Origin: an uncultured SAR86 cluster bacterium
GTDB lineage: Bacteria; Pseudomonadota; Gammaproteobacteria; Magnimaribacterales; AG-339-G14
Length of the DNA stretch: 64,000 nucleotides
NCBI GenBank assembly: GCA_902523885.1
Contig: CABZAV010000002.1
Location: forward strand, 130,923-194,922
Direction: 5' to 3'
Positions 1-64,000 of the stretch are shown one piece after another; within the stretch, counting starts at the first letter, position 1; each line of letters starts with the position of its first letter. Under the pieces are notes generated by a model. The model saw nothing but the letters and a program-made list of their open reading frames with translations. It searched no databases and was not told where the DNA came from. The position numbers and the translations under genes are program-made.

Positions 1-1049
1 CTTTAACTACAATTTTATGTTTGAGATTGTTTGGAGATAGTGGAGTTTTTATAGGTTCAGTAATTTTAACAATGATAGTCTTAATATTTGCAGAAGTAAC
101 TCCTAAAACTTTCGCTGCAAATTATGCAGAAAAAGTCGCTCTTCCTGCATCAATAATTCTTAAATTCCTTCAGAAAGTCCTTTATCCCTTGGTATGGATT
201 GTTAACTTTTTTTCAAACTCTATTCTGAAACTTTTTGGAGTCGAAGAAAAACAAACTGATGATGACATATCTCCAGAAGAATTAAAAAGTATTTTAGAAA
301 ATTCTGGAGATTTAATTCCGTCTAGGTATCAAGAAATGCTTTTAAGTGTATTAGAACTGGACAAAATTTCTATTGATGAAGTGATGATTCCTAAAAATGA
401 TGTCATAGGAATTGATCTTTCTAAAGATATCAATGAAATAAAAAGTTTTTTAGAAAGCTCGAAAAAAGAATTCTTCCCAATCTTTGATCAAAACCTTGAT
501 GATATAAAGGGAATAATAGATTTATATGGAATCAACTCATTCTTGTCCTCAAATAAATATAATAAAGACTCTTTGTTAGATAATTCTGAAGAAGTTTATT
601 TTGCTTTAGAGAATACTTCTCTAAATATTCAACTCAATAATTTTCAAAAAGATAAAAAAAAGGTGGCCATAGTTTTAGATGAATATGGCTCAGTTAAAGG
701 TATGATTGACATCAAGGATATCTTAGAGGAAATCGTTGGTGAACTTTCCGATCCACACGAAGAAGTTAGGGTAGATATCAAAGAACAAAAAGATGGTTCT
801 TATTTAATCGATGCAAGCATATCCGTCAGAGAAATTAATAAAAGACTTGGGTGGAATTTACCCCTTTCGGGCCCTAAAACTTTAAATGGTCTAATTTTAG
901 AAAATACTGAAACTATCCCAGAAGCTAATATTTCCTTAGAGATAGAGAATTACCTAATAGAAACAGTTCTTATTAAAGATAATATGATTAAATTTACCAA
1001 GGTCACAGAACTTTCGCCCCCTGACCCTGATGAAGAAGATCTAGACTAA
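1..1049 (+). CDS. CorB/CorC-type CNNM membrane protein with CBS pair (5' end cut off)
   Basis: The reading frame is open to the left edge, so the gene begins outside the window; the TTG at 21 is an internal Leu codon, because coding similarity continues upstream of it. The visible part has the end of a DUF21/CNNM membrane domain with the FAEVTPKTFA motif, then a paired CBS domain (DEYGSVKGMID lies in its second half), then a CorC_HlyC C-terminal domain. Relatives (E. coli CorB/YfjD, CorC, eukaryotic CNNM) are linked to magnesium/cobalt transport or efflux across the inner membrane; the exact substrate cannot be read here. The stop overlaps the end of the convergent downstream gene by 9 bases. 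Confidence 0.88.
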   Translation, partial: LTTILCLRLFGDSGVFIGSVILTMIVLIFAEVTPKTFAANYAEKVALPASIILKFLQKVLYPLVWIVNFFSNSILKLFGVEEKQTDDDISPEELKSILENSGDLIPSRYQEMLLSVLELDKISIDEVMIPKNDVIGIDLSKDINEIKSFLESSKKEFFPIFDQNLDDIKGIIDLYGINSFLSSNKYNKDSLLDNSEEVYFALENTSLNIQLNNFQKDKKKVAIVLDEYGSVKGMIDIKDILEEIVGELSDPHEEVRVDIKEQKDGSYLIDASISVREINKRLGWNLPLSGPKTLNGLILENTETIPEANISLEIENYLIETVLIKDNMIKFTKVTELSPPDPDEEDLD

Positions 1050-1688
1050 ATAGTAAACTAAACCTGAGAATATAATCGTTAGAGCTATGCTTGAAGTAAT
1101 AACTGCTCTTACAGACGCTATTACAGGATACATTTTTCCAAATATAGCATTAGCTTCAATTAACAAGATTGATGCCAAAACAATTAGAAATCCTAACCCA
1201 CTATATCCTTGCATGAAAGTTGGGTAATGTTCAGTTCCAATGGGCATGTGAGCAGAGAAAACCATAAAATACAACATTGGTAAGGAAAATAAAGTATTAG
1301 TTCTCGAAGCAAGCCCTGCTCTAGCTCCTGCTAATGCAACATCTCCTTCTTTAAGTCCGATGACAATTTTTTGGTTTCTCCAAATAATTCCCCAAACATT
1401 GAGCATCATTATCGTTCCCATCAATGCGCCCAAAATTATTATTGAAGATGCCCCAGTTTGAAGAATATATAATAAATAAAGACCCGTTAAAAAAGTTAGG
1501 AAAGCTGCCCATCTGAACCACCACAGAGCATTAGGGGCTAATTTTTTTAAAACATCTGATTTAGCATCAGGTTCGGCTTCTTTTAAATATTCCGTTTGGA
1601 CAAAATTAAAGTAATAAAGCAATCCAATCCAAACTATCCCAACAGCTGTATGGGCAAATCTAAAAAGAACATATGTAAAATATTCCAT
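1041..1688 (-). CDS. Urate-oxidase-N-like (PuuD-type) membrane protein
   Basis: A 215-residue integral membrane protein with about six or seven hydrophobic helices. The N-terminal FRFAHTAVGIVWIGLLYYFN stretch, with a His followed by a Trp-rich helix, resembles the Urate_ox_N (DUF989) membrane domain of PuuD urate hydroxylases. The cytochrome c domain (CxxCH) carried by PuuD proper is absent and no urate genes are nearby, so the reaction is unproven. I start it at 1688, not at the in-frame ATG at 1700, because a strong GGAGGTGA ribosome site (1691-1698) lies between them and is spaced for the later ATG. It converges on the CorB-like gene with overlapping stops. Confidence 0.7.
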   Translation of the reverse strand: MEYFTYVLFRFAHTAVGIVWIGLLYYFNFVQTEYLKEAEPDAKSDVLKKLAPNALWWFRWAAFLTFLTGLYLLYILQTGASSIIILGALMGTIMMLNVWGIIWRNQKIVIGLKEGDVALAGARAGLASRTNTLFSLPMLYFMVFSAHMPIGTEHYPTFMQGYSGLGFLIVLASILLIEANAIFGKMYPVIASVRAVITSSIALTIIFSGLVYYLV

Positions 1689-1736
1689 TCTCACCTCCAT
1701 TTATATTTTTAATTATAAAACAAGTATGAGTTCCCA

Positions 1737-2156
1737 ATGTATAGTATTTTTAATAAAATAAAAAAACAAATGTCTAAAGAATTTACTATTTTGGGTTATG
1801 AAATGGAAAAAATATCAATCTTTTTTGGTTTTTTCCTATTATTTTGGGGAATAGTTATTTCAGCATTATCTCAAAGTGATTCGATTACCTCTTATATTCC
1901 ATCTTTTTTTGGTTTGCCATTAATCTTATTTGGATTTCTTAGTCTAAGATTTCCAAGTAGAAAAAAACTTTTAATGCATATTGTCGTTTTATTTGGGTTA
2001 ATCATTTTCTTAGGAGGGTTGGATGTTTTAAGAAGTTTCCCAGATATATTCTCAAATTTTTGGGGAGATCTTTCCAAAATTATGCTTGTAGTGACCGGTT
2101 TTTTCTTTACTTATCTCAATATTAAATCTTTTATTTTTGCTAGAAAGAAATCTTAG
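1737..2156 (+). CDS. Small four-helix membrane protein, unknown function
   Basis: A 139-residue protein with four predicted hydrophobic helices (about residues 28-45, 52-70, 78-95 and 112-132) separated by short basic loops. I do not recognise a named function. It reads toward sodX and its last 17 bases overlap the end of that gene on the other strand. Starts at 1770 (MSKEF) or 1803 (MEKIS) are also possible; the last would place the first helix near the N-terminus, as in many small membrane proteins, and no clear ribosome site separates the choices. Confidence 0.6.
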   Translation: MYSIFNKIKKQMSKEFTILGYEMEKISIFFGFFLLFWGIVISALSQSDSITSYIPSFFGLPLILFGFLSLRFPSRKKLLMHIVVLFGLIIFLGGLDVLRSFPDIFSNFWGDLSKIMLVVTGFFFTYLNIKSFIFARKKS

Positions 2157-2427
2157 GCCCTCTTTTGGAAACAACTTTTCCGATAATATCTTTTTCGCTA
2201 TGTACTTGATCGCAAATGGAAGAATGAAGTTTATGGTTATCTCCTTTTAAAATAATTCCGCTTTTTTCCATGTTTATGATTCTCTTTATAACGTACCCAA
2301 GTTTTGGGAGTTTTAGAACGACTACATCATCTATACAATAATTAGGAAATTGCTCGGTTAAGACAAAATCTCCATCATTGTAAGATGGATTCATGCTGTT
2401 ACCTTTAATACGAAATATCTGAGACAT
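2140..2427 (-). CDS. sodX: Nickel superoxide dismutase maturation protease SodX
   Basis: A 95-residue S26-family (signal-peptidase/LexA-like) protease. Ser11 in GNSMNPS and Lys48 in VIKRI fit the Ser/Lys catalytic dyad. There is no membrane anchor, as expected for a cytoplasmic processing enzyme. It lies directly downstream of sodN, with the sodN stop at 2428 and the sodX start at 2427. In the known pairing SodX removes the short N-terminal leader of the Ni-SOD precursor to free the His1 needed for nickel binding. The length is typical of the family. The gene overlaps the end of the convergent membrane-protein gene. Confidence 0.9.
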   Translation of the reverse strand: MSQIFRIKGNSMNPSYNDGDFVLTEQFPNYCIDDVVVLKLPKLGYVIKRIINMEKSGIILKGDNHKLHSSICDQVHSEKDIIGKVVSKRGPKISF

Positions 2428-2886
2428 TTAAAGATTGGGAACGACCATTTCCAAAGCAGGAGGATAAGGTGCAGTCACTCTTGAAATCTCGATATTTTTT
2501 GTCCTCCAAAATATCTCACTGAAATTATTAACAAGCTCAACGAGTTTTTCTGCATTTCCTCTTTCAAGGCTTTGTTTGCATTTAGAACCTTGCATCATAA
2601 TTGAGTGAACAACTTCATGAATATTAGGAAAAGCTTCAATTTGCGGATCTTTAAAATAATCTCCCCAAATAATTCTCGTTTCGTCTTTTACAATACGAGC
2701 TTGATTTTCTTTTTCTAAAGTAAGTCTTGCTAATTCTGAAGAATCTTCTGATTTTGAAGTATCAAATTTTTTTTCTTCAATTATATCTATTATCCTTACT
2801 ATAGTAAGAGCAGCTATCTGAATCACTACGGGATCATAAATTTTGCATGGTATGTCGCAGTGAGCTGAAACTTCTTTAAAAGTCAT
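2428..2886 (-). CDS. sodN: Superoxide dismutase [Ni]
   Basis: A 152-residue Ni-SOD that converts superoxide to oxygen and hydrogen peroxide. The nickel hook is explicit: residues 9-19 read HCDIPCKIYDP, so after removal of eight leader residues the mature chain has His1, Cys2 and Cys6 as nickel ligands and Tyr9 near the active site. The rest is helical, consistent with the four-helix bundle that forms a hexamer. An AAGGAG ribosome site precedes the ATG. It is followed at once by its protease gene sodX. Ni-SOD replaces Fe/Mn-SOD in many iron-poor marine bacteria; whether that is so here cannot be told from this window. Confidence 0.95.
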   Translation of the reverse strand: MTFKEVSAHCDIPCKIYDPVVIQIAALTIVRIIDIIEEKKFDTSKSEDSSELARLTLEKENQARIVKDETRIIWGDYFKDPQIEAFPNIHEVVHSIMMQGSKCKQSLERGNAEKLVELVNNFSEIFWRTKNIEISRVTAPYPPALEMVVPNL

Positions 2887-3044
2887 ATTATTTTCTCCTT
2901 ATTAATTCTGATAAAAACACTACTAAACTAGTAAATACAAATTCTTTCTCAAAAGTAAAATAAAATTAATTATTTCAATATGAGAAATATAATTTAAAAA
3001 ATAAATTTTTTATATTTTTTAATATTTGATTATAAATTATAAAA

Positions 3045-3073
3045 AAAAATAGGGACACGTGGTCCCTATTTTT
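3045..3073 (-). terminator. Rho-independent terminator after groEL
   Basis: A perfect hairpin with 12-base arms (3045-3056 and 3062-3073) around a 5-base ACGTG loop. Read on the minus strand it is followed by a run of T. It lies about 20 bases past the groEL stop and should end groESL transcripts. The A/T ends of the arms could let it work in both directions, but no plus-strand gene reads into it. Confidence 0.85.
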
Positions 3074-3093
3074 CTTATAAGTTTATTTGATTA

Positions 3094-4749
<1,656 letters not shown>

Positions 4750-4757
4750 TTATAAAT

Positions 4758-5048
4758 TTAGGATACCGTACCTAAAAGGTCACTATCACTAAGTATCAAT
4801 AATTCTTCTCCGTCGATTTTTATTGTGTTATTTCCTGCATATTGCCCAAAAACTACAATATCACCGACCTTTACTGAAACTTCAACTTTTTCTCCGTTAT
4901 CAAGTGTTTTGCCAGGTCCAACTGCCAAAACTTCTCCTTGAGAAGGTTTTTCGGCGGCTGAACCAGGTAGTACTATTCCGCCAGCAGAAGTTTCTTCTTC
5001 ATCGCCTCTTCTTACAAGAAGCTTATCTCCAAGTGGATTAAATTTCAT
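4758..5048 (-). CDS. groES: Co-chaperonin GroES (10 kDa)
   Basis: A 96-residue GroES, the lid of the GroEL folding chamber. It shows the N-terminal [11 protein letters not shown] strand, the mobile loop around residues 17-32 ([12 protein letters not shown]) that binds GroEL, and the closing VGPGK and [11 protein letters not shown] segments. A GGAG ribosome site sits before the ATG. It is the first gene of the groESL operon. A heat-shock-type promoter lies about 80-110 bases upstream, inside the end of the neighbouring VanZ-like gene. Confidence 0.98.
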
Positions 5049-5128
5049 TTAACTTTCTCCATAAATTTTAATCTATTGTTTGAGTTCGGCATTCTAGATA
5101 AGACTTAAGAAATACACAACTCCAAATA

Positions 5129-5157
5129 TATTTATGTTCTTCTTTTGTTTTTTCAAG
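5129..5157 (-). promoter_or_regulatory. Probable sigma-32 (RpoH) promoter of groESL
   Basis: On the minus strand there is a perfect CTTGAAA -35 element (5157-5151), a 14-base spacer and a CATAAAT-type -10 element (about 5136-5129). The sigma-32 consensus is CTTGAAA then CCCCAT-T. The -10 half is only a partial match. The start point would fall near 5120, leaving a leader of about 70 bases before groES. A better-scoring copy of the same pattern precedes the small heat-shock gene at 21849, which supports the call. Confidence 0.55.
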
Positions 5158-5503
5158 CCCTAGAAAAGAAAAATATTTTTTTCCAAAAAATAACTAAAAT
5201 TCCCAACAAATTAAAAAATAAATCTATAAAGTCTCCTTCTCTATATGGAAGAAACCATTGGATGATTTCGGATAAAACTGCATAAAAAATAATAAAAAAT
5301 AATGAAGTTTTTAAATAATTATTTGATTTTTTTAATAAAAAAGACAAAGTTAAAAATAAAAAAAAATGCATTGCTTTGTCTGGCAAATTTATTAATGATC
5401 CTCCGCTAGGCTGAGAAAAAAGAGCGTAAGAAGAAATTAATAAGACAACTATAAAAATAGAAGTCCAAAAATATGAAAATTCTATACTTTTAGTCAAACC
5501 CAA
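5153..5503 (-). CDS. VanZ-like family membrane protein
   Basis: A 116-residue protein with about four membrane helices. The spaced DKAMHFF, SEIIQW and GDFIDLFFNLLG motifs are those of the VanZ-like family (small membrane proteins, mostly uncharacterised; VanZ itself gives low-level teicoplanin resistance in enterococci). No resistance role should be assumed. Its start overlaps the end of the ampG-like gene by 14 bases and it is the last gene of the long minus-strand run. Its own stop codon overlaps the -35 element of the groESL promoter. Confidence 0.75.
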   Translation of the reverse strand: MGLTKSIEFSYFWTSIFIVVLLISSYALFSQPSGGSLINLPDKAMHFFLFLTLSFLLKKSNNYLKTSLFFIIFYAVLSEIIQWFLPYREGDFIDLFFNLLGILVIFWKKIFFFSRA

Positions 5504-6770
5504 ATATTTCCTTTTTCTTATAAACCATCAAAGAAAAGATAATGGCTGGAATTCCCAATAAAGCACAAATGATAAAAAAATAATGAAATCCAAGATCTTC
5601 AACTATAAATCCAGAACCACCAGAAATAAGCCTTGGGGGAATAGCAACCAATCCAAAGAGCAGAGCATACTGAGTTGCGGTATAAGTTTTTGATACCATT
5701 CTAGATAAAAAGGTAATGCCCACTACCCCAATAAAGCCTTGAGAAAAATTGTCTATAGTTATAGTTATCACCAGTGCCCAAATATCATATCCAACTGAAT
5801 TTAAATAGATAAAAGGTAAATTTGCTAAGGGAACAAAAATAGCTCCGAAAACCATATTTTTTACAAGTCCAAATTTAAAGAGAGTTAAACCAGCAAAAAG
5901 TCCGCCAATAATAGCCATCCACAAACCATAAAAATTTGCTATTTCTGCTACTTCAATTTTTGAAAACCCAACTGATTGATAAAAAGGCATCGCCATTGGC
6001 CCCAGAAACATATCACTAAGACGATAAGTAAATGTTAATAATAAAAGTAAAAATAGGTGTTTTTTATATCTTTTAAAGAGATCCGTTAAGGGAGAAATAA
6101 AAGAATCTTTAAACCAAATCATAGGCGTATTCAAAATAGAAATGTATGGTTTTTCTTCTCTCTCAGGTTCAGGTAAAAAAAATAGAATTGATAAAGAAAA
6201 AGCTAAAAATAAAATTCCAACAAATATGTATGCCATATCCCAACCATAAAACTCTGCGATATAAAAGGTAATAACTTGTGAAAGAAGAACGGCGCCGATT
6301 CTATAACCGATAATATAAACTGCAGAAGCTTCTCCAATCTCTTTTTTATTTACTAGTTCAATCCTTAGAGCATCTACGCAAATATCTTGTGTTGCAGAAA
6401 AAATACTAAGAAAAATAACTGCTAAAACAAATACCTGTAAATTTTCAGAAGGGTTTTGAAATCCTATTACAATTATTGTAAAAAAGCTCAAAACCTGAGA
6501 TAAAAAAAGCCAGCTTCGTCTTTGACCAATTCTATAAAAATAAGGAATTCTCAGTCTATCTACTAACGGGGCCCAAAACATTTTCAAGGAATATGCCAAT
6601 AGAACCAGTGACAAAAGCCCGATTGTCGACTTTTTAATACCTATTTCAGCAAGCCAATAGTTTAGAGGGTCAATTAAAAGACCTAGTGGCAAACCGGACA
6701 GGAAACCCAAAAAAAGCACTAAAATTACTCTTGGTTGTAGATAATTCCTTAAGGAATTAGTCCAACTCAT
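5490..6770 (-). CDS. ampG: AmpG-type MFS permease (muropeptide uptake)
   Basis: A 426-residue major-facilitator protein with about twelve helices. The N-terminal GFLSGLPLGLL segment, the following helix ending FWAPLVDRL and the basic turn RIGQRRSW match AmpG, the inner-membrane importer of GlcNAc-1,6-anhydroMurNAc peptides released during wall turnover. It is somewhat shorter than E. coli AmpG (491). It sits three genes from ampD in the same run, next to yajQ, which supports a role in peptidoglycan recycling. A ribosome site is weak and only 2 bases separate it from yajQ. Confidence 0.88.
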   Translation of the reverse strand: MSWTNSLRNYLQPRVILVLFLGFLSGLPLGLLIDPLNYWLAEIGIKKSTIGLLSLVLLAYSLKMFWAPLVDRLRIPYFYRIGQRRSWLFLSQVLSFFTIIVIGFQNPSENLQVFVLAVIFLSIFSATQDICVDALRIELVNKKEIGEASAVYIIGYRIGAVLLSQVITFYIAEFYGWDMAYIFVGILFLAFSLSILFFLPEPEREEKPYISILNTPMIWFKDSFISPLTDLFKRYKKHLFLLLLLTFTYRLSDMFLGPMAMPFYQSVGFSKIEVAEIANFYGLWMAIIGGLFAGLTLFKFGLVKNMVFGAIFVPLANLPFIYLNSVGYDIWALVITITIDNFSQGFIGVVGITFLSRMVSKTYTATQYALLFGLVAIPPRLISGGSGFIVEDLGFHYFFIICALLGIPAIIFSLMVYKKKEIFGFD

Positions 6771-6772
6771 TT

Positions 6773-7255
6773 TTAATCTCTAAAGTTTTTAAATTGGATA
6801 GGTATCTCTATCTCTTTACTTTTAAGCAGAGTAATAATTTCTTGCAATTCATCTCTTTTTTTTCCGTTGACCCTTAAAGAGTCTCCTTGAATTGAGCTTT
6901 GAACTTTTATTTTAGAAGACTTAATAATTTTGACAATTTCTCTCGCTATATCTTGATTTATGCCTTGATTAATTTCAGCATCCAGAGATGCAGTGCTATT
7001 AGATATATTTTTTTCTCCTAGTTTCAAAGCTTTTAAGTCAATGCCTCTTTTGGCTAAATTTTCTTTTAATATTGGAATCATTTGATCAATTTGAAAAGCT
7101 TCATTTGCATTTAACTTAACAATTTCGTTGGCAAACTCAAAACTTGCATTAGCCTCTTTAAAGTCGTATCTGTTAGCAATGACTCTATTGGATTGATCTA
7201 TGGCATTGGTAAGTTCGTGTAAATCAACTTTGGATTCAATATCAAATGACGGCAT
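6773..7255 (-). CDS. yajQ: YajQ-family nucleotide-binding protein
   Basis: A 160-residue protein of the UPF0234/YajQ family, with the typical MPSFDIESKVD start and the VQSSIQGDSLRVNGKKRDELQ segment near the C-terminal third. Family members have two RNA-binding-like folds, and some bind cyclic di-GMP. The cellular role is not settled. It lies between ampG and ampD with gaps of 2 bases on either side, so it is surely co-transcribed with them; that link is not one I know to be functional. Confidence 0.93.
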   Translation of the reverse strand: MPSFDIESKVDLHELTNAIDQSNRVIANRYDFKEANASFEFANEIVKLNANEAFQIDQMIPILKENLAKRGIDLKALKLGEKNISNSTASLDAEINQGINQDIAREIVKIIKSSKIKVQSSIQGDSLRVNGKKRDELQEIITLLKSKEIEIPIQFKNFRD

Positions 7256-7257
7256 AA

Positions 7258-7791
7258 CTAAATCTCAGATTTATAATTTTTCCAATCAAAATAAATTCCA
7301 GGGTCTAACTTTCTTCCTGGAGCAATAAATGAATGGCCAACAATTCTTTCTTTGCTAATTTTAGGATAGTTTTGCATTAAAGTGCGCGTCAATTCAATCA
7401 ATTTTGAATATTGAACATCTTCGAACATACTATTATCGGTTCCTTCTAGCTCTATTCCAATTGAAAAATCATTACAGTTGTTTTTGCCTTGAAAAGATGA
7501 CTCGCCTGCATGCCAAGCACGGTTATTTGTTGAAACAAATTGTTTCAAAATCCCTGTTCTCTCAATTAAAAAATGTGAAGAAACTTTTAAATTAGATATT
7601 TGTTTGAAATAAGGATCTTCTGAAGGATCTAATTCATTTAAAAAAAACCTATCTATATGGTTCGATCCATATTTTGCAGGGGGAAGACTTATTGCATGAA
7701 TTACAATCAAACTTACATCATCCTTTCTTTCATCAAAATTAGGAGATTTTAAAATTTCAGCTCCGTCTATCCAGCCCTTTTCTTTAGTCAT
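7258..7791 (-). CDS. ampD: 1,6-anhydro-N-acetylmuramoyl-L-alanine amidase AmpD
   Basis: A 177-residue Amidase_2 enzyme that cuts the bond between anhydroMurNAc and L-Ala in the cytoplasm during wall recycling. Zinc ligands are visible: His32 (VIHAIS), His153 (GHSFIAPG) and Asp163 (KLDPG), with Lys161 near the active site, matching E. coli His34, His154, Asp164 and Lys162. There is no signal peptide, as expected for AmpD rather than the secreted amidases. Its start overlaps the dadA stop by 8 bases. No ampC or ampR is nearby. Confidence 0.95.
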   Translation of the reverse strand: MTKEKGWIDGAEILKSPNFDERKDDVSLIVIHAISLPPAKYGSNHIDRFFLNELDPSEDPYFKQISNLKVSSHFLIERTGILKQFVSTNNRAWHAGESSFQGKNNCNDFSIGIELEGTDNSMFEDVQYSKLIELTRTLMQNYPKISKERIVGHSFIAPGRKLDPGIYFDWKNYKSEI

Positions 7792-9022
7792 TAATCATTT
7801 TCTCGGCTAATAAATCTCCAGTCGCAGCTCCTAAAGTCCAGCCTAAATGTCCATGTCCAGTGTTGTAAAAAATGCCTTTGGCTTTGCTCTCAAAAATTAG
7901 TGGCATCATATCTGGGGTCATCGGCCTTAACCCCGCCCAGGGTGTGTAATTTTCCGTACTTACTCCTGGAAAATATTCTCTTACCCACCCTAGCAAGGGC
8001 CTTATTCTGTCTTGCTTAATATCTTTGTTTGTTCCTGCTAATTCAGCAGTGCCCGCTACTCTCAGTCTATCTCCCAGCCTACTTGAAACAATTTTCTTGG
8101 GATCGTCTAAAAGAGAAACTTTCGGAGCTGAAAATTTTGATTCTTCATCATCTAACTGAATCGTTACACTATAACCTTTTACTGGATAAACCCGCATAGA
8201 ATCGCCTAGAGTATCTGCAAACCTTTGAGTTTCTATTCCCGCGCAAATTGCAACTTGATCAAATTGCATTCCAGAGGCTCCAGATTCATTTGTTGAAGAT
8301 AAAATAACTTTATCTTTATCTTTATAAATTGATTCAATTTCTGTATTAAATTTAGACTTAACGCCATATTTTTTTTCGAGCACTTCATGCATATTTTTAC
8401 AAAATTTATGAATATCTCCACTTGCATCTGATTTTGTGTAAATACCGCCTACTATTTTTTTATCATTCTTTGCTGATTTAAAAGCAGGTTCTAAATCTTC
8501 AACTTCATCTGAATCTAGGACTTCCCATTCCATACCATCTTGATGAAGCCATGAAGCCTTACTTGCAGCAGCATTTAATTCTTTCTTGTTATCATAAAAA
8601 TGAAGTATTCCCTCTTTAAGCAAATCAAAATCTATCCCTTCATGATCTGCAATATCAAAATATATCTGTCTAGCTCTTTTAGCCAACTCAATGGTCTCTT
8701 GAGTTTTGGATTTGTGTTTGCCGTCAAAGGTAGCCATCAAAAATCCTAAAATCCATTTATATTTTTGTAAACTCGGAGAAGGATTAAATAAAAGGGGTGC
8801 ATCTTTTTTAAACATCCATTTAACACCATTGATAATATTTTTTGGAGTATTCCAAACTTCAGAGTTACTTGCACTTAATTGACCACCGTTCGCATAACTT
8901 GTTGCCATAGCAGGATATCTCCTAGAGTCTATCAGGGTTACCTCCATACCTTGTTTGGCAAGAGAATAAGCAGTAGTTGTTCCTGCTATTCCAGCTCCAA
9001 TTACTGCAACTTTCTTTCTCAT
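7784..9022 (-). CDS. dadA: D-amino acid dehydrogenase (FAD)
   Basis: A 412-residue DAO-family flavoprotein. The N-terminal VIGAGIAGTTTAYSLAKQG is the FAD-binding Rossmann motif, followed by the family segment SRRYPAMATSYANGGQLSAS. The C-terminal GHGHLGWTLGAATG closes the FAD site. DadA oxidises D-alanine and other D-amino acids to keto acids, passing electrons to the respiratory chain. Next to ampD and ampG it may burn D-amino acids freed from recycled peptides; that is inference. Its ATG shares a 4-base ATGA overlap with the ispH stop. Confidence 0.93.
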   Translation of the reverse strand: MRKKVAVIGAGIAGTTTAYSLAKQGMEVTLIDSRRYPAMATSYANGGQLSASNSEVWNTPKNIINGVKWMFKKDAPLLFNPSPSLQKYKWILGFLMATFDGKHKSKTQETIELAKRARQIYFDIADHEGIDFDLLKEGILHFYDNKKELNAAASKASWLHQDGMEWEVLDSDEVEDLEPAFKSAKNDKKIVGGIYTKSDASGDIHKFCKNMHEVLEKKYGVKSKFNTEIESIYKDKDKVILSSTNESGASGMQFDQVAICAGIETQRFADTLGDSMRVYPVKGYSVTIQLDDEESKFSAPKVSLLDDPKKIVSSRLGDRLRVAGTAELAGTNKDIKQDRIRPLLGWVREYFPGVSTENYTPWAGLRPMTPDMMPLIFESKAKGIFYNTGHGHLGWTLGAATGDLLAEKMIND

Positions 9023-9954
9023 CTTAATTCTGCTGGAAGTTTGAAATATATGTTTTCTTCTAATCCATCTAATTCTTCTTCATTAGAATAGCCAAAGCTA
9101 ACACATTTATGAACTATAGATTGAACCAACTCTTCAGGGGCCGAAGCTCCAGCAGTTATACCTAGGGCAGAAACATTTTTTAGCATTTCCCTGGATATTT
9201 GATCAGGATCATCTACTAAATAAGACTTAGAACCTGATTTCTCTGCTAATTCTTTTAATCTATTTGAATTAGAGCTATTTTCCGATCCAACAACCAGAAT
9301 AAGTTGAGTTTCAAGTGCTAATTGTTTTACAGCATCTTGTCTGTTTTGTGTTGCATAACAAATATCTTCTGAGTTTGGTTCTTGAAGAGAAGGAAATCTT
9401 TTTTTAAGTTCAGAAATTATTTCTTCTGTATCAGAGACCGATAAAGTTGTTTGGGTAACTAAATATAAGTTTTCGGGCTGCTCAATTGAGACAGTTTTAG
9501 CTTGATCTAAATTTTCAACTAAATACATATTTCCTGTCGATTTTTCAGGAAATCTTCCAAGTGTTCCTTCTACCTCAGGATGATTTTTATGTCCTATCAT
9601 GACGATATCTTTTCCAGCTAAACCAAACCTGATGACTTCTTTATGAACTTTTGAAACCAACGGACAAGTTGCATCGAAAAATTTTAATTTTCTTTGATAT
9701 GCGTCCAGCTCGACCTTTTCTGAAACGCCATGAGCAGAAAAAACTGTAATGCCGTCTTCTGGAATTTCTGATAATTCTTTTACAAAAATTGCACCTTTCC
9801 TTTTTAAATCTTCAACAACTTTTCTGTTGTGCACCACTTCATGTCTGACATAAATTGGCGCTCCAAACTTTTCTAAAGCAATTGAGACTATGTCAATAGC
9901 TCTATCGACTCCAGCGCAAAAACCTCGTGGATTAGCTAATTTAATTACTTTCAT
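9019..9954 (-). CDS. ispH: 4-hydroxy-3-methylbut-2-enyl diphosphate reductase
   Basis: A 311-residue [4Fe-4S] enzyme, the last step of the MEP isoprenoid route, giving IPP and DMAPP. The three cluster cysteines are present in [11 protein letters not shown] (Cys13), DATCPLVSK (about residue 98) and [11 protein letters not shown] (about 198). The HEVVHN segment carries conserved substrate-binding His. The length matches E. coli IspH (316). It follows lspA with a 4-base overlap, the normal gammaproteobacterial order, except that the fkpB gene usually found between them is missing. Confidence 0.98.
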
Positions 9955-10445
9955 TTTTTATAAAAAATTAAAGATTTAAATACATAAATCAATATACCTA
10001 TGGTGACATACGAATCAGCTAAATTAAATATGTACGGATTGAAAGATATATCAATAAAATCAACCACAAACCCATGATTAATTCTATCAATAAAGTTTCC
10101 TAAGCCACCTGCTAAAATTAAAGAGAAAGCGCAATATTCAGTAGTTGAAAAATTTTCTTTAAAAAAAGAAGTGAAAATATATAAAAATAATATAAAGCAG
10201 ATAATTAAAACTAAAATTGAGATCCAGAGTGACAAATTAAAACTTTCATTATTTAAAAAGCTAAATGCAACCCCATAATTTTTCACAAATGTGAAACTTA
10301 TAACGCTAAAAATTTGTTTAGATTGATTAATTTCATAATTATTTAAAATAAATAATTTTAAGACTTGATCAATTAATATTAGAGCAAATATTAAGCAAAA
10401 TAATTTTACTTTAAGACGAGTGTTATATAAAAAATCTAGTCTCAC
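9951..10445 (-). CDS. lspA: Lipoprotein signal peptidase (signal peptidase II)
   Basis: A 164-residue inner-membrane aspartyl protease that removes signal peptides from lipidated prolipoproteins. Four hydrophobic helices are visible, with the first catalytic Asp in [10 protein letters not shown] (about residue 124) and the second in [11 protein letters not shown] (about 143), plus the [17 protein letters not shown] motif. The start is GTG at 10445, inside the last 23 bases of ileS; the N-terminal cytoplasmic segment is then about 13 residues. Order ileS-lspA-ispH is conserved in gammaproteobacteria. Confidence 0.96.
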
Positions 10446-13215
10446 CTTTTCCAGTTATATTTTCGTTGCATCTTAAACATATGTTATCTTCACCATAAGA
10501 AACTAACGATTCAACATGATGCCAGCAACGAGCGCATTTTTCTAAATCCGTGGATTTAATAGAAATACTTAAACCTGGAATTTCAGAATTAAAATTTTCT
10601 TCTTCTTTTAGGGTTAAGTTAACTTTTGAAGTAATAAAAAGATATTTTAATTCATTTGATATTTCGTTTAATTGCATAAAAATTTTATTGTTACATTCCA
10701 AATCTAATTCCGCTTCTAAAGAAGACCCTATTTCTCCATTATTCCTTTTTTCCTCTAAATATTTATTTACTTCTGTTTTCATAAGAAGAAGAAGTTCCCA
10801 CGTTTCATCATTAATTGAAGTTTCAAATTTAGGCCAATCTTCATACCATTCAAGGAGAAATACCGAAGATTTATCTTTTTTAAATTCTTGATAAGCTTCT
10901 TCCGCCGTATAGCTCAATATTGGCGCTATCCATCTTAATAAGCCATTTAAAACATGAAAAATTGCAAATTGAGACGATTTTCTGGCAGCTCCATCTTTTT
11001 TCGATGTATATAAGCGGTCTTTGATAATATCTAAATAAAAACTACCTAATTCATTTGTACAAAAAGAAAGTATTTTTTGGAAAGCAAGATGAATTTCATA
11101 ATTATCATAATCCAATTTAATTTGTTCCTGAAGATCATTTGCTTTTTCAATTATCCATTTATCTATTTCAGTATATTTAGATAGATCTAAATCATCATTT
11201 TTTAAATCAAAATCATCAAGATTACTAATCAAAAATCTAATTGTATTTCTTATGCGTCGATAGGAATCAGAAGTCCTCTCTAAAATCTCTTCTGAAAAAT
11301 TCATTTCATTTCTAAAATCGGTAGATGCAACCCATGCTCTTAAAATTTCTGCACCACGCTTGTTCCAGACCGATTGAGGAGAAATCACATTGCCTAAAGA
11401 TTTTGACATCTTTTTTCCTTTTGAATCCACTACAAAACCATGAGTCAATGCAGTTCTATAAGGAGAATCTTTATTCATAGCCACAGATGACAGCAACGAT
11501 GATTGAAACCATCCTCTGTGCTGATCAGAGCCTTCCAAATATAAATCAGCAGGATAGTTTAAATTCTCATTTTCTTTCAAAACACAATTATGAGTTACCC
11601 CCGAATCAAACCAAACATCTAATATGTCAGTGACCTTTTCATATTCTTCATAATCCTTATCTAAAACATTTTTAATATCTTCAGAGAACCAAGCTTCAAC
11701 TCCTTCTGTTTCAACTTTTTTTGCAATCCTATCAATTATTTCCAAAGTATCTTTATGTAGCTCTCCAGTTTCTTTATGAATAACTAATGGTAAAGGAACA
11801 CCCCAAGTTCTTTGTCTTGAAACACACCAATCAGGTCTGTCAGTCATCATTGCAGATATTCTTGATTTACCCCAATCAGGTAACCAATTTATTTCTTCAA
11901 TCATACTTTCACTATTTTCTAAGAGATCTGATTTCTTCATTGAAATAAACCATTGAGGAGTCGCTCTATAGAATAATGGAATTTTGTGTCTCCAGCAGGT
12001 TGAAACACTATGAAAATATTTTTTGTTAGCCATCAGTAAGCTTCTTTCGCTTAAAAGGTCGATTACAGTCTCATTAGCTTCTTTAATAGTTTTCCCTCCT
12101 ACAAAAGAAATATTATCTTTAAATTTTCCATCTCCTTTGACGGGACTAGTTAAGTCAAATCCTAAATCATTACATGCTTCGTAATCTTCAAGTCCATGGG
12201 CTGGAGCAGTATGCACGAACCCAGTTCCCATTTCTTGAGTAACGTGATCTCCTGAAATCAGTGGAGACTTTTGATCTAAAAAAGGATGATCACAAATTAA
12301 ACCTGAAAGCTTATCTCCAGTAACTTTACCTAATTTTGTATATTTATCTAATTCATATCTTTCCAAGGTCGCCTCAATAAGATCAGAACAAATTATTAAG
12401 TTTAAAATTTTTCCTTTAAATTTAAGCTCTATTAATTCGTAAGTGAATTTAGAGTTAAAACATATCGCCTTGTTACTTGGAATAGTCCAAGGAGTAGTTG
12501 TCCAAGAAGCTACGAAAACATTTTCCGAAGAAATAGTTTTAAAAATATCTTTGAGTTGATCGGTCTTTATAGGAAATAAAAAGTCAATAGCTTTAGATTC
12601 TTTATCTGCATATTCAACTTCTGCCTCCGCTAAAGCTGAACCACATTCTTCACACCAATAAACTGGTTTAGAGCCACGATGGAGATGCCCTGCTTCAATT
12701 ATTTTTCCGAGTGATCTTATAATATTGGCTTCAAATTTAAAGTCCATGGTTTTATAGGGATTTTTCCAATCTGCTACCACGCCTAATCTTTTGAAATCAT
12801 TTCTTTGGATAGCAATTTGTTGATTAGCGTATTCTCTACATTGAGATCTAAATTCTTCCGGAGAAATATCTATGTTTGCTTTTCCAGACTTCTTTTCTAC
12901 ATTCAATTCAATTGGCAGTCCATGGCAATCCCAACCTGGCACATAAGGCGAGTTATAGCCTGAGAAAATTTTTGATTTAATTATTATGTCCTTCAATACT
13001 TTATTGACCACATGCCCCAAATGTATAGGTCCGTTTGCGTAAGGAGGCCCATCATGCAAAATAAATTTTGGTTTATTTTTATTTTTTTCTGAAATTTTTG
13101 AATACAAATCCATTTCTTCCCAAAATTTTAATATTTCAGGTTCTTTCTGTGCCAGGTTGGCTTTCATAGAAAAGCCAGTGCTAGGCAAGTTTAATGTTTC
13201 CTTCAATTTCTTCAT
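10423..13215 (-). CDS. ileS: Isoleucyl-tRNA synthetase
   Basis: A 930-residue class I synthetase (E. coli 938). The HIGH motif appears as PIHLGH in [12 protein letters not shown] (about residue 60), the editing domain follows with [11 protein letters not shown], and the KMSKS motif is in KKMSKSLGN (about 605). The C-terminal zinc finger is complete: CARCWHH then CLRCNENI. It charges tRNA-Ile and clears mischarged valine. It starts 4 bases after ribF and overlaps lspA. Confidence 0.98.
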
Positions 13216-13219
13216 ATAC

Positions 13220-14164
13220 TTAAGAAAAATATTTTCTGGTTTCTGCTATATCCAAATTAATTTGTTCTTTTAATTTGTCTAAGTTCTCAAATTTTTTTTC
13301 ATTCCTAATTTTTTGATAAAACTCAACTTCTATTCTGCAACCATATATTTCTTCATTAAAATCAAATATATGAATCTCTAGCACAGGAGATGTTCCACCC
13401 ACAGTTGGTCTAACGCCCATATTAGCAATTCCATTGAAAGTTTCACCTTTTACCAAAGCTTTTACTGCATATACGCCTTTAATTGGAAGATTGCTTTTTG
13501 GTACCCAAATATTTGCAGTAGGAACTCCTATTGTTCTGCCGACCTTATTTCCAAAAACAACTTTGCCTGAAAAGGTATATCTTCTATCTAATAATTTTGC
13601 AGCCAAATCAAAATTTCCATCAGCAATACTTTCCCTTATCCAAGTGCTACTTACTCGTCTACCCTCAAAACTATGCGTAGGAATCCTGTCAACCTCTATC
13701 TGATTATTCGATCCCCAATCAGATAAAAAATCAAAATCTCCACTTCTTTCTTTACCAAATTTAAAATCGTCGCCGACCATTAAATATTTTATATTTAATT
13801 TTGAAAGTATCTTCTCAATAAACTCTTCTGGAGACATGTTTTGAAGTTTTTTATTGAATCTAAGGAAAAATCCAAAATCAACTTTGTTTTCTTTAAGTCT
13901 TTTGCATTTGTCTCTCCATGGAGAAATTCGCGTTGGTTGTTCAAATAACGCCTTTTGCTCAGCAAAAAATTCCTTTGCATGGGGTTCAGTAAAAATTACT
14001 AAAGATTGTAAATCATTCTCATCACCAATTGATTTCATTTTTTTTATAATCTCTTTGTGGCCTAAATGAAGGCCGTCAAAGTTGCCAATTGTTGCAATCA
14101 ATGGTTTTGAGGAAAACTTTTTGTTAAAGAAATCTATATTATGTATGTCTCTAATTAAATACAT
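13220..14164 (-). CDS. ribF: Bifunctional riboflavin kinase / FAD synthetase
   Basis: A 314-residue protein that turns riboflavin into FMN and then FAD. The N-terminal nucleotidyltransferase domain has GNFDGLHLGH (about residues 27-36) and SSTWIRESI; the C-terminal flavokinase domain has GRTIGVPTANI and the later GVRPTVGG. Order murJ-ribF-ileS is standard in gammaproteobacteria. The start ATG at 14164 comes 1 base after the murJ stop. Confidence 0.97.
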   Translation of the reverse strand: MYLIRDIHNIDFFNKKFSSKPLIATIGNFDGLHLGHKEIIKKMKSIGDENDLQSLVIFTEPHAKEFFAEQKALFEQPTRISPWRDKCKRLKENKVDFGFFLRFNKKLQNMSPEEFIEKILSKLNIKYLMVGDDFKFGKERSGDFDFLSDWGSNNQIEVDRIPTHSFEGRRVSSTWIRESIADGNFDLAAKLLDRRYTFSGKVVFGNKVGRTIGVPTANIWVPKSNLPIKGVYAVKALVKGETFNGIANMGVRPTVGGTSPVLEIHIFDFNEEIYGCRIEVEFYQKIRNEKKFENLDKLKEQINLDIAETRKYFS

Positions 14165-14165
14165 A

Positions 14166-15476
14166 TTAGATTAATTTTAAAATTCCCTGATTGCGAAGCC
14201 AAATATAACTAACTATAAAAATAATGCCTGAACTAATAGAAGTTGCTAAAGCCAGACCAAAGTGACCATAGTCTAATTGGTAAATAAAATAATAATTAAA
14301 AATTATATTTGAAATTAAAGAAACTAACCCAGTTATAACAACCATATTGGCTTTAGAAATTGCAAAAAAGATGCTATTAAAAAATTTTTGAGGCAAGATA
14401 AATAACATTGAAAAAGCATACCCCTGTAAGGCCAAAAAGGTCATTCCAACGTCAAAAGAAGTGAATTCTCCTCTCAAGAAAAGTAATTTAATTGCTAATT
14501 CACCAAACAAAAAAGCTCCAATAACGCATAAAAGTCCTAAAAAAAATAATACCTTTAATAATTTTTTACTTTGGAGAGTTAATTCTTCCATTTTTTTTTC
14601 AAGGAATAATTCGGTCATATTCGGTAATGCTACTAAAGCAACTGCGACACCAAATAATCCAAGCGGAAACTGAATCAATCTTTCTGAAAGATAGAGCCAT
14701 GTAGGGCTGCCTGTAACCAAAAAAGAAGCAAAAATAGTATCAACTAAGACGTTTAGTTGATAGATACCTGCCGCAAAAAAAGCAGGAATTAATTTATTAA
14801 AAAAGGATTTAAGTATTTCTTGATCAAAATTTAAAACTAATTTTGGAAAGTAATTAAAATAAATCACAACGATAAAATTAATTCCAAGTTGAATTAATCC
14901 AGCAATCAAAATTGCAATTCCCAAAATTTGCAAATCAAATTCATTAGAAAATAAAGCAAAACAGATTAAAGTGATATTAAAAATAATTGGAGTTGCAGCA
15001 ACAATTTGGAAAATCTTTTTTGAGTTTTGAATCGCCCCAAAAAAAGCTGTAAAAGAAATTAACAAAATATAAGGAAAAACTAACCTTAAAAAATCTGAAG
15101 CTGATTGATATTTTTCTGGATCTGCGAAAAATCCAGGTGCGAATATTGAGATAAATAAACCTGGGAAAAGTTCTGCGATCATCACAAAAGACAAAAGAGT
15201 TACAAATAACGAAGTAAAAACTTGATTTAAAAAGGAGTTTAAATTTTCCTTAGCTTCTATGATGCTAGGAACCAAGGATTGCGCTAATGCTCCTTCTCCA
15301 AAGAAACTTCTAAAAACGTTAGGAATTCTAAAAATTACAACAAAAATGTCATGAGCTGAACTAGCACCCAATAGAGATGTCAAAACAAGATCTCTGAGAT
15401 ATCCAAAAATTCTTGAAATAAGCGTAAAAAAAGAAAACCCAGCTGAAGATTGCCAAATCTTACTCATCAGGCTCAA
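14166..15476 (-). CDS. murJ: MurJ/MviN lipid II flippase, short form
   Basis: A 436-residue MVF/MOP-superfamily transporter that flips lipid II across the inner membrane for wall synthesis. The N-terminal FTLISRIFGYLRDLVLTSLLG is the MurJ signature, and FFGEGALAQSLVPS follows. E. coli MurJ has 511 residues and 14 helices; this one ends after the equivalent of helix 12 (IIFIVSYIWLRNQGILKLI), so helices 13 and 14 are missing. Only 1 base lies between its stop and ribF, so there is no room for a lost tail. It overlaps the end of msrB by 17 bases. Confidence 0.92.
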   Translation of the reverse strand: MSLMSKIWQSSAGFSFFTLISRIFGYLRDLVLTSLLGASSAHDIFVVIFRIPNVFRSFFGEGALAQSLVPSIIEAKENLNSFLNQVFTSLFVTLLSFVMIAELFPGLFISIFAPGFFADPEKYQSASDFLRLVFPYILLISFTAFFGAIQNSKKIFQIVAATPIIFNITLICFALFSNEFDLQILGIAILIAGLIQLGINFIVVIYFNYFPKLVLNFDQEILKSFFNKLIPAFFAAGIYQLNVLVDTIFASFLVTGSPTWLYLSERLIQFPLGLFGVAVALVALPNMTELFLEKKMEELTLQSKKLLKVLFFLGLLCVIGAFLFGELAIKLLFLRGEFTSFDVGMTFLALQGYAFSMLFILPQKFFNSIFFAISKANMVVITGLVSLISNIIFNYYFIYQLDYGHFGLALATSISSGIIFIVSYIWLRNQGILKLI

Positions 15477-15834
15477 AAGTCATGGCAACAGAATTCATAC
15501 AATATCTCAATCCTGTTGGTTGAGGGCCATCTGGGAAAACATGCCCTAAATGAGCATTACAACTTCCACATTGCACCTCAACTCTAATCATTCCATGACT
15601 CCTATCTTCAACATTTTTAACTGCGGTCTCATTTATTGGTTGCCAAAAACTTGGCCACCCCGTACCAGACTCGAATTTTGTTTTAGTGACAAAGAGAGGG
15701 TTTCCACAACAAACACATTTAAAAACACCATCTTCTTTTACGTCTAGTAATTCTCCGGTAAAAGCAGGTTCAGTACCTTGTTCTTGAGTTACATAATATG
15801 CTTTGTCAGATATTTTATCTTTTAGGTCTTTCAT
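15460..15834 (-). CDS. msrB: Peptide-methionine (R)-S-oxide reductase
   Basis: A 124-residue MsrB that repairs the R-form of methionine sulfoxide in proteins. The structural zinc is bound by two CxxC pairs (CVCCGNPLF and CGSCNAHLG), the substrate pocket has SGTGWPSFW, and the catalytic Cys is in RYCMNSVAM near the C-terminus. There is no signal peptide, so it acts in the cytoplasm, and it is not fused to MsrA. It lies in the run between pdxB and murJ. Confidence 0.97.
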   Translation of the reverse strand: MKDLKDKISDKAYYVTQEQGTEPAFTGELLDVKEDGVFKCVCCGNPLFVTKTKFESGTGWPSFWQPINETAVKNVEDRSHGMIRVEVQCGSCNAHLGHVFPDGPQPTGLRYCMNSVAMTFEPDE

Positions 15835-15852
15835 CCTTATTATTATAAAGAT

Positions 15853-16950
15853 TTATTCTTTGTGAATCTTGAATCCTAATAAAGTTAGTAATTCTTTTTT
15901 TTCATCGTTTAACAGTTTTGTAGACAGAAGATAATCTCCAAAGCCCATTCTTTCATTTTTTTTTCTGACTGCCTGAAAAAAGTTGGAAAATGAATCCTTT
16001 CCATTAAATAAATTTAAATCTTTTTTAAAAGAGTCGCTTATGCTTTTAATATCGATAAAGCGTTTAATAAATTTAAATGGAATTTCACCCTCTTTAATTT
16101 CATCTTTGTCTAAAAACTTATCTAAATTAAGCGTTTTATTCATTGGTTTTAAATTATTTAAATCATTTATTTCGAAAAACTCTTTCATTGAATCAATTGC
16201 TAAATTAAGCGCCTCAGTTTTAGAATTTAAAGTGTTTCCAGCAATATGAGGAGTTCCTATAAAGGTATCCCCGATATCATCAGCATTTAAATTTGGTTCT
16301 TTATTCCATACATCGCAAATAAGTTTTGCATTGGTATTTTTCATAATTGCTTTGTAATCGACAACTTCTCCTCTAGAAGTATTTATCAGCATTTGCTCAG
16401 GCTCTAAATTTGAAATTAGGTTGTGTGATGGATAATCACCTTTTTTTGAGTAAGACGCATTTACACTTATGATTGGACATCTTAATGCAGCATCCTTTTG
16501 ATCAATACTGTTTTCAAACTTATATGGATCAAAGGTTACAGTTTCGTAATTAAAAAAAGAGAGTATTTTTTTTAATTTACTTCCGATATGTCCCTCTCCA
16601 ATCAATCCAACTTTTTTTTCCGAAGAAAAGCTCAGTGCGTTCAATGTGTATTCTAAAACAGCTTGAGCATTGGCACCTTTAGCAGTTTTTATAAAAATTT
16701 CTCTAGAAGATAAAAAATCATGATCTATGTGATCCTCTCCAGAAGTTAGAGAAAAAATAAATCTAATATCTGTGCCGTCAATTAGCTCATCATTTAAAAT
16801 TGTTGCAGATCTAGACAGCAAAGCTTGTGAGTTTTTTAAAGTTTTTTTATTTATTTCATCGAAGGGTAAAGTTTTTAAACGGAAGGTTTTTGAGTTTTCA
16901 AAAACTTCTTTTAAATATGGAATATCTTTGTCAGCAACTATCTCAATCAT
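15853..16950 (-). CDS. pdxB: Erythronate-4-phosphate dehydrogenase
   Basis: A 365-residue D-isomer-specific 2-hydroxyacid dehydrogenase of the pyridoxal phosphate pathway. It starts MIEIVADKDIPYLKEVF, has the NAD site GLIGEGHIGSKLKK, INTSRGEVVD with the substrate Arg, and GTPHIAGNTLNSK with the catalytic His. The PdxB C-terminal domain follows. The weaker similarity of the tail leaves small doubt against other family members. A 4-base ATGA overlap joins it to the upstream acyltransferase. With pdxH at 33048 it is the second vitamin B6 gene in the window. Confidence 0.9.
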   Translation of the reverse strand: MIEIVADKDIPYLKEVFENSKTFRLKTLPFDEINKKTLKNSQALLSRSATILNDELIDGTDIRFIFSLTSGEDHIDHDFLSSREIFIKTAKGANAQAVLEYTLNALSFSSEKKVGLIGEGHIGSKLKKILSFFNYETVTFDPYKFENSIDQKDAALRCPIISVNASYSKKGDYPSHNLISNLEPEQMLINTSRGEVVDYKAIMKNTNAKLICDVWNKEPNLNADDIGDTFIGTPHIAGNTLNSKTEALNLAIDSMKEFFEINDLNNLKPMNKTLNLDKFLDKDEIKEGEIPFKFIKRFIDIKSISDSFKKDLNLFNGKDSFSNFFQAVRKKNERMGFGDYLLSTKLLNDEKKELLTLLGFKIHKE

Positions 16951-17702
16951 TGATCAGAGCTTGGATAAAATTTACTTTTTATCCATCTAATTAGAGTGTT
17001 TTTTTTCAAACTAATTCGATCGATCTCCAGATAAAGGTCATCTAATTCTTTCGGACTAGAAAACATATCTGCTCTCGAAACAATTTTTTCTTCAGAGTCT
17101 AATTCTTTAACTATTTTTGCAGGATTTCCTGCTACTACTACATTTGCCGGCACATCTTTTATTACTACTGTTCTAGCGCCTACGATTGAATTTTGTCCAA
17201 TAGTCACGCCCTTGCTCACTATTGCTCCATCACCAATCCAAACATTATCCTCAAGTACTACTTCCTTCGATTGGCCTACAGGCAGTGCACGATCATATAT
17301 CCCATGCCAATCTGAGTCAGATATATATGCACTGTTAGCAAACATACAAGAATTTCCAATTTTAACTTTTGTCGCAGCTGAAACTCTCACTCCGGGACTG
17401 AATAAACAATAATCTCCTATTTCTATTTTTCCATTATGCTTATCTGCATTCCAAGTGGTTAAATGAATATGCGAGTCTGGTGCAGAAATAAAAGTTGCAA
17501 AGTCTCCTACTGAGATTCCCTCACCATTTATATGCAAATATTTAACGCCCAAAACCAAAGGCCCAATACCTAAGTTTTCAAATTGGGGCGCTAAAACGTT
17601 TTTGATATATTTTTGGTCAAACCACCAATGAACGCGTTTCAACCAAAAGGGGCGATTATCTCTTCTAATTTTTATCTCCAAGACAGTTTCAAGTAGTATC
17701 AT
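16947..17702 (-). CDS. Left-handed beta-helix (hexapeptide) acyltransferase
   Basis: A 251-residue protein whose middle (about residues 55-210) is a series of hexapeptide turns such as VWIGDGAIVSKGVTIG and GARTVVIKDVPANVVVAGNPA, the closing motif of CatB/NodL/Maa-type O-acetyltransferases. The long N-terminal part is unlike small maltose acetyltransferases. It probably transfers an acyl group from acyl-CoA to a sugar or lipid; the acceptor is unknown. A good AGG ribosome site lies within the 11-base gap that separates it from the divergent MATE gene. Confidence 0.8.
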   Translation of the reverse strand: MILLETVLEIKIRRDNRPFWLKRVHWWFDQKYIKNVLAPQFENLGIGPLVLGVKYLHINGEGISVGDFATFISAPDSHIHLTTWNADKHNGKIEIGDYCLFSPGVRVSAATKVKIGNSCMFANSAYISDSDWHGIYDRALPVGQSKEVVLEDNVWIGDGAIVSKGVTIGQNSIVGARTVVIKDVPANVVVAGNPAKIVKELDSEEKIVSRADMFSSPKELDDLYLEIDRISLKKNTLIRWIKSKFYPSSDQ

Positions 17703-17713
17703 ACCCTACCTTT

Positions 17714-19129
17714 ATGAAAGAGATCGAAGATAAGCTTCCAGAAATAGTTGGCCAAGATTCAAAAAAAATGAGTTTTGAACTTAAAACTTTTGCAAGTTTA
17801 GCTATACCCATTTATTTTTCCCAGCTCGCTTCACATGCTACTGGCGTCATTGCAGCTTTAATGACAGGAAGTTACAGCACTTTAGATCAAGCAGCGGTGG
17901 CAACGGGCAATATGCTTTTTTGGCCAGTTTTTTTTGGATTGGGTGGAAGTTTGTTCATTGTCACTGCATTTGTAGCTCAATTCTATGGTGCCAAAAAGAA
18001 TCATGAAATTGGGCCGTTATTGAAACAAGCTTTTTGGTTATGCGTTCCTCTGATAATTCTTGTAACAATATATTTATCCTATGCTGGGCAAGTACTTGAT
18101 TTTTTTAGCACTCCTGAAGATGTTCAAAAAATTACCAAAAGTTACTTAAATGGTTTAATGATAGGAACTCCAGCATTATTTTTATTTCAACCCCTTAAAT
18201 CCTTCAGTGAAGGTATTACAAGACCAATTCCAATAACAATAATCAATTTAGGAATGGTGGCTTCAAATGCTCTATTGAATTATGGGTTTATATTTGGAAA
18301 ATTTGGCCTGCCAGAGCTCGGCGGAGCAGGCTGTGGTATTTCTTTTGCTATTTCATCATGGGGAGCTTTATTAGCGTTAGTGATTTATATTTATTCTTCT
18401 AAATATTATCAATCTGCAAATTTATTTTCGGAGTATGAAAAACCGAACCTAGCAAAGATTTCAGAGATCTTTAAATTAGGTTTTCCAATAGGTGCCTGCA
18501 TATTTGTCGAGTTTGGTCTTTTTAGTGGTTCTGGTCTTCTGCTTAGTAATCTTGGTGAGGAAACAATTGCCTCCCATGCCATTGCCATGCAAGTAACTAC
18601 AGTTACCTTTATGTTGCCATTATCAGTTGGGTTAGCAGCTGCTGTTCGATCTGGCAATCTTCTTGGAGCAAAAGAATTTGTTGCAGCTAGATATTCTTCT
18701 TTTTTTGCAATTTTGACAGCTGTTACATTGGCTTCATTTAATTTCATAGGTTTAATATTATTTGGAGATACATTTGCATCTTGGTTCAATGCTGATCCTT
18801 CAATAATTGCTCTTTCCAGTTCTCTTTTATTCGTTGCAGCTTTTATGCAGTTATCAGACGGAATAAGCTTTACGGGCCAAGGTGCTTTAAGAGGTTACAA
18901 AGATACTTACGCTCCCATGTATATTATGATTATAGCGTTTTGGTGTTTTGGCCTTCCTATCGGATACTCTTTGGGGTTAACTGATCTTTTTGTTCCAGCT
19001 CAAGGTGCCTACGGCATGTGGATTGGGATGTGTTGTGGAGTGATCTTAGCTTCTATTTTGGTCTTATTTAGATTGGATAAAACTACCAAAAAAGCCATAC
19101 AAGATAAAAATTTTAAAATTTTTAATTAA
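17714..19129 (+). CDS. MATE-family efflux transporter
   Basis: A 471-residue protein with about twelve membrane helices of the multidrug and toxin extrusion (NorM/DinF-like) family. Helix 1 carries ASLAIPIYFSQLASHATG, and a TRPIP-bearing loop (GITRPIPITI) and LGEETIASHAIAMQVTT are typical of the two six-helix halves. It exports unknown small molecules using a sodium or proton gradient. The start at 17714 has no clear ribosome site. The promoter must lie in the divergent acyltransferase gene. The nucleotidyltransferase-cupin gene follows 25 bases later. Confidence 0.92.
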   Translation: MKEIEDKLPEIVGQDSKKMSFELKTFASLAIPIYFSQLASHATGVIAALMTGSYSTLDQAAVATGNMLFWPVFFGLGGSLFIVTAFVAQFYGAKKNHEIGPLLKQAFWLCVPLIILVTIYLSYAGQVLDFFSTPEDVQKITKSYLNGLMIGTPALFLFQPLKSFSEGITRPIPITIINLGMVASNALLNYGFIFGKFGLPELGGAGCGISFAISSWGALLALVIYIYSSKYYQSANLFSEYEKPNLAKISEIFKLGFPIGACIFVEFGLFSGSGLLLSNLGEETIASHAIAMQVTTVTFMLPLSVGLAAAVRSGNLLGAKEFVAARYSSFFAILTAVTLASFNFIGLILFGDTFASWFNADPSIIALSSSLLFVAAFMQLSDGISFTGQGALRGYKDTYAPMYIMIIAFWCFGLPIGYSLGLTDLFVPAQGAYGMWIGMCCGVILASILVLFRLDKTTKKAIQDKNFKIFN

Positions 19130-19154
19130 GAAATAATTTAAAATATTCCTTTAT

Positions 19155-19931
19155 ATGAAAGTCGTTGTTGTAAGTGGTGGTTTCGATCCAGTTCATTCTG
19201 GGCATATAGCCTATTTTAATGCCGCTAAAAAACTAGGAGACAAGTTGATTGTAGCTTTAAATAGCGACGATTGGCTTATAAATAAAAAGGGAAAATTTTT
19301 TATGCCTTTTGATGAACGAAGTATCATTATTGAAAATCTAAAAATGGTTGATGAAGTAATAGATTTTGAAGATGATGAAAATGGCAGTGCTTCACAAGCA
19401 TTGGTAAAAGTAAAAAATTCTTACCCGAATGAAGAAATTATATTTTGTAATGGCGGAGATCGAACAAAAGATAACATTACCGAGATGGAAGTTGAAGATA
19501 TTACTTTCGAGTTTGGAGTTGGCGGTGAGGACAAAAAAAATTCATCGAGTTGGATTTTAAAAAATTTTCAATATGACAGAGAGGAAAGGGTTTGGGGAGA
19601 GTTTTATGAGTTATTTTCAAATAATTTTCTTAAACTCAAGGAATTGATCATTGCACCTGGCAAAGGAATGAGCTTCCAAAGACATTTTTTAAGAAACGAA
19701 ATTTGGTTTATCAGCAAAGGGAAGTGTTCTGTAAATTACAGTAAAAAAGATCCTGAAAATTATGAAGAAATATCTTTAAATACCGAAGACACTTTTCATG
19801 TTCAAAAAGAATCCTGGCATCAAATTTTTAACCCTTTCGATCAGCCGTGTCATATTGTTGAAATTCAATATGGGGAAGAAACGAACGAAGATGACATAGA
19901 ACGTTTAAGATATTTTAAAAATGAAGATTGA
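19155..19931 (+). CDS. Nucleotidyltransferase-cupin fusion protein
   Basis: A 258-residue two-domain protein. Residues 1-137 are a cytidylyltransferase-like fold close to the HldE C-terminal/TagD group: GGFDPVHSGH with the HxGH motif at His14-Gly16-His17, VALNSD, the FDER segment and a KNSSSWIL segment that stands for the ISSTxI motif. Residues 140-258 match the type II phosphomannose isomerase cupin of ManC: VWGEF, PGKGMSFQRH, RNEIW, WHQIFNP and EIQYGEETNEDDI, with likely metal ligands Gln175, His177, Glu182 and His222. A sugar-phosphate isomerase plus nucleotidyl transfer to a sugar phosphate is plausible but unproven. Its end overlaps tusA by 11 bases. Confidence 0.85.
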   Translation: MKVVVVSGGFDPVHSGHIAYFNAAKKLGDKLIVALNSDDWLINKKGKFFMPFDERSIIIENLKMVDEVIDFEDDENGSASQALVKVKNSYPNEEIIFCNGGDRTKDNITEMEVEDITFEFGVGGEDKKNSSSWILKNFQYDREERVWGEFYELFSNNFLKLKELIIAPGKGMSFQRHFLRNEIWFISKGKCSVNYSKKDPENYEEISLNTEDTFHVQKESWHQIFNPFDQPCHIVEIQYGEETNEDDIERLRYFKNED

Positions 19932-20136
19932 CGCAATTGGTTTGATTTGTCCTGAACCAATTATGCTTCTTCACAAAGCTATTCATGAATCTGATTCAGG
20001 TCAAATAATTGAACTAATTGCTACTGATCCTGCAGCAAAAAAAGATGTTGAAAAATTTTGCGAATTTCTTTGTCACCAGTTGTTATCTTTTGAAAAAAAA
20101 GATGATCAGTTAATTTTTAAAATAAAAAAAAAATAA
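19921..20136 (+). CDS. tusA: TusA-family sulfurtransferase
   Basis: A 71-residue SirA/TusA-like protein with the CPEP motif at Cys10, the persulfide-carrying cysteine, followed by the expected helix (LLHKAI) and the second strand. TusA passes sulfur from a cysteine desulfurase to the TusBCD relay for 2-thiouridine in tRNA, or to molybdenum cofactor work. The ATG lies within the last codons of the fusion gene upstream, so translation is probably coupled. A terminator follows directly. Confidence 0.88.
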   Translation: MKIDAIGLICPEPIMLLHKAIHESDSGQIIELIATDPAAKKDVEKFCEFLCHQLLSFEKKDDQLIFKIKKK

Positions 20137-20157
20137 AAGGGCCTCTAAAGGCTCTTT
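20136..20157 (+). terminator. Terminator after tusA
   Basis: A 9-base-pair hairpin (AAAGGGCCT, loop CTAA, AGGCTCTTT) with one G-U pair, beginning at the last base of the tusA stop codon. The A-run before it and T-run in the right arm let it serve both the plus-strand tusA transcript and the convergent gene ending at 20161. Confidence 0.75.
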
Positions 20158-20160
20158 CAT

Positions 20161-20472
20161 TTAAATCATGCTGTAGTATATGTCTGTACTTATATATTCA
20201 ATATCTGGATAACCTTCATTAATAAATTTTTGAAACTCAGGCCAAAACTCTGATTTCATCATTGCATCTTGCCATTTCCCATAATCTTCATGAGAATCAA
20301 ACTCTATAGAATAGTATGCTTTTTGTACTCCGCCTCCAGAAACAGAACGCCAAAATCTTGGGTTCTTGGCTCCTAAAGAAACGTGGAGATCAGCGGCAGC
20401 TTTAACATTGTCGACAGTTTCTTGTATTTTTTCAGGGGTTCCTTCCCACTTTGTAACAGCTATTACAATCAT
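20161..20472 (-). CDS. Small ABM-fold-like protein, unknown function
   Basis: A 103-residue protein without a signal peptide. The pattern of a first strand (MIVIAVTKW), a long helix, a strand with KAYYSIEF followed by DSHEDYGKWQDAM, and a last strand resembles dimeric alpha-beta barrel (NIPSNAP/ABM-like) proteins, which include monooxygenases and stress proteins. I cannot name its function. It lies 8 bases after a gene for a secreted protein with a similar pattern, so the two are probably one operon. Confidence 0.7.
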   Translation of the reverse strand: MIVIAVTKWEGTPEKIQETVDNVKAAADLHVSLGAKNPRFWRSVSGGGVQKAYYSIEFDSHEDYGKWQDAMMKSEFWPEFQKFINEGYPDIEYISTDIYYSMI

Positions 20473-20480
20473 ATTTACCT

Positions 20481-21224
20481 CTATTCCGTATAGGCCTCAC
20501 CATTCCAAAGATTTATCTGAGACCATATTTCTGTTGAAACATTTTCTGTATAACTAGAAATTTTTCTATTAAAGTCTATCGAGCTTTGTGAAGCATTGAA
20601 AATAGCTAATTGATCCATCATTTGTTTTTGACTTTCATAACCTGCCCAAACAAATAAATCTTCATCTTTTATTCCGCCAGCAAAAGTTACTTTTAAGCCG
20701 TATGAGTCAGCTGCTGTTCCATTATCCTCTATTTCAGAAATAAGCTTATCCCAATCTTTTAAGTATCTTGGAACATCGGCCGTTTTGATTCTCCATATAT
20801 AAAAAGTTTTATTTTTTGCAACATCCTCGGGAGTAATTTTTTCTCGCGTGTTGATATAAGTGCTTTCATTGGTATTTGTTGTGCCATTTTTAGCTGAATT
20901 CATAAGTAAAGTCGCTACAGCTGGGGACGTAAGAGAAACATCGTATGCTTTTTGTAATTCTTCCGTATCGGAATAATAGAAAGCTATGCTGTGAGTAGTG
21001 CTATCAGAACCATTCGTATTGACTTGATAAAGACCCGCTGAAATCCCTAAGGAATTAAAATCATCAGATTCCATATATGTAGTGACATTGTTCAGTGTCG
21101 CTAGAGGATTTATAGAATTAATTCCAAAGTTGACTTCGATTCCAGTCGAAGCAAATTGTTGTGAAAATAAATTTCCACTTGTTAGGGTAAAGACCATAAC
21201 AAAAAATTTAAATATTTTTTTCAT
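20481..21224 (-). CDS. Secreted protein of unknown function
   Basis: A 247-residue protein with a signal peptide (about residues 1-21, Lys-Lys start, hydrophobic core, FSQ cleavage region), so it is exported to the periplasm or beyond. The mature part seems to hold two related halves, each with a strand, an acidic helix and an aromatic strand (HSIAFYYSDTEELQKAY and EDLFVWAGYESQKQMMDQ). This recalls tandem ABM-like domains. A GGAGAG ribosome site precedes the ATG. It has no cysteine pairs or catalytic motif I recognise. Confidence 0.72.
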   Translation of the reverse strand: MKKIFKFFVMVFTLTSGNLFSQQFASTGIEVNFGINSINPLATLNNVTTYMESDDFNSLGISAGLYQVNTNGSDSTTHSIAFYYSDTEELQKAYDVSLTSPAVATLLMNSAKNGTTNTNESTYINTREKITPEDVAKNKTFYIWRIKTADVPRYLKDWDKLISEIEDNGTAADSYGLKVTFAGGIKDEDLFVWAGYESQKQMMDQLAIFNASQSSIDFNRKISSYTENVSTEIWSQINLWNGEAYTE

Positions 21225-21288
21225 TTTTCTCTCCTTTAAAATGAATAAAAATATTACATTTTTTAGAAAAATATATAAAGACCTTTAA

Positions 21289-21699
21289 CTAGCTTTCTCG
21301 ATCTTGCAGTTTCTCTAAACTTATTTTATCTTTCAGGCTCATTATGTATGCTGCTCCAGCGAGAATAATCACAGCACTAGCTTCAGCAATAATTATCAAT
21401 GCATCCATATCTTTGTTTTGCATAACAATTAATCTACAAAGAGCTGTTATGGCAATGATAATTGGCAGAGTTACTGGAATTCTTTTGGAGCTATAAAATG
21501 CGGCTACCATAGCAAGAATTTCAGTAAAAATAAAAAGCATAAATAAATCTGCCAATACAATTTCTCGAACCAAATACATTTGATAGAGATGTTGTAAAGC
21601 AGCTACGCAAGTTGCTATTCCTATTATCGCAAGTAAAACCTTTTCGCTTGCAACTGTTAACCAATGAACCTGATCAACGGATTTTTCTTCTTCTCCCAT
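21289..21699 (-). CDS. PsiE-like membrane protein
   Basis: A 136-residue protein with four hydrophobic helices and short polar ends, matching the phosphate-starvation-inducible PsiE family (LADLFMLFIFTEILAM and the basic SSKRIPV loop). PsiE function is unknown. No Pho box was seen upstream. It faces away from the small heat-shock gene, and the 149-base gap between them holds the heat-shock promoter. Confidence 0.8.
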   Translation of the reverse strand: MGEEEKSVDQVHWLTVASEKVLLAIIGIATCVAALQHLYQMYLVREIVLADLFMLFIFTEILAMVAAFYSSKRIPVTLPIIIAITALCRLIVMQNKDMDALIIIAEASAVIILAGAAYIMSLKDKISLEKLQDRES

Positions 21700-21756
21700 A
21701 AATGGATTATCATAAAATTTAAACTACAAATCTAGTTATTAATTTTTTATATGAGT

Positions 21757-21785
21757 CTTGAAATTAAGATTTTAGGACCTATATA
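21757..21785 (+). promoter_or_regulatory. Sigma-32 (RpoH) promoter of the Hsp20 gene
   Basis: A perfect CTTGAAA -35 element (21757-21763), a 13-base spacer and ACCTATATA (21777-21785), close to the CCCCAT-T -10 consensus. Transcription would start near 21792, giving a leader of about 55 bases before the ATG at 21849. No clear RNA-thermometer hairpin covering the GGAG ribosome site (21838-21841) was found by eye. Confidence 0.75.
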
Positions 21786-21848
21786 TGTATTGTGGATGCC
21801 TTTTGAGGATTCACGTAATTTTAACTTGCTAAATATAGGAGTATAAAA

Positions 21849-22295
21849 ATGGTAAATAATACATTTGAACTTTTATGGAGGGATATCTCCCCTCTCACTG
21901 TAGGATTTGATAGAACTTTTGACACTTTGTCATTGCTAGCAAATTCAAAACAAACATCAAACTATCCGCCTTACAACATAAGAAAGGTTAGCGATGAACA
22001 ATATACGATAGAACTTGCTGTAGCTGGTTTTGAAGAAAGTGAGCTTGATATAGAAGCTGCTGGAGAAAACCTTACTGTTACAGGATCTAAAGACAAAGAT
22101 GCTAGTGAAGGCATTGTTCATCAAGGTCTTGCAGCAAGGAATTTTGTGAAGAAATTCGTTCTTTCTGATGATATGGTCATTAAAGGCGCTGCTTTGAACA
22201 ATGGCATGCTCTACATTGGACTTGAAAGAGTTATTCCGGAAGATCAGAAACCTAGAAAAATAAATTTCACTTCGAAAAGTAAACTCTTAGGTTAA
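21849..22295 (+). CDS. ibpA: Small heat-shock protein (Hsp20/IbpA family)
   Basis: A 148-residue alpha-crystallin chaperone that holds unfolded proteins during stress. The domain spans about residues 38-130: YPPYNIRKVS, ELAVAGFEESELDIEAAGENLTV, and the RNFVKKFVLSD and NNGMLYIGLER segments. The C-terminal IxI-type anchor is weak (KINFTSK). An aGGAG ribosome site precedes the ATG. It stands alone between a sigma-32 promoter and a strong terminator. IbpA and IbpB cannot be told apart from this alone. Confidence 0.92.
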   Translation: MVNNTFELLWRDISPLTVGFDRTFDTLSLLANSKQTSNYPPYNIRKVSDEQYTIELAVAGFEESELDIEAAGENLTVTGSKDKDASEGIVHQGLAARNFVKKFVLSDDMVIKGAALNNGMLYIGLERVIPEDQKPRKINFTSKSKLLG

Positions 22296-22300
22296 AGATA

Positions 22301-22325
22301 GGGGCCGAAAGGCCCCTTTTTTTTT
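22301..22325 (+). terminator. Rho-independent terminator after the Hsp20 gene
   Basis: A perfect GGGGCC-GAAA-GGCCCC hairpin with a stable tetraloop (22301-22316) followed by nine T. It ends the heat-shock transcript 6 bases after the stop codon. The following gst gene starts 26 bases later and so must have its own promoter within or after this hairpin. Confidence 0.95.
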
Positions 22326-22350
22326 GCTCAAATTTAACTAAAATCAATCC

Positions 22351-22983
22351 ATGTCATCTGATATGGTAAAAATTTGGGGTGCAAAAACTGCAAGAAGTCT
22401 TCGTCCTATATGGATGGCAGAAGAACTTGAAATTAATTATGAGCTTCTTCCAATAGGTCCAAGGACCGGCGAAACTTTATCTGAGGAATACACAAAACTT
22501 AATCCAAAACAAAAGATTCCTTTCTTGGAGCATGGTGGCTTTAAGCTCTCAGAAAGCCTTGCCATGTGTAAGTATTTGCAAAATACCTTTCCTTCTAAAA
22601 ATTTATTCATCCCTCAAACACCTAAAGATTTGGCTAGAGAAGATGAATGGTGCAGTTTTGTTTATGGTGAGCTTGATGAAACTTGCCTTTACGTCATGAG
22701 ACGTCATTATGATTTGACTGATATTTATGGGGCAGCGCCAAATGTTGTAAAATCTTGTAGGGAGTATTTAGAACGTCAGTTTCGAGTTATTGAACCTTAC
22801 CTAGAAAAAAAAGACTCTATTTTAGATCAAGGATTTGGTTTGGCCGATATATTTTTAATGTCCTGCTTAGATTGGGCAGTCTATTATGAATTTGACTTAC
22901 CAAAAAATATTACAATTTATAGAGATACAATTTCAGAAAGGAAAGCTTTTAAAAAAGCAATGGAAATAAATTTTCAAAGTTAA
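22351..22983 (+). CDS. Glutathione S-transferase family protein
   Basis: A 210-residue GST. The N-terminal thioredoxin-like half has KIWGAKTARSLRPIWMAEEL and the cis-Pro/Ser glutathione-site pattern QKIPFLEHGGFKLSESLAMCKYL; the C-terminal helical half has GLADIFLMSCLDW. Substrate unknown. ATGs at 22351 and 22363 are both possible and neither has a ribosome site; a TAAAAT box ends 6 bases before 22351, so a leaderless transcript is possible. It is 5 bases ahead of the CaiB-type gene, suggesting joint use in a catabolic step. Confidence 0.88.
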   Translation: MSSDMVKIWGAKTARSLRPIWMAEELEINYELLPIGPRTGETLSEEYTKLNPKQKIPFLEHGGFKLSESLAMCKYLQNTFPSKNLFIPQTPKDLAREDEWCSFVYGELDETCLYVMRRHYDLTDIYGAAPNVVKSCREYLERQFRVIEPYLEKKDSILDQGFGLADIFLMSCLDWAVYYEFDLPKNITIYRDTISERKAFKKAMEINFQS

Positions 22984-22988
22984 ATAAG

Positions 22989-24173
22989 ATGGGACCGCTA
23001 AATGGTGTAAAAGTATTAGATCTAACTGGCATGGTGTCAGGGCCGGTTGGCGCTATGATGCTTGCGGATCAGGGAGCTGAAGTCATCAAAGTGGAGCCAA
23101 TAACTGGTGAGTTAGTCCGTCACATGGCGGCACCTCACAATGGTGTAAACCCAGTTTTCTTTTCCTGCAACCGAGGCAAAAAATCGATTGCCTTAAATCT
23201 CAAATCTGAGGAAGGCAAAGAGATATTATTCAAGTTAGCAGCGGAAGCAGATGTCTTCATGCAAAATTTCCGTCCTGGCGCTGTGGATCGCATGGGCATA
23301 GGAGAAAAAACCATTAGAGAAATAAACAAAAAAATAATTTATGTTTCTATTAGTGGTTTTGGTAATAAAGGGCCTTATGCTAATTCAAGAGTATATGACC
23401 CAATCATTCAAGCTTTATCTGGTGCAACTGACATCCAAGCCGATAGAGAAACTCAAACGCCTAAAATGTTTAGAATTATCATTGCTGACAAAGTAACCGC
23501 CCTTACCTCGGCTCAAGCTGTATCTTCGGCTTTGTATGCCCGAGAAAAAAACGGCAAAGGGCAACACATAGAATTGTCAATGCTCGATAGTATGTTGTCT
23601 TTCTTTTGGCCTGAAGGCATGGCAGGTATTGTTTATGCTGAAAACGAAGTAGACGTAAGGAAGCTTCAAGGTACGCAAGATTTAATATACAAAGCCAAAG
23701 ACAGATATATCACTGCTGGCGCGGTATCGGATGCTGAGTGGGAAGGTATGTGCATAGCACTAAATAGAAAAGATTTAATAAATGATGAAAGATTTGCAAC
23801 ACCTTCTGGCCGTGTCTCAAATGCTCAAGTGAGAAAAGAAATTACTGGAAAAGAAATTTCAAAATGGAATGGAGATGAAATACTTGCCCGTTTGCAAAAA
23901 GAGGGCGTACCAAGTGCTCCCCTGCTTGATCGCATGGAGCTCTTAGGCAATGAGCAGATCATTTCTAACGATTCCATATTGCGTGCTAACTTCGAGGGCT
24001 TTGGCGAGGTCAGACAAGCAAAACCTGCCGCCCGGTTTAGCGAAACTCCCAGTGAAATCTCAAGGCCTGCTCCCAAATTAGGTGAGCATACACTGGAGAT
24101 TCTTTCGTCCATTGAATATAGTGATGAGGACAAAGAGAGATTAATTAAAGAAGGGATCGTGGCAGCAAATTAA
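22989..24173 (+). CDS. CaiB/BaiF-family (class III) CoA-transferase
   Basis: A 394-residue formyl-CoA-transferase-like enzyme that moves CoA between carboxylic acids. It has the [29 protein letters not shown] start, [11 protein letters not shown], and [10 protein letters not shown], where Asp137 is the likely nucleophile; the C-terminal part ends with PAPKLGEHT. Acids used are unknown. It reads less AT-rich than its neighbours: bases 23041-23100 contain 34 G or C by my count. Its stop lies 2 bases before the CCA end of the tRNA-Pro gene on the other strand. Confidence 0.93.
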
Positions 24174-24175
24174 TT

Positions 24176-25769
<1,594 letters not shown>

Positions 25770-25774
25770 TTTTT

Positions 25775-26299
25775 TTATTCTTTTAAATCGCTATCAATTA
25801 AAACTGCTATAAACAATGCTGTATCAGTCCCATTATTAACCCAGGCATGATTTGTACCTCTTTGGACCACTACATCAAATGGCTTTAGGTCCACTTCCTC
25901 TTCATCCAAAAGCAAAGTCACATCCCCTTTTAATAAAATAATATAGTCAATCGTATTTGTTTTATGCATAGCAGGATGCCTAGTTGTATCGACTTGGTGA
26001 TGAGCTGCGCCCATCTTTTTAAAAGCTGCAGCGGTTGCTTCTTTTATTAAATCTGCTGGCACACCTTCAGGAGTCGGATTTATTTGGAAATATCTAAATT
26101 TTGTTCCTCCATCCGGGGGTGATAGCAAAACCTCACTATCAGCTCGATCAATGTCGTCCAAAGTATTTATTTCTTTGCCATCGGTATTCCAGAGCTCATA
26201 AAGACCGCCCTCGTTTTCGCTTAAAGATCTTGCTGGCGGACCATCAATAGTAATGACTGATTTTCCTTCCTCATTATGTCCCGTTACTATTCTTCTCAT
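25775..26299 (-). CDS. Cupin-domain protein
   Basis: A 174-residue protein with one cupin fold in its C-terminal half: HHQVDTTRHPAMHKTNTIDYIILLKGDVTLLLDEEEVDL and the second motif QRGTNHAWVNNG. Metal-binding His and Glu/Asp positions are partly kept. Proteins of this type are common next to acyl-CoA and aromatic-acid genes but their reactions are mostly unknown. It shares a unit with the carboxyltransferase and lies 17 bases after merR, so it may be read from the thrS operon. Confidence 0.8.
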   Translation of the reverse strand: MRRIVTGHNEEGKSVITIDGPPARSLSENEGGLYELWNTDGKEINTLDDIDRADSEVLLSPPDGGTKFRYFQINPTPEGVPADLIKEATAAAFKKMGAAHHQVDTTRHPAMHKTNTIDYIILLKGDVTLLLDEEEVDLKPFDVVVQRGTNHAWVNNGTDTALFIAVLIDSDLKE

Positions 26300-26316
26300 T
26301 TTTCTCTCCTTTTAAA

Positions 26317-26634
26317 TTAAAGTATTTTTAAAATTTCTTTTAATTCTTTAATAATTTTAAAATCTACTGAATCTATTTTTTTATCATTTTTAAATTTTTC
26401 TCGAGCACCTTTGATTGTCATTTTCTCTTGCTTAAGTAAATTTTTAACTTTCACTAAATTAATAATATCTTTTTGTTGAAACATTCGTCTATTGCCAATT
26501 CGTTTTATTGAAAAAGAATTTGCAAATTCTTTTTCCCAATATCTAATGGTGTGCGTTTCAATATCCAAAATTTCGGATACTTCTTGAATAGAAAAATATT
26601 TTTTATTCGGTATTTTGCCTAGATCAAAATCCAT
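26317..26634 (-). CDS. MerR-family regulator of the thrS-ihfA block
   Basis: A 105-residue MerR-type DNA-binding protein. The winged-helix domain occupies residues 14-80 (YFSIQEVSEILDIETHTIRYWEKEF, then RRMFQQKDIINLVKVK), followed by a short helical tail with no ligand-binding cysteines. The same small MerR gene follows ihfA in many gamma- and alphaproteobacteria; its target is unknown. It is 3 bases downstream of ihfA. Confidence 0.92.
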   Translation of the reverse strand: MDFDLGKIPNKKYFSIQEVSEILDIETHTIRYWEKEFANSFSIKRIGNRRMFQQKDIINLVKVKNLLKQEKMTIKGAREKFKNDKKIDSVDFKIIKELKEILKIL

Positions 26635-26637
26635 TAA

Positions 26638-26913
26638 TTACAGACTTTTTCTTAACTTTCTTCCTGCTTTAAAGCTGACGACATTTCTTTCAGATATGGT
26701 ATGAGCTTCTCCTGTTCGAGGATTTCTTCCTGGTCGACTTTTTTTATGAACAACTGAAAAATTTCCCAATCCAGGCAATTTAACCTCTTCCCCTTTCTCC
26801 AAGGCCAACATAATCTCTTCAAAAAAAGTCTCAACGATCTGCAAACAGTCTTTCTTTGGAAGACCCATTTTTTTATGTAAATAATCTACTAACTTTGCTT
26901 TGGTTAAGGACAT
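26638..26913 (-). CDS. ihfA: Integration host factor alpha subunit
   Basis: A 91-residue HU/IHF protein. TKAKLVDYLHKKMGLPKKD begins it, LPGLGNFSVVHKKSRPGRNPRTGE contains the beta-arm with the Pro that inserts in DNA, and FKAGRKLRKSL ends it. It pairs with IhfB to bend DNA for recombination, replication and promoter shaping. It follows pheT by 1 base, as in E. coli. It is somewhat shorter at the C-terminus than E. coli IhfA (99). Confidence 0.95.
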   Translation of the reverse strand: MSLTKAKLVDYLHKKMGLPKKDCLQIVETFFEEIMLALEKGEEVKLPGLGNFSVVHKKSRPGRNPRTGEAHTISERNVVSFKAGRKLRKSL

Positions 26914-26914
26914 T

Positions 26915-28954
26915 TTAACTTCTTAGCTTTGCCCCAAATTTGCTTTTTGAGTTTTTTACTATTTTATCGATTGCTGAATCAATATAGCTATCTTCCAATG
27001 TACCTTTGGCTGATTGCCAGGTAAGTCTGAAGGCAAGACTTTTTTGATTTTTCTGCAGATCTCCCCCTTTAAATAAATCAAATAATTTAATATCTATCAA
27101 GTCTTTTCCGGCGTGTTTCGTAATTTCATTGAACAACTCAATATAATCCAATTTTTCAGAAACAATAAAAGCTAAATCTCTTTGCATGGAAGGAAATTTA
27201 GAAGGCTCTACTAATTTTATACTCTTTGAATTAAATAATTCATTTGTTTGAAATTCAAAATAGAAAAAAGGCTTTTTAAAATTTATTGTTTTAAGAATGA
27301 GTGGGTGAACTTTTCCGAAACTTCCTATTTTCTTATTAGCTTTAAAGATATCAGCAGATATTTTAGGATGCAGTAAGTTTGAGCTAGATTTTTTTAATGA
27401 AATGTCTGCAACATTGGAAAACTTAGCTATGTTTAAAGCAAGCTCTTTGAGAGAGTAAAAATCAAATGTGCTAGAACGGTTCCAACTTTTTTTCTCTTGA
27501 TCGAAAATTAAACCAGCTAAATGATTAAGTTCCTTAATCGATTTAATCTTAGAAAAAACCTTCCCTTCTTCATATATTTTCAGGTAATCATTTCCTCTTT
27601 TTGCGTTCGAAATTAGATTGGTTATTAAGCCAGGGAATAAACTAGTTCGCATGGAGTTTAAGTTTTCAGTTATTGGATTTTGAATCTTAATGATTCCTTT
27701 TGAAAGCTCTAATTTTTTTTGTAAGCCGTCATCTATAAATGAATAGTTAATCACTTCTTGAAAATTATTATGAGTAAGGAATTTTTTAAGTTCCAATGTC
27801 TTTGAATAATCAGTTTTTGAAAAATTTTGCTGAGCAGTTTTTAATTCTCTATTTGGTAAGTTGTCATATCCCACCAATCTTGCTATTTCTTCGACAAGAT
27901 CTTCTTGTATTTCCAAATCAAATCTATGACTTGGAGTTAAAATTTTAATCAGGTCAGATTGAACATCAATAATTTCAATATCAAGGTATTGCAAAAGTTG
28001 TTTAATTTTTTTGATTGACAGCTGAGTGCCTATCTTCTGATTCAGAAAATTAACTGAAAGATTAATTTTCTTTTGTTTTGGAAGATCGCTGTTTGAAACT
28101 ATTTCCTTTGCTTTGGTACAACTTCCGCCCAAGTATTTTATTATCAATACACTTGCCATCTCTAAAGCTTTGAGTTGTAAATTGAAATCCACTCCTCTTT
28201 CAAATCTTTGTGAGGCATCAGTCTGAATGCCAAATTTTCTGGCCTTACCTCTGATAAATTTTGGAGCAAAAAAAGCTGATTCCAAAATGACTGCCGAAGT
28301 ATCCATTTCCACTGAAGAATCTTTGCTTCCCATGATGCCAGCAAAAGCAATTGGCCCTTTGGCATCTGTAATTAAAAGACAATCTTTAGATAAGGATATT
28401 GTCTGATCGTCTAGCAAATTTACCTTTTCATTATTTTTAGCAAATCTAACTTTGATATCACCCGAAATTTTATTTTTATCGAATGCATGCATTGGCTGCC
28501 CAATATCAAGCATCACGTAGTTAAGAATATCCACAACTGGATTTATTAAATTAATTCCTGCTGCTTCAAGGCGAGAATTTATTTGCTCAGGCAGCTCTTT
28601 AACTTTTCCTTTCGAATTTGTTAAAGACAAGTTAGATATTTCTAAATAGCTATATTTTGGACAAGCTTCTTTAGCCTGAACTAGAACTTTGGTTTTAGAA
28701 TTTCCCTGCTTTTTTACTGAATACTTTTCTTTTTTTAAGGAAGTTTGATCAGAAGCAGCAATCTCTCTGGCTACTCCAAGCGCACTAAAACAATCGCCAC
28801 GGTTTGGGGTGAGATCAATATCAATACAAAAATCGCTTTTCAGTTTAGCGATAGAATCAACTTCAAGACCTAGCATTGTTAATTGATTGCTCAACTTATC
28901 AACGCTCTTCTTTATGCCTAATTTTTCATCTAAGTGGGATTTTAAAATCTTCAT
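26915..28954 (-). CDS. pheT: Phenylalanyl-tRNA synthetase beta chain, lacking the N-terminal OB domain
   Basis: A 679-residue PheT against 795 in E. coli. The first 37 residues (B1) match, then the chain jumps straight to DLTPNRGDCFSALGVAREIA, so the roughly 113-residue EMAP-II/tRNA-binding OB domain (B2, E. coli residues about 40-151) is absent. The editing region, the motifs PMHAFD and SQRFERGVD, the catalytic-like core and the C-terminal anticodon-binding RNP-like domain (FPSMQRDLAFIV) are present. It starts 1 base after pheS. Frame is intact throughout, so this is not a frameshift. Confidence 0.95.
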   Translation of the reverse strand: MKILKSHLDEKLGIKKSVDKLSNQLTMLGLEVDSIAKLKSDFCIDIDLTPNRGDCFSALGVAREIAASDQTSLKKEKYSVKKQGNSKTKVLVQAKEACPKYSYLEISNLSLTNSKGKVKELPEQINSRLEAAGINLINPVVDILNYVMLDIGQPMHAFDKNKISGDIKVRFAKNNEKVNLLDDQTISLSKDCLLITDAKGPIAFAGIMGSKDSSVEMDTSAVILESAFFAPKFIRGKARKFGIQTDASQRFERGVDFNLQLKALEMASVLIIKYLGGSCTKAKEIVSNSDLPKQKKINLSVNFLNQKIGTQLSIKKIKQLLQYLDIEIIDVQSDLIKILTPSHRFDLEIQEDLVEEIARLVGYDNLPNRELKTAQQNFSKTDYSKTLELKKFLTHNNFQEVINYSFIDDGLQKKLELSKGIIKIQNPITENLNSMRTSLFPGLITNLISNAKRGNDYLKIYEEGKVFSKIKSIKELNHLAGLIFDQEKKSWNRSSTFDFYSLKELALNIAKFSNVADISLKKSSSNLLHPKISADIFKANKKIGSFGKVHPLILKTINFKKPFFYFEFQTNELFNSKSIKLVEPSKFPSMQRDLAFIVSEKLDYIELFNEITKHAGKDLIDIKLFDLFKGGDLQKNQKSLAFRLTWQSAKGTLEDSYIDSAIDKIVKNSKSKFGAKLRS

Positions 28955-28955
28955 T

Positions 28956-29930
28956 TTACGATTGAGAAATTAGCCTTAAATCATTTTCAAATAGCAATCG
29001 CAAGTCATCCATTTGATAATCAAGTTTAGTCATTCTTTCAATTCCCAAACCAAAAGCAAAACCCGAGTATTTTTTTGGATCAACGCCTGCTTCTTTCAGA
29101 ACATTTGGATGCACCATGCCACAGCCCATAATTTCTAACCATCCCTTTTTATCCATAATATCTACTTCCGCAGAAGGTTCTGTAAAAGGAAAATAAGATG
29201 GTCTAAATCTAACCTTGAGTTTTTTACCAAAAAAGTAATTTAAAAATTCCGTTAACTCGTGTTTTAAATTTCCGAAATTTACTTTTTCATCTATTAACAA
29301 TCCTTCGATTTGATGAAACATTGGTGTGTGAGTTTGATCGGCATCACTCCGATAAACTTTTCCAGGGCAGATAATTTTTAATGGTGCTTTGCTTTTAAGA
29401 ATTGATCTTATTTGCACTGGAGAAGTATGTGTTCTTAATAGCATTTCTGCATCAACATAAAACGTATCATGCATATCTCTCGCTGGATGATCTTTGGGTA
29501 TATTTAAAGCGTCAAAATTGAAATATTCGGATTCTATTTCCGGACCGTCTTCGATGGAGTAACCGCGAGAAATAAAATATTGACAGATTTTATCAATGGT
29601 TTTTGTTATCGGATGTAGATTTCCAAGTTTTTCAAATTCAACAGGTAAAGATGTATCAATCGATTCTGTTTCTAAAATTGCATTAATCTCTTGTTGTTCT
29701 ATTTCTTTACTTAGGATTTGACTTTGTTCTTCGAAAAACTTTTTTAGAAGATTAATTGCCTTTCCCGCTTTAGGTCTTTCTGATTGCGAAAGCTTGCCTA
29801 AATCTTTTGATAAGAGAGAAATTCTACCTTTCTTACCTAGATATTTGATCTTTAGGTCTTGAAGGTCTTTTGAGTTTGATGCTTTGTTTAAATCTTTAGA
29901 TAATTGCTTCTTAAGCTGCTGCAGGTCCAT
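28956..29930 (-). CDS. pheS: Phenylalanyl-tRNA synthetase alpha chain
   Basis: A 324-residue class II synthetase subunit (E. coli 327). The N-terminal coiled coil (about residues 1-90) is followed by the catalytic core with motif 2 around FHQIEGLLID and motif 3 GLGIERMTKL; HTSPVQIRSI and FRPSYFPFTEPSAEVD line the Phe site. With PheT it makes the alpha2-beta2 enzyme. It begins 8 bases after rplT. Confidence 0.98.
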   Translation of the reverse strand: MDLQQLKKQLSKDLNKASNSKDLQDLKIKYLGKKGRISLLSKDLGKLSQSERPKAGKAINLLKKFFEEQSQILSKEIEQQEINAILETESIDTSLPVEFEKLGNLHPITKTIDKICQYFISRGYSIEDGPEIESEYFNFDALNIPKDHPARDMHDTFYVDAEMLLRTHTSPVQIRSILKSKAPLKIICPGKVYRSDADQTHTPMFHQIEGLLIDEKVNFGNLKHELTEFLNYFFGKKLKVRFRPSYFPFTEPSAEVDIMDKKGWLEIMGCGMVHPNVLKEAGVDPKKYSGFAFGLGIERMTKLDYQMDDLRLLFENDLRLISQS

Positions 29931-29938
29931 AGCATATA

Positions 29939-30295
29939 TTATGCTGCATTTTCTTTAACTAGTGCGACCAAATCTGCAAATCCTTTTTCATCTTCTGCTG
30001 CCATATCTGCCAAAGCTTTTCTATCCAACTCAATATTTGCTTTTTTCAAAGCATTCATAAAAACACTATACGAAAGACCATTTGCTCTAACCGCAGCATT
30101 AATTCTAACAATCCAAAGAGCGCGAAAATTTCTCTTCTTAACTCTTCTATCCCTATAAGCGTATTGACCGGCTCTAGTGACAGCTTGCTTAGCTACTTTG
30201 AAAGTTCTGCTTCGCGCGCCTCTATAACCTTTTGCAAGTTTAAGAGTTTTCTTATGGCGGGCTTTAGCCGTAACACCTCTTTTTACTCTAGACAT
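29939..30295 (-). CDS. rplT: 50S ribosomal protein L20
   Basis: A 118-residue L20, strongly basic, with the [23 protein letters not shown] start, [13 protein letters not shown] and [20 protein letters not shown]20 is needed for 50S assembly and in enterics represses its own operon by binding the infC-rpmI leader. It comes 1 base after rpmI. Confidence 0.99.
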
Positions 30296-30296
30296 C

Positions 30297-30494
30297 TTAA
30301 GACTTCTCCTTAAACATTCTTTTGACTAATTTTTCATCGCCAGCAGCTAGTGAAGTTGTTCCTCTTAGCTGACGTTTAGATTTTGTCGTCATCTTGGTCA
30401 AAATGTGGCTTTTGTTTGCATACTTTCTCTTTAGTCCAGATCCAGTTTTTTTGAATCTTTTTGCGGCACCACTATGTACTTTAATTTTTGGCAT
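30297..30494 (-). CDS. rpmI: 50S ribosomal protein L35
   Basis: A 65-residue L35 with the typical [20 protein letters not shown] start and basic tail. It comes directly after infC with 1 base between, in the standard infC-rpmI-rplT order. Confidence 0.98.
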
Positions 30495-30495
30495 T

Positions 30496-31041
30496 TTAAT
30501 TCTTTTTTTTCAATGGGCTTAAAAGCATTACTAATTGCCTTCCTTCAGAAACTGGTTCTTGTTCAACTCCAGCAATTTCGTTGAGGTCAGATTCTACTCT
30601 TTTTAGAAGATTTAAGCCTATTTCTTTGTGTGCTAATTCTCTTCCTCTGAACCTCATAGTGATTTTCGTTTTATCGCCTTCTTTGAGAAATTTAATAATA
30701 TTTCTCATTTTGATTTGATAATCGTTTTCGTCAGTACCTGGTCGAAATTTAATTTCTTTTAGTTGTGTCTTTTTGGTCTTTTTCTTAGAAGCTGCTTTTT
30801 GTTTTTTCTGATCAAATAGATGTTTTCCATAATCCATTAACTTGCAAACTGGCGTTTTAGGATCATCATTCATTTGAACTAAATCTAAACTTGCAGATTT
30901 GGCTTGATCAAGAGCATCGTTAATTTCTACAACTCCAAGTTGCTGACCATCTTCTGAGATAAGTCTTACTTTGGTTGCTTTGATGAATTGATTGATTTGG
31001 TGCTTATTCTTTTTTTCGTAAGCTTTTCTTGGTTGAGCCAT
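30496..31041 (-). CDS. infC: Translation initiation factor IF-3
   Basis: A 181-residue IF-3 that checks start-codon pairing and keeps subunits apart. The N domain has [17 protein letters not shown], then a lysine-rich linker, then the C domain with [14 protein letters not shown] and [13 protein letters not shown] use the ATG at 31041; an in-frame TAA lies 6 bases upstream, so it cannot be longer. It therefore appears to lack the AUU start typical of E. coli infC, unless it begins further inside. No clear ribosome site is seen. It starts 33 bases after the thrS stop. Confidence 0.96.
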
Positions 31042-31074
31042 AAATTAGACTAAAGTCCACACAGTAATGTTCAA

Positions 31075-33009
31075 TCAAACCTCCTTTGATTTAATATTCT
31101 TATCCAAAAGTTTCGAAAAATCTTCTAGAGTTAAACTCCCCAAATCCTGACCTTTTCGTGCTCTTACGGAAACAGTATTATTCTCTATCTCTTTATCGCC
31201 CACTACCAACTGAAAAGGAATTCTTTGCATGGAGTGATCGCGGATTTTATAAGTGATTTTCTCATTCCTCAAGTCTAATTTCACTCTAAAGCCCTTGGAT
31301 TTAAGTTTTTTGGCAATTTCTTTGGTATTTTTAGCGTGTTTGTCCGAAATATTCATAATAACGGCCTGAATTGGGGATAACCATAAAGGAAAGTTTCCAT
31401 CATATTCTTCTATAAGAATTCCTATAAATCTTTCAAAAGATCCTAATATTGCCCTATGCATCATTACTGGGCGATGCCTTTCTCCATCTTCGCCAACAAA
31501 GTTAGCCTCTAATCTTTCTGGAAGATTGAAGTCAGCTTGAAAAGTTCCACACTGCCATTCTCTATCTAACGCATCAGTTAAAACAAAATCTAATTTGGGA
31601 CCATAAAATGCCCCATCCCCTTCGGAAACTTCATAGGGAAGGTTTAGTTTTTTTATGGCGTTTTCTAAAGCCGACTCTGCCTTGTCCCAAATTTTGTCGG
31701 ATCCAACCCTTACTTCTGGCCTGGTGGATAATTTTATGTCATATTTTTTAAAGCCCAAATCGCTATAAATTTCAGAAAGCAGATTGATAAAATTTTTAGC
31801 TTCTTCTTCAATTTGGTCTTCTGTACAAAATATATGACCATCATCTTGAGTCATTTGTCTCACTCTCATCAAACCATGAAGAGTTCCTGAAGCTTCATAT
31901 CGGTGACACGATCCAAATTCAGCCAACCTAATCGGCAAATCTCTATAAGATTTAATTCCTTGATTATAAACTTGTACATGGCACGGACAGTTCATTGGCT
32001 TCAAAGCATTGACTCTCTTTTCATTGGCATGCTCTTCGTCAATTTCAGTGATATACATATTTTCTCGATATTTATCCCAATGCCCTGATTTTTCCCAGAG
32101 CTTTCTATCTACTACTTGAGGAGTTTTTATTTCCTGATAACCAGCTTTGATTTGCTTGTCCCTAATATAATCTTCAAGGATTCTAAAAATTGTCCAGCCC
32201 TTTGGATGCCAAAAGACCATGCCTGGTGCTTCCTCCTGAAAATGGAAGAGATCATATTTTTGACCTAATTTTCTATGATCTCTTTTCGAGGCTTCTTCAA
32301 TATTATTTAAGTATTTTTTTAACTCTTTTTCGCTATTCCATGCCGTCCCATAAATTCTTTGCAACATTTTATTTTTTGAATCGCTTCTCCAGTAAGCCCC
32401 TGAAACGTGAGTTAACTTAAAGGCTTTTATATGTGACATTGAATTTACATGCGGTCCTCTACACATATCAATATATTCGTCATGATAGTAGAGTCCAACT
32501 GTTTCTTCTTCTTTGATTTCTTTTAGTATTTCTAATTTATAAATTTCTTTTCTTTCTTTAAAAACTTTTACTGCTTCTTTTTTTGGAACAACTTTTTTTA
32601 TAACTCTATATTTAGTTTTGGCTAGATCTTTCATCCTTTTTTCTATCTTCTCTAAATCTTCCTGAGAAAGTGAATGATCTAAATCGATATCATAATAAAA
32701 ACCGTTTTCAATAATTGGGCCAATTGCCATTTTTGCTTCAGGAAAAATTTGCTTCAAAGCGTGCCCAAATAGGTGGGCGCAACTATGTCTGATAATTTCT
32801 ATGCCTTCTTGGTCTTGGTCTCTGATAATTTCGACCGAACAGTCGCTTTCTAATAAATCAACCGCATCAACTAAATTTCCGTTAACTTTGCCAGCTACAG
32901 TTGCTTTAGCTAAGCCAGCACCAATAGATTTGGACAAATCTTCTACGGAAATAGGATTTTCAAAAGTTTTAATGGAGCTATCAGGAAGAGTAATATTAAT
33001 CATTTTCAT
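31075..33009 (-). CDS. thrS: Threonyl-tRNA synthetase
   Basis: A 644-residue class II synthetase (E. coli 642). It has the N-terminal TGS domain, the editing domain with [10 protein letters not shown], the zinc-site region [10 protein letters not shown] with its Cys, the GSCHRYE motif 2 and a [13 protein letters not shown] segment, and a C-terminal anticodon domain. It opens the thrS-infC-rpmI-rplT-pheS-pheT-ihfA-merR block. A GGCC-GGCC inverted pair sits right before the ATG. Confidence 0.98.
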
Positions 33010-33033
33010 GGCCTATACGAACGGCCTTTGGAT

Positions 33034-33039
33034 ATTATA
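33034..33039 (-). promoter_or_regulatory. Possible -10 element of the thrS operon
   Basis: A perfect TATAAT on the minus strand, 24 bases before the thrS ATG, within the 38 bases between pdxH and thrS. The -35 match at 17 bases is poor. A GGCC ... GGCC pair (33010-33026) lies between it and the ATG and could fold over the initiation site; no ribosome site is otherwise clear. Confidence 0.35.
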
Positions 33040-33047
33040 CTTATCCT

Positions 33048-33653
33048 TCAGGGAGATAAAAAGGAACTTTCCCAAGTATTGTCATCTTTTTTAACGTATT
33101 TTTGTCTTTGATGAGTCCTGAAATCTCCTTCTTTCCAAAGCTCAATAGAATTTGGTTTCACCAAATATAGTCCACAATGCTCAGGTCTGGTTGGATTTTC
33201 TTTGTTTAATTCAAATTGTTCAGTCAAATCATCTATTTCTTTTTGCAAAATTTCATAAGAATCAATTTTCTCGCTTTGTTGTGAGACTATTGCTGCAACC
33301 CTGGATTTAAGTGGCCTCGAATTAAAATATTCATCGGATTTTTTTTCAGAAAGTTTTTCTACCTCTCCTTCTATCCTTATTTGCTCTTGGAGCTCTCTCC
33401 ACCAAAAATTTACTGCTACAAATTTATTACCTGTTAAATCTTGACCCTTTTTACTATTAAAGTTTGTGTAAAAGACTAAACCATCATCATTTATTTTTTT
33501 CAATAAAACCATTCTTGAACTCGGCACGTTTTTAGCGCTAACTGTTGCAATATTCATAGCGTTCCAGTCTGTTAAATTTAATTTTTCAGATTTTTTAAGT
33601 ATTTCTGCGACCTTTGCCAAAGGCAAGGTTTTTATATTTTGTTCGATGATCAA
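33048..33653 (-). CDS. pdxH: Pyridoxamine 5'-phosphate oxidase
   Basis: A 201-residue FMN enzyme that makes pyridoxal phosphate from PNP or PMP. The core shows PSSRMVLLKKINDDGLVFYTNFNSKKG, then SRPLKSRVAAIVSQQSE, and the C-terminal GLYLVKPNSIELWKEGDFRTHQRQKY with its FMN/substrate residues. There is a single copy. It lies 1 base after a DoxX-type gene. Confidence 0.97.
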   Translation of the reverse strand: MIIEQNIKTLPLAKVAEILKKSEKLNLTDWNAMNIATVSAKNVPSSRMVLLKKINDDGLVFYTNFNSKKGQDLTGNKFVAVNFWWRELQEQIRIEGEVEKLSEKKSDEYFNSRPLKSRVAAIVSQQSEKIDSYEILQKEIDDLTEQFELNKENPTRPEHCGLYLVKPNSIELWKEGDFRTHQRQKYVKKDDNTWESSFLSP

Positions 33654-33654
33654 T

Positions 33655-34122
33655 TTATTTTCTTAAAACCCAATAATCCAAAGAGAAATATTTTCCTGGA
33701 CCAAAAACTAGGATAACTAAAAGCATTAAAATGTATGTAACTGACATTTCTATTCCATTGGCATCTGCATTCCAACCATTTGGTAAATGATAATAAGCAG
33801 CGACCAACATGGTAAAAATAAGCGGGATAGCAATCCATCTAGAAAACAAACCAACTAAAAGTAAAATAGCTCCACCAGCTTCGGCCAAAACTGCAAGCCA
33901 ACCAAAAAAATGAGGCAAGATAAAATTTAGGTTATCCTCCCCTCCGGGACCCAAAAAACCCGCAAATCTGTCAATGTTAGGAAATCCACCCTCCCATTTA
34001 ATTTTTCCATATCCGGCAAACCAAAATACGTAAGCTAAATAAAGTCTAAAAGACAACAAGACCAGAAAATCGAAAGCATTAAGATTTAGTAATCTTTGAT
34101 TAAAAGTTTTTAAAAAATTCAT
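33655..34122 (-). CDS. DoxX-family membrane protein
   Basis: A 155-residue protein with four membrane helices of the DoxX/HvfX group, with the typical WFAGYGKIKW motif after helix 1 and AVLAEAGGAILLLVGLFSRW in the middle. Relatives take part in thiosulfate or sulfur-linked redox work, or are uncharacterised. The gene ends 1 base before pdxH and starts 14 bases after the djlA-like gene. Confidence 0.85.
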   Translation of the reverse strand: MNFLKTFNQRLLNLNAFDFLVLLSFRLYLAYVFWFAGYGKIKWEGGFPNIDRFAGFLGPGGEDNLNFILPHFFGWLAVLAEAGGAILLLVGLFSRWIAIPLIFTMLVAAYYHLPNGWNADANGIEMSVTYILMLLVILVFGPGKYFSLDYWVLRK

Positions 34123-34136
34123 TACTCAAAATATCA

Positions 34137-34868
34137 TTATTTATGTTTTTTTTCCAACTCCTCATATGCTTCTTGTATTTCGATAAACTTAATTTTTGCT
34201 TTTTCGATTAATTCTTCTGGTAAGCCCTTTGATATCAACATATCCGGATGAAATTCCTTTCTTTTCTTTAAATAAATCTTTCTAATTTCTGAAAAGCTCA
34301 TATTTTTATTCACACCCAATACTTGATAATGATCTATGATATTAGAAACATATTTTTCGTAGAGGTCTTTGAAAGTATTTAATGGAAGTTTAAAAATATT
34401 TGGAACTTTTTTAAGAATTTTTTCTTCGGCTGGGTGCAACTCTCCATCTGCCATGGCTAATTCAAATAACAATTCGTAAAAAATCAATAAAGAGTTAGGA
34501 CTTTGTTTAAGGAGTGAATATAGTTGCTTAGCGTAAGCCTCAAAAGAAACATTATCATCTTTGGCTTTTTGAAATATATTAATTGCGAAATTCCTTTGCT
34601 CTTTATCTAAATTAAATTTAGTAGAAATAAATTCTTCTATTTTACTAACTTCTTCTTTACTTACTACTCCATCAGCTTTAGAAATCTTTGCAAAACAAGC
34701 AAAAAGGGCAGCAAAAAATGCTACTTGGTGGTCAAAATTATTTGGATTTCTTCTACGCGTCCTATTTTCTGATATTCTTGAGCCAACCACACTTCCAACC
34801 AGTGCTCCAATAGGACCCAACAAAGTGAATCCTACAAATCCACCAACTATGCCGCCAAATAAACTCAT
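34137..34868 (-). CDS. djlA: DjlA-like co-chaperone (TerB plus J domain)
   Basis: A 243-residue protein with a Gly-rich hydrophobic N-terminus (residues 3-29), a TerB-like helical middle (about 45-165), and a C-terminal J domain (about 175-240) with YQVLGV, the HPD tripeptide in RKEFHPDML, and a closing helix. This is the DjlA architecture: a membrane-anchored J protein that works with DnaK. E. coli DjlA has 271 residues. It diverges from the DUF35 gene with 77 bases between. Confidence 0.9.
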   Translation of the reverse strand: MSLFGGIVGGFVGFTLLGPIGALVGSVVGSRISENRTRRRNPNNFDHQVAFFAALFACFAKISKADGVVSKEEVSKIEEFISTKFNLDKEQRNFAINIFQKAKDDNVSFEAYAKQLYSLLKQSPNSLLIFYELLFELAMADGELHPAEEKILKKVPNIFKLPLNTFKDLYEKYVSNIIDHYQVLGVNKNMSFSEIRKIYLKKRKEFHPDMLISKGLPEELIEKAKIKFIEIQEAYEELEKKHK

Positions 34869-34945
34869 AAATGTATTTAAATTATAAAAAAAATTTGTTT
34901 CAATGTTATCTTAAACATAAATATTTTTATGGGGGAAATAAAAAT

Positions 34946-35347
34946 ATGTTACCTGCAGTCGATTATTTAATAGTTCCAGATAAAGGCGATCCTTATTTAG
35001 AAGGTCATAAGTGCAATGTTTGTGGGGCGATGTTCTTGGGTGAAAGAACAGTTTGCTCAAAATGTTTTGCCAGAGATAAGATGTCAAAAGTTAAATTAAG
35101 TAATGATGGAACCCTTTATTCTTATTCTATTGTTTATAGATCATTTCCAGGAATTGATGTTCCTTACATATCTGCTCTTGTTGATTTGGAGGATGGCGGA
35201 ACGGTTAAAGGTAACTTAATAAATGTTGAACCAGATCCAGACAATGTTGATTTCGGTATGAAAGTTAAAGTTGTCTATGGAGATGCTTTAGGTAGAAAAG
35301 ATAAGGATGGGAATTCTTATATGAGTTATTTTTTTGAACCTGCATAG
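34946..35347 (+). CDS. Zn-ribbon OB-fold (DUF35) protein
   Basis: A 133-residue protein with an N-terminal rubredoxin-like zinc ribbon (Cys23, Cys26, Cys37, Cys40) and a C-terminal OB fold. Such proteins bind acyl-CoA and pair with thiolase-like enzymes. An in-frame ATG at 34871 exists, but the GGGGGAA ribosome site (34931-34937) and normal N-terminus support 34946. The thiolase gene starts 25 bases after its stop, an arrangement typical of a two-protein complex. Confidence 0.9.
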   Translation: MLPAVDYLIVPDKGDPYLEGHKCNVCGAMFLGERTVCSKCFARDKMSKVKLSNDGTLYSYSIVYRSFPGIDVPYISALVDLEDGGTVKGNLINVEPDPDNVDFGMKVKVVYGDALGRKDKDGNSYMSYFFEPA

Positions 35348-35372
35348 GTTTAATTCAGAAAGGAGAGAAATT

Positions 35373-36512
35373 ATGAGCGATGTATATGTTTTAGGAGTAG
35401 ATATGATTAAGTTTGGGAGATTTCCAGACCGAACTGTTCCAAATATTGGTGCCGAAGCGGCCTTAATGGCCTTAGATGACGCTGGGCTTACTATTAAAGA
35501 CATGCAAGCAATGTACTGCGGGAACCTTGGTCAGGCTAATGCCATGGTTGGACAGAGAATTCTGCAAGAAATTGGGCAAACAGGAATTCCTGTTGTTAAT
35601 TGCGCTAACGCTTGTGCCACTGGCGCGACAGCTTTTAGAGAAGCTTGGATGTCTATTAAAGCTGGCATGTATGATGTTGTTCTAGCGGTTGGTGTTGAGC
35701 AAATGGGCAAAGGTCTTTTGGGTGGTGCTGGCGGAGGAGACGGAATACCTAAAGAAGGATTGCTTGGATCTGGAACAATGCCTTGTGTATTTGCAGAAGC
35801 TGGAATGGAACACTCCAGTAAATACGGAACAACTTTTAAACAATTTGCAAAAATTTCAGTTAAAAATCACCACCATTCGACATTAAACCCTAAAGCTATG
35901 TATCAAATTGAAACTCCTTTGGACGATGTAATGAATGCTGAGATGATTTCTTACCCGAATACCAAACTGATGTGTTCTGTGAATGTCGACGGTTCTGCGG
36001 CAGCAGTTTTAGTATCCGAAAAAAAAGCGAAAGAACTTGGGATGCAACGTGCAATTAAAGTCAGAGCATCAGCTCTTGCCAGTGATCCTTTTACAGATAG
36101 AGATTTGGTAATGCCTGATGTCAATGCTTGCACAAGAATTGCAGTTAAAGATGCATATGAACAAGCTGGACTTGGAGCTGAGGATCTAAACCTTGTTGAA
36201 TTACACGATTGTTTTGCAACAGCTGAAATGCTGCATTATGAGAATCTTGGCTTATGCAAAGATGGAGAAGCAGGAATGATGATTGACGAAGGACACGTTG
36301 AATTAGGAGGAAAAATTCCGGTTAATGTATCTGGCGGTCTTCTGTCCAAAGGTCATCCTTTAGGTGCAACTGGTATTGCTAATATATATGAAGTTTGTTC
36401 TCACTTGAGAGATGAAGCTGGCAAAAGACAAGTCGAGGGAGCGAAGATAGGAATGACTCATGTCATAGGACTTGGTACAGCTTGTGCCATTCACATTCTT
36501 GAAAAACCTTAA
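35373..36512 (+). CDS. SCP-2-type thiolase family protein
   Basis: A 379-residue thiolase-fold enzyme. Cys81 in NACATG takes the usual nucleophile position, HDCFATAEM and SKGHPLGATG carry the two His motifs. It resembles lipid-transfer-protein/sterol carrier thiolases (SCPx, Ltp2). With its DUF35 partner it could split a beta-keto acyl-CoA, or act as a retro-aldolase as in Ltp2-DUF35 pairs. The AGGAG ribosome site (35361-35365) fixes the start at 35373 rather than the in-frame ATG at 35334. Confidence 0.9.
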   Translation: MSDVYVLGVDMIKFGRFPDRTVPNIGAEAALMALDDAGLTIKDMQAMYCGNLGQANAMVGQRILQEIGQTGIPVVNCANACATGATAFREAWMSIKAGMYDVVLAVGVEQMGKGLLGGAGGGDGIPKEGLLGSGTMPCVFAEAGMEHSSKYGTTFKQFAKISVKNHHHSTLNPKAMYQIETPLDDVMNAEMISYPNTKLMCSVNVDGSAAAVLVSEKKAKELGMQRAIKVRASALASDPFTDRDLVMPDVNACTRIAVKDAYEQAGLGAEDLNLVELHDCFATAEMLHYENLGLCKDGEAGMMIDEGHVELGGKIPVNVSGGLLSKGHPLGATGIANIYEVCSHLRDEAGKRQVEGAKIGMTHVIGLGTACAIHILEKP

Positions 36513-36517
36513 TAACA

Positions 36518-37006
36518 TTGTTAATAGGCGTTACTGGAGATACACATAACAATTTAAAAAATATCTCAAAAATATGTGATTTATTCAATCATGTAGATCC
36601 TTCATTTGTTATTCATACAGGAGATGTCACTCTTCCAAAATCTCTAGCTGCTTTTTCAAAATTAAAAATGCCTTTAATAGGTGTTTTTGGTAATAATGAT
36701 GAGTTTGAAAAAAAAGGACTTATAGAAGAAGCAAAAAAATTTGATTGCAATTTTTTTGATGAACCTCACAAGTTAGATATTAACGAGAAAAAAATAATTG
36801 TCGTTCATCATCCTGAATTGATAAACGAAGAAATGATTTTAAATGCTGATTTCATTCTTCATGGTCATACTCATAGATATAGATCGGAATTAATCAAAAA
36901 TACTTTAGTTTTTAATCCAGGAGAGTGTGCTGGTATTTTGAAAGGTAAAAACAATATTGGATTATTAGATACGGAAAAAAAAATATCTGAAGTTATCCAT
37001 TTTTGA
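36518..37006 (+). CDS. YfcE/MJ0936-like metallophosphoesterase
   Basis: A 162-residue calcineurin-like phosphoesterase with metal-binding motifs GDTHNN, HTGDV, GNND, HHPE and GHTH in the correct order. Members of this class act on small phosphodiesters or phosphoesters; the substrate is unknown. The start is a TTG at 36518, 6 bases after the thiolase stop, with no ribosome site, so it may be translated by coupling. Its end overlaps the convergent gene by 14 bases. Confidence 0.85.
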   Translation: MLIGVTGDTHNNLKNISKICDLFNHVDPSFVIHTGDVTLPKSLAAFSKLKMPLIGVFGNNDEFEKKGLIEEAKKFDCNFFDEPHKLDINEKKIIVVHHPELINEEMILNADFILHGHTHRYRSELIKNTLVFNPGECAGILKGKNNIGLLDTEKKISEVIHF

Positions 37007-37307
37007 ACATTTTTTTTGTATAAAAATAGTAAATCAGACTTATTAACTCTAACAAAAAGATAAAACTGATTAACGGCCTTATTAATCTACTCAATCCATT
37101 TGATTCTAAAATGGATGATTCAAGAAATAATATCGATATTATTGGAGCTATCTCATTTCCTCCAGGTTCTATGAACCAAAGAGCACCAAATATTCCAAGG
37201 ATGATTGGTATAAAAAAGAATCTTATAAATTTATTATCAATAAATTTAGATAAAGAATAGCAAGTTAAAATTAAGCCCAAATAATAAAAAAACCAAAAAA
37301 ATATCAT
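36993..37307 (-). CDS. Small membrane protein of unknown function
   Basis: A 104-residue protein with three or four hydrophobic helices and a loop with EPGGNEIAP. I do not recognise a family. It overlaps the stop of the upstream rnd-like gene by 4 bases and the phosphoesterase gene on the other strand by 14 bases. Confidence 0.6.
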   Translation of the reverse strand: MIFFWFFYYLGLILTCYSLSKFIDNKFIRFFFIPIILGIFGALWFIEPGGNEIAPIISILFLESSILESNGLSRLIRPLISFIFLLELISLIYYFYTKKMFKNG

Positions 37308-38167
37308 AATTCTATAAATTTTAAAAAATCTTTTGCCGCAGAATTATCTTTGAAAAATTTTAAGAATTCATGAGGTTGTTCTTTTTTATGTTTTAATTTT
37401 TTTGTTATCGTCTTTAAAAACTTGTCCTCGAAAATATAGGATGGGGGTAAGTCTTTTTCCTTTGCATGCTTCTCCCTCCAAAGGAAAATGTCTCTTTCTT
37501 CTTTTGAAGCTTTTTTTAGTTTTTTTAGTCTCGAAATATAAAGTTCTTGATTACCAAGCAGAGTTTCCTTCCTAAATTCTGTAATTGCTTCTTTCTCTTT
37601 TTTAAGTATTTTTAAGGCCTTTAATTGCTTCTTATATGTTGGTATTAGAAAATTTACATCGTCAGCAGCATACTCAAGCTGTTTACCTGTTAAAGGTCTT
37701 TTTAACCAATTAGAGTTAGTTTCTGACTTATCCAACTCATAGCCAAAATATTTAGCAACTATAAAGCCATAATTTTTAATTTCACCGCCATTGATAAATT
37801 TTTCTGCAATCTGGATATCGAAGCAATTATTTAATTTTATTTTTAAATTTGTGTTTAAGACCGTCGTATCGCTCCTAGAAGAATGCATAATAATTGTCTT
37901 AGTTTTATCTTCTAAAATTTTATTTAAATATCCCAGTCTTTTACATTTTAAGCAATCAATTAGGAGTATTTTCGATCTAGTAGATATCTGTAATAAAGAT
38001 AATTCAGGGAAATAGGTATTTCTCCAATTAAACTCTGTATCTATACCAATATATTTTTCTTCTTCTAATGATTCTTTTACAAATTCTTTATCTTCTTCGG
38101 ATTCAACAAGATATATTGTTTTTTTATTTTTTAGGTTAAAGCCTAATTTTTTTATAATGCTTATCAA
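37304..38167 (-). CDS. rnd: Ribonuclease D, short form
   Basis: A 287-residue DEDDy 3'-5' exoribonuclease. Exo I is in IGIDTEFNW, Exo II in HSSRSDTTVL, Exo III in QLEYAADDVNFLIPTY with the Tyr/Asp pattern, and one HRDC-like helical region follows (WREKHAKEKDLPPS). E. coli RNase D has 375 residues and two HRDC domains, so the second one is missing. It trims tRNA 3' ends. It starts 2 bases after the galU stop. Confidence 0.9.
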   Translation of the reverse strand: MISIIKKLGFNLKNKKTIYLVESEEDKEFVKESLEEEKYIGIDTEFNWRNTYFPELSLLQISTRSKILLIDCLKCKRLGYLNKILEDKTKTIIMHSSRSDTTVLNTNLKIKLNNCFDIQIAEKFINGGEIKNYGFIVAKYFGYELDKSETNSNWLKRPLTGKQLEYAADDVNFLIPTYKKQLKALKILKKEKEAITEFRKETLLGNQELYISRLKKLKKASKEERDIFLWREKHAKEKDLPPSYIFEDKFLKTITKKLKHKKEQPHEFLKFFKDNSAAKDFLKFIEL

Positions 38168-38169
38168 AA

Positions 38170-39054
38170 TTACTTGGTCTTTAAATAATTTTTTATTTTA
38201 TTCTTTATTACAGGATGCTTCATTGCATATTCTAAATTAGCCAAAATATATTCAGCATTATCTCCACAATCAAATAAATCACCCTTCAAAGAAAAAGCAT
38301 TTACTTTCTTTCCATCTTTTATGTAATTATCTATTGCATCTGTTAATTGAATTTCATTGAATTTATCTGGCTTCACTTTTGAAAGATATTTAAAGAAATC
38401 GTTAGTAAATACATATCTACCTGCTGCATACAAATTAGACGGCGCTTTATTTATTGAAGGCTTTTCAATAATTTTTTCAATCAATCCAAGTCCAGGCAAT
38501 TGAGAATCATTTTTTATTTGTGCAATTCCATATTTTGAAATATCTGCCTTTTTGGCCTTGCCGAGAAGAACGGAAGAAATCTCATGCTTTTCAAAGCATA
38601 ATCTCATCTCTTTTAGCGAATCTCCAGCATTTCCATTTTTTTTACTAATCAGCATATCTGGTAAAACAATTGCAAAAGGTTCCTTTCCTATTAATGTTTT
38701 AGCACAAAGAATTGCATGCCCCAGGCCCTTGGCCTCTCCTTGTCTAATACTTTGAATAGAAATACTTAATTTTGATATATTTCTTATTTCTTTCAACGTT
38801 GCTCTTTTTACTCTTTTTTCCAAAGTTGCTTCTAATTCAAAGCTTTTATCAAAATGATTTTCAATGGAATATTTGCTTGAATGAGTTACCAGAATAACTT
38901 CTTTAAATCCTGCAAAAATTGCTTCTTCTACAATGTATTGAATAATTGGTTTGTTTAATATCGGAAGCATTTCCTTCGGGATTGCCTTCGTAGCAGGGAG
39001 CATTCTTGTTCCTAAACCAGCTACTGGGATAATTACTTTTTCTAATTTTTTCAT
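38170..39054 (-). CDS. galU: UTP-glucose-1-phosphate uridylyltransferase
   Basis: A 294-residue GalU that makes UDP-glucose. The N-terminal VIIPVAGLGTRMLPATKAIPKEMLPI motif, then KPIIQYIVEEA and the RQGEAKGLGHAI region, are typical. Its product feeds GalE at the other end of the polysaccharide locus. No ribosome site is clear. It lies 121 bases downstream of the flippase gene, so it may have its own promoter. Confidence 0.96.
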   Translation of the reverse strand: MKKLEKVIIPVAGLGTRMLPATKAIPKEMLPILNKPIIQYIVEEAIFAGFKEVILVTHSSKYSIENHFDKSFELEATLEKRVKRATLKEIRNISKLSISIQSIRQGEAKGLGHAILCAKTLIGKEPFAIVLPDMLISKKNGNAGDSLKEMRLCFEKHEISSVLLGKAKKADISKYGIAQIKNDSQLPGLGLIEKIIEKPSINKAPSNLYAAGRYVFTNDFFKYLSKVKPDKFNEIQLTDAIDNYIKDGKKVNAFSLKGDLFDCGDNAEYILANLEYAMKHPVIKNKIKNYLKTK

Positions 39055-39175
39055 ATTTTAGTAGTTATCTTATAAAATTTTTTAAAATTAAAGTTTTTAT
39101 CAATTTAATATCTAATAGTATAGAAGAAATATTATGAAGTTTTCATACACAACAAGACTTGAAAGTATATCTATT

Positions 39176-40450
39176 TTAAGAATCTATATTTTTATCGCCG
39201 TCAACTATCTGTCTGCAAGATCTCTCAAAAAATAAAATAGCAACAAATAACATAATTAATTGATTAATCATCATGCCAAACATAGCGCCATTAAGTTCAA
39301 AATTTGATATGAGAAAGTTTGCTGTTATCAATGAAAAAAATACGGTGACTAAATAAGAAATAAACTGTGGCTGTGTTTTTTCAAGCGTTCGAAGACCAAT
39401 ATTAAAAGGTAGTATCAAGTATATAAGAATAGAAATAATAGAGTACCAAATTAAAATGTAACCGTTCCCAGCATACTCCTCTCCGTATACAGCAATAATT
39501 AAAGGCTCAGCAAATATGATTAAAATAACTGATGCACAGCTAATTGCTAATCCTCCTATTAAAACTAATTTTTTTACATATGATTTTAATCCAGCTATTC
39601 CAGATATTACAAAATACTTGCTGGCAGATTGAGGAATAATGTTTTCAAGGCCTAGAAATAGGATGTTAAATATTCCAATTATATTACTTGAAGCTCTAAA
39701 AATTCCCACTGTCGCCGGACCTAACAATAAGGCAGTTACGACAAAGAAATAATTTCCCGAAAACCACATTAATAACGCGGAACTTGATAGCCACTTAGAC
39801 ATTTTCCAATGTCTTTTTAACACTTCAATATTGTTCTTGAAGTTTAAAATAGGCTTATTTAATTTCACCATACCTAATAAAACCGATAAAAATAACGCAA
39901 TCAAAATGGCATTGAATATAGATTTCAAAGTTGGATCGGAGCCTAAACAGACTATAGAAATCATTAAAAATCTACCCACATAACATACCGAATCGTTTAT
40001 CAATGCTTCTGAAGACCTGCCCTCTAAAAACAATAACCGTCTTATAAAATCCTGATTTTGTGATAGGAATGACACTAAAGATAATGAAATAGCATAATCA
40101 GTTATGTACCACTGCGGGATTATATAATCACTCAAGATTATAGATATATATAGAAAAATACTCGATATGGTCGAAAAGACTAATTGATGTGAAATTATTA
40201 CTCCAATATAACGAGATTTGTCTTTATCCGTTTGTTTTGGTCCAATTGACATCATCGGGGTAATAATCATTGCTGTTTGCAAAGATTGAAGAAATAGAAC
40301 CGACATCCACAAAAGTGTGTATATGCCAAACGCCTCTATGCCAAGGAAACGAACTATTAAAATAGAGACCAAAAAATTTACAAGACTCAAAATTCCCTGA
40401 TCCATCAGAGTGGTACTGATTTGACCATATTTTTTAAATAATGATTTCAT
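39176..40450 (-). CDS. Wzx-like polysaccharide flippase
   Basis: A 424-residue membrane protein with about twelve helices of the MOP (Wzx/RfbX) superfamily. It begins with KYGQISTTLMDQGILSLVNFLVSILIVRFLG, typical of Wzx proteins that flip undecaprenyl-linked repeat units. It lies in the polysaccharide locus with a polymerase/ligase and Wzz. The TTG-initiated extension to 40486 is less likely than the ATG at 40450. No ribosome site is convincing at either. About 200 bases without a gene precede it. Confidence 0.85.
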   Translation of the reverse strand: MKSLFKKYGQISTTLMDQGILSLVNFLVSILIVRFLGIEAFGIYTLLWMSVLFLQSLQTAMIITPMMSIGPKQTDKDKSRYIGVIISHQLVFSTISSIFLYISIILSDYIIPQWYITDYAISLSLVSFLSQNQDFIRRLLFLEGRSSEALINDSVCYVGRFLMISIVCLGSDPTLKSIFNAILIALFLSVLLGMVKLNKPILNFKNNIEVLKRHWKMSKWLSSSALLMWFSGNYFFVVTALLLGPATVGIFRASSNIIGIFNILFLGLENIIPQSASKYFVISGIAGLKSYVKKLVLIGGLAISCASVILIIFAEPLIIAVYGEEYAGNGYILIWYSIISILIYLILPFNIGLRTLEKTQPQFISYLVTVFFSLITANFLISNFELNGAMFGMMINQLIMLFVAILFFERSCRQIVDGDKNIDS

Positions 40451-40656
40451 ATTAATATTTTTATATTTTCCTAAATGGGCTATCAAAATAAAAAGTATTA
40501 AGAATTAGCATTAAAACATATCAATCGCAAAATTTTGAACTACTACAATCACAAATTTGGACTTAAATTTTAAGGTATAAACTGATTTGCTTAACATACA
40601 AATTTATTTAAAGTCTCAAAGGCTATGGATTAAATAAATTAATATATTTTAGGATG

Positions 40657-41403
40657 TTACCTTTTTATCTTATATCTATAAAAAATAAGATCTTTCAGGA
40701 ATTTAGGAGTACTAACAAGATTTCTCCAAAATAATCTTCTAGGCTCCTTCATAAATCTAATAAGCCACTCTAAATGCAGATCTATCCAAATCTTTGAGGG
40801 TCTGTTTATCTTGCCAGCATAAAAATCAAAGGCGGCTCCTATGCAAGAAGCAACTTTAAAATTAAGCCTATTCTTATTCTGATGAAGCCATTTCTCTTGT
40901 TTTGGCGCGGTCATACCTATAAATAAAAAATCCGGGGCGAAGTAATTGATTTCATTTATGATTTTATCATTATCATCTTTGGATAACTTTGGCTTAAATG
41001 GTGGAGAAAAAGTAGAAACTTTTATAAATGGAAAATCATTTGCTAATCTTTTTTTTATCAGGCCTAGAGTCTCTTCAGTTGATCCCAAATAAAAGACAGA
41101 GCTTTTATTTTTATTAGCTATTCTAAGCAAGTGCTCATGAAGATCAGAGCCAGAGATTTTTTTAATATTTTTTTTATTTATGAGTTTTGCAGCCAACAAA
41201 ATACCGCTCCCATCTGGAATAAGGACATCTGAATGATTAAGCGCTTCAGAAAATAATTTATCTTTTTTAGCAACGACATAAGAATGAGGATTAAGAGTAT
41301 TTATTACTAATTTCATATTATTAGAAACGCAAATTTTGTGAAGAGAGTCGTCAAAAATTATATAAGACATCACGGTTTGACTTTCAAATGAGGGATTAGT
41401 CAT
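40657..41403 (-). CDS. WecG/TagA/CpsF-family glycosyltransferase
   Basis: A 248-residue enzyme of the family that adds ManNAc or ManNAcA residues to a lipid-linked acceptor. The family motifs are clear: INTLNPHSYVVAKKD, LIPDGSGI, VFYLGSTEETLGL, GMTAPKQEKW and INRPSKIWIDLHLEWLIRFMKEP. The donor cannot be fixed. It is the terminal part of the polysaccharide run before a 170-base gap; its start overlaps the next gene by 8 bases. Confidence 0.92.
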   Translation of the reverse strand: MTNPSFESQTVMSYIIFDDSLHKICVSNNMKLVINTLNPHSYVVAKKDKLFSEALNHSDVLIPDGSGILLAAKLINKKNIKKISGSDLHEHLLRIANKNKSSVFYLGSTEETLGLIKKRLANDFPFIKVSTFSPPFKPKLSKDDNDKIINEINYFAPDFLFIGMTAPKQEKWLHQNKNRLNFKVASCIGAAFDFYAGKINRPSKIWIDLHLEWLIRFMKEPRRLFWRNLVSTPKFLKDLIFYRYKIKR

Positions 41404-42502
41404 GAAATATTCCTATAAGATTAGTTTCAAATTTTTCTAAAGTGAAGTGTTTAGAAAATCTCTTTCTACAATACATCGCTGTATTTTCATTTATTAAACT
41501 CATCAAAGATTTTTCAAATCCATGAATGAAATCTATCAAATCTTTTACAATGATCCCGCTTCTTTCATCTAGCATTATAGGAATTGATCCTTGATTAAAG
41601 GCAATTACAGGTACGCCGAAAGAAAGAGATTCAATTATTGTTAGAGGAAAAGCATCATTGCGACTTGGATAAGCTAATAAATGAGCCTTATTAAATAAAT
41701 TATCTTTCTTTATTCCACTTACGTATCCATGATAAGTTACATCATGAGTTAAATTATTATTTTTAATAAACTCAAAAAAATGTTTCTCGTCATTAGGGCT
41801 CTGCCAATGGCCAGCAAAATGGTAGCGAATGTTTCTTCCTGAAGTATGCTTAGCCAATTCTAATACTTCATCATAACCCTTTTCTTTAGTTAGTTGAGAT
41901 AGATAAAGAACATGAATTTGACTTAATTCTTCGTACTTTCTCTTTATATTATTCTCCAAGGAAAACTCATTAATTTGACTTTCTATTCCGTTTGAAAGCG
42001 TAAATATCTTTTTATAAGCATTTACTTTTTCAAAGTCTTTTACTAGAAGCTTACTAAGCAATATAACGTTGACATTTCTAATAAATAAATTGGTTAAAAA
42101 TAAGTTAACTTTAGATCCTGAAACAAAATTATCTATACCTTTAGTATGATAATGATAAAAAACCTGAGCATCGTTGATTAAACAATAAAACTTCCATAAA
42201 AAAGAAAGCAAAAGATCACGAAAAAAAGCTGCTCCATGAATAGAGGCTGTAAAGTAAATCTTATTTGGCCTAAACTTAGCCAACATAAAAAAAATTCTAA
42301 AATATAAAGATATTACTAAAAAAAATTTATACATATTAAATTTTCCGATATCTTTAATCGTTTTAGATGATTCAATTTTAATAAATCTACAATCAAAAAA
42401 ATTATTCATTTTTTTACTAGATACAATTATATCGCCTACCTTTGCTGCTCCGTGTAAAGGTGGTGATTGATGAAGGATCAAGAGAATTTTAGATCTTTTC
42501 AC
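41396..42502 (-). CDS. GT4-type glycosyltransferase
   Basis: A 368-residue glycosyltransferase of GT-B fold. The N-terminal LHQSPPLHGAAKVGD loop and the C-terminal YPSRNDAFPLTIIESLSFGVPVIAFNQGS donor site (ExxxxxE pattern) are those of GT4 retaining enzymes. Start is GTG at 42502, immediately after the TGA of the deacetylase (TGA-GTG). Substrate unknown. Confidence 0.87.
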   Translation of the reverse strand: MKRSKILLILHQSPPLHGAAKVGDIIVSSKKMNNFFDCRFIKIESSKTIKDIGKFNMYKFFLVISLYFRIFFMLAKFRPNKIYFTASIHGAAFFRDLLLSFLWKFYCLINDAQVFYHYHTKGIDNFVSGSKVNLFLTNLFIRNVNVILLSKLLVKDFEKVNAYKKIFTLSNGIESQINEFSLENNIKRKYEELSQIHVLYLSQLTKEKGYDEVLELAKHTSGRNIRYHFAGHWQSPNDEKHFFEFIKNNNLTHDVTYHGYVSGIKKDNLFNKAHLLAYPSRNDAFPLTIIESLSFGVPVIAFNQGSIPIMLDERSGIIVKDLIDFIHGFEKSLMSLINENTAMYCRKRFSKHFTLEKFETNLIGIFHD

Positions 42503-43246
42503 TCAGAAATGATCTTTTGATTTTTCAAAAGCACATTGAAAATTTGTCTTAAAAGAGAATAATTGTTCTCTCTCCCTTAGAATCTTAAAAAAATCTTCCA
42601 TGAAGTCCCATTGATCATATAAATCTAACTCCCATGAATGTCCCCAAAAATGAATGTATGAAATGTTATTATTAATCGAATAATCTAAAATGTACTCAAG
42701 TTTTTTTATCAAAGTGTTAATTTTTAATATTGGATGATAATTGGAAAGTTTTTTGAAACTATTCTTAGATTTTAAAATATTTGCAAGTAATACATAGTTT
42801 TTATGATTGAAGAATTGAAGTGTTGTCGGCATTTCATGTAAGTTTGAAATTTCATTTCGGAAATTTTCTATCGTTCTTGAGTAAAAAAACCCCGCTTCTT
42901 TAACATCTTCAATTATATTTTTATCATACCTCCCGCCTGGATAGCAAAATCCATAAATGGATTTACCTGTTAAATCTTCAAGCCAGTTTTTACTTCCCTT
43001 AATTTGATATTTTGTTTGATCACGAGGTAAAGTATTCAATCTAGTATGATTTATTGTATGAGCCCCAATTTCAAAATTATTTGAAAGTTCTTTTATCTCT
43101 CTAATTGGTAAAACAGGAATTCCTTCAATATTATTTTTTGGAATATAAAAAGTGGAGGCGAGATTATATTTTGAAAGTAAGTCAGCGAGTCGTAGGTCAT
43201 GAATAGACCCGTCATCCCAAGACATTGTGAGCATTGTTTTACGCAT
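42503..43246 (-). CDS. NodB-type polysaccharide deacetylase
   Basis: A 247-residue carbohydrate esterase 4 domain. Zinc-site motifs are visible: TMSWDDGSIHD with the Asp pair, GAHTINHTRL with the His pair, FCYPGGRYD, and the later WGHSWEL. It could remove N-acetyl groups from polysaccharide or lipid-linked sugars. There is no signal peptide, so it may act in the cytoplasm on lipid-linked intermediates; this is inference. Its start overlaps the methyltransferase by 8 bases. Confidence 0.88.
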   Translation of the reverse strand: MRKTMLTMSWDDGSIHDLRLADLLSKYNLASTFYIPKNNIEGIPVLPIREIKELSNNFEIGAHTINHTRLNTLPRDQTKYQIKGSKNWLEDLTGKSIYGFCYPGGRYDKNIIEDVKEAGFFYSRTIENFRNEISNLHEMPTTLQFFNHKNYVLLANILKSKNSFKKLSNYHPILKINTLIKKLEYILDYSINNNISYIHFWGHSWELDLYDQWDFMEDFFKILREREQLFSFKTNFQCAFEKSKDHF

Positions 43247-43946
43247 CTATCAAAGGCCTGCGACATAAAAAACTTATTATTACAGGATACCCAGAATCAT
43301 TGATTTCTAATAAATCTGGTTTTTTAAAATCCTCTACAACTAATCCGTCAAACATTGCCTTGGCAGCCAGAACGTTTCCAAAACTACTGATATCAATAAT
43401 TTCAAATTTACTTTCTAAAAGAGCGGTTTCTATTCCTTTTTTAGTGAATCGCCAATAATCACCCCATCTAGCATCATCGAACTTTGAGACGTTACTTACA
43501 GATGCTACTGTTCCAAGAAAATATCCTCCGGCTTTAAGTAACCCATAAGAAGAAGAAATTGCAGCCTTAAAATCATAAATAAAATTTAATGTCTGTATGC
43601 AGATAAAAGTATCGAAATGGTATCCTTTAAGAGAGGAAGGATCACTTAAATCACCGACTATTATATTGTCCCCTAGAATCGGAGAATAATTTAGTATAAA
43701 TGAGTTTTTTAGGTCTATATCGGATATATCTTTAGTATAGTCTCTTCCTCCAACTTCTATCACTGAACCTCGAATATATTTTGAGTAAGAATTAATAGCT
43801 TTTTTAATATAGTAACGATCAACAGGAGTTCCCCGATTATATCCAAAGGTATCATTAACCGGAATTGTTCTGTTTTTGTCATCTATCTGTGAGCGAAAAA
43901 CTAGACGGTTTAGAAATTTGATTAAGCTAAAGACACTTTTTTTCAT
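43239..43946 (-). CDS. SAM-dependent methyltransferase-like protein
   Basis: A 235-residue protein with a Rossmann-type methyltransferase core: VIEVGGRDY as the SAM-binding strand, DTFICIQTLNFIYDF as the central part and LKAGGYFLGTVASVS. Target unknown, perhaps a sugar hydroxyl of the repeat unit. An ATG at 43952 abuts the AAGGA ribosome site with no spacing; the ATG at 43946 has a 6-base spacing and is my choice. It overlaps the upstream phosphotransferase-fold gene by 20 bases. Confidence 0.75.
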   Translation of the reverse strand: MKKSVFSLIKFLNRLVFRSQIDDKNRTIPVNDTFGYNRGTPVDRYYIKKAINSYSKYIRGSVIEVGGRDYTKDISDIDLKNSFILNYSPILGDNIIVGDLSDPSSLKGYHFDTFICIQTLNFIYDFKAAISSSYGLLKAGGYFLGTVASVSNVSKFDDARWGDYWRFTKKGIETALLESKFEIIDISSFGNVLAAKAMFDGLVVEDFKKPDLLEINDSGYPVIISFLCRRPLIDA

Positions 43947-45090
43947 TCTCATTCCTTATTAACTCATATAAGTATTTTACGTATACATCTTTAGACCCAG
44001 CGTCTTTTAACCGAAGTAAAAATTCTCTTATTATAATAATAATTTTATATTGGTAAAAATCTTCTAAATTAAATTCGGCATCAATTTTTAAAAAATAATT
44101 CTGAGACATAAGATATAAAAAAGAGTCTAAATTTGAAGATTTATTTATAGAAAATAAACAATCCTTAATATAGACATAGTTAAATAAATCATTAAGCGCT
44201 AGGCCGTCTAAATCTGCGTTTTCCCAATCGATAATAATAAATTTTTTTGAATTTTTTTTGTATATGATATTGTAAGGAGCAAAGTCACCATGTGAGTGTG
44301 CCCTATAGAATAAGGATGTATTTTTTACGGTTTCTAGTAATGGCTTTAAATCAGGAAAGCAAAGCTTATGTTCTTCATCAATAGAATTAAAGATATTTAA
44401 AATGTCACGTTTTACTTCACTGCCTGACTTTTTATGTTTTTTGAGAACTAAGCCAGCTAAATAATCTACGTGCCTATTATTTAAGTCAGTAACCTTCTTA
44501 TATCCTGAATAATAATTTTGAGTTAAAAAATTTTCTTCGGAATTATATTTTACGTATTGTGTTGAGTTTGCCTCCATAACTCTTCCAACATTATATTCAT
44601 TTTTTAAGTTAGAAAGTTTATTAATACTGACTTTGACTATAAGAGTATTTTTAAGATTGTGAGAATCATCTAAGAAAAGTACTGCGTTTTGAGTCCTCTT
44701 TTCCGTTCCAACCATAATGAAGACATTTGGAGGTTGGGCTTTTGTCCAGCCATATTTACTCCAGCGAATATTTCTTAATCCACTAATTGAGTATAAAGAT
44801 GTACTGGGCAAATAACCAAATAGTCTCAATTTGTAAAGTATTTTAAGTAAAAGTAGGATTATTTTTGAGTAATTTGTTGAGGGAGATAAATATGAGAGAA
44901 GGTGACAACCATTCTTTTTAGGCAAGATAAATCTTACAGATTTGTCGTTATTAAGAACAAAATAAAATTCGCAAGAATCCGTCTTTTTTTTATCTTTAGA
45001 AATTATTTCAATTTCTCGATTAAAAATTTTGCGTAATAAAGAAGCAATTTTTTTTTGTTCTTGACTTGTGGGAAAAGTTAACTCATTCAT
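43927..45090 (-). CDS. Aminoglycoside-phosphotransferase-fold protein
   Basis: A 387-residue protein with a kinase-like C-terminal half: SHGDFAPYN is the catalytic HxDxxxxN loop and FIIIDWENAD the metal-binding segment, as in APH/choline-kinase folds. The N-terminal half is unusual, without a clear name. In a polysaccharide locus it could phosphorylate a sugar or choline-like group. No antibiotic resistance role is implied. It overlaps both neighbours. Confidence 0.75.
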   Translation of the reverse strand: MNELTFPTSQEQKKIASLLRKIFNREIEIISKDKKKTDSCEFYFVLNNDKSVRFILPKKNGCHLLSYLSPSTNYSKIILLLLKILYKLRLFGYLPSTSLYSISGLRNIRWSKYGWTKAQPPNVFIMVGTEKRTQNAVLFLDDSHNLKNTLIVKVSINKLSNLKNEYNVGRVMEANSTQYVKYNSEENFLTQNYYSGYKKVTDLNNRHVDYLAGLVLKKHKKSGSEVKRDILNIFNSIDEEHKLCFPDLKPLLETVKNTSLFYRAHSHGDFAPYNIIYKKNSKKFIIIDWENADLDGLALNDLFNYVYIKDCLFSINKSSNLDSFLYLMSQNYFLKIDAEFNLEDFYQYKIIIIIREFLLRLKDAGSKDVYVKYLYELIRNENEKKCL

Positions 45091-46321
45091 TGAGGTCAGT
45101 TACTTTTTTAATATATATCTTATTTAGCACCTCTATTTTTTTATCCCATGAATACATTTCGCTCTTTTTTACAGCTTCTAAAGCAAGTTTCTGACGTAGT
45201 TTTTCATCCTGAGCTAAGAGTGTAATTGCATTAGATATTTCGTTGACTGTTTCATTAAATGTAGTTACCGATATAGGCACCCCACACGATTTATCTATCA
45301 CATCAGAAAAGCCGCAATGATTCAAACAAATAACCGGTAATCCTAAAGTTAAAGATTCTATAGTGACCGCCGAAGTCAAATCCCTCAAGCTTGTAATCAA
45401 AGAAGCATCGCATGACAACATAATATCCAAAGCTTGATCTCTTGGGATCATTCCATGAAAAAAACATCTATCAAAAACCTTCATTCGTTTGGCATACTTT
45501 TTCCACTCAACGGTTAATTCGCCGCTACCTAGTATATGAAGTTCCCATTTTAATTCTTTGGGTAGTCGAGCTGCTGCCGCCAAAGCTATGTTAAGAGCCT
45601 TACGAGAAACATGTAAGCCAGACCATACAATTTTTATTGGCTCATTTTTATTTCGTTTTCTAAAACTAATTTTATTTCCAACATTGGGGATACCGATTTC
45701 AGTGATAACAGTACTATCAACTTTCCATAACTTTTTCATGAAGTTTTGATTTTCAGTCGTTGCTGCTAAAAGTCCATCACCCGCTTTTTTAGCCGATTTC
45801 TTTGGTCTTTCAAGGTAACGCATATGAAGAAAGTTATAAACGTTATAAGCACTATGATAAAAAAAACCCTTTAGTCCCATATAAGGAAGAAACTTTCTGG
45901 GAAAATAACCCATAGACCCCATTGGTCCCCAAACAAAAGGGATATCTAACTCAGAAAAATAACCTGGTTCTCGAAAACCACACATTGTTAGTTGATGACA
46001 CAGATCATAACTCTCTTCAGCGATCAACTGTTTTGCTATTTCCAGTACGTTTTGATGCCATTCTTTATAGTATTTATAATATGAGGGAGGCCAAATTTTT
46101 CTAAGCAACTTATTTCTTCTCTTAAGGACAAAAATAAAATTAATTTTTGAATGATTTTTATTTTCGATGAGCCATTTTTCTATATCTTTTTGGAATTTTT
46201 CAGCTTCTACAAAAACAGTTAGCTCATGGTGTTTTGAAAGCTCATTTACAAAACCCCACCCCATTGATGCCTCTGACCCTTGATATGGGCTGCAGGCGTA
46301 AGCCGATATTAAGATTTTAAT
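45083..46321 (-). CDS. GT4-family glycosyltransferase with apparent ATT start
   Basis: A GT-B glycosyltransferase of 412 residues if it starts at an ATT codon at 46321-46319. From there it reads (M)KILISAYACSPYQGSEA then SMGWGFVNEL, the usual GT4 N-terminus (KILISAYACSP...GSE...GW). The only ATG, at 46264, would cut off that first strand and donor-loop region. A GGAG ribosome site lies 7 bases before the ATT, and no ATG, GTG or TTG in frame is nearby upstream. The C-terminal half has SCDASLITSLRDLTSAVTIESLTLGLPVICL. It overlaps the polymerase gene's stop. Confidence 0.85.
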   Translation of the reverse strand: MKILISAYACSPYQGSEASMGWGFVNELSKHHELTVFVEAEKFQKDIEKWLIENKNHSKINFIFVLKRRNKLLRKIWPPSYYKYYKEWHQNVLEIAKQLIAEESYDLCHQLTMCGFREPGYFSELDIPFVWGPMGSMGYFPRKFLPYMGLKGFFYHSAYNVYNFLHMRYLERPKKSAKKAGDGLLAATTENQNFMKKLWKVDSTVITEIGIPNVGNKISFRKRNKNEPIKIVWSGLHVSRKALNIALAAAARLPKELKWELHILGSGELTVEWKKYAKRMKVFDRCFFHGMIPRDQALDIMLSCDASLITSLRDLTSAVTIESLTLGLPVICLNHCGFSDVIDKSCGVPISVTTFNETVNEISNAITLLAQDEKLRQKLALEAVKKSEMYSWDKKIEVLNKIYIKKVTDLNE

Positions 46322-47714
46322 TGGACCGCTCCGTCTTCTTTATTCTACTCAACATAGCTAAAGAAAGTCCGATTACAATATAAGTAGAAATTGCAATTGG
46401 CGGATTTTCAAATGCAGGTTCAACTAATGCACAAATGTAAGTGCTAGTAGAGACCAAAAGACATACAAGAAGTAATTTACACTCTTGATTTGCTTTAAAA
46501 GTTTTTTTTAAAACGCTAATACTCTTCAAAGCTAAAAATAAATGGAAAGCTAACCACATGCCAAAAAGGATTAATCCTTGTCTAGCAAATACTGAGATAA
46601 AAGAGTTATGAGGTTCTCGTATAACTCCAATTGCTGGGCTCTTTGGATTGTAAGAATTAACGCTATCTGTTAATGGTATTCCATACCCTAAACCTAGAAA
46701 TAAGTTCCATGAACTTGAAAATAAATCTACCATTATTAAGTACCACCAACCGAGTCTCTGCGCAACTCCTCCGGCAGCTCCAGAATAAATTTCGTTTTCA
46801 AAACCAAAGCCAGTAGCTAAATGGGCTAGAATCCCACCTAATGAAAAGTTTTCTAGTCCGTATTTAAATAACCTTCTAGACATCAAATATTCTGAATCTG
46901 GAATTAAATTTAAGACAGAGGTAACCAAAGATCCTATAAACGATTCAAATAGTATTACTAACCCTATGATTAGGAAAAATCTAGTTAAAAAACGTTTGTT
47001 TAAAAAACTCGGTCTATAAATATAAAAATAGACTAGAGATGTAAAAATCATACTCAAATATAAAAATCTATTTTGTAACAACAAAACTAAAATAAGAGAA
47101 ACAAATACTAAATATTTCCAGATATATGGTTGGATAGTATCCTTCATCAAAATACCAAACCAAAAAGAGGAAACAACAATAATGCTACTTCCGATTGTTC
47201 CACCAAATAACGGAACCTCTACGAAAGAACTGACAGATATACCTGTGAAAGTAAATAAAAAGACTCTGTCTAAAAATTCTAACGTTAATCCTAAAACTAA
47301 GACCAATGTTAAAGCTTGCGTAATTTTAAGAGAAGGCGCTCTACTGAATAGACTATAAGAAATAAATAAGACCATGCAATCTAGAAGCTGCGTTGCATCT
47401 CGCCCTGCAATAATTCCATATTCAAAAAATCCAAAGGGCAGCCAAAATACCAGTCCAAGAGCTAACCATATGTAAAGGAAAATAGTTGCATTACCAGTTG
47501 GAATCTTCAAATGACCAGTTATAGAAAGAAGTATTAGAAAAAATCCAATCATCATTTCGTTTACTGGTAACCCAAATGCAATCACGTTCATAATTGCATT
47601 TCCGAATGCAACATTTAGAACAAACATAATTGCAAGGAAGTACCCTGCCAACACTAAGGTAGAATTAATATTTAGATCACCTTGTGTATTAAATTCTGAA
47701 TCTAATTTTGCCAT
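46317..47714 (-). CDS. O-antigen polymerase/ligase-like membrane protein (Wzy/WaaL family)
   Basis: A 465-residue protein with about twelve hydrophobic helices and a large periplasmic loop (about residues 260-390) containing the REPHNSFISVFARQGLILFG motif of the Wzy_C family. It either polymerises repeat units or ligates them to a lipid core; sequence alone does not separate these. It stands between a GT4 gene and a P-loop kinase-like gene. Confidence 0.87.
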   Translation of the reverse strand: MAKLDSEFNTQGDLNINSTLVLAGYFLAIMFVLNVAFGNAIMNVIAFGLPVNEMMIGFFLILLSITGHLKIPTGNATIFLYIWLALGLVFWLPFGFFEYGIIAGRDATQLLDCMVLFISYSLFSRAPSLKITQALTLVLVLGLTLEFLDRVFLFTFTGISVSSFVEVPLFGGTIGSSIIVVSSFWFGILMKDTIQPYIWKYLVFVSLILVLLLQNRFLYLSMIFTSLVYFYIYRPSFLNKRFLTRFFLIIGLVILFESFIGSLVTSVLNLIPDSEYLMSRRLFKYGLENFSLGGILAHLATGFGFENEIYSGAAGGVAQRLGWWYLIMVDLFSSSWNLFLGLGYGIPLTDSVNSYNPKSPAIGVIREPHNSFISVFARQGLILFGMWLAFHLFLALKSISVLKKTFKANQECKLLLVCLLVSTSTYICALVEPAFENPPIAISTYIVIGLSLAMLSRIKKTERSN

Positions 47715-47728
47715 ACTACATATTCCAA

Positions 47729-48307
47729 CTATTCTTTGTAAGTTCCATATATTGTAATAACTTTATCTAGAGTATTACTAATCGATGTTTCTGTACTCAC
47801 AACTTGAAAGGCATAAATTTCTGCTATCTCTAAATATTTAGCTAGAATTCTTTCCAATGACTCTTTTTCAATTTCTTTCTTTCTTTCAAAAAGTGTTTTA
47901 GCAGATGCATCAAAATAAAATACAAGATCTGGGCTTGGTATTAACCTGTCAATACTTTTAATCAACCATTTAGGAGAAGAAATCTTTGTTCTTAAAGGAT
48001 CAGCAAAAATATCATAGTAATATCGATCAAAGATGACTAATTGCCCAGGCTTTTTATAATGAAAATAAAATGCCCAATTATACTCAGCGACAAACAGCAA
48101 AAGCTTTAAAAAAGACATAACTATCCCCCTATTAACTCCTGAGTGAGGATTTTTAACTATCTCTTTGCTGGATTTTTTTTTTAGTAAATATGCAGGACGA
48201 AAGTGGACGTATTTTATCTCAGACCAGTCATTATTTACATGATCAATAAATTTATTAATTATTGTTGATTTTCCACTACCATCAACACCTAAAAAAGCTA
48301 TAACCAT
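47729..48307 (-). CDS. Thymidylate-kinase-like P-loop protein
   Basis: A 192-residue P-loop kinase with Walker A GVDGSGKST (residues 7-15) and a DRY-type motif in VIFDRYYYDIFADP, like dTMP kinases. The rest differs from Tmk, and its place in a polysaccharide locus suggests phosphorylation of another small substrate, perhaps with the neighbouring nucleotidyltransferase-like protein. Such pairs are common in surface-polysaccharide loci, with unknown role. Confidence 0.75.
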   Translation of the reverse strand: MVIAFLGVDGSGKSTIINKFIDHVNNDWSEIKYVHFRPAYLLKKKSSKEIVKNPHSGVNRGIVMSFLKLLLFVAEYNWAFYFHYKKPGQLVIFDRYYYDIFADPLRTKISSPKWLIKSIDRLIPSPDLVFYFDASAKTLFERKKEIEKESLERILAKYLEIAEIYAFQVVSTETSISNTLDKVITIYGTYKE

Positions 48308-48347
48308 TATAAATTCCTATAAATGCTGTTAAACCAATCTAAAAATC

Positions 48348-49415
48348 TTAATCCAAAATCTTCGGCACATAAAGGTTTACAGATCCAGCAATCACATTAG
48401 TCTTATTAGATTCTATTAATTCATATAAAAGATCTAAATTTGAAATACTTGATTGCAGTTTTTTTTTAAATATAAAATTTGAGTTCTTATTAATCGTGAT
48501 GAAAACAAGCCCGCCCTTTCTTACTATCGGGAAAACCTCTTCAAAGTAAAATTTTAACCAGCTATATAGAGAATTATCTTTATAGTTAAGAATTATTTGA
48601 TCTCCTAAAAAAATTTTTTTGCTCTCTTTAAAGTTATTTTTAATTAAAGAGCTGTGAGATTCATCAAATAAACAAGAAACTCCTGGTGGGAATAAATACA
48701 GTCTAATTTCGAAATAAAAAAATTTTATCACCGAAAATATAGTTAAAAATGGAAAATTAATTAAAGAATATTTGAGAAGTTTATTAATCATTTTGCGTCG
48801 ATAGACGAGAGTGCCCTCTAGATCACCAGATTTAAATCTAGTCTTTAATCTATTAGTCAACTCTAGCCCAAATACTTTATTTAAAAAAGACGAAAACTCT
48901 TGATTTCGTTCTTTGAAGGTCCTTAATATATCTGATTTATATTTTTGCTTAATGTAATTTCCAAAAAGTAGCTTATCGAGCCAATTGAATAAGTGCCTAT
49001 GAAAATCACTAACCACGTAAAAAGATTTGTATAGAATTCTATCGTCTAAAATTTGCTCTTCAGATAAATATAAAAAACCCCACCAGTTTTGCCCTGTAAC
49101 ATGAGAATCTAACTGAACTGAGCCAACATTGCCATTCTTATCTATGAATACTACACGGATTGTTTTGCAGTACTCCCTATCTATTTTTTTTATTACCGCC
49201 AATTTATTTCTTTTTGCCATGTCATATACAATTTTTATATATCGTTTTAAATCATGAGAATTTACTAAAAGATCTAAATCAAAATAATCTGAATCTGTTG
49301 GTTTTTCTGGCAAAGATTCATAATTACGCAATATCGCATATCGAATGTTATTATGGTTTAGCGATTCAAAAAGATCATGTACGAAAAGGGTAATTTGTGC
49401 GTAATTTAAATCCAT
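48348..49415 (-). CDS. Nucleotidyltransferase-like protein of unknown function
   Basis: A 355-residue protein. Its N-terminal part (IRYAILRNYESLPEKPTDSDYFDLDLLV) resembles a degenerate nucleotidyltransferase (DxD-type) fold as found in unnamed polysaccharide-locus proteins. The C-terminal part has mixed hydrophobic (about residues 205-235) and polar sections and ends with a strand-rich domain that is hard to assign. It precedes the dTMP-kinase-like gene by 40 bases; the two may act together. Confidence 0.65.
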   Translation of the reverse strand: MDLNYAQITLFVHDLFESLNHNNIRYAILRNYESLPEKPTDSDYFDLDLLVNSHDLKRYIKIVYDMAKRNKLAVIKKIDREYCKTIRVVFIDKNGNVGSVQLDSHVTGQNWWGFLYLSEEQILDDRILYKSFYVVSDFHRHLFNWLDKLLFGNYIKQKYKSDILRTFKERNQEFSSFLNKVFGLELTNRLKTRFKSGDLEGTLVYRRKMINKLLKYSLINFPFLTIFSVIKFFYFEIRLYLFPPGVSCLFDESHSSLIKNNFKESKKIFLGDQIILNYKDNSLYSWLKFYFEEVFPIVRKGGLVFITINKNSNFIFKKKLQSSISNLDLLYELIESNKTNVIAGSVNLYVPKILD

Positions 49416-49454
49416 GTTTTGTCGCTCTATATCTATTATTACCTTAAAAAAAAA

Positions 49455-50402
49455 TTAATTGATACGAATTCTTTGATTTATTAATTTTTTTATCGTGTAA
49501 CTTGGCTGAAGTATCAATGCGGCTATAATGTTTAATATGAAGGAAATTATATTTCTGCTTCCAAACTCAATACCTGCTTTTCTATAAAGATATTTTGCTT
49601 GATTCTTTCTAAAGCTATTCAATTTTGTTAAGAGTGGTAGCGCTTTTTTTATTTCTATATATTCTTCAAATGAAATTTCATTTTTTCCTGCTCTTCGCAA
49701 CCAAATGCATTCTCTTAACCATTCATACTTCTGACGAGACTTTTTAAAGTTTTGTCCTATTTCTGAGTTTTGGACCATCCTATAGTTCATAAGAACCTTT
49801 TGCTGAACCACGGCCCAATATCCGTAATCATTGAATCTATTCCATAAATCAATATCCTCCGCAGGAGCAAATTCTTTACGATAACCACCTACTTTTAAAA
49901 ATGCTTCTCGATAAAACATTGCGCCAGGGTGCAATAGTCCTATCGGCTCATTTTTGTTTATATATCTTCGGTTAATTTCGACGCTAATAAGGTCAGAAAA
50001 TGTTCTTCCAATTTTATCTCCATTCGAATTTATATAATTAGCTAAACAACTAATTAAAGTAACATCCTTATTTTTTTGCAGGAAATTAAACTGCTCTTCT
50101 AATCTGTTTGGCTCCATCACATCGTCAGCATCTATTCTTGCAATAATATTTGATTTAGATATTTTTATAGCCTGATTTAACGATTCAGAAAACCCAAAAT
50201 CATCATGATCAAATAGAATTATTCTTTTGTCTATTTTTTGGTAAGAGTTGATTATTTTTTTTGTATCATCTAAGGATCCATTATTCGAAATAATAAACTC
50301 GAAATTCTCAAATGTTTGATTCAGGACGCTGTCTATTGCTTCATGAAGATATTCCTCACCATTGAAGACCGACATAATTATTGAAACAGCTGGAAACTTC
50401 AT
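49455..50402 (-). CDS. GT2-family glycosyltransferase
   Basis: A 315-residue GT-A inverting enzyme. SIIMSVFNGEEYLHEAIDSVLNQTFENFEFI opens the nucleotide fold, ARIDADDVMEPNRL has the DxD metal motif, and GLLHPGAMFYREAFLKVGGYRKEFAPAEDIDLWNR gives the acceptor and catalytic ED region. A short C-terminal amphipathic tail follows. Acceptor and donor are unknown. Confidence 0.92.
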   Translation of the reverse strand: MKFPAVSIIMSVFNGEEYLHEAIDSVLNQTFENFEFIISNNGSLDDTKKIINSYQKIDKRIILFDHDDFGFSESLNQAIKISKSNIIARIDADDVMEPNRLEEQFNFLQKNKDVTLISCLANYINSNGDKIGRTFSDLISVEINRRYINKNEPIGLLHPGAMFYREAFLKVGGYRKEFAPAEDIDLWNRFNDYGYWAVVQQKVLMNYRMVQNSEIGQNFKKSRQKYEWLRECIWLRRAGKNEISFEEYIEIKKALPLLTKLNSFRKNQAKYLYRKAGIEFGSRNIISFILNIIAALILQPSYTIKKLINQRIRIN

Positions 50403-50526
50403 AAATTATTTAATTTTTTTTTAATCCATTTTAAACCTAAATTAGAAGTCAAAAGCTAAAAAATATTTCTTACTTAATAGCAAAATTAAAATGAACTATT
50501 TAAAAATAATGATGATTCTCTTAAAG

Positions 50527-51462
50527 TTATAAATGATGTTTGAACAAGTCAATGTTTGACCTATACCATTCAATTGTTTCTGGCAGAACATCTTCTAAAT
50601 TCTTAGAGGGCTTCCAGCCAAAATCTAATTCAATTTTACTTGAATCACATGGATAAATTTTATCGTTATAAACTCGGTCGTCTTCATGAGATATAAAGTC
50701 TTTTAACCCTAGATAGTCTCCTATCATTTGAGCAATTTCATTGTTTGAATAGCTATTATGATGACCTATATTATAAATTTCGCTCTTTTGAACCTTTTCT
50801 GACATTATTAGTAGAGCTTTAATAACGTCAGCAATCCAAAGATAGCGTCTTCTAGATTCGCCTGAGCCATGTATTGTCATTTTTTTTCCAAGTATTCCCA
50901 AACAACTAAATCTTGGAATAACATTTCTTACAAACTGTCCAGGCCCCATTATGTTATTTGACCTTAAGGTAATAATATTCATATCTTTGTATAAATGTTT
51001 GAATGAATTTACTATCATATCTGCAGCTGCTTTTGATGCACTATATGGATTTGTTGGATCAAGTAAATTGTGATTTTTAATTTTATCTACAGATCCATAA
51101 ACTTCATCCGTACTCATAACGATAAGCTTCTTTACATTATTTACTAAACAAGCGTTTAGAATACTTTGAGTACCGAGAACATTGGTCTGTGTAGTTTCTA
51201 ATGGATTTTGAAAAGATACATCTACATGCGATTGTGCTGCTAGATGAAATACTACGTCACCTTGTTGGATTATCTTTTTTGTGATGTGAGGATCAGAAAT
51301 ATCAACAAAATAATGTTTTATTGAGGTGTCATTATTTATCAAATCTAAATTTGAATGATTTGAAATCTTATCTATTACTATTATATCGGTTCCTTGGCTT
51401 CGTAGAGCTTTTACCAAATGGGACCCAATAAATCCACTCCCGCCAGTTACAACATATCTCAT
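50527..51462 (-). CDS. RmlB-like NAD-dependent nucleotide-sugar dehydratase/epimerase
   Basis: A 311-residue extended SDR enzyme. GGSGFIGSHLVKAL binds NAD; MSTDEVYG and the YSASKAA Tyr-Lys pair make the active site, and the TDEVYG motif (Asp, Glu) is that of 4,6-dehydratases such as RmlB and CDP-glucose dehydratase. The 4-base ATGA-type overlap with the next SDR and closeness to rfbF suggest action on a CDP-hexose. The precise substrate is inferred. Confidence 0.87.
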   Translation of the reverse strand: MRYVVTGGSGFIGSHLVKALRSQGTDIIVIDKISNHSNLDLINNDTSIKHYFVDISDPHITKKIIQQGDVVFHLAAQSHVDVSFQNPLETTQTNVLGTQSILNACLVNNVKKLIVMSTDEVYGSVDKIKNHNLLDPTNPYSASKAAADMIVNSFKHLYKDMNIITLRSNNIMGPGQFVRNVIPRFSCLGILGKKMTIHGSGESRRRYLWIADVIKALLIMSEKVQKSEIYNIGHHNSYSNNEIAQMIGDYLGLKDFISHEDDRVYNDKIYPCDSSKIELDFGWKPSKNLEDVLPETIEWYRSNIDLFKHHL

Positions 51463-52409
51463 TTACTATTACTCTTAGAATAATTATTTAATTTTTTGTA
51501 AAAATCAATAGTTTTACTTAAACCTTGAGATAAATCTATCTTAGGCGCCCAATTTAAAATTTGATTTGCAGATTCAATATCCGCATAAAGTTTCATGCTC
51601 TCGCCTTTTCTATAAGGCACTGCACCAAAGTTAGGCTTTCCTGTGCCAATTATTTCAACTATTGTTTCGACAACATGCCTTATTGAAACAGGCTCACCAG
51701 AAGCGATATTAAAAATTTTTCCATCTGCATTTTTGTTAGAGAAAACAAGGAATACTGCATCAACAATATCTTCAATAAAGCAATAGTCCCTTAGTTGATC
51801 TCCTGGAGAAATTCTTATTTCATCGTCATTAAGGCAACTTAATATCAGATAAGGCAAGAATCTTCTTTGATCTTGTCCAGGGCCATAACATAGAAATAGT
51901 CGTAATGAGACGCCTGGAAAACCATCGGTTCTATAGAGCATTTGAAGAAAATGTGCCGAAGCCACTTTCGCTGCAGAATATGCAGATATAGGTCTTTCTC
52001 GAGCGCTCTCTGATTGAGGTGGGGAAATATCCCCATATTCATCGCTACTACCAATATTTACAAATCTAACTAGCTTTGATTTATCGATAAAATTCATAAT
52101 GTTTAGCAAACCATTAAAGTGAGCATCTAAAACCTTATCGCCGCCTTCAAAGAATAATGAGTGGTCTATATATCCTCCAGTATTAACAATATAGTGATAC
52201 TGTTTATTAGCTAATTTTTTTAAATTGTTGGGGTTAGTAAAGTTTGCCTTTAAGTAGTTTACTGATTTTTCTCGATTTTCCCTCTGCGGAATGGATAAAC
52301 CTAAACTATCAACTTCCCAACCTAAAGCAATTGCTCTTCTTACTATAGCTCCCCCGATAAAGCCTGAACCACCTATTACTAGAACTTTAATGTCTTTTGC
52401 TACGTCCAC
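51459..52409 (-). CDS. NAD-dependent epimerase/reductase (SDR)
   Basis: A 316-residue extended SDR with GGSGFIGGAIVRRA, GSSDEYG and the YSAAKVA pair. It resembles enzymes that reduce or epimerise CDP- or dTDP-4-keto-6-deoxysugars (for example CDP-abequose/paratose-synthase-like), but the exact one is unclear. It starts at GTG (52409), inside the last bases of rfbF, with a GAGGG site upstream. Confidence 0.82.
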   Translation of the reverse strand: MDVAKDIKVLVIGGSGFIGGAIVRRAIALGWEVDSLGLSIPQRENREKSVNYLKANFTNPNNLKKLANKQYHYIVNTGGYIDHSLFFEGGDKVLDAHFNGLLNIMNFIDKSKLVRFVNIGSSDEYGDISPPQSESARERPISAYSAAKVASAHFLQMLYRTDGFPGVSLRLFLCYGPGQDQRRFLPYLILSCLNDDEIRISPGDQLRDYCFIEDIVDAVFLVFSNKNADGKIFNIASGEPVSIRHVVETIVEIIGTGKPNFGAVPYRKGESMKLYADIESANQILNWAPKIDLSQGLSKTIDFYKKLNNYSKSNSK

Positions 52410-53161
52410 GGAGCATTTCCCTCATCCCACAAATCCTGTAAATAGTTTCTGTCCCTAACTGAATCCATACATTGCCAAAATCCTTCATGCTTATATGCAT
52501 TCAATTGACCTTTGGCGGCAACTCTTTCTAACGGCTCTTTTTCCAAAATTGTTTGGTCTGAATCAATAAAATCTAAAAAATTAGGCTCCATTACAAAGAA
52601 CCCTCCATTTATCCATCCTTGCTTTGTCTGCGGTTTTTCTTTAAAAGACTTAACCACAGAATCATCTATTTCTAGTTCGCCAAATCTTGCCCCAGGACGA
52701 ACTGTTGTGACTGTTACCATCTTGGAATTGTCTTTGTGGCAATTAATTAATGCACCTATATCTACATTACTAATTCCATCGCCATAGGTAAGCATGAAAG
52801 TCTCTCCTGACAAAATTTCTTTCAGACGTCCGAGACGGCCTCCGGTCATAGTATTTAAACCTGTATCAATAAGAGACACTTTCCAATTTTCTTTTCCTTT
52901 GTTGTGAAATTCTGTTTCTCCTGTTTTCAGGCTCACGGTAAAGTCAGAATTTAAAGAAGAATAATTTAAGAAATAATTTTTTACGATATCTGCCTTGTAT
53001 CCTAATGCTAATATGAATTCCTCATATCCAAATTTTGCATAATGATTCATGATGTGCCACAAAATTGGTTTTCTTCCAATAGGAACCATTGGTTTTGGAA
53101 TTTCTCCTGTCAACTCTGCAAGCCTAGTTCCAAACCCACCCGCTAAAATAACTACCTTCAT
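52400..53161 (-). CDS. rfbF: Glucose-1-phosphate cytidylyltransferase
   Basis: A 253-residue enzyme that makes CDP-glucose from CTP and glucose-1-phosphate. MKVVILAGGFGTRLAELTGEIPKPM is the active-site start, ILWHIMNHYAKFGYEEFILALGYK follows, and LTYGDGISNVDIG gives the substrate loop, a strong RfbF match. I begin at the ATG at 53161, 7 bases after an AGGA site, rather than the TTG at 53167. It heads the CDP-sugar branch. Confidence 0.95.
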   Translation of the reverse strand: MKVVILAGGFGTRLAELTGEIPKPMVPIGRKPILWHIMNHYAKFGYEEFILALGYKADIVKNYFLNYSSLNSDFTVSLKTGETEFHNKGKENWKVSLIDTGLNTMTGGRLGRLKEILSGETFMLTYGDGISNVDIGALINCHKDNSKMVTVTTVRPGARFGELEIDDSVVKSFKEKPQTKQGWINGGFFVMEPNFLDFIDSDQTILEKEPLERVAAKGQLNAYKHEGFWQCMDSVRDRNYLQDLWDEGNAPWT

Positions 53162-53283
53162 TTTCAAGTCCTTTTCTAATAATTTAGAATTTTATCTATT
53201 AATTTTAGCCTAGTAATACATAAAAGTACTTATGTGAAATTACTTACTTGGAAAATTTATCCAATATAAATTTTAGAATGCAT

Positions 53284-53814
53284 TCAACTTGAAAAGTTTG
53301 GCCATTGATCATCCTTTGTCGATACTAAAATAGGTTTAGCTGGCCAATCAATATTGAAAAATGGATCATTCCACCTAATGCCCTTTTCAGCATTTGGTAC
53401 ATATGGTTGACTGACCATATACAAAACTTCAGTATCATTTTTGAGTGTCAAAAATCCATGAGCAAAATCTTTAGGTACAAACAATGCTATTCGATTTTTA
53501 TCATTAAGCTCTATTCCATATGAGTGACAATATGTTGGTGAATTTTTCCGCAAGTCGATCACAACATCATATATCGAACCACTTATACATCTAATGAATT
53601 TAGATTCTTGATAAGGAGACTTTTGAAAATGCATTCCCCTAAGAGTCCCAGCTAGCTTGTTATAAGACATATTTGCTTGGCAAACTTTTGGATCCAAGCC
53701 TAACTCTTTAAATTCTTCGCTACAAAAAGCTCTAGCAAAAAATCCTCTTTCATCCTCTAATTTATTTATATCTACTGAGTAAAGACCATCTATCTTAGTA
53801 CTATTAAAATTCAT
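53284..53814 (-). CDS. dTDP-4-dehydrorhamnose 3,5-epimerase family (RmlC)
   Basis: A 176-residue cupin epimerase. LRGMHFQ holds the catalytic His, DVVIDLRKNSPTY the core, and PKDFAHGFLTL and GIRWNDPFFNIDWP are the RmlC signatures. In this locus no rmlA or rmlD is present, so it may act on a CDP-4-keto-6-deoxysugar made by its neighbours rather than on dTDP-rhamnose precursors. About 120 AT-rich bases separate it from rfbF. Confidence 0.9.
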   Translation of the reverse strand: MNFNSTKIDGLYSVDINKLEDERGFFARAFCSEEFKELGLDPKVCQANMSYNKLAGTLRGMHFQKSPYQESKFIRCISGSIYDVVIDLRKNSPTYCHSYGIELNDKNRIALFVPKDFAHGFLTLKNDTEVLYMVSQPYVPNAEKGIRWNDPFFNIDWPAKPILVSTKDDQWPNFSS

Positions 53815-53838
53815 AAAATTTCTCTTAAAAGTTATTTA

Positions 53839-54882
53839 TTAAATCCACTTTAGACAATCATTCATTCGTTTTGATTTTATATGACCGTTGAGAACATTAA
53901 GCCTTACTAAGTTAGATTTTCTGAAATTGCCATCTGAAAGATTTACTTCTGATAAACCGTCTTTTAATCCTTTAATGGCTTCAATCAAGGAAACCTGCGG
54001 TTGATGATCTGGTGCTAATTTTTTAAATTTGGAAAAGTTAACTTTATAGGATCTCTTATCAGGGGCAGCATCTAAATTTATTTTAATGTTGGTATCAGGA
54101 ATTTCCTCTGCTACGGCCATAGCTAATTCTTTAATTTGATAGTTCCATTCATCGCATCCTGCATTAACTACCAACATTTGTCCCCCGTTAGAAGCCTGTC
54201 TATCAATTGCCCAATCAATAGCTCTGCCCATATCCGAGACATGAATTAACGGTCTCCAAGGATTACCGTCACTAAGAATATTTATAACTCCGTTGGAAAT
54301 TGCTGCAGCAACAAAGTCATTAAGAACTAAATCTAATCTTGTTCTTGCGGAAAATCCACATGCAGTAGCAAAACGAAGACAAGTAATTATAAAATTTTCA
54401 GAAGCTAACCTTTCCAATTCTGCTTCAGCATCAATCTTAGACTTTGCATATGCTGTAAGGGGATTCAATTCATCATCTTCCTTCTTGGCAAACTCGGATG
54501 CTTCACCGTAAACACTGCAGCTAGAAGCAAAAACATAATTTCTTACTTTAGCTCTTTTAGCCAAAGTTGCAATCTTAGTACTTGATTGACAATTAATTTC
54601 ATAAGTAACTTTAGTAAATTCTTTTCCCATTGGATCGTTGCTGACTGCTGCTAAGTGAATTACTTTATCAAACCCCTCTAAATCATCTTGAACTACATCT
54701 CGAACGTCTTTATAAATCTGGCAATCAAGAGCTGATTCAGGAAGAGAATATACACCTGTTAGACAATGTGCAAAAAAACCTAAATCCATTCCGACAATTT
54801 GAGCTGACGGATTAGATAGTCTGAGTTGAGTTATAACCGATGGCCCAACATAGCCCAAATTTCCAGTAACTAAGATTTTCAT
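53839..54882 (-). CDS. NAD-dependent epimerase/dehydratase (SDR)
   Basis: A 347-residue extended SDR starting [20 protein letters not shown], with ASSCSVYGEAS and YAKSKIDAEAEL (Tyr-Lys). The GNLGYVG nucleotide loop and overall pattern are shared with SDR genes found beside rfbF and rmlC-type genes. Substrate unknown. It starts with an ATGA overlap with galE. Confidence 0.85.
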   Translation of the reverse strand: MKILVTGNLGYVGPSVITQLRLSNPSAQIVGMDLGFFAHCLTGVYSLPESALDCQIYKDVRDVVQDDLEGFDKVIHLAAVSNDPMGKEFTKVTYEINCQSSTKIATLAKRAKVRNYVFASSCSVYGEASEFAKKEDDELNPLTAYAKSKIDAEAELERLASENFIITCLRFATACGFSARTRLDLVLNDFVAAAISNGVINILSDGNPWRPLIHVSDMGRAIDWAIDRQASNGGQMLVVNAGCDEWNYQIKELAMAVAEEIPDTNIKINLDAAPDKRSYKVNFSKFKKLAPDHQPQVSLIEAIKGLKDGLSEVNLSDGNFRKSNLVRLNVLNGHIKSKRMNDCLKWI

Positions 54883-55895
54883 AGTAATCTTTTATTGATG
54901 ATGAAATTTTGGTATTCCCAAGAACTTAAACACATCTCATTTATAGATTTTTTTGCTTCCCAATTCAATATTTCTCTAGATTTTTTAACATCAGCATAAC
55001 ATGTGGCAGCATCTCCGCTTCGTCGATTTGATATAGCTTTTGGTACTTTTAAATCCGTAACATTTTCAAACGCAGAAATGAGTTCAAGAACACTGCAACT
55101 TTGACCTGTACCAAGATTAAAACATTCTAATGGTTGTTCTTGCTTACCCAAATTATTAAGAGCTGCTAAATGGCCATCGGCAAGATCCTCCACATGAACG
55201 TAATCTCTCTCGCAAGTTCCATCTGCAGTGGGATAGTCATCACCAAATACTAATAATTCTTTTTCTAATCCTGATGCAACTCTGACAATTCTTGGCATCA
55301 AATTATTCGGAATGTCGATAGGATTTTCTCCTATTAAACAGCTTGAATGAGAGCCTACCGGATTAAAATACCTTAAACAGGCTATTCTCCAACTAGAATC
55401 TGATCTAGCCAAATCTTCTAGTATGCTTTCAATTTGTAGTTTAGTCTGACCATAAGGATTAATTGCTTTCTTGCGATGATTTTCATTGATCGGAAGAAAG
55501 ATAGGAGTTCCATATACTGTTGCGCTGCTGCTAAAAATAAATTTTTTAATTTGCTCTTCTTTCATAGCTTTGATGACATTAATAGCTCCACCTACATTGA
55601 CTTCATAATAATCTATTGGATAAATTACTGAATCAGCAACTGCTTTTAGGCCAGCAAAGTGAATAACAGTGTCAACGTTATTGTCCCTCAATACAGTTTG
55701 AAAAGTATCAAAATCTAAAATACTTCCTTTAACAAAAATTATTTTTATTCCTGTTAATTTTTCAATTGATTTGACAACCTCAACTTTACTATTCGACAAA
55801 TCATCATAAATCACAACTTGATGGCCTGATTTGCACAAAGCTACTGCAGTATGGCTGCCTATATAGCCTAGTCCTCCTGTAAGTAAGATACTCAC
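54879..55895 (-). CDS. galE: UDP-glucose 4-epimerase
   Basis: A 338-residue enzyme, the same length as E. coli GalE, interconverting UDP-glucose and UDP-galactose. [19 protein letters not shown] binds [11 protein letters not shown] and YGQTKLQ give Ser/Tyr/Lys, and RYFNPVGSH is typical. The start is a GTG at 55895 that overlaps the fcl stop in a GTGA; an upstream in-frame ATG in fcl is a shadow. It takes UDP-glucose made by GalU. Confidence 0.95.
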
Positions 55896-56839
55896 TCTTG
55901 CATACCCAAGAAATTTTTGTAGGTTTTTTTTAATCCAGTTTCCAAAGAAATAGATGGCGCCCATCCTAGTCTTCTTAATTTAGAGCTATCCATAAGCTTT
56001 CTAGGTACTCCGTCTGGTTTTGAAGTATCCCAAACTACTTCCCCTTTAAATCCAACAGTTTTTGAAATCATTTCAGCAAGCTCTTTAATACTGCAGTCTT
56101 TCCCACTACCAACATTTAGATGTGAGTTCATTGGATCAATTATCTCTTTATACTTTTGATATGGTGCATCCATTACGCATATTGACGCAGAGGCCATATC
56201 ATCCACATGTAAAAACTCACGTCTCGGTAAACCTGATCCCCAGGCGATAACTTCTGAGGCTTTGGTTTCTTTTGCATAATGAAATTTCGCTAGAAGCGCA
56301 GGTAATACATGACTATTTTCTAGATTATAATTATCTCCCGGCCCATACAAATTAGTAGGCATAATAGTCCTGAAATCAGTACCATACTGTCGATTGTAAC
56401 TTTCACACATTTTGATTCCAGCGATTTTTGCCACAGCGTAAGGCTCATTAGTAGGTTCAAGTTTACCTGATAACAATTCTTCTTCCATAATCGGTTGACT
56501 AGCCATCTTGGGGTAAATACAAGAGGAGCCAAGAAAAAGAAGTTTTTCTACACCATTTTTGAAAGCTGAGTGAATTATATTATTTTGTATCATTAAGTTG
56601 TAATAAATAAATTCAGCTGGATAGATATTATTAGCTTGAATACCACCAACTTTTGCAGCAGCTAAATAAACTTGATTTACTTTATTTTTTTTAAAGAAAT
56701 TTTCTACTTGGCATTGATTAGTAAGATCAAGTTCAACTCGATTAGCTGTAATTACTTTAGAGCCTGATGTTTTAAGCTTTCTTAGAATCGCTGATCCAAC
56801 CATGCCAAGATGTCCCGCAACAAATATTTTATTTAACAT
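55892..56839 (-). CDS. fcl: GDP-L-fucose synthase
   Basis: A 315-residue SDR that epimerises and reduces GDP-4-keto-6-deoxymannose to GDP-L-fucose. [34 protein letters not shown] and [12 protein letters not shown] are all specific for Fcl/WcaG. It follows gmd by 3 bases, the standard two-step unit. Confidence 0.97.
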
Positions 56840-56842
56840 TTG

Positions 56843-57967
56843 CTATTCCTTGTCTTCTTTAGAGATATGATATCCTTGCATTTTAAGAAATTTTTTTCGT
56901 TTAGACTCTTCAAGATCAGTTTTAATCATTTCTGAACACATATCTTGTACGGTAATTTCTGGAATCCACCCTAACTTTTCTTTTGCCTTGGCAGGATTCC
57001 CTAGCAAAGTTTCAACCTCTGCAGGTCTGAAGTATCTGGAGTCAACTTTTATGATTACATCACCTACTCGAACTTTAGGAGCATTTTCTCCTTCGACCTT
57101 AACAACGATACCCTCCTCATTTTTTCCTTTACCTTTAAATTCAAGCTCAATTCCAAGCTCAGCAGCTGACCACTGAATAAACTGTCTTACCGAGTACTGA
57201 ACACCAGTTGCAATTACAAAATCCTCAGGAGAATTTTGCTGAAGCATCATCCATTTCATCCTGACATAGTCTTTTGCATGACCCCAATCACGAAGCGCAT
57301 CCATATTACCAATGTATAAGCAGTTTTCTAAGCCTTGAGCTATATTACATAATCCGCGAGTAATTTTTCGAGTTACAAAAGTTTCTCCTCGACGAGGAGA
57401 TTCATGATTAAAAAGAATACCGTTGCAAGCATATATCCCATATGCCTCCCGATAATTAATCGTTATCCAATAAGCATAAAGTTTTGCAACTGCATAAGGG
57501 CTTCTTGGATAAAAAGGCGTTGTCTCTTTTTGTGGAGTTTCTTGAACTAGACCGTAAAGTTCGGAAGTAGAAGCTTGATAGAACTTAGTTTTATTTTCCA
57601 ATCCTAAGAATCTAATAGCTTCCAATAAACGCAAAGTTCCCATGGCATCAACATCCGCTGTGTACTCTGGGGCATCAAAGCTTACCGCTACGTGGGACTG
57701 TGCACCAAGATTATATACTTCGTCAGGCTGAACTTCTGACAGGATGCGTGTAAGATTTGAAGAATCAGTTAAGTCGCCATAATGAAGAATAAAATTTTTT
57801 TTATCCGAGTGCGGATCCTCATAAAGGTGATCAATTCTCTGAGTATTTAAAGAGGAAGCTCGGCGTTTGATGCCGTGTACTTCGTATCCTTTTTGCAATA
57901 AAAACTCCGCTAAGTAAGAACCGTCCTGCCCCGTTACTCCAGAAATCAATGCTTTTTTTGTATTCAT
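56843..57967 (-). CDS. gmd: GDP-mannose 4,6-dehydratase
   Basis: A 374-residue enzyme making GDP-4-keto-6-deoxymannose. [33 protein letters not shown], the [15 protein letters not shown] pair and [17 protein letters not shown] are diagnostic. It draws on GDP-mannose, yet no manB or manC is seen in this window. It is the first enzyme gene after wzz in the locus, with 138 bases in between. Confidence 0.98.
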
Positions 57968-58105
57968 AAAATTTCTTTTCTAAATTTTAAGATCGAGCAT
58001 TTTATTCTGATCTTTAATACTAATACCAATCAATATAATACTCATTAAAATAATTTCATACTTACGATTTTATATTTTCTTTATTGAAAAATCTCTTAAT
58101 GCTTA

Positions 58106-59044
58106 TTAATCTTTTCTTAAAAATAAATGTCTTATTAAAACAATAAATACGCCTAAAATACCGCCTGATAATGTAAATAAAATAATGATAAAAGCCCTCG
58201 ATGGCTCAGTTTTTTCTTCCATTACAGCAGGAGGATAAATATAATCAAAAACATAGGCTTCATTCGCTTCAATTAAAGTTAGCTCTTGAATTTCTTTTTG
58301 CAAAAGTGCTGCTATTACCTGTCTGACTTCTATTAGACCAGCCTTCGTTATTTGATCACTTAAGAATTTAATACTTTTTTCAGCTGCTAATTTATCTTTT
58401 TGTCTGTAAAAAGAATTAATTTCACTTACTATCAACTCTACCCATTGTTTTGCTAGAAATGGAGATTGATGCTTCACTGTCAAAGTAACAAATCCAGTTT
58501 TTTTATCTTCACTTATGTTCAAGTGATCTTCTTTGAATATTTCAAAACTTTCTTGAGCGCTTGGTATCAATTTATAAGGGTAAGAAAAGTTTCTAACCCA
58601 AGTATTCGAATTAACATCAAAAAGACTCTCATCGTAAAATATTGTATTTTTTTCAGAATCCCATGAATCAATAGCCATGAGATTTGGAAGAAATATCTTT
58701 GGCATCAAGTTATTTTCAAAAAAATTAAGAGAATTCATCGCTTCTAATGCTTTTGCGGAATTAATGCTGGTATTTGATGAGGGTAAGTTTATTCCAACTA
58801 GTTCTGCAAGAGCTCCAGCATTACCTGCAGCTCCTTCATTAGATGATACATCGGAAGAAGCTAATAAAGCTTCAGATTCGTATATGTTTGGCAAAATAAG
58901 GCTGTAAATAACCCCAAGAATTATCAAGAAAGACATCACGAAAGCAATGATCTTTTTCCCCTGAAATAGAATTAGTAAAAGCTCCTTAAGATCTATTTCA
59001 TCGTCACCATTATTAGAGGAGCTATTATTGTCTGTTTCCTGCAT
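58106..59044 (-). CDS. wzz: Wzz-family chain-length determinant
   Basis: A 312-residue inner-membrane protein with two helices flanking a periplasmic domain: helix 1 about residues 33-53 and helix 2 about 283-304 (TEPSRAFIIILFTLSGGILGVF, with the Pro before it). It has the cytoplasmic acidic N-terminus DEIDLKELLLILFQGKK. This is the co-polymerase pattern of Wzz, setting O-antigen length together with Wzy. It lacks a tyrosine-kinase domain. It is the first gene of the locus. Confidence 0.9.
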   Translation of the reverse strand: MQETDNNSSSNNGDDEIDLKELLLILFQGKKIIAFVMSFLIILGVIYSLILPNIYESEALLASSDVSSNEGAAGNAGALAELVGINLPSSNTSINSAKALEAMNSLNFFENNLMPKIFLPNLMAIDSWDSEKNTIFYDESLFDVNSNTWVRNFSYPYKLIPSAQESFEIFKEDHLNISEDKKTGFVTLTVKHQSPFLAKQWVELIVSEINSFYRQKDKLAAEKSIKFLSDQITKAGLIEVRQVIAALLQKEIQELTLIEANEAYVFDYIYPPAVMEEKTEPSRAFIIILFTLSGGILGVFIVLIRHLFLRKD

Positions 59045-59322
59045 AGGAATTATTTTTTAAGGTACTTCACAATTTTATCTTAATCTCAATATTTTCTAAC
59101 GAAATTTATTTTTTTCGGACAAGTTTAAATATTAGAATATAAGAATATCTTAATTATTGTTAAATATAATAAAAATTTTAATAAATCTAATATCTATCAA
59201 AGCTTTTATCCAGTAATTTTCTGCTATTGTAAGTAAAAACAAAAATAAAGTTTGTTTGAACCGTTTTTTTAAGTTTCGTTTTAAGGTTCAAGGCAGCATA
59301 GTATTTAAATATTTTTCAGACA

Positions 59323-59409
59323 TGGTACCCGGGGCCGGACTTGAACCGGCACGAAGTCACCTTCGAGGGATTTTAAGTCCCTTGTGTCTACCAATTCCAC
59401 CACCCGGGC
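59323..59409 (-). tRNA. tRNA-Leu (TAA)
   Basis: An 87-base class II tRNA with encoded CCA. The acceptor GCCCGGG pairs with CCCGGGT ends, a long variable arm is present (CGAAGGTGACTTCG), and the loop CTTAAAA gives anticodon TAA. It matches E. coli leuZ, which follows pgsA-glyW-cysT; here an FAD oxidoreductase gene lies between it and tRNA-Cys. Confidence 0.97.
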
Positions 59410-59433
59410 ATTTTGATATTATAAACCAACAAA

Positions 59434-60525
59434 TTAAAAATCCTTCACAGCAGATTGAATATATTCTCCTAAAGCAAGAGATGAAGTTAATCCTGGAGAA
59501 ATATATCCAAGTATGTTGACAATAATTTTATCGTCAATATTATTTATTTTAATTTCAAAATCATCGAAATTTTTAATTTTTGCTCTTATTCCTGAATAAT
59601 CAGGAAGTAAATCTTCCCTTTTTAATTTAGGCCAGTATGAAATAACTGAATTGTAAAAATCTTCCTTTTTATCCGAATTGATGGAGTAATCTTCAGATTC
59701 TACTTTATAAGCAGAAGGGCCAAACCTAATACCTTTTCCCAGATCTATTGTTGCATGAATTCCTAAACTATCTTTTCCAGGCAAAGGATAGATAAGATGT
59801 TCTAATTTCTCTTTACCTTTATAATTATAGTAATCGCCTTTTATGTAATCTACTTGATATTTTTTTTCTTCAAGAATCGAGTTTGCAATTTCGACGGAAG
59901 AAATGCCTGCAGCATTTATGAGTGTCTTCGTTTGAATAATAAACTCTATATTATTATTTAAATCTATTACATGAATATTAAAGAAAGAATCTTCTTTTTC
60001 TACACTCATACACTTATTTCCAAACAGTATCGTTCCTCCGTTTTTTTCAAATTCTCGCTCCAGAGAAGAAATGAAAGAACCACTATCGAAAATGCCAGTT
60101 GAAGGAGAGAAAAGAGATGTATGAGATTTCAGAAAAGGATATTGTTTAATTATTTGAGTATCAAAGCTAAGATCATCTATTCCGCATTCAAAAGCGTTGT
60201 TCTTGATTTTATCAAGACTTTCAGCTTCGCTTTCGTTAGACGAAACAATTAACTTTCCACATTTATTAAAAGAAATATTATTTTTAGATAAATATTCATA
60301 TAACAAATTTTTTCCTCTTAAACATAACTTAGACTTAAGAGAGTTAGGTTGGTAGTAGATTCCAGCATGAATTACTTCTGAATTTCTGCTTGACGTTTCT
60401 AAACCTAAGGAATTATTTTTTTCTATCAAATAAATATCCTTAAATTCTTTTGATAGGCTTCTTGCAATAGCTATACCTGCGACTCCTCCGCCAATAATTA
60501 AACACTTTGTTTCAAATTTTTCCAT
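59434..60525 (-). CDS. FAD-dependent oxidoreductase (L-2-hydroxyglutarate-dehydrogenase-like)
   Basis: A 363-residue DAO-family flavoprotein with FAD motif CLIIGGGVAGIAIARSL and IEKNNSLGLETSSRNSEVIHAGIYYQPNSLK, the LhgO-type segment, and a C-terminal SPGLTSSLALGEYI. It probably oxidises a 2-hydroxy acid. I start it at ATG 60525: the longer frame to 60606 merely translates the tRNA-Cys gene (MAEWQSGHAADCKS...). The ATG is only 5 bases after the tRNA CCA end, with no ribosome site. Confidence 0.88.
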   Translation of the reverse strand: MEKFETKCLIIGGGVAGIAIARSLSKEFKDIYLIEKNNSLGLETSSRNSEVIHAGIYYQPNSLKSKLCLRGKNLLYEYLSKNNISFNKCGKLIVSSNESEAESLDKIKNNAFECGIDDLSFDTQIIKQYPFLKSHTSLFSPSTGIFDSGSFISSLEREFEKNGGTILFGNKCMSVEKEDSFFNIHVIDLNNNIEFIIQTKTLINAAGISSVEIANSILEEKKYQVDYIKGDYYNYKGKEKLEHLIYPLPGKDSLGIHATIDLGKGIRFGPSAYKVESEDYSINSDKKEDFYNSVISYWPKLKREDLLPDYSGIRAKIKNFDDFEIKINNIDDKIIVNILGYISPGLTSSLALGEYIQSAVKDF

Positions 60526-60530
60526 AAATC

Positions 60531-60604
60531 TGGAGGCTGAGGTCGGAATCGAACCGGCGTGGACGGATTTGCAGTCCGCTGCATGACCACTCTGCCACTC
60601 AGCC
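60531..60604 (-). tRNA. tRNA-Cys (GCA)
   Basis: A 74-base tRNA with encoded CCA. The acceptor GGCTGAG pairs with CTCAGCC, the discriminator is T (typical of tRNA-Cys), and the loop CTGCAAA gives anticodon GCA. It lies behind uvrC-pgsA, the same position as E. coli cysT. The tRNA-Gly that accompanies it in E. coli is absent: the bases up to pgsA (60605-60668) hold no cloverleaf. Confidence 0.97.
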
Positions 60605-60668
60605 AAAGATTAAAATTGTAGCTTTTAAAATTATCAAATACTAATAAAGTTAAATAAAAGAAACTTTA

Positions 60669-61202
60669 TTATTTTTTAATAGCACTCCATAAATTTATAT
60701 AATTCAAAAAAGACACCAAAGAAAAAATGGTTGAAATTAGCAGCAAAATTAAAACGAGTACAAAAAATAATTTTCCAAATAATGGGCTTATTAATAAGAG
60801 AGATAAAGAAAACATTTGAAGAAAAGTCTTTAATTTTCCATATTTGTCAGGAGTAATAACTGAGATATTTGCTCCATTTGAAACTAAAAAAAGTCTCAAA
60901 GAGCTAATTGATATTTCTCTTATAATAATTAAAGTCGTCAAGATCATTAAATATAAATTCACAGAATAAAAAACAAAAAAAATCAAGATCGAAGAGACTA
61001 GAATTTTATCAGCGACTAAGTCAAGAAGAGATCCAAGGTTTGAAGTTAAATTATATTTTCTTGCTAAAAAGCCATCTAAAAAATCTGACCAAGCTGCAGC
61101 CGAAAATAAAAAAAAAGAAGTTAGATAATATTCAAACGAAAAGAAGATAATTACCGGCAGAAAAGCAGTCATTCTAAATATTGAAAGAAAATTAGGAACC
61201 AT
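60669..61202 (-). CDS. pgsA: CDP-diacylglycerol-glycerol-3-phosphate 3-phosphatidyltransferase
   Basis: A 177-residue membrane enzyme of acidic phospholipid synthesis. SDFLDGFLARKY then GSLLDLVADK gives the CDP-alcohol motif DG..AR..G...D...D. About four or five helices are seen. E. coli PgsA has 182 residues. It sits 21 bases after uvrC, the classical uvrC-pgsA pair. Confidence 0.96.
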   Translation of the reverse strand: MVPNFLSIFRMTAFLPVIIFFSFEYYLTSFFLFSAAAWSDFLDGFLARKYNLTSNLGSLLDLVADKILVSSILIFFVFYSVNLYLMILTTLIIIREISISSLRLFLVSNGANISVITPDKYGKLKTFLQMFSLSLLLISPLFGKLFFVLVLILLLISTIFSLVSFLNYINLWSAIKK

Positions 61203-61223
61203 TTGATTATTATAAACCTAGGA

Positions 61224-63029
61224 CTAATTTAAATGTTTTTGAATTAAGACTGCTTTTTTAATTCCTACTCCTTCTACTTTTTTTAGATCATTTATTCCAG
61301 CATCTTTCAAACGCTTCATTCCACCAAAATGTCTTATCAATTCTTTTTTTAAGTTTTCTCCAATAAGGGGGATTTGATCTAAATCTGAACTAATTAATGT
61401 TTTAGTTCTTCTTGCTTTATGTTTTGCTAGAGCAAATCTATGAGATTCATTTCTCATAAATTGAATCAGTCGAGAAATATCCTTCCATTTTTCAAGTTCA
61501 ATTTCTTTCATAGGAGAACCTATATGCAATTTGTCATATTTTTCTTTTCTGTTTTCGCCCTTTGAAACAGAAATTAATTTAATTGTTTTTATATTTTTAT
61601 TTTCTAATTCTTTTCTAACTTTATTTAATTGTCCCTTTCCACCGTCTATCAAAAAAAGACTAGGAAACGGCAAAGATCTTTTTTTCAAGCTACTAATTCT
61701 TCTTGAAATAGCTTCTGCTAAAGCGAAGTAGTCATCATTTTTGTCCGTTTTTATATTCATGCTTCTATATTCCTTTTTTTCTGGACCTTTATCGGAAAAG
61801 ACAATGCAAGAAGCGGTTACATTACTTCCTGAAATATGACTTATATCAAAAGCTTCGATTTTATCTAAAGATTTTAAATCTAGTCGTTTTTTTAAATTTT
61901 CAAATGACGGAGCTATCCAGTCATAAAAGTCTTTCCTTTTTAACCTATCGGAACTTTGGGATTTAGCTATTTCAAGAAGAAATTTATTTTTATTATTTAT
62001 TTTAATAAAATTTATATTTTTATCTATTTCTTTAAAGTTTTTAATAGTTTCTGAAGAAATCTTATAGTTAGTTAGAAGATTAAATTCTTTTTCTTGAGAT
62101 TCAAAATAATAAGCTGCAATAAACTTCTCTAGTAAGTCTTCGTTCGTGAACATATTTTTCGTTTCAGGGAAGAAATTTTTAGTTGCGCTAATCCAGCCAT
62201 CTCTAATTTGAACCAAACTTAGGCAAGTACTAAAAGAATCTGAACTTATCGCAATGACATCGATATCTTCATAAAGAGTAAGAATGCTTTGATTTTTTTG
62301 AGTATCTCTAATTGCATTTATCTTGTCTCTATACAGTTTTGCTCGTTCATAATCTTGACGATTAGAATAATCATCCATTTTTTGATAAAAGCCTTTCAAA
62401 ATTGATTTGTTTTTACCATCTAGAAAATTTTTAGCCTCTTCAACATTTTCTTTATATTCTTTTTCTGAAATCAAACCAACGCAAGGTGCAGAACATTTTC
62501 CAATTTGGTGTTCAATGCAAGGTCTTGATCTATTTCTAAAATTAACGTCTTTGCAATTTCTTATCTGAAAAACTTTTTGAATTATTTCAATATTTTTTCT
62601 CATCGCATTTACATTTGCATAAGGTCCAAATGAAACGCCTTCTTTCTGTTTTTTTCTGGAAACATAAATTTCCGGAAAATCCTTATTCGACGATATATGA
62701 ATCATGGGATAAGATTTATCATCTCTAAACTGAACATTAAAAGGAGGTTTTCTTTTTCTTATTAAGCTTTGTTCTAGGATCAAAGCATCTGATTCTGTTT
62801 TAGTTATAATTAGTTCAAGATATTTAATTTGATTTCTTAATAAGGAAGCTTTTTTATTTGCTCCTTTATTTAAATAACTAGAAACTCTATTTTTTAAATT
62901 TTTAGCTTTACCCACATATAAAAGCTTTTCGTATTTATCATAAAACTGATAAATTCCAGAATCATCTGGCAACTCAATTTTTTTATTAAATATTTCTTTT
63001 TTATTAGTGAATTTCAATTGACTTTCCAT
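61224..63029 (-). CDS. uvrC: Excinuclease ABC subunit C
   Basis: A 601-residue protein (E. coli 610) that cuts DNA on both sides of damage. The N-terminal GIY-YIG domain has GIYQFY and LLYVGKAKNLKNRVSSYL, the UVR motif follows (about residue 205), the UvrC RNase H-like part has EAFDISHISGSNV, and the C-terminal helix-hairpin-helix pair ends VEGVGIKKAVLI. The first 26 bases overlap the gamma-glutamyltransferase end. Confidence 0.97.
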   Translation of the reverse strand: MESQLKFTNKKEIFNKKIELPDDSGIYQFYDKYEKLLYVGKAKNLKNRVSSYLNKGANKKASLLRNQIKYLELIITKTESDALILEQSLIRKRKPPFNVQFRDDKSYPMIHISSNKDFPEIYVSRKKQKEGVSFGPYANVNAMRKNIEIIQKVFQIRNCKDVNFRNRSRPCIEHQIGKCSAPCVGLISEKEYKENVEEAKNFLDGKNKSILKGFYQKMDDYSNRQDYERAKLYRDKINAIRDTQKNQSILTLYEDIDVIAISSDSFSTCLSLVQIRDGWISATKNFFPETKNMFTNEDLLEKFIAAYYFESQEKEFNLLTNYKISSETIKNFKEIDKNINFIKINNKNKFLLEIAKSQSSDRLKRKDFYDWIAPSFENLKKRLDLKSLDKIEAFDISHISGSNVTASCIVFSDKGPEKKEYRSMNIKTDKNDDYFALAEAISRRISSLKKRSLPFPSLFLIDGGKGQLNKVRKELENKNIKTIKLISVSKGENRKEKYDKLHIGSPMKEIELEKWKDISRLIQFMRNESHRFALAKHKARRTKTLISSDLDQIPLIGENLKKELIRHFGGMKRLKDAGINDLKKVEGVGIKKAVLIQKHLN

Positions 63030-64000
63030 CTGGTCGTCTTGAATCAGAATATCCTTTGTAACCTTCAGAAGTTTTCAATATCGATTGAATTTCTCCAAGT
63101 TTTCTTTTTCTAAGAGTTAAATCATGTTCTAACTCTTCAAGAATGTCTGGCTTCAAGTCTTCATAGAATATTATGTCTGGTTGCCATTGATAATGAATTC
63201 TATTTTTATTTGATGACTCCTCAAGGCTCATTTCAAAATCTAAAATATTAATGATTTCTTGAAAAACAGAATTTATTATAGTCGAGCCCCCTGGGGAGCC
63301 AGTAATAAGATAAGGAATATTATCTTTGGTAACTATTACAGGAGACATAGATGATAAAGGACTTTTTTTAGGTTCAATTTTATTCGCCTCTGAACCAATA
63401 AGCCCATATAAATTTGGGTATCCAGGTTTTTGCGAAAAGTCATCCATTTCATTATTCATTAATATTCCGGTACCCTTTGCCACTATTCCTGAGCCATAAG
63501 CACCATTTAAAGTATAAGTATTGCTTACAGAGTTTCCCCATTTATCTATGATAGAAAAATGCGTTGTTTCATCACTTTCTTTAATCAACATTCCTGGTTG
63601 TATATCGGTAGTTTCTTTATTTTTAATTTTATTTGCTATTTTTTTAGCGTAATCTTTAGAAATTAATTCATCCACGGGAATATTAAAATAGTCTGGATCT
63701 CCAAGAAAAATTGATCTATCAGCGTAAGCAAAACTCATGATTTCTTTTAATAAATAAATATATTCTAAAGAATTATGTGAAAAATTTTTAATATCAAAAT
63801 TTTCAAGAATATTTAACATCTGAATGATTGCGACTCCTCCAGAACTGGGAGGCGGCATAGAACATATTTGATAATATTTATATGAGCCGCAAATAGGTTT
63901 TAATTTCCTGATCTCATAGCTCAAAAAATCTTCTTTAATTAATATTCCTTCATTTTCTTTGAAGTCCTTTAGAATTTTTTTTGTTATATCTCCATCATAG
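63004..64000 (-). CDS. ggt: Gamma-glutamyltransferase, N-terminal part outside the window
   Basis: The C-terminal part of a gamma-glutamyltranspeptidase, an Ntn hydrolase that cleaves glutathione in the periplasm. The catalytic Thr is in ESDETTHFS, which starts the small subunit after self-cleavage; GNSVSNTYTLNGAYGSG and LSSMSPVIV, TGSPGGSTIINSV follow. The frame stays open to the right edge; a TTG at 63924 is internal, as DFLSYEI continues the reading upstream. The rest of the gene lies beyond 64000. Confidence 0.95.
   Translation of the reverse strand, partial: YDGDITKKILKDFKENEGILIKEDFLSYEIRKLKPICGSYKYYQICSMPPPSSGGVAIIQMLNILENFDIKNFSHNSLEYIYLLKEIMSFAYADRSIFLGDPDYFNIPVDELISKDYAKKIANKIKNKETTDIQPGMLIKESDETTHFSIIDKWGNSVSNTYTLNGAYGSGIVAKGTGILMNNEMDDFSQKPGYPNLYGLIGSEANKIEPKKSPLSSMSPVIVTKDNIPYLITGSPGGSTIINSVFQEIINILDFEMSLEESSNKNRIHYQWQPDIIFYEDLKPDILEELEHDLTLRKRKLGEIQSILKTSEGYKGYSDSRRPDGKSIEIH

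Follow-up and report, generated by a model that had tools for sequence, protein, structure and literature searches.

A bacterial phenylalanyl-tRNA synthetase beta subunit without its B2 OB domain in the SAR86 order

Results

We consider the pheT gene in a 64,000-nucleotide stretch of DNA from a SAR86 cluster bacterium (the whole stretch is called the window here). The gene (26915..28954, minus strand) encodes a PheRS beta subunit of 679 aa that lacks the B2 OB domain, and the loss of this domain is real, clean and found in every SAR86 family sampled. We give a probability of about 85% to the reading that the protein is an ordinary bacterial PheRS beta from which B2 was precisely deleted early in the SAR86 order or before, that it is a working enzyme as predicted, and that the loss of B2 is one of several in small genomes.

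The open reading frame starts with ATG and is unbroken, and four domains score above their Pfam cut-offs (all on the minus strand): the B3/B4 editing domain (residues 117-276, 28127..28606, 196.6 bits, with the editing-site residues kept), B5 (residues 297-363, 27866..28066), the catalytic-like module or CLM (residues 384-569, 27248..27805), and the B8 ferredoxin-fold anticodon-binding domain or FDX-ACB (residues 585-678, 26921..27202). The B1 domain (residues 1-66, 28757..28954) is supported by the alignment, by the structural model and by a weak PhetRS_B1 match (21.2 bits, below the cut-off of 26.8); it forms one continuous piece, whereas that of E. coli is made of two pieces flanking B2. 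The order B1, B3/B4, B5, CLM, B8 is the same as in the bacterial PheRS beta subunits of the TIGR00472 kind (E. coli, P. aeruginosa, T. thermophilus), from which the window PheT differs by the missing B2. This EMAP-II/Trbp-like OB fold of about 113 residues is the sole bacterial PheRS-beta domain absent, and the Pfam scan of the window PheT gives no tRNA_bind domain.

To our knowledge, the archaeal/eukaryotic PheRS beta subunits (TIGR00471) are likewise without the inserted B2 domain. The window PheT, however, scores 588.3 bits against the bacterial model TIGR00472 (pheT_bact, curated cut-off 402.65, model positions 156-798 of 798 matched) and 123.9 bits against TIGR00471, short of the curated cut-off of 282.65, and it keeps the C-terminal FDX-ACB. 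By its sequence the protein is a bacterial PheRS beta subunit, although it is missing B2, which is usual in this family but not essential to it; we keep the assignment because the score passes the TIGR00472 equivalog cut-off and because the remaining domains and the gene order are retained. The pheS gene (PheRS alpha subunit, 324 aa, 28956..29930, minus strand), called from its open reading frame and profile matches, lies directly upstream of pheT, and the minus-strand frames further upstream (29939-30295, 30496-31041, 31075-33009) can be read as rplT, infC and thrS, matching the annotated gene order of E. coli K-12. The closest solved relative of the window PheT is that of P. aeruginosa (PDB accession code: 4p71). 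"Truncated" is the wrong label for the short SAR86 PheT.

In the MAFFT alignment with E. coli PheT, a single residue of the window PheT stands in the place of 111 residues (E. coli 40-150). The flanks of the junction are LEVDSIAKLK / DFCIDIDLTP in the window PheT and LEVDGVEPVA / LKLDDNTIEISVTP in the E. coli protein, so B1 residues 1 to about 39 run straight into the position matching E. coli residue 151. The original prediction, of a clean excision with the frame intact and the other domains present, agrees with the open reading frame, the Pfam scan and the alignment, and the boundaries it gave (37 and 151) are off by no more than two or three positions. The join lies at the turn of the B1 hairpin (residues 38-42, 28829..28843, minus strand), which is the insertion site of B2 in full-length PheT.

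An AlphaFold2 model of the window PheT (24-row alignment, mean pLDDT 88.3) places a strand at residues 31-38, a two-residue turn and a second strand at residues 41-48, with a pLDDT of about 89 at the join. The B1 beta-hairpin is thus predicted to be closed at residues 31-48, the outcome of the structural check that had been proposed. Compared with E. coli PheT (6oz5_D) by VIA-align, the model is aligned from residue 1 with a Z of 48.1, 667 aligned residues, 34% identity and an rmsd of 21.9; this rmsd is so high that the relative domain placement in the isolated-chain model is unreliable, and the pTM of 0.58 likewise leaves the domain arrangement unsure.

We turn our attention to the editing function. 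A 2006 paper by Roy and Ibba is said to call the domain, in its title, dispensable and contributing to editing. The subject of that title is taken to be B2 since PMC5370408 cites the paper for B2. The connection with editing speaks for a reading in which the proofreading of SAR86 PheRS is lost or strongly reduced, the loss of B2 being one mark of a higher rate of mistranslation that the cells tolerate, but we consider this improbable given that the B3/B4 domain is complete and its editing residues are conserved. Out of the E. coli PheT residues that we take to be the editing site (H265, G318, E334, T354, A356), the first three are conserved in 49/49 SAR86 alignment rows (48 distinct genes, L026 and L046 being the identical gene), and the equivalents of T354 and A356 are T or S and A or S. 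Among the other B2-less rows, H265 is found in 14/15 and E334 in 15/15. The loss of B2 is therefore not accompanied by a loss of the editing site, and a decay of that site alongside B2 is rejected.

Alternatively, the OB function may have moved. The only tRNA_bind match in the organism's own genome (88% complete) is a free OB protein of 110 aa encoded directly after metG, its start codon falling 8 bases short of the end of the metG core. The MetRS is split in this way in the SAR86 families f1, f2 and f4 (L001:1489-3274 on contig C5 of the organism's own genome; also L087, L094, L096, L128-L135); in f1 and f4 the OB frame has the same 8-base offset, and in f2 it begins 1-2 bases beyond the metG core. 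Four single-contig SAR86 genomes (G008, G040, G042, G045) have one PF01588 match each, beside metG (L130, L128, L129, L132). With a B2-less PheRS and a MetRS whose domain is unlinked in three of the four sampled families, the free protein could be imagined as a tRNA-handling subunit serving both PheRS and MetRS in trans, and such a shared OB protein would be a miniature bacterial counterpart of yeast Arc1p. We regard this as very unlikely. The free protein adjoins metG and scores as the MetRS C-terminal domain (139 bits against TIGR00399, cut-off 117), and in family f3 (including L093) the OB domain is still fused to MetRS, yet PheT is equally without B2; the MetRS split and the B2 loss are therefore not linked. 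The free OB protein that was suggested as something to look for is thus present, but as the MetRS domain and not as a B2 relocated elsewhere in the genome, a candidate that we reject on the sole match in this 88% complete genome.

Most genomes of genus g17 (family f3) contain a second free OB protein (L136:1063-1401, minus strand, for example). The one that was scanned is of the CsaA or "tRNA-binding protein" kind (164 bits) and is not B2.

The preferred reading, a precise deletion from an ordinary PheRS beta, can be followed through the order. The six named contigs that match the window PheT at 63-97% identity all belong to the SAR86 cluster. In a survey of 116 SAR86 genomes of at least 80% completeness, a PheT match is found in 98, and none of these 98 has a match within TIGR00472 positions 47-134, the B2 region. 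An unbroken pheT frame of 632-699 aa is present in 90 of the 98; left out of this count are three genes broken by stops (G033, G081, G106) and five fragments (G039, G063, G069, G100, G110), the visible parts of which are likewise without positions 47-134. The three broken genes have several stops in frame and come from assemblies of 2-3 contigs; they are probably the result of sequencing indels and not pseudogenes.

Other SAR86 assemblies show the same in-frame junction, in proteins as little as 26% identical to the window PheT, so it is not an error of one assembly. A diverged but unrecognized OB domain, or a gap made by misassembly, is refuted by the flanking B1 strands, which lie 0-5 residues apart in the 49 SAR86 rows from many assemblies and leave no space for an OB domain. 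That B2 absence is a peculiarity of one genome is ruled out as well, for the short form is found in all SAR86 genomes with a testable match. The anatomy that was first described thus stands and its peculiarity does not. What had been named as a refutation, a short form typical of most relatives, applies in part: the gap is shared by the SAR86 genomes with a match (98/98) and recurs in a minority of other Gammaproteobacteria (15/266), all with small genomes.

These other cases come from a class sample of 275 gammaproteobacterial genomes (4 of them SAR86), 270 of which have a PheT match, 266 of these non-SAR86. The 15 non-SAR86 genomes without B2 belong to 11 families and all measure 1.0-2.0 Mb: B2 is absent in 15/62 genomes of up to 2.0 Mb and in 0/204 larger ones (Fisher p 7.7e-11, uncorrected for relatedness). 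Since B2 is kept in the other 47 small genomes, some of only 0.3-0.4 Mb, small size does not force its loss. In this sample, 47 genomes whose matches were weak or split were re-searched; the remaining genomes all matched with E-values near 1e-216 or lower, whereas no B2-less row among the re-searched ones scored above 652 bits (2.6e-196). Among 397 Pseudomonadota genomes sampled and searched with a B1-region model of 130 positions, the window PheT alone is short among the matches listed, the next shortest frame among them being 747 aa (G131, at a contig edge). Both samples bear out the expectation that most relatives outside SAR86 have B2.

To see whether the B2-less proteins form one clade, a PheS+PheT tree was built with the B2 columns removed (76 rows, 19 near-identical SAR86 rows having been omitted beforehand), together with a quick tree of 54 rows from which 22 long, very similar or distant rows were dropped. 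The trees require 7 and 5 changes of B2 state, respectively. A constraint uniting all B2-less rows costs 72.6 log-likelihood units on the 54 of the 76 rows (p-AU 0.0015), and a single B2-less clade is rejected by this AU test. It follows that the loss was probably repeated among small-genome Gammaproteobacteria, as far as these sequences tell; the number of losses is uncertain, because the deep forks are weak and, counting just the starred branches, the required number falls to 1 change (76 rows) or 2 changes (54 rows).

Discussion

Combining these results, we propose that B2 was deleted precisely from an ordinary bacterial PheRS beta, at an early stage of the SAR86 order or before it. B2, an accessory tRNA-binding domain, is a plug-in within the B1 beta-hairpin, so that taking it out leaves the hairpin closed and the enzyme otherwise complete. 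The charging of tRNA-Phe would most likely proceed via the contacts that are still there, namely the coiled coil at the N-terminus of PheS and the anticodon-binding B8, and B3/B4 would still edit, perhaps with a weaker capture of mischarged tRNA. Judging from this anatomy and from the published title, the SAR86 PheRS without B2 probably works, with editing retained or weakened, and its loss of B2 was probably fixed early. As one of several in small-genome Gammaproteobacteria, the loss fits the shedding of a dispensable module, with streamlining as the presumed cause.

A bacterial PheRS without B2 is already known, and SAR86 is a further case. In PMC5370408, the PheRS beta of CPR bacteria is said to be without the B2 OB fold; both proteins are of the bacterial type and are likened here by architecture only, and the window PheT, unlike the CPR case, comes from a free-living marine gammaproteobacterial order. 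M. pneumoniae has been shown to tolerate a PheT split between B1-B2-B1 and B3 (PMC12494982). T. thermophilus PheRS is listed among the OB-fused synthetases in PMC11286949, where Trbp111 is found to recognize primarily tRNA 3' ends. A search of the open-access literature yielded nothing on SAR86 together with phenylalanyl-tRNA synthetase, and among the titles and abstract openings listed in further searches none reports that SAR86 or other Gammaproteobacteria have lost B2.

The SAR86 PheRS shows a real but rather unremarkable reduction, the domain lost having been described earlier as dispensable. Roy and Ibba (2006) are said to call it so for an engineered deletion; in SAR86 the loss is natural, fixed in the whole order and known from sequence. 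SAR86 offers B2-less PheRS enzymes that arose in nature and span an order, alongside other, probably independent cases; with these, no engineered deletion is needed to test the view that B2, though dispensable, helps editing. Outside SAR86, family f91 holds both states (L061 with B2, L101 without). The PheT of a genome in family f162 (L098, G359), one of the 15 without B2, has an Asn/Asp/Glu-rich low-complexity stretch where B2 would be inserted.
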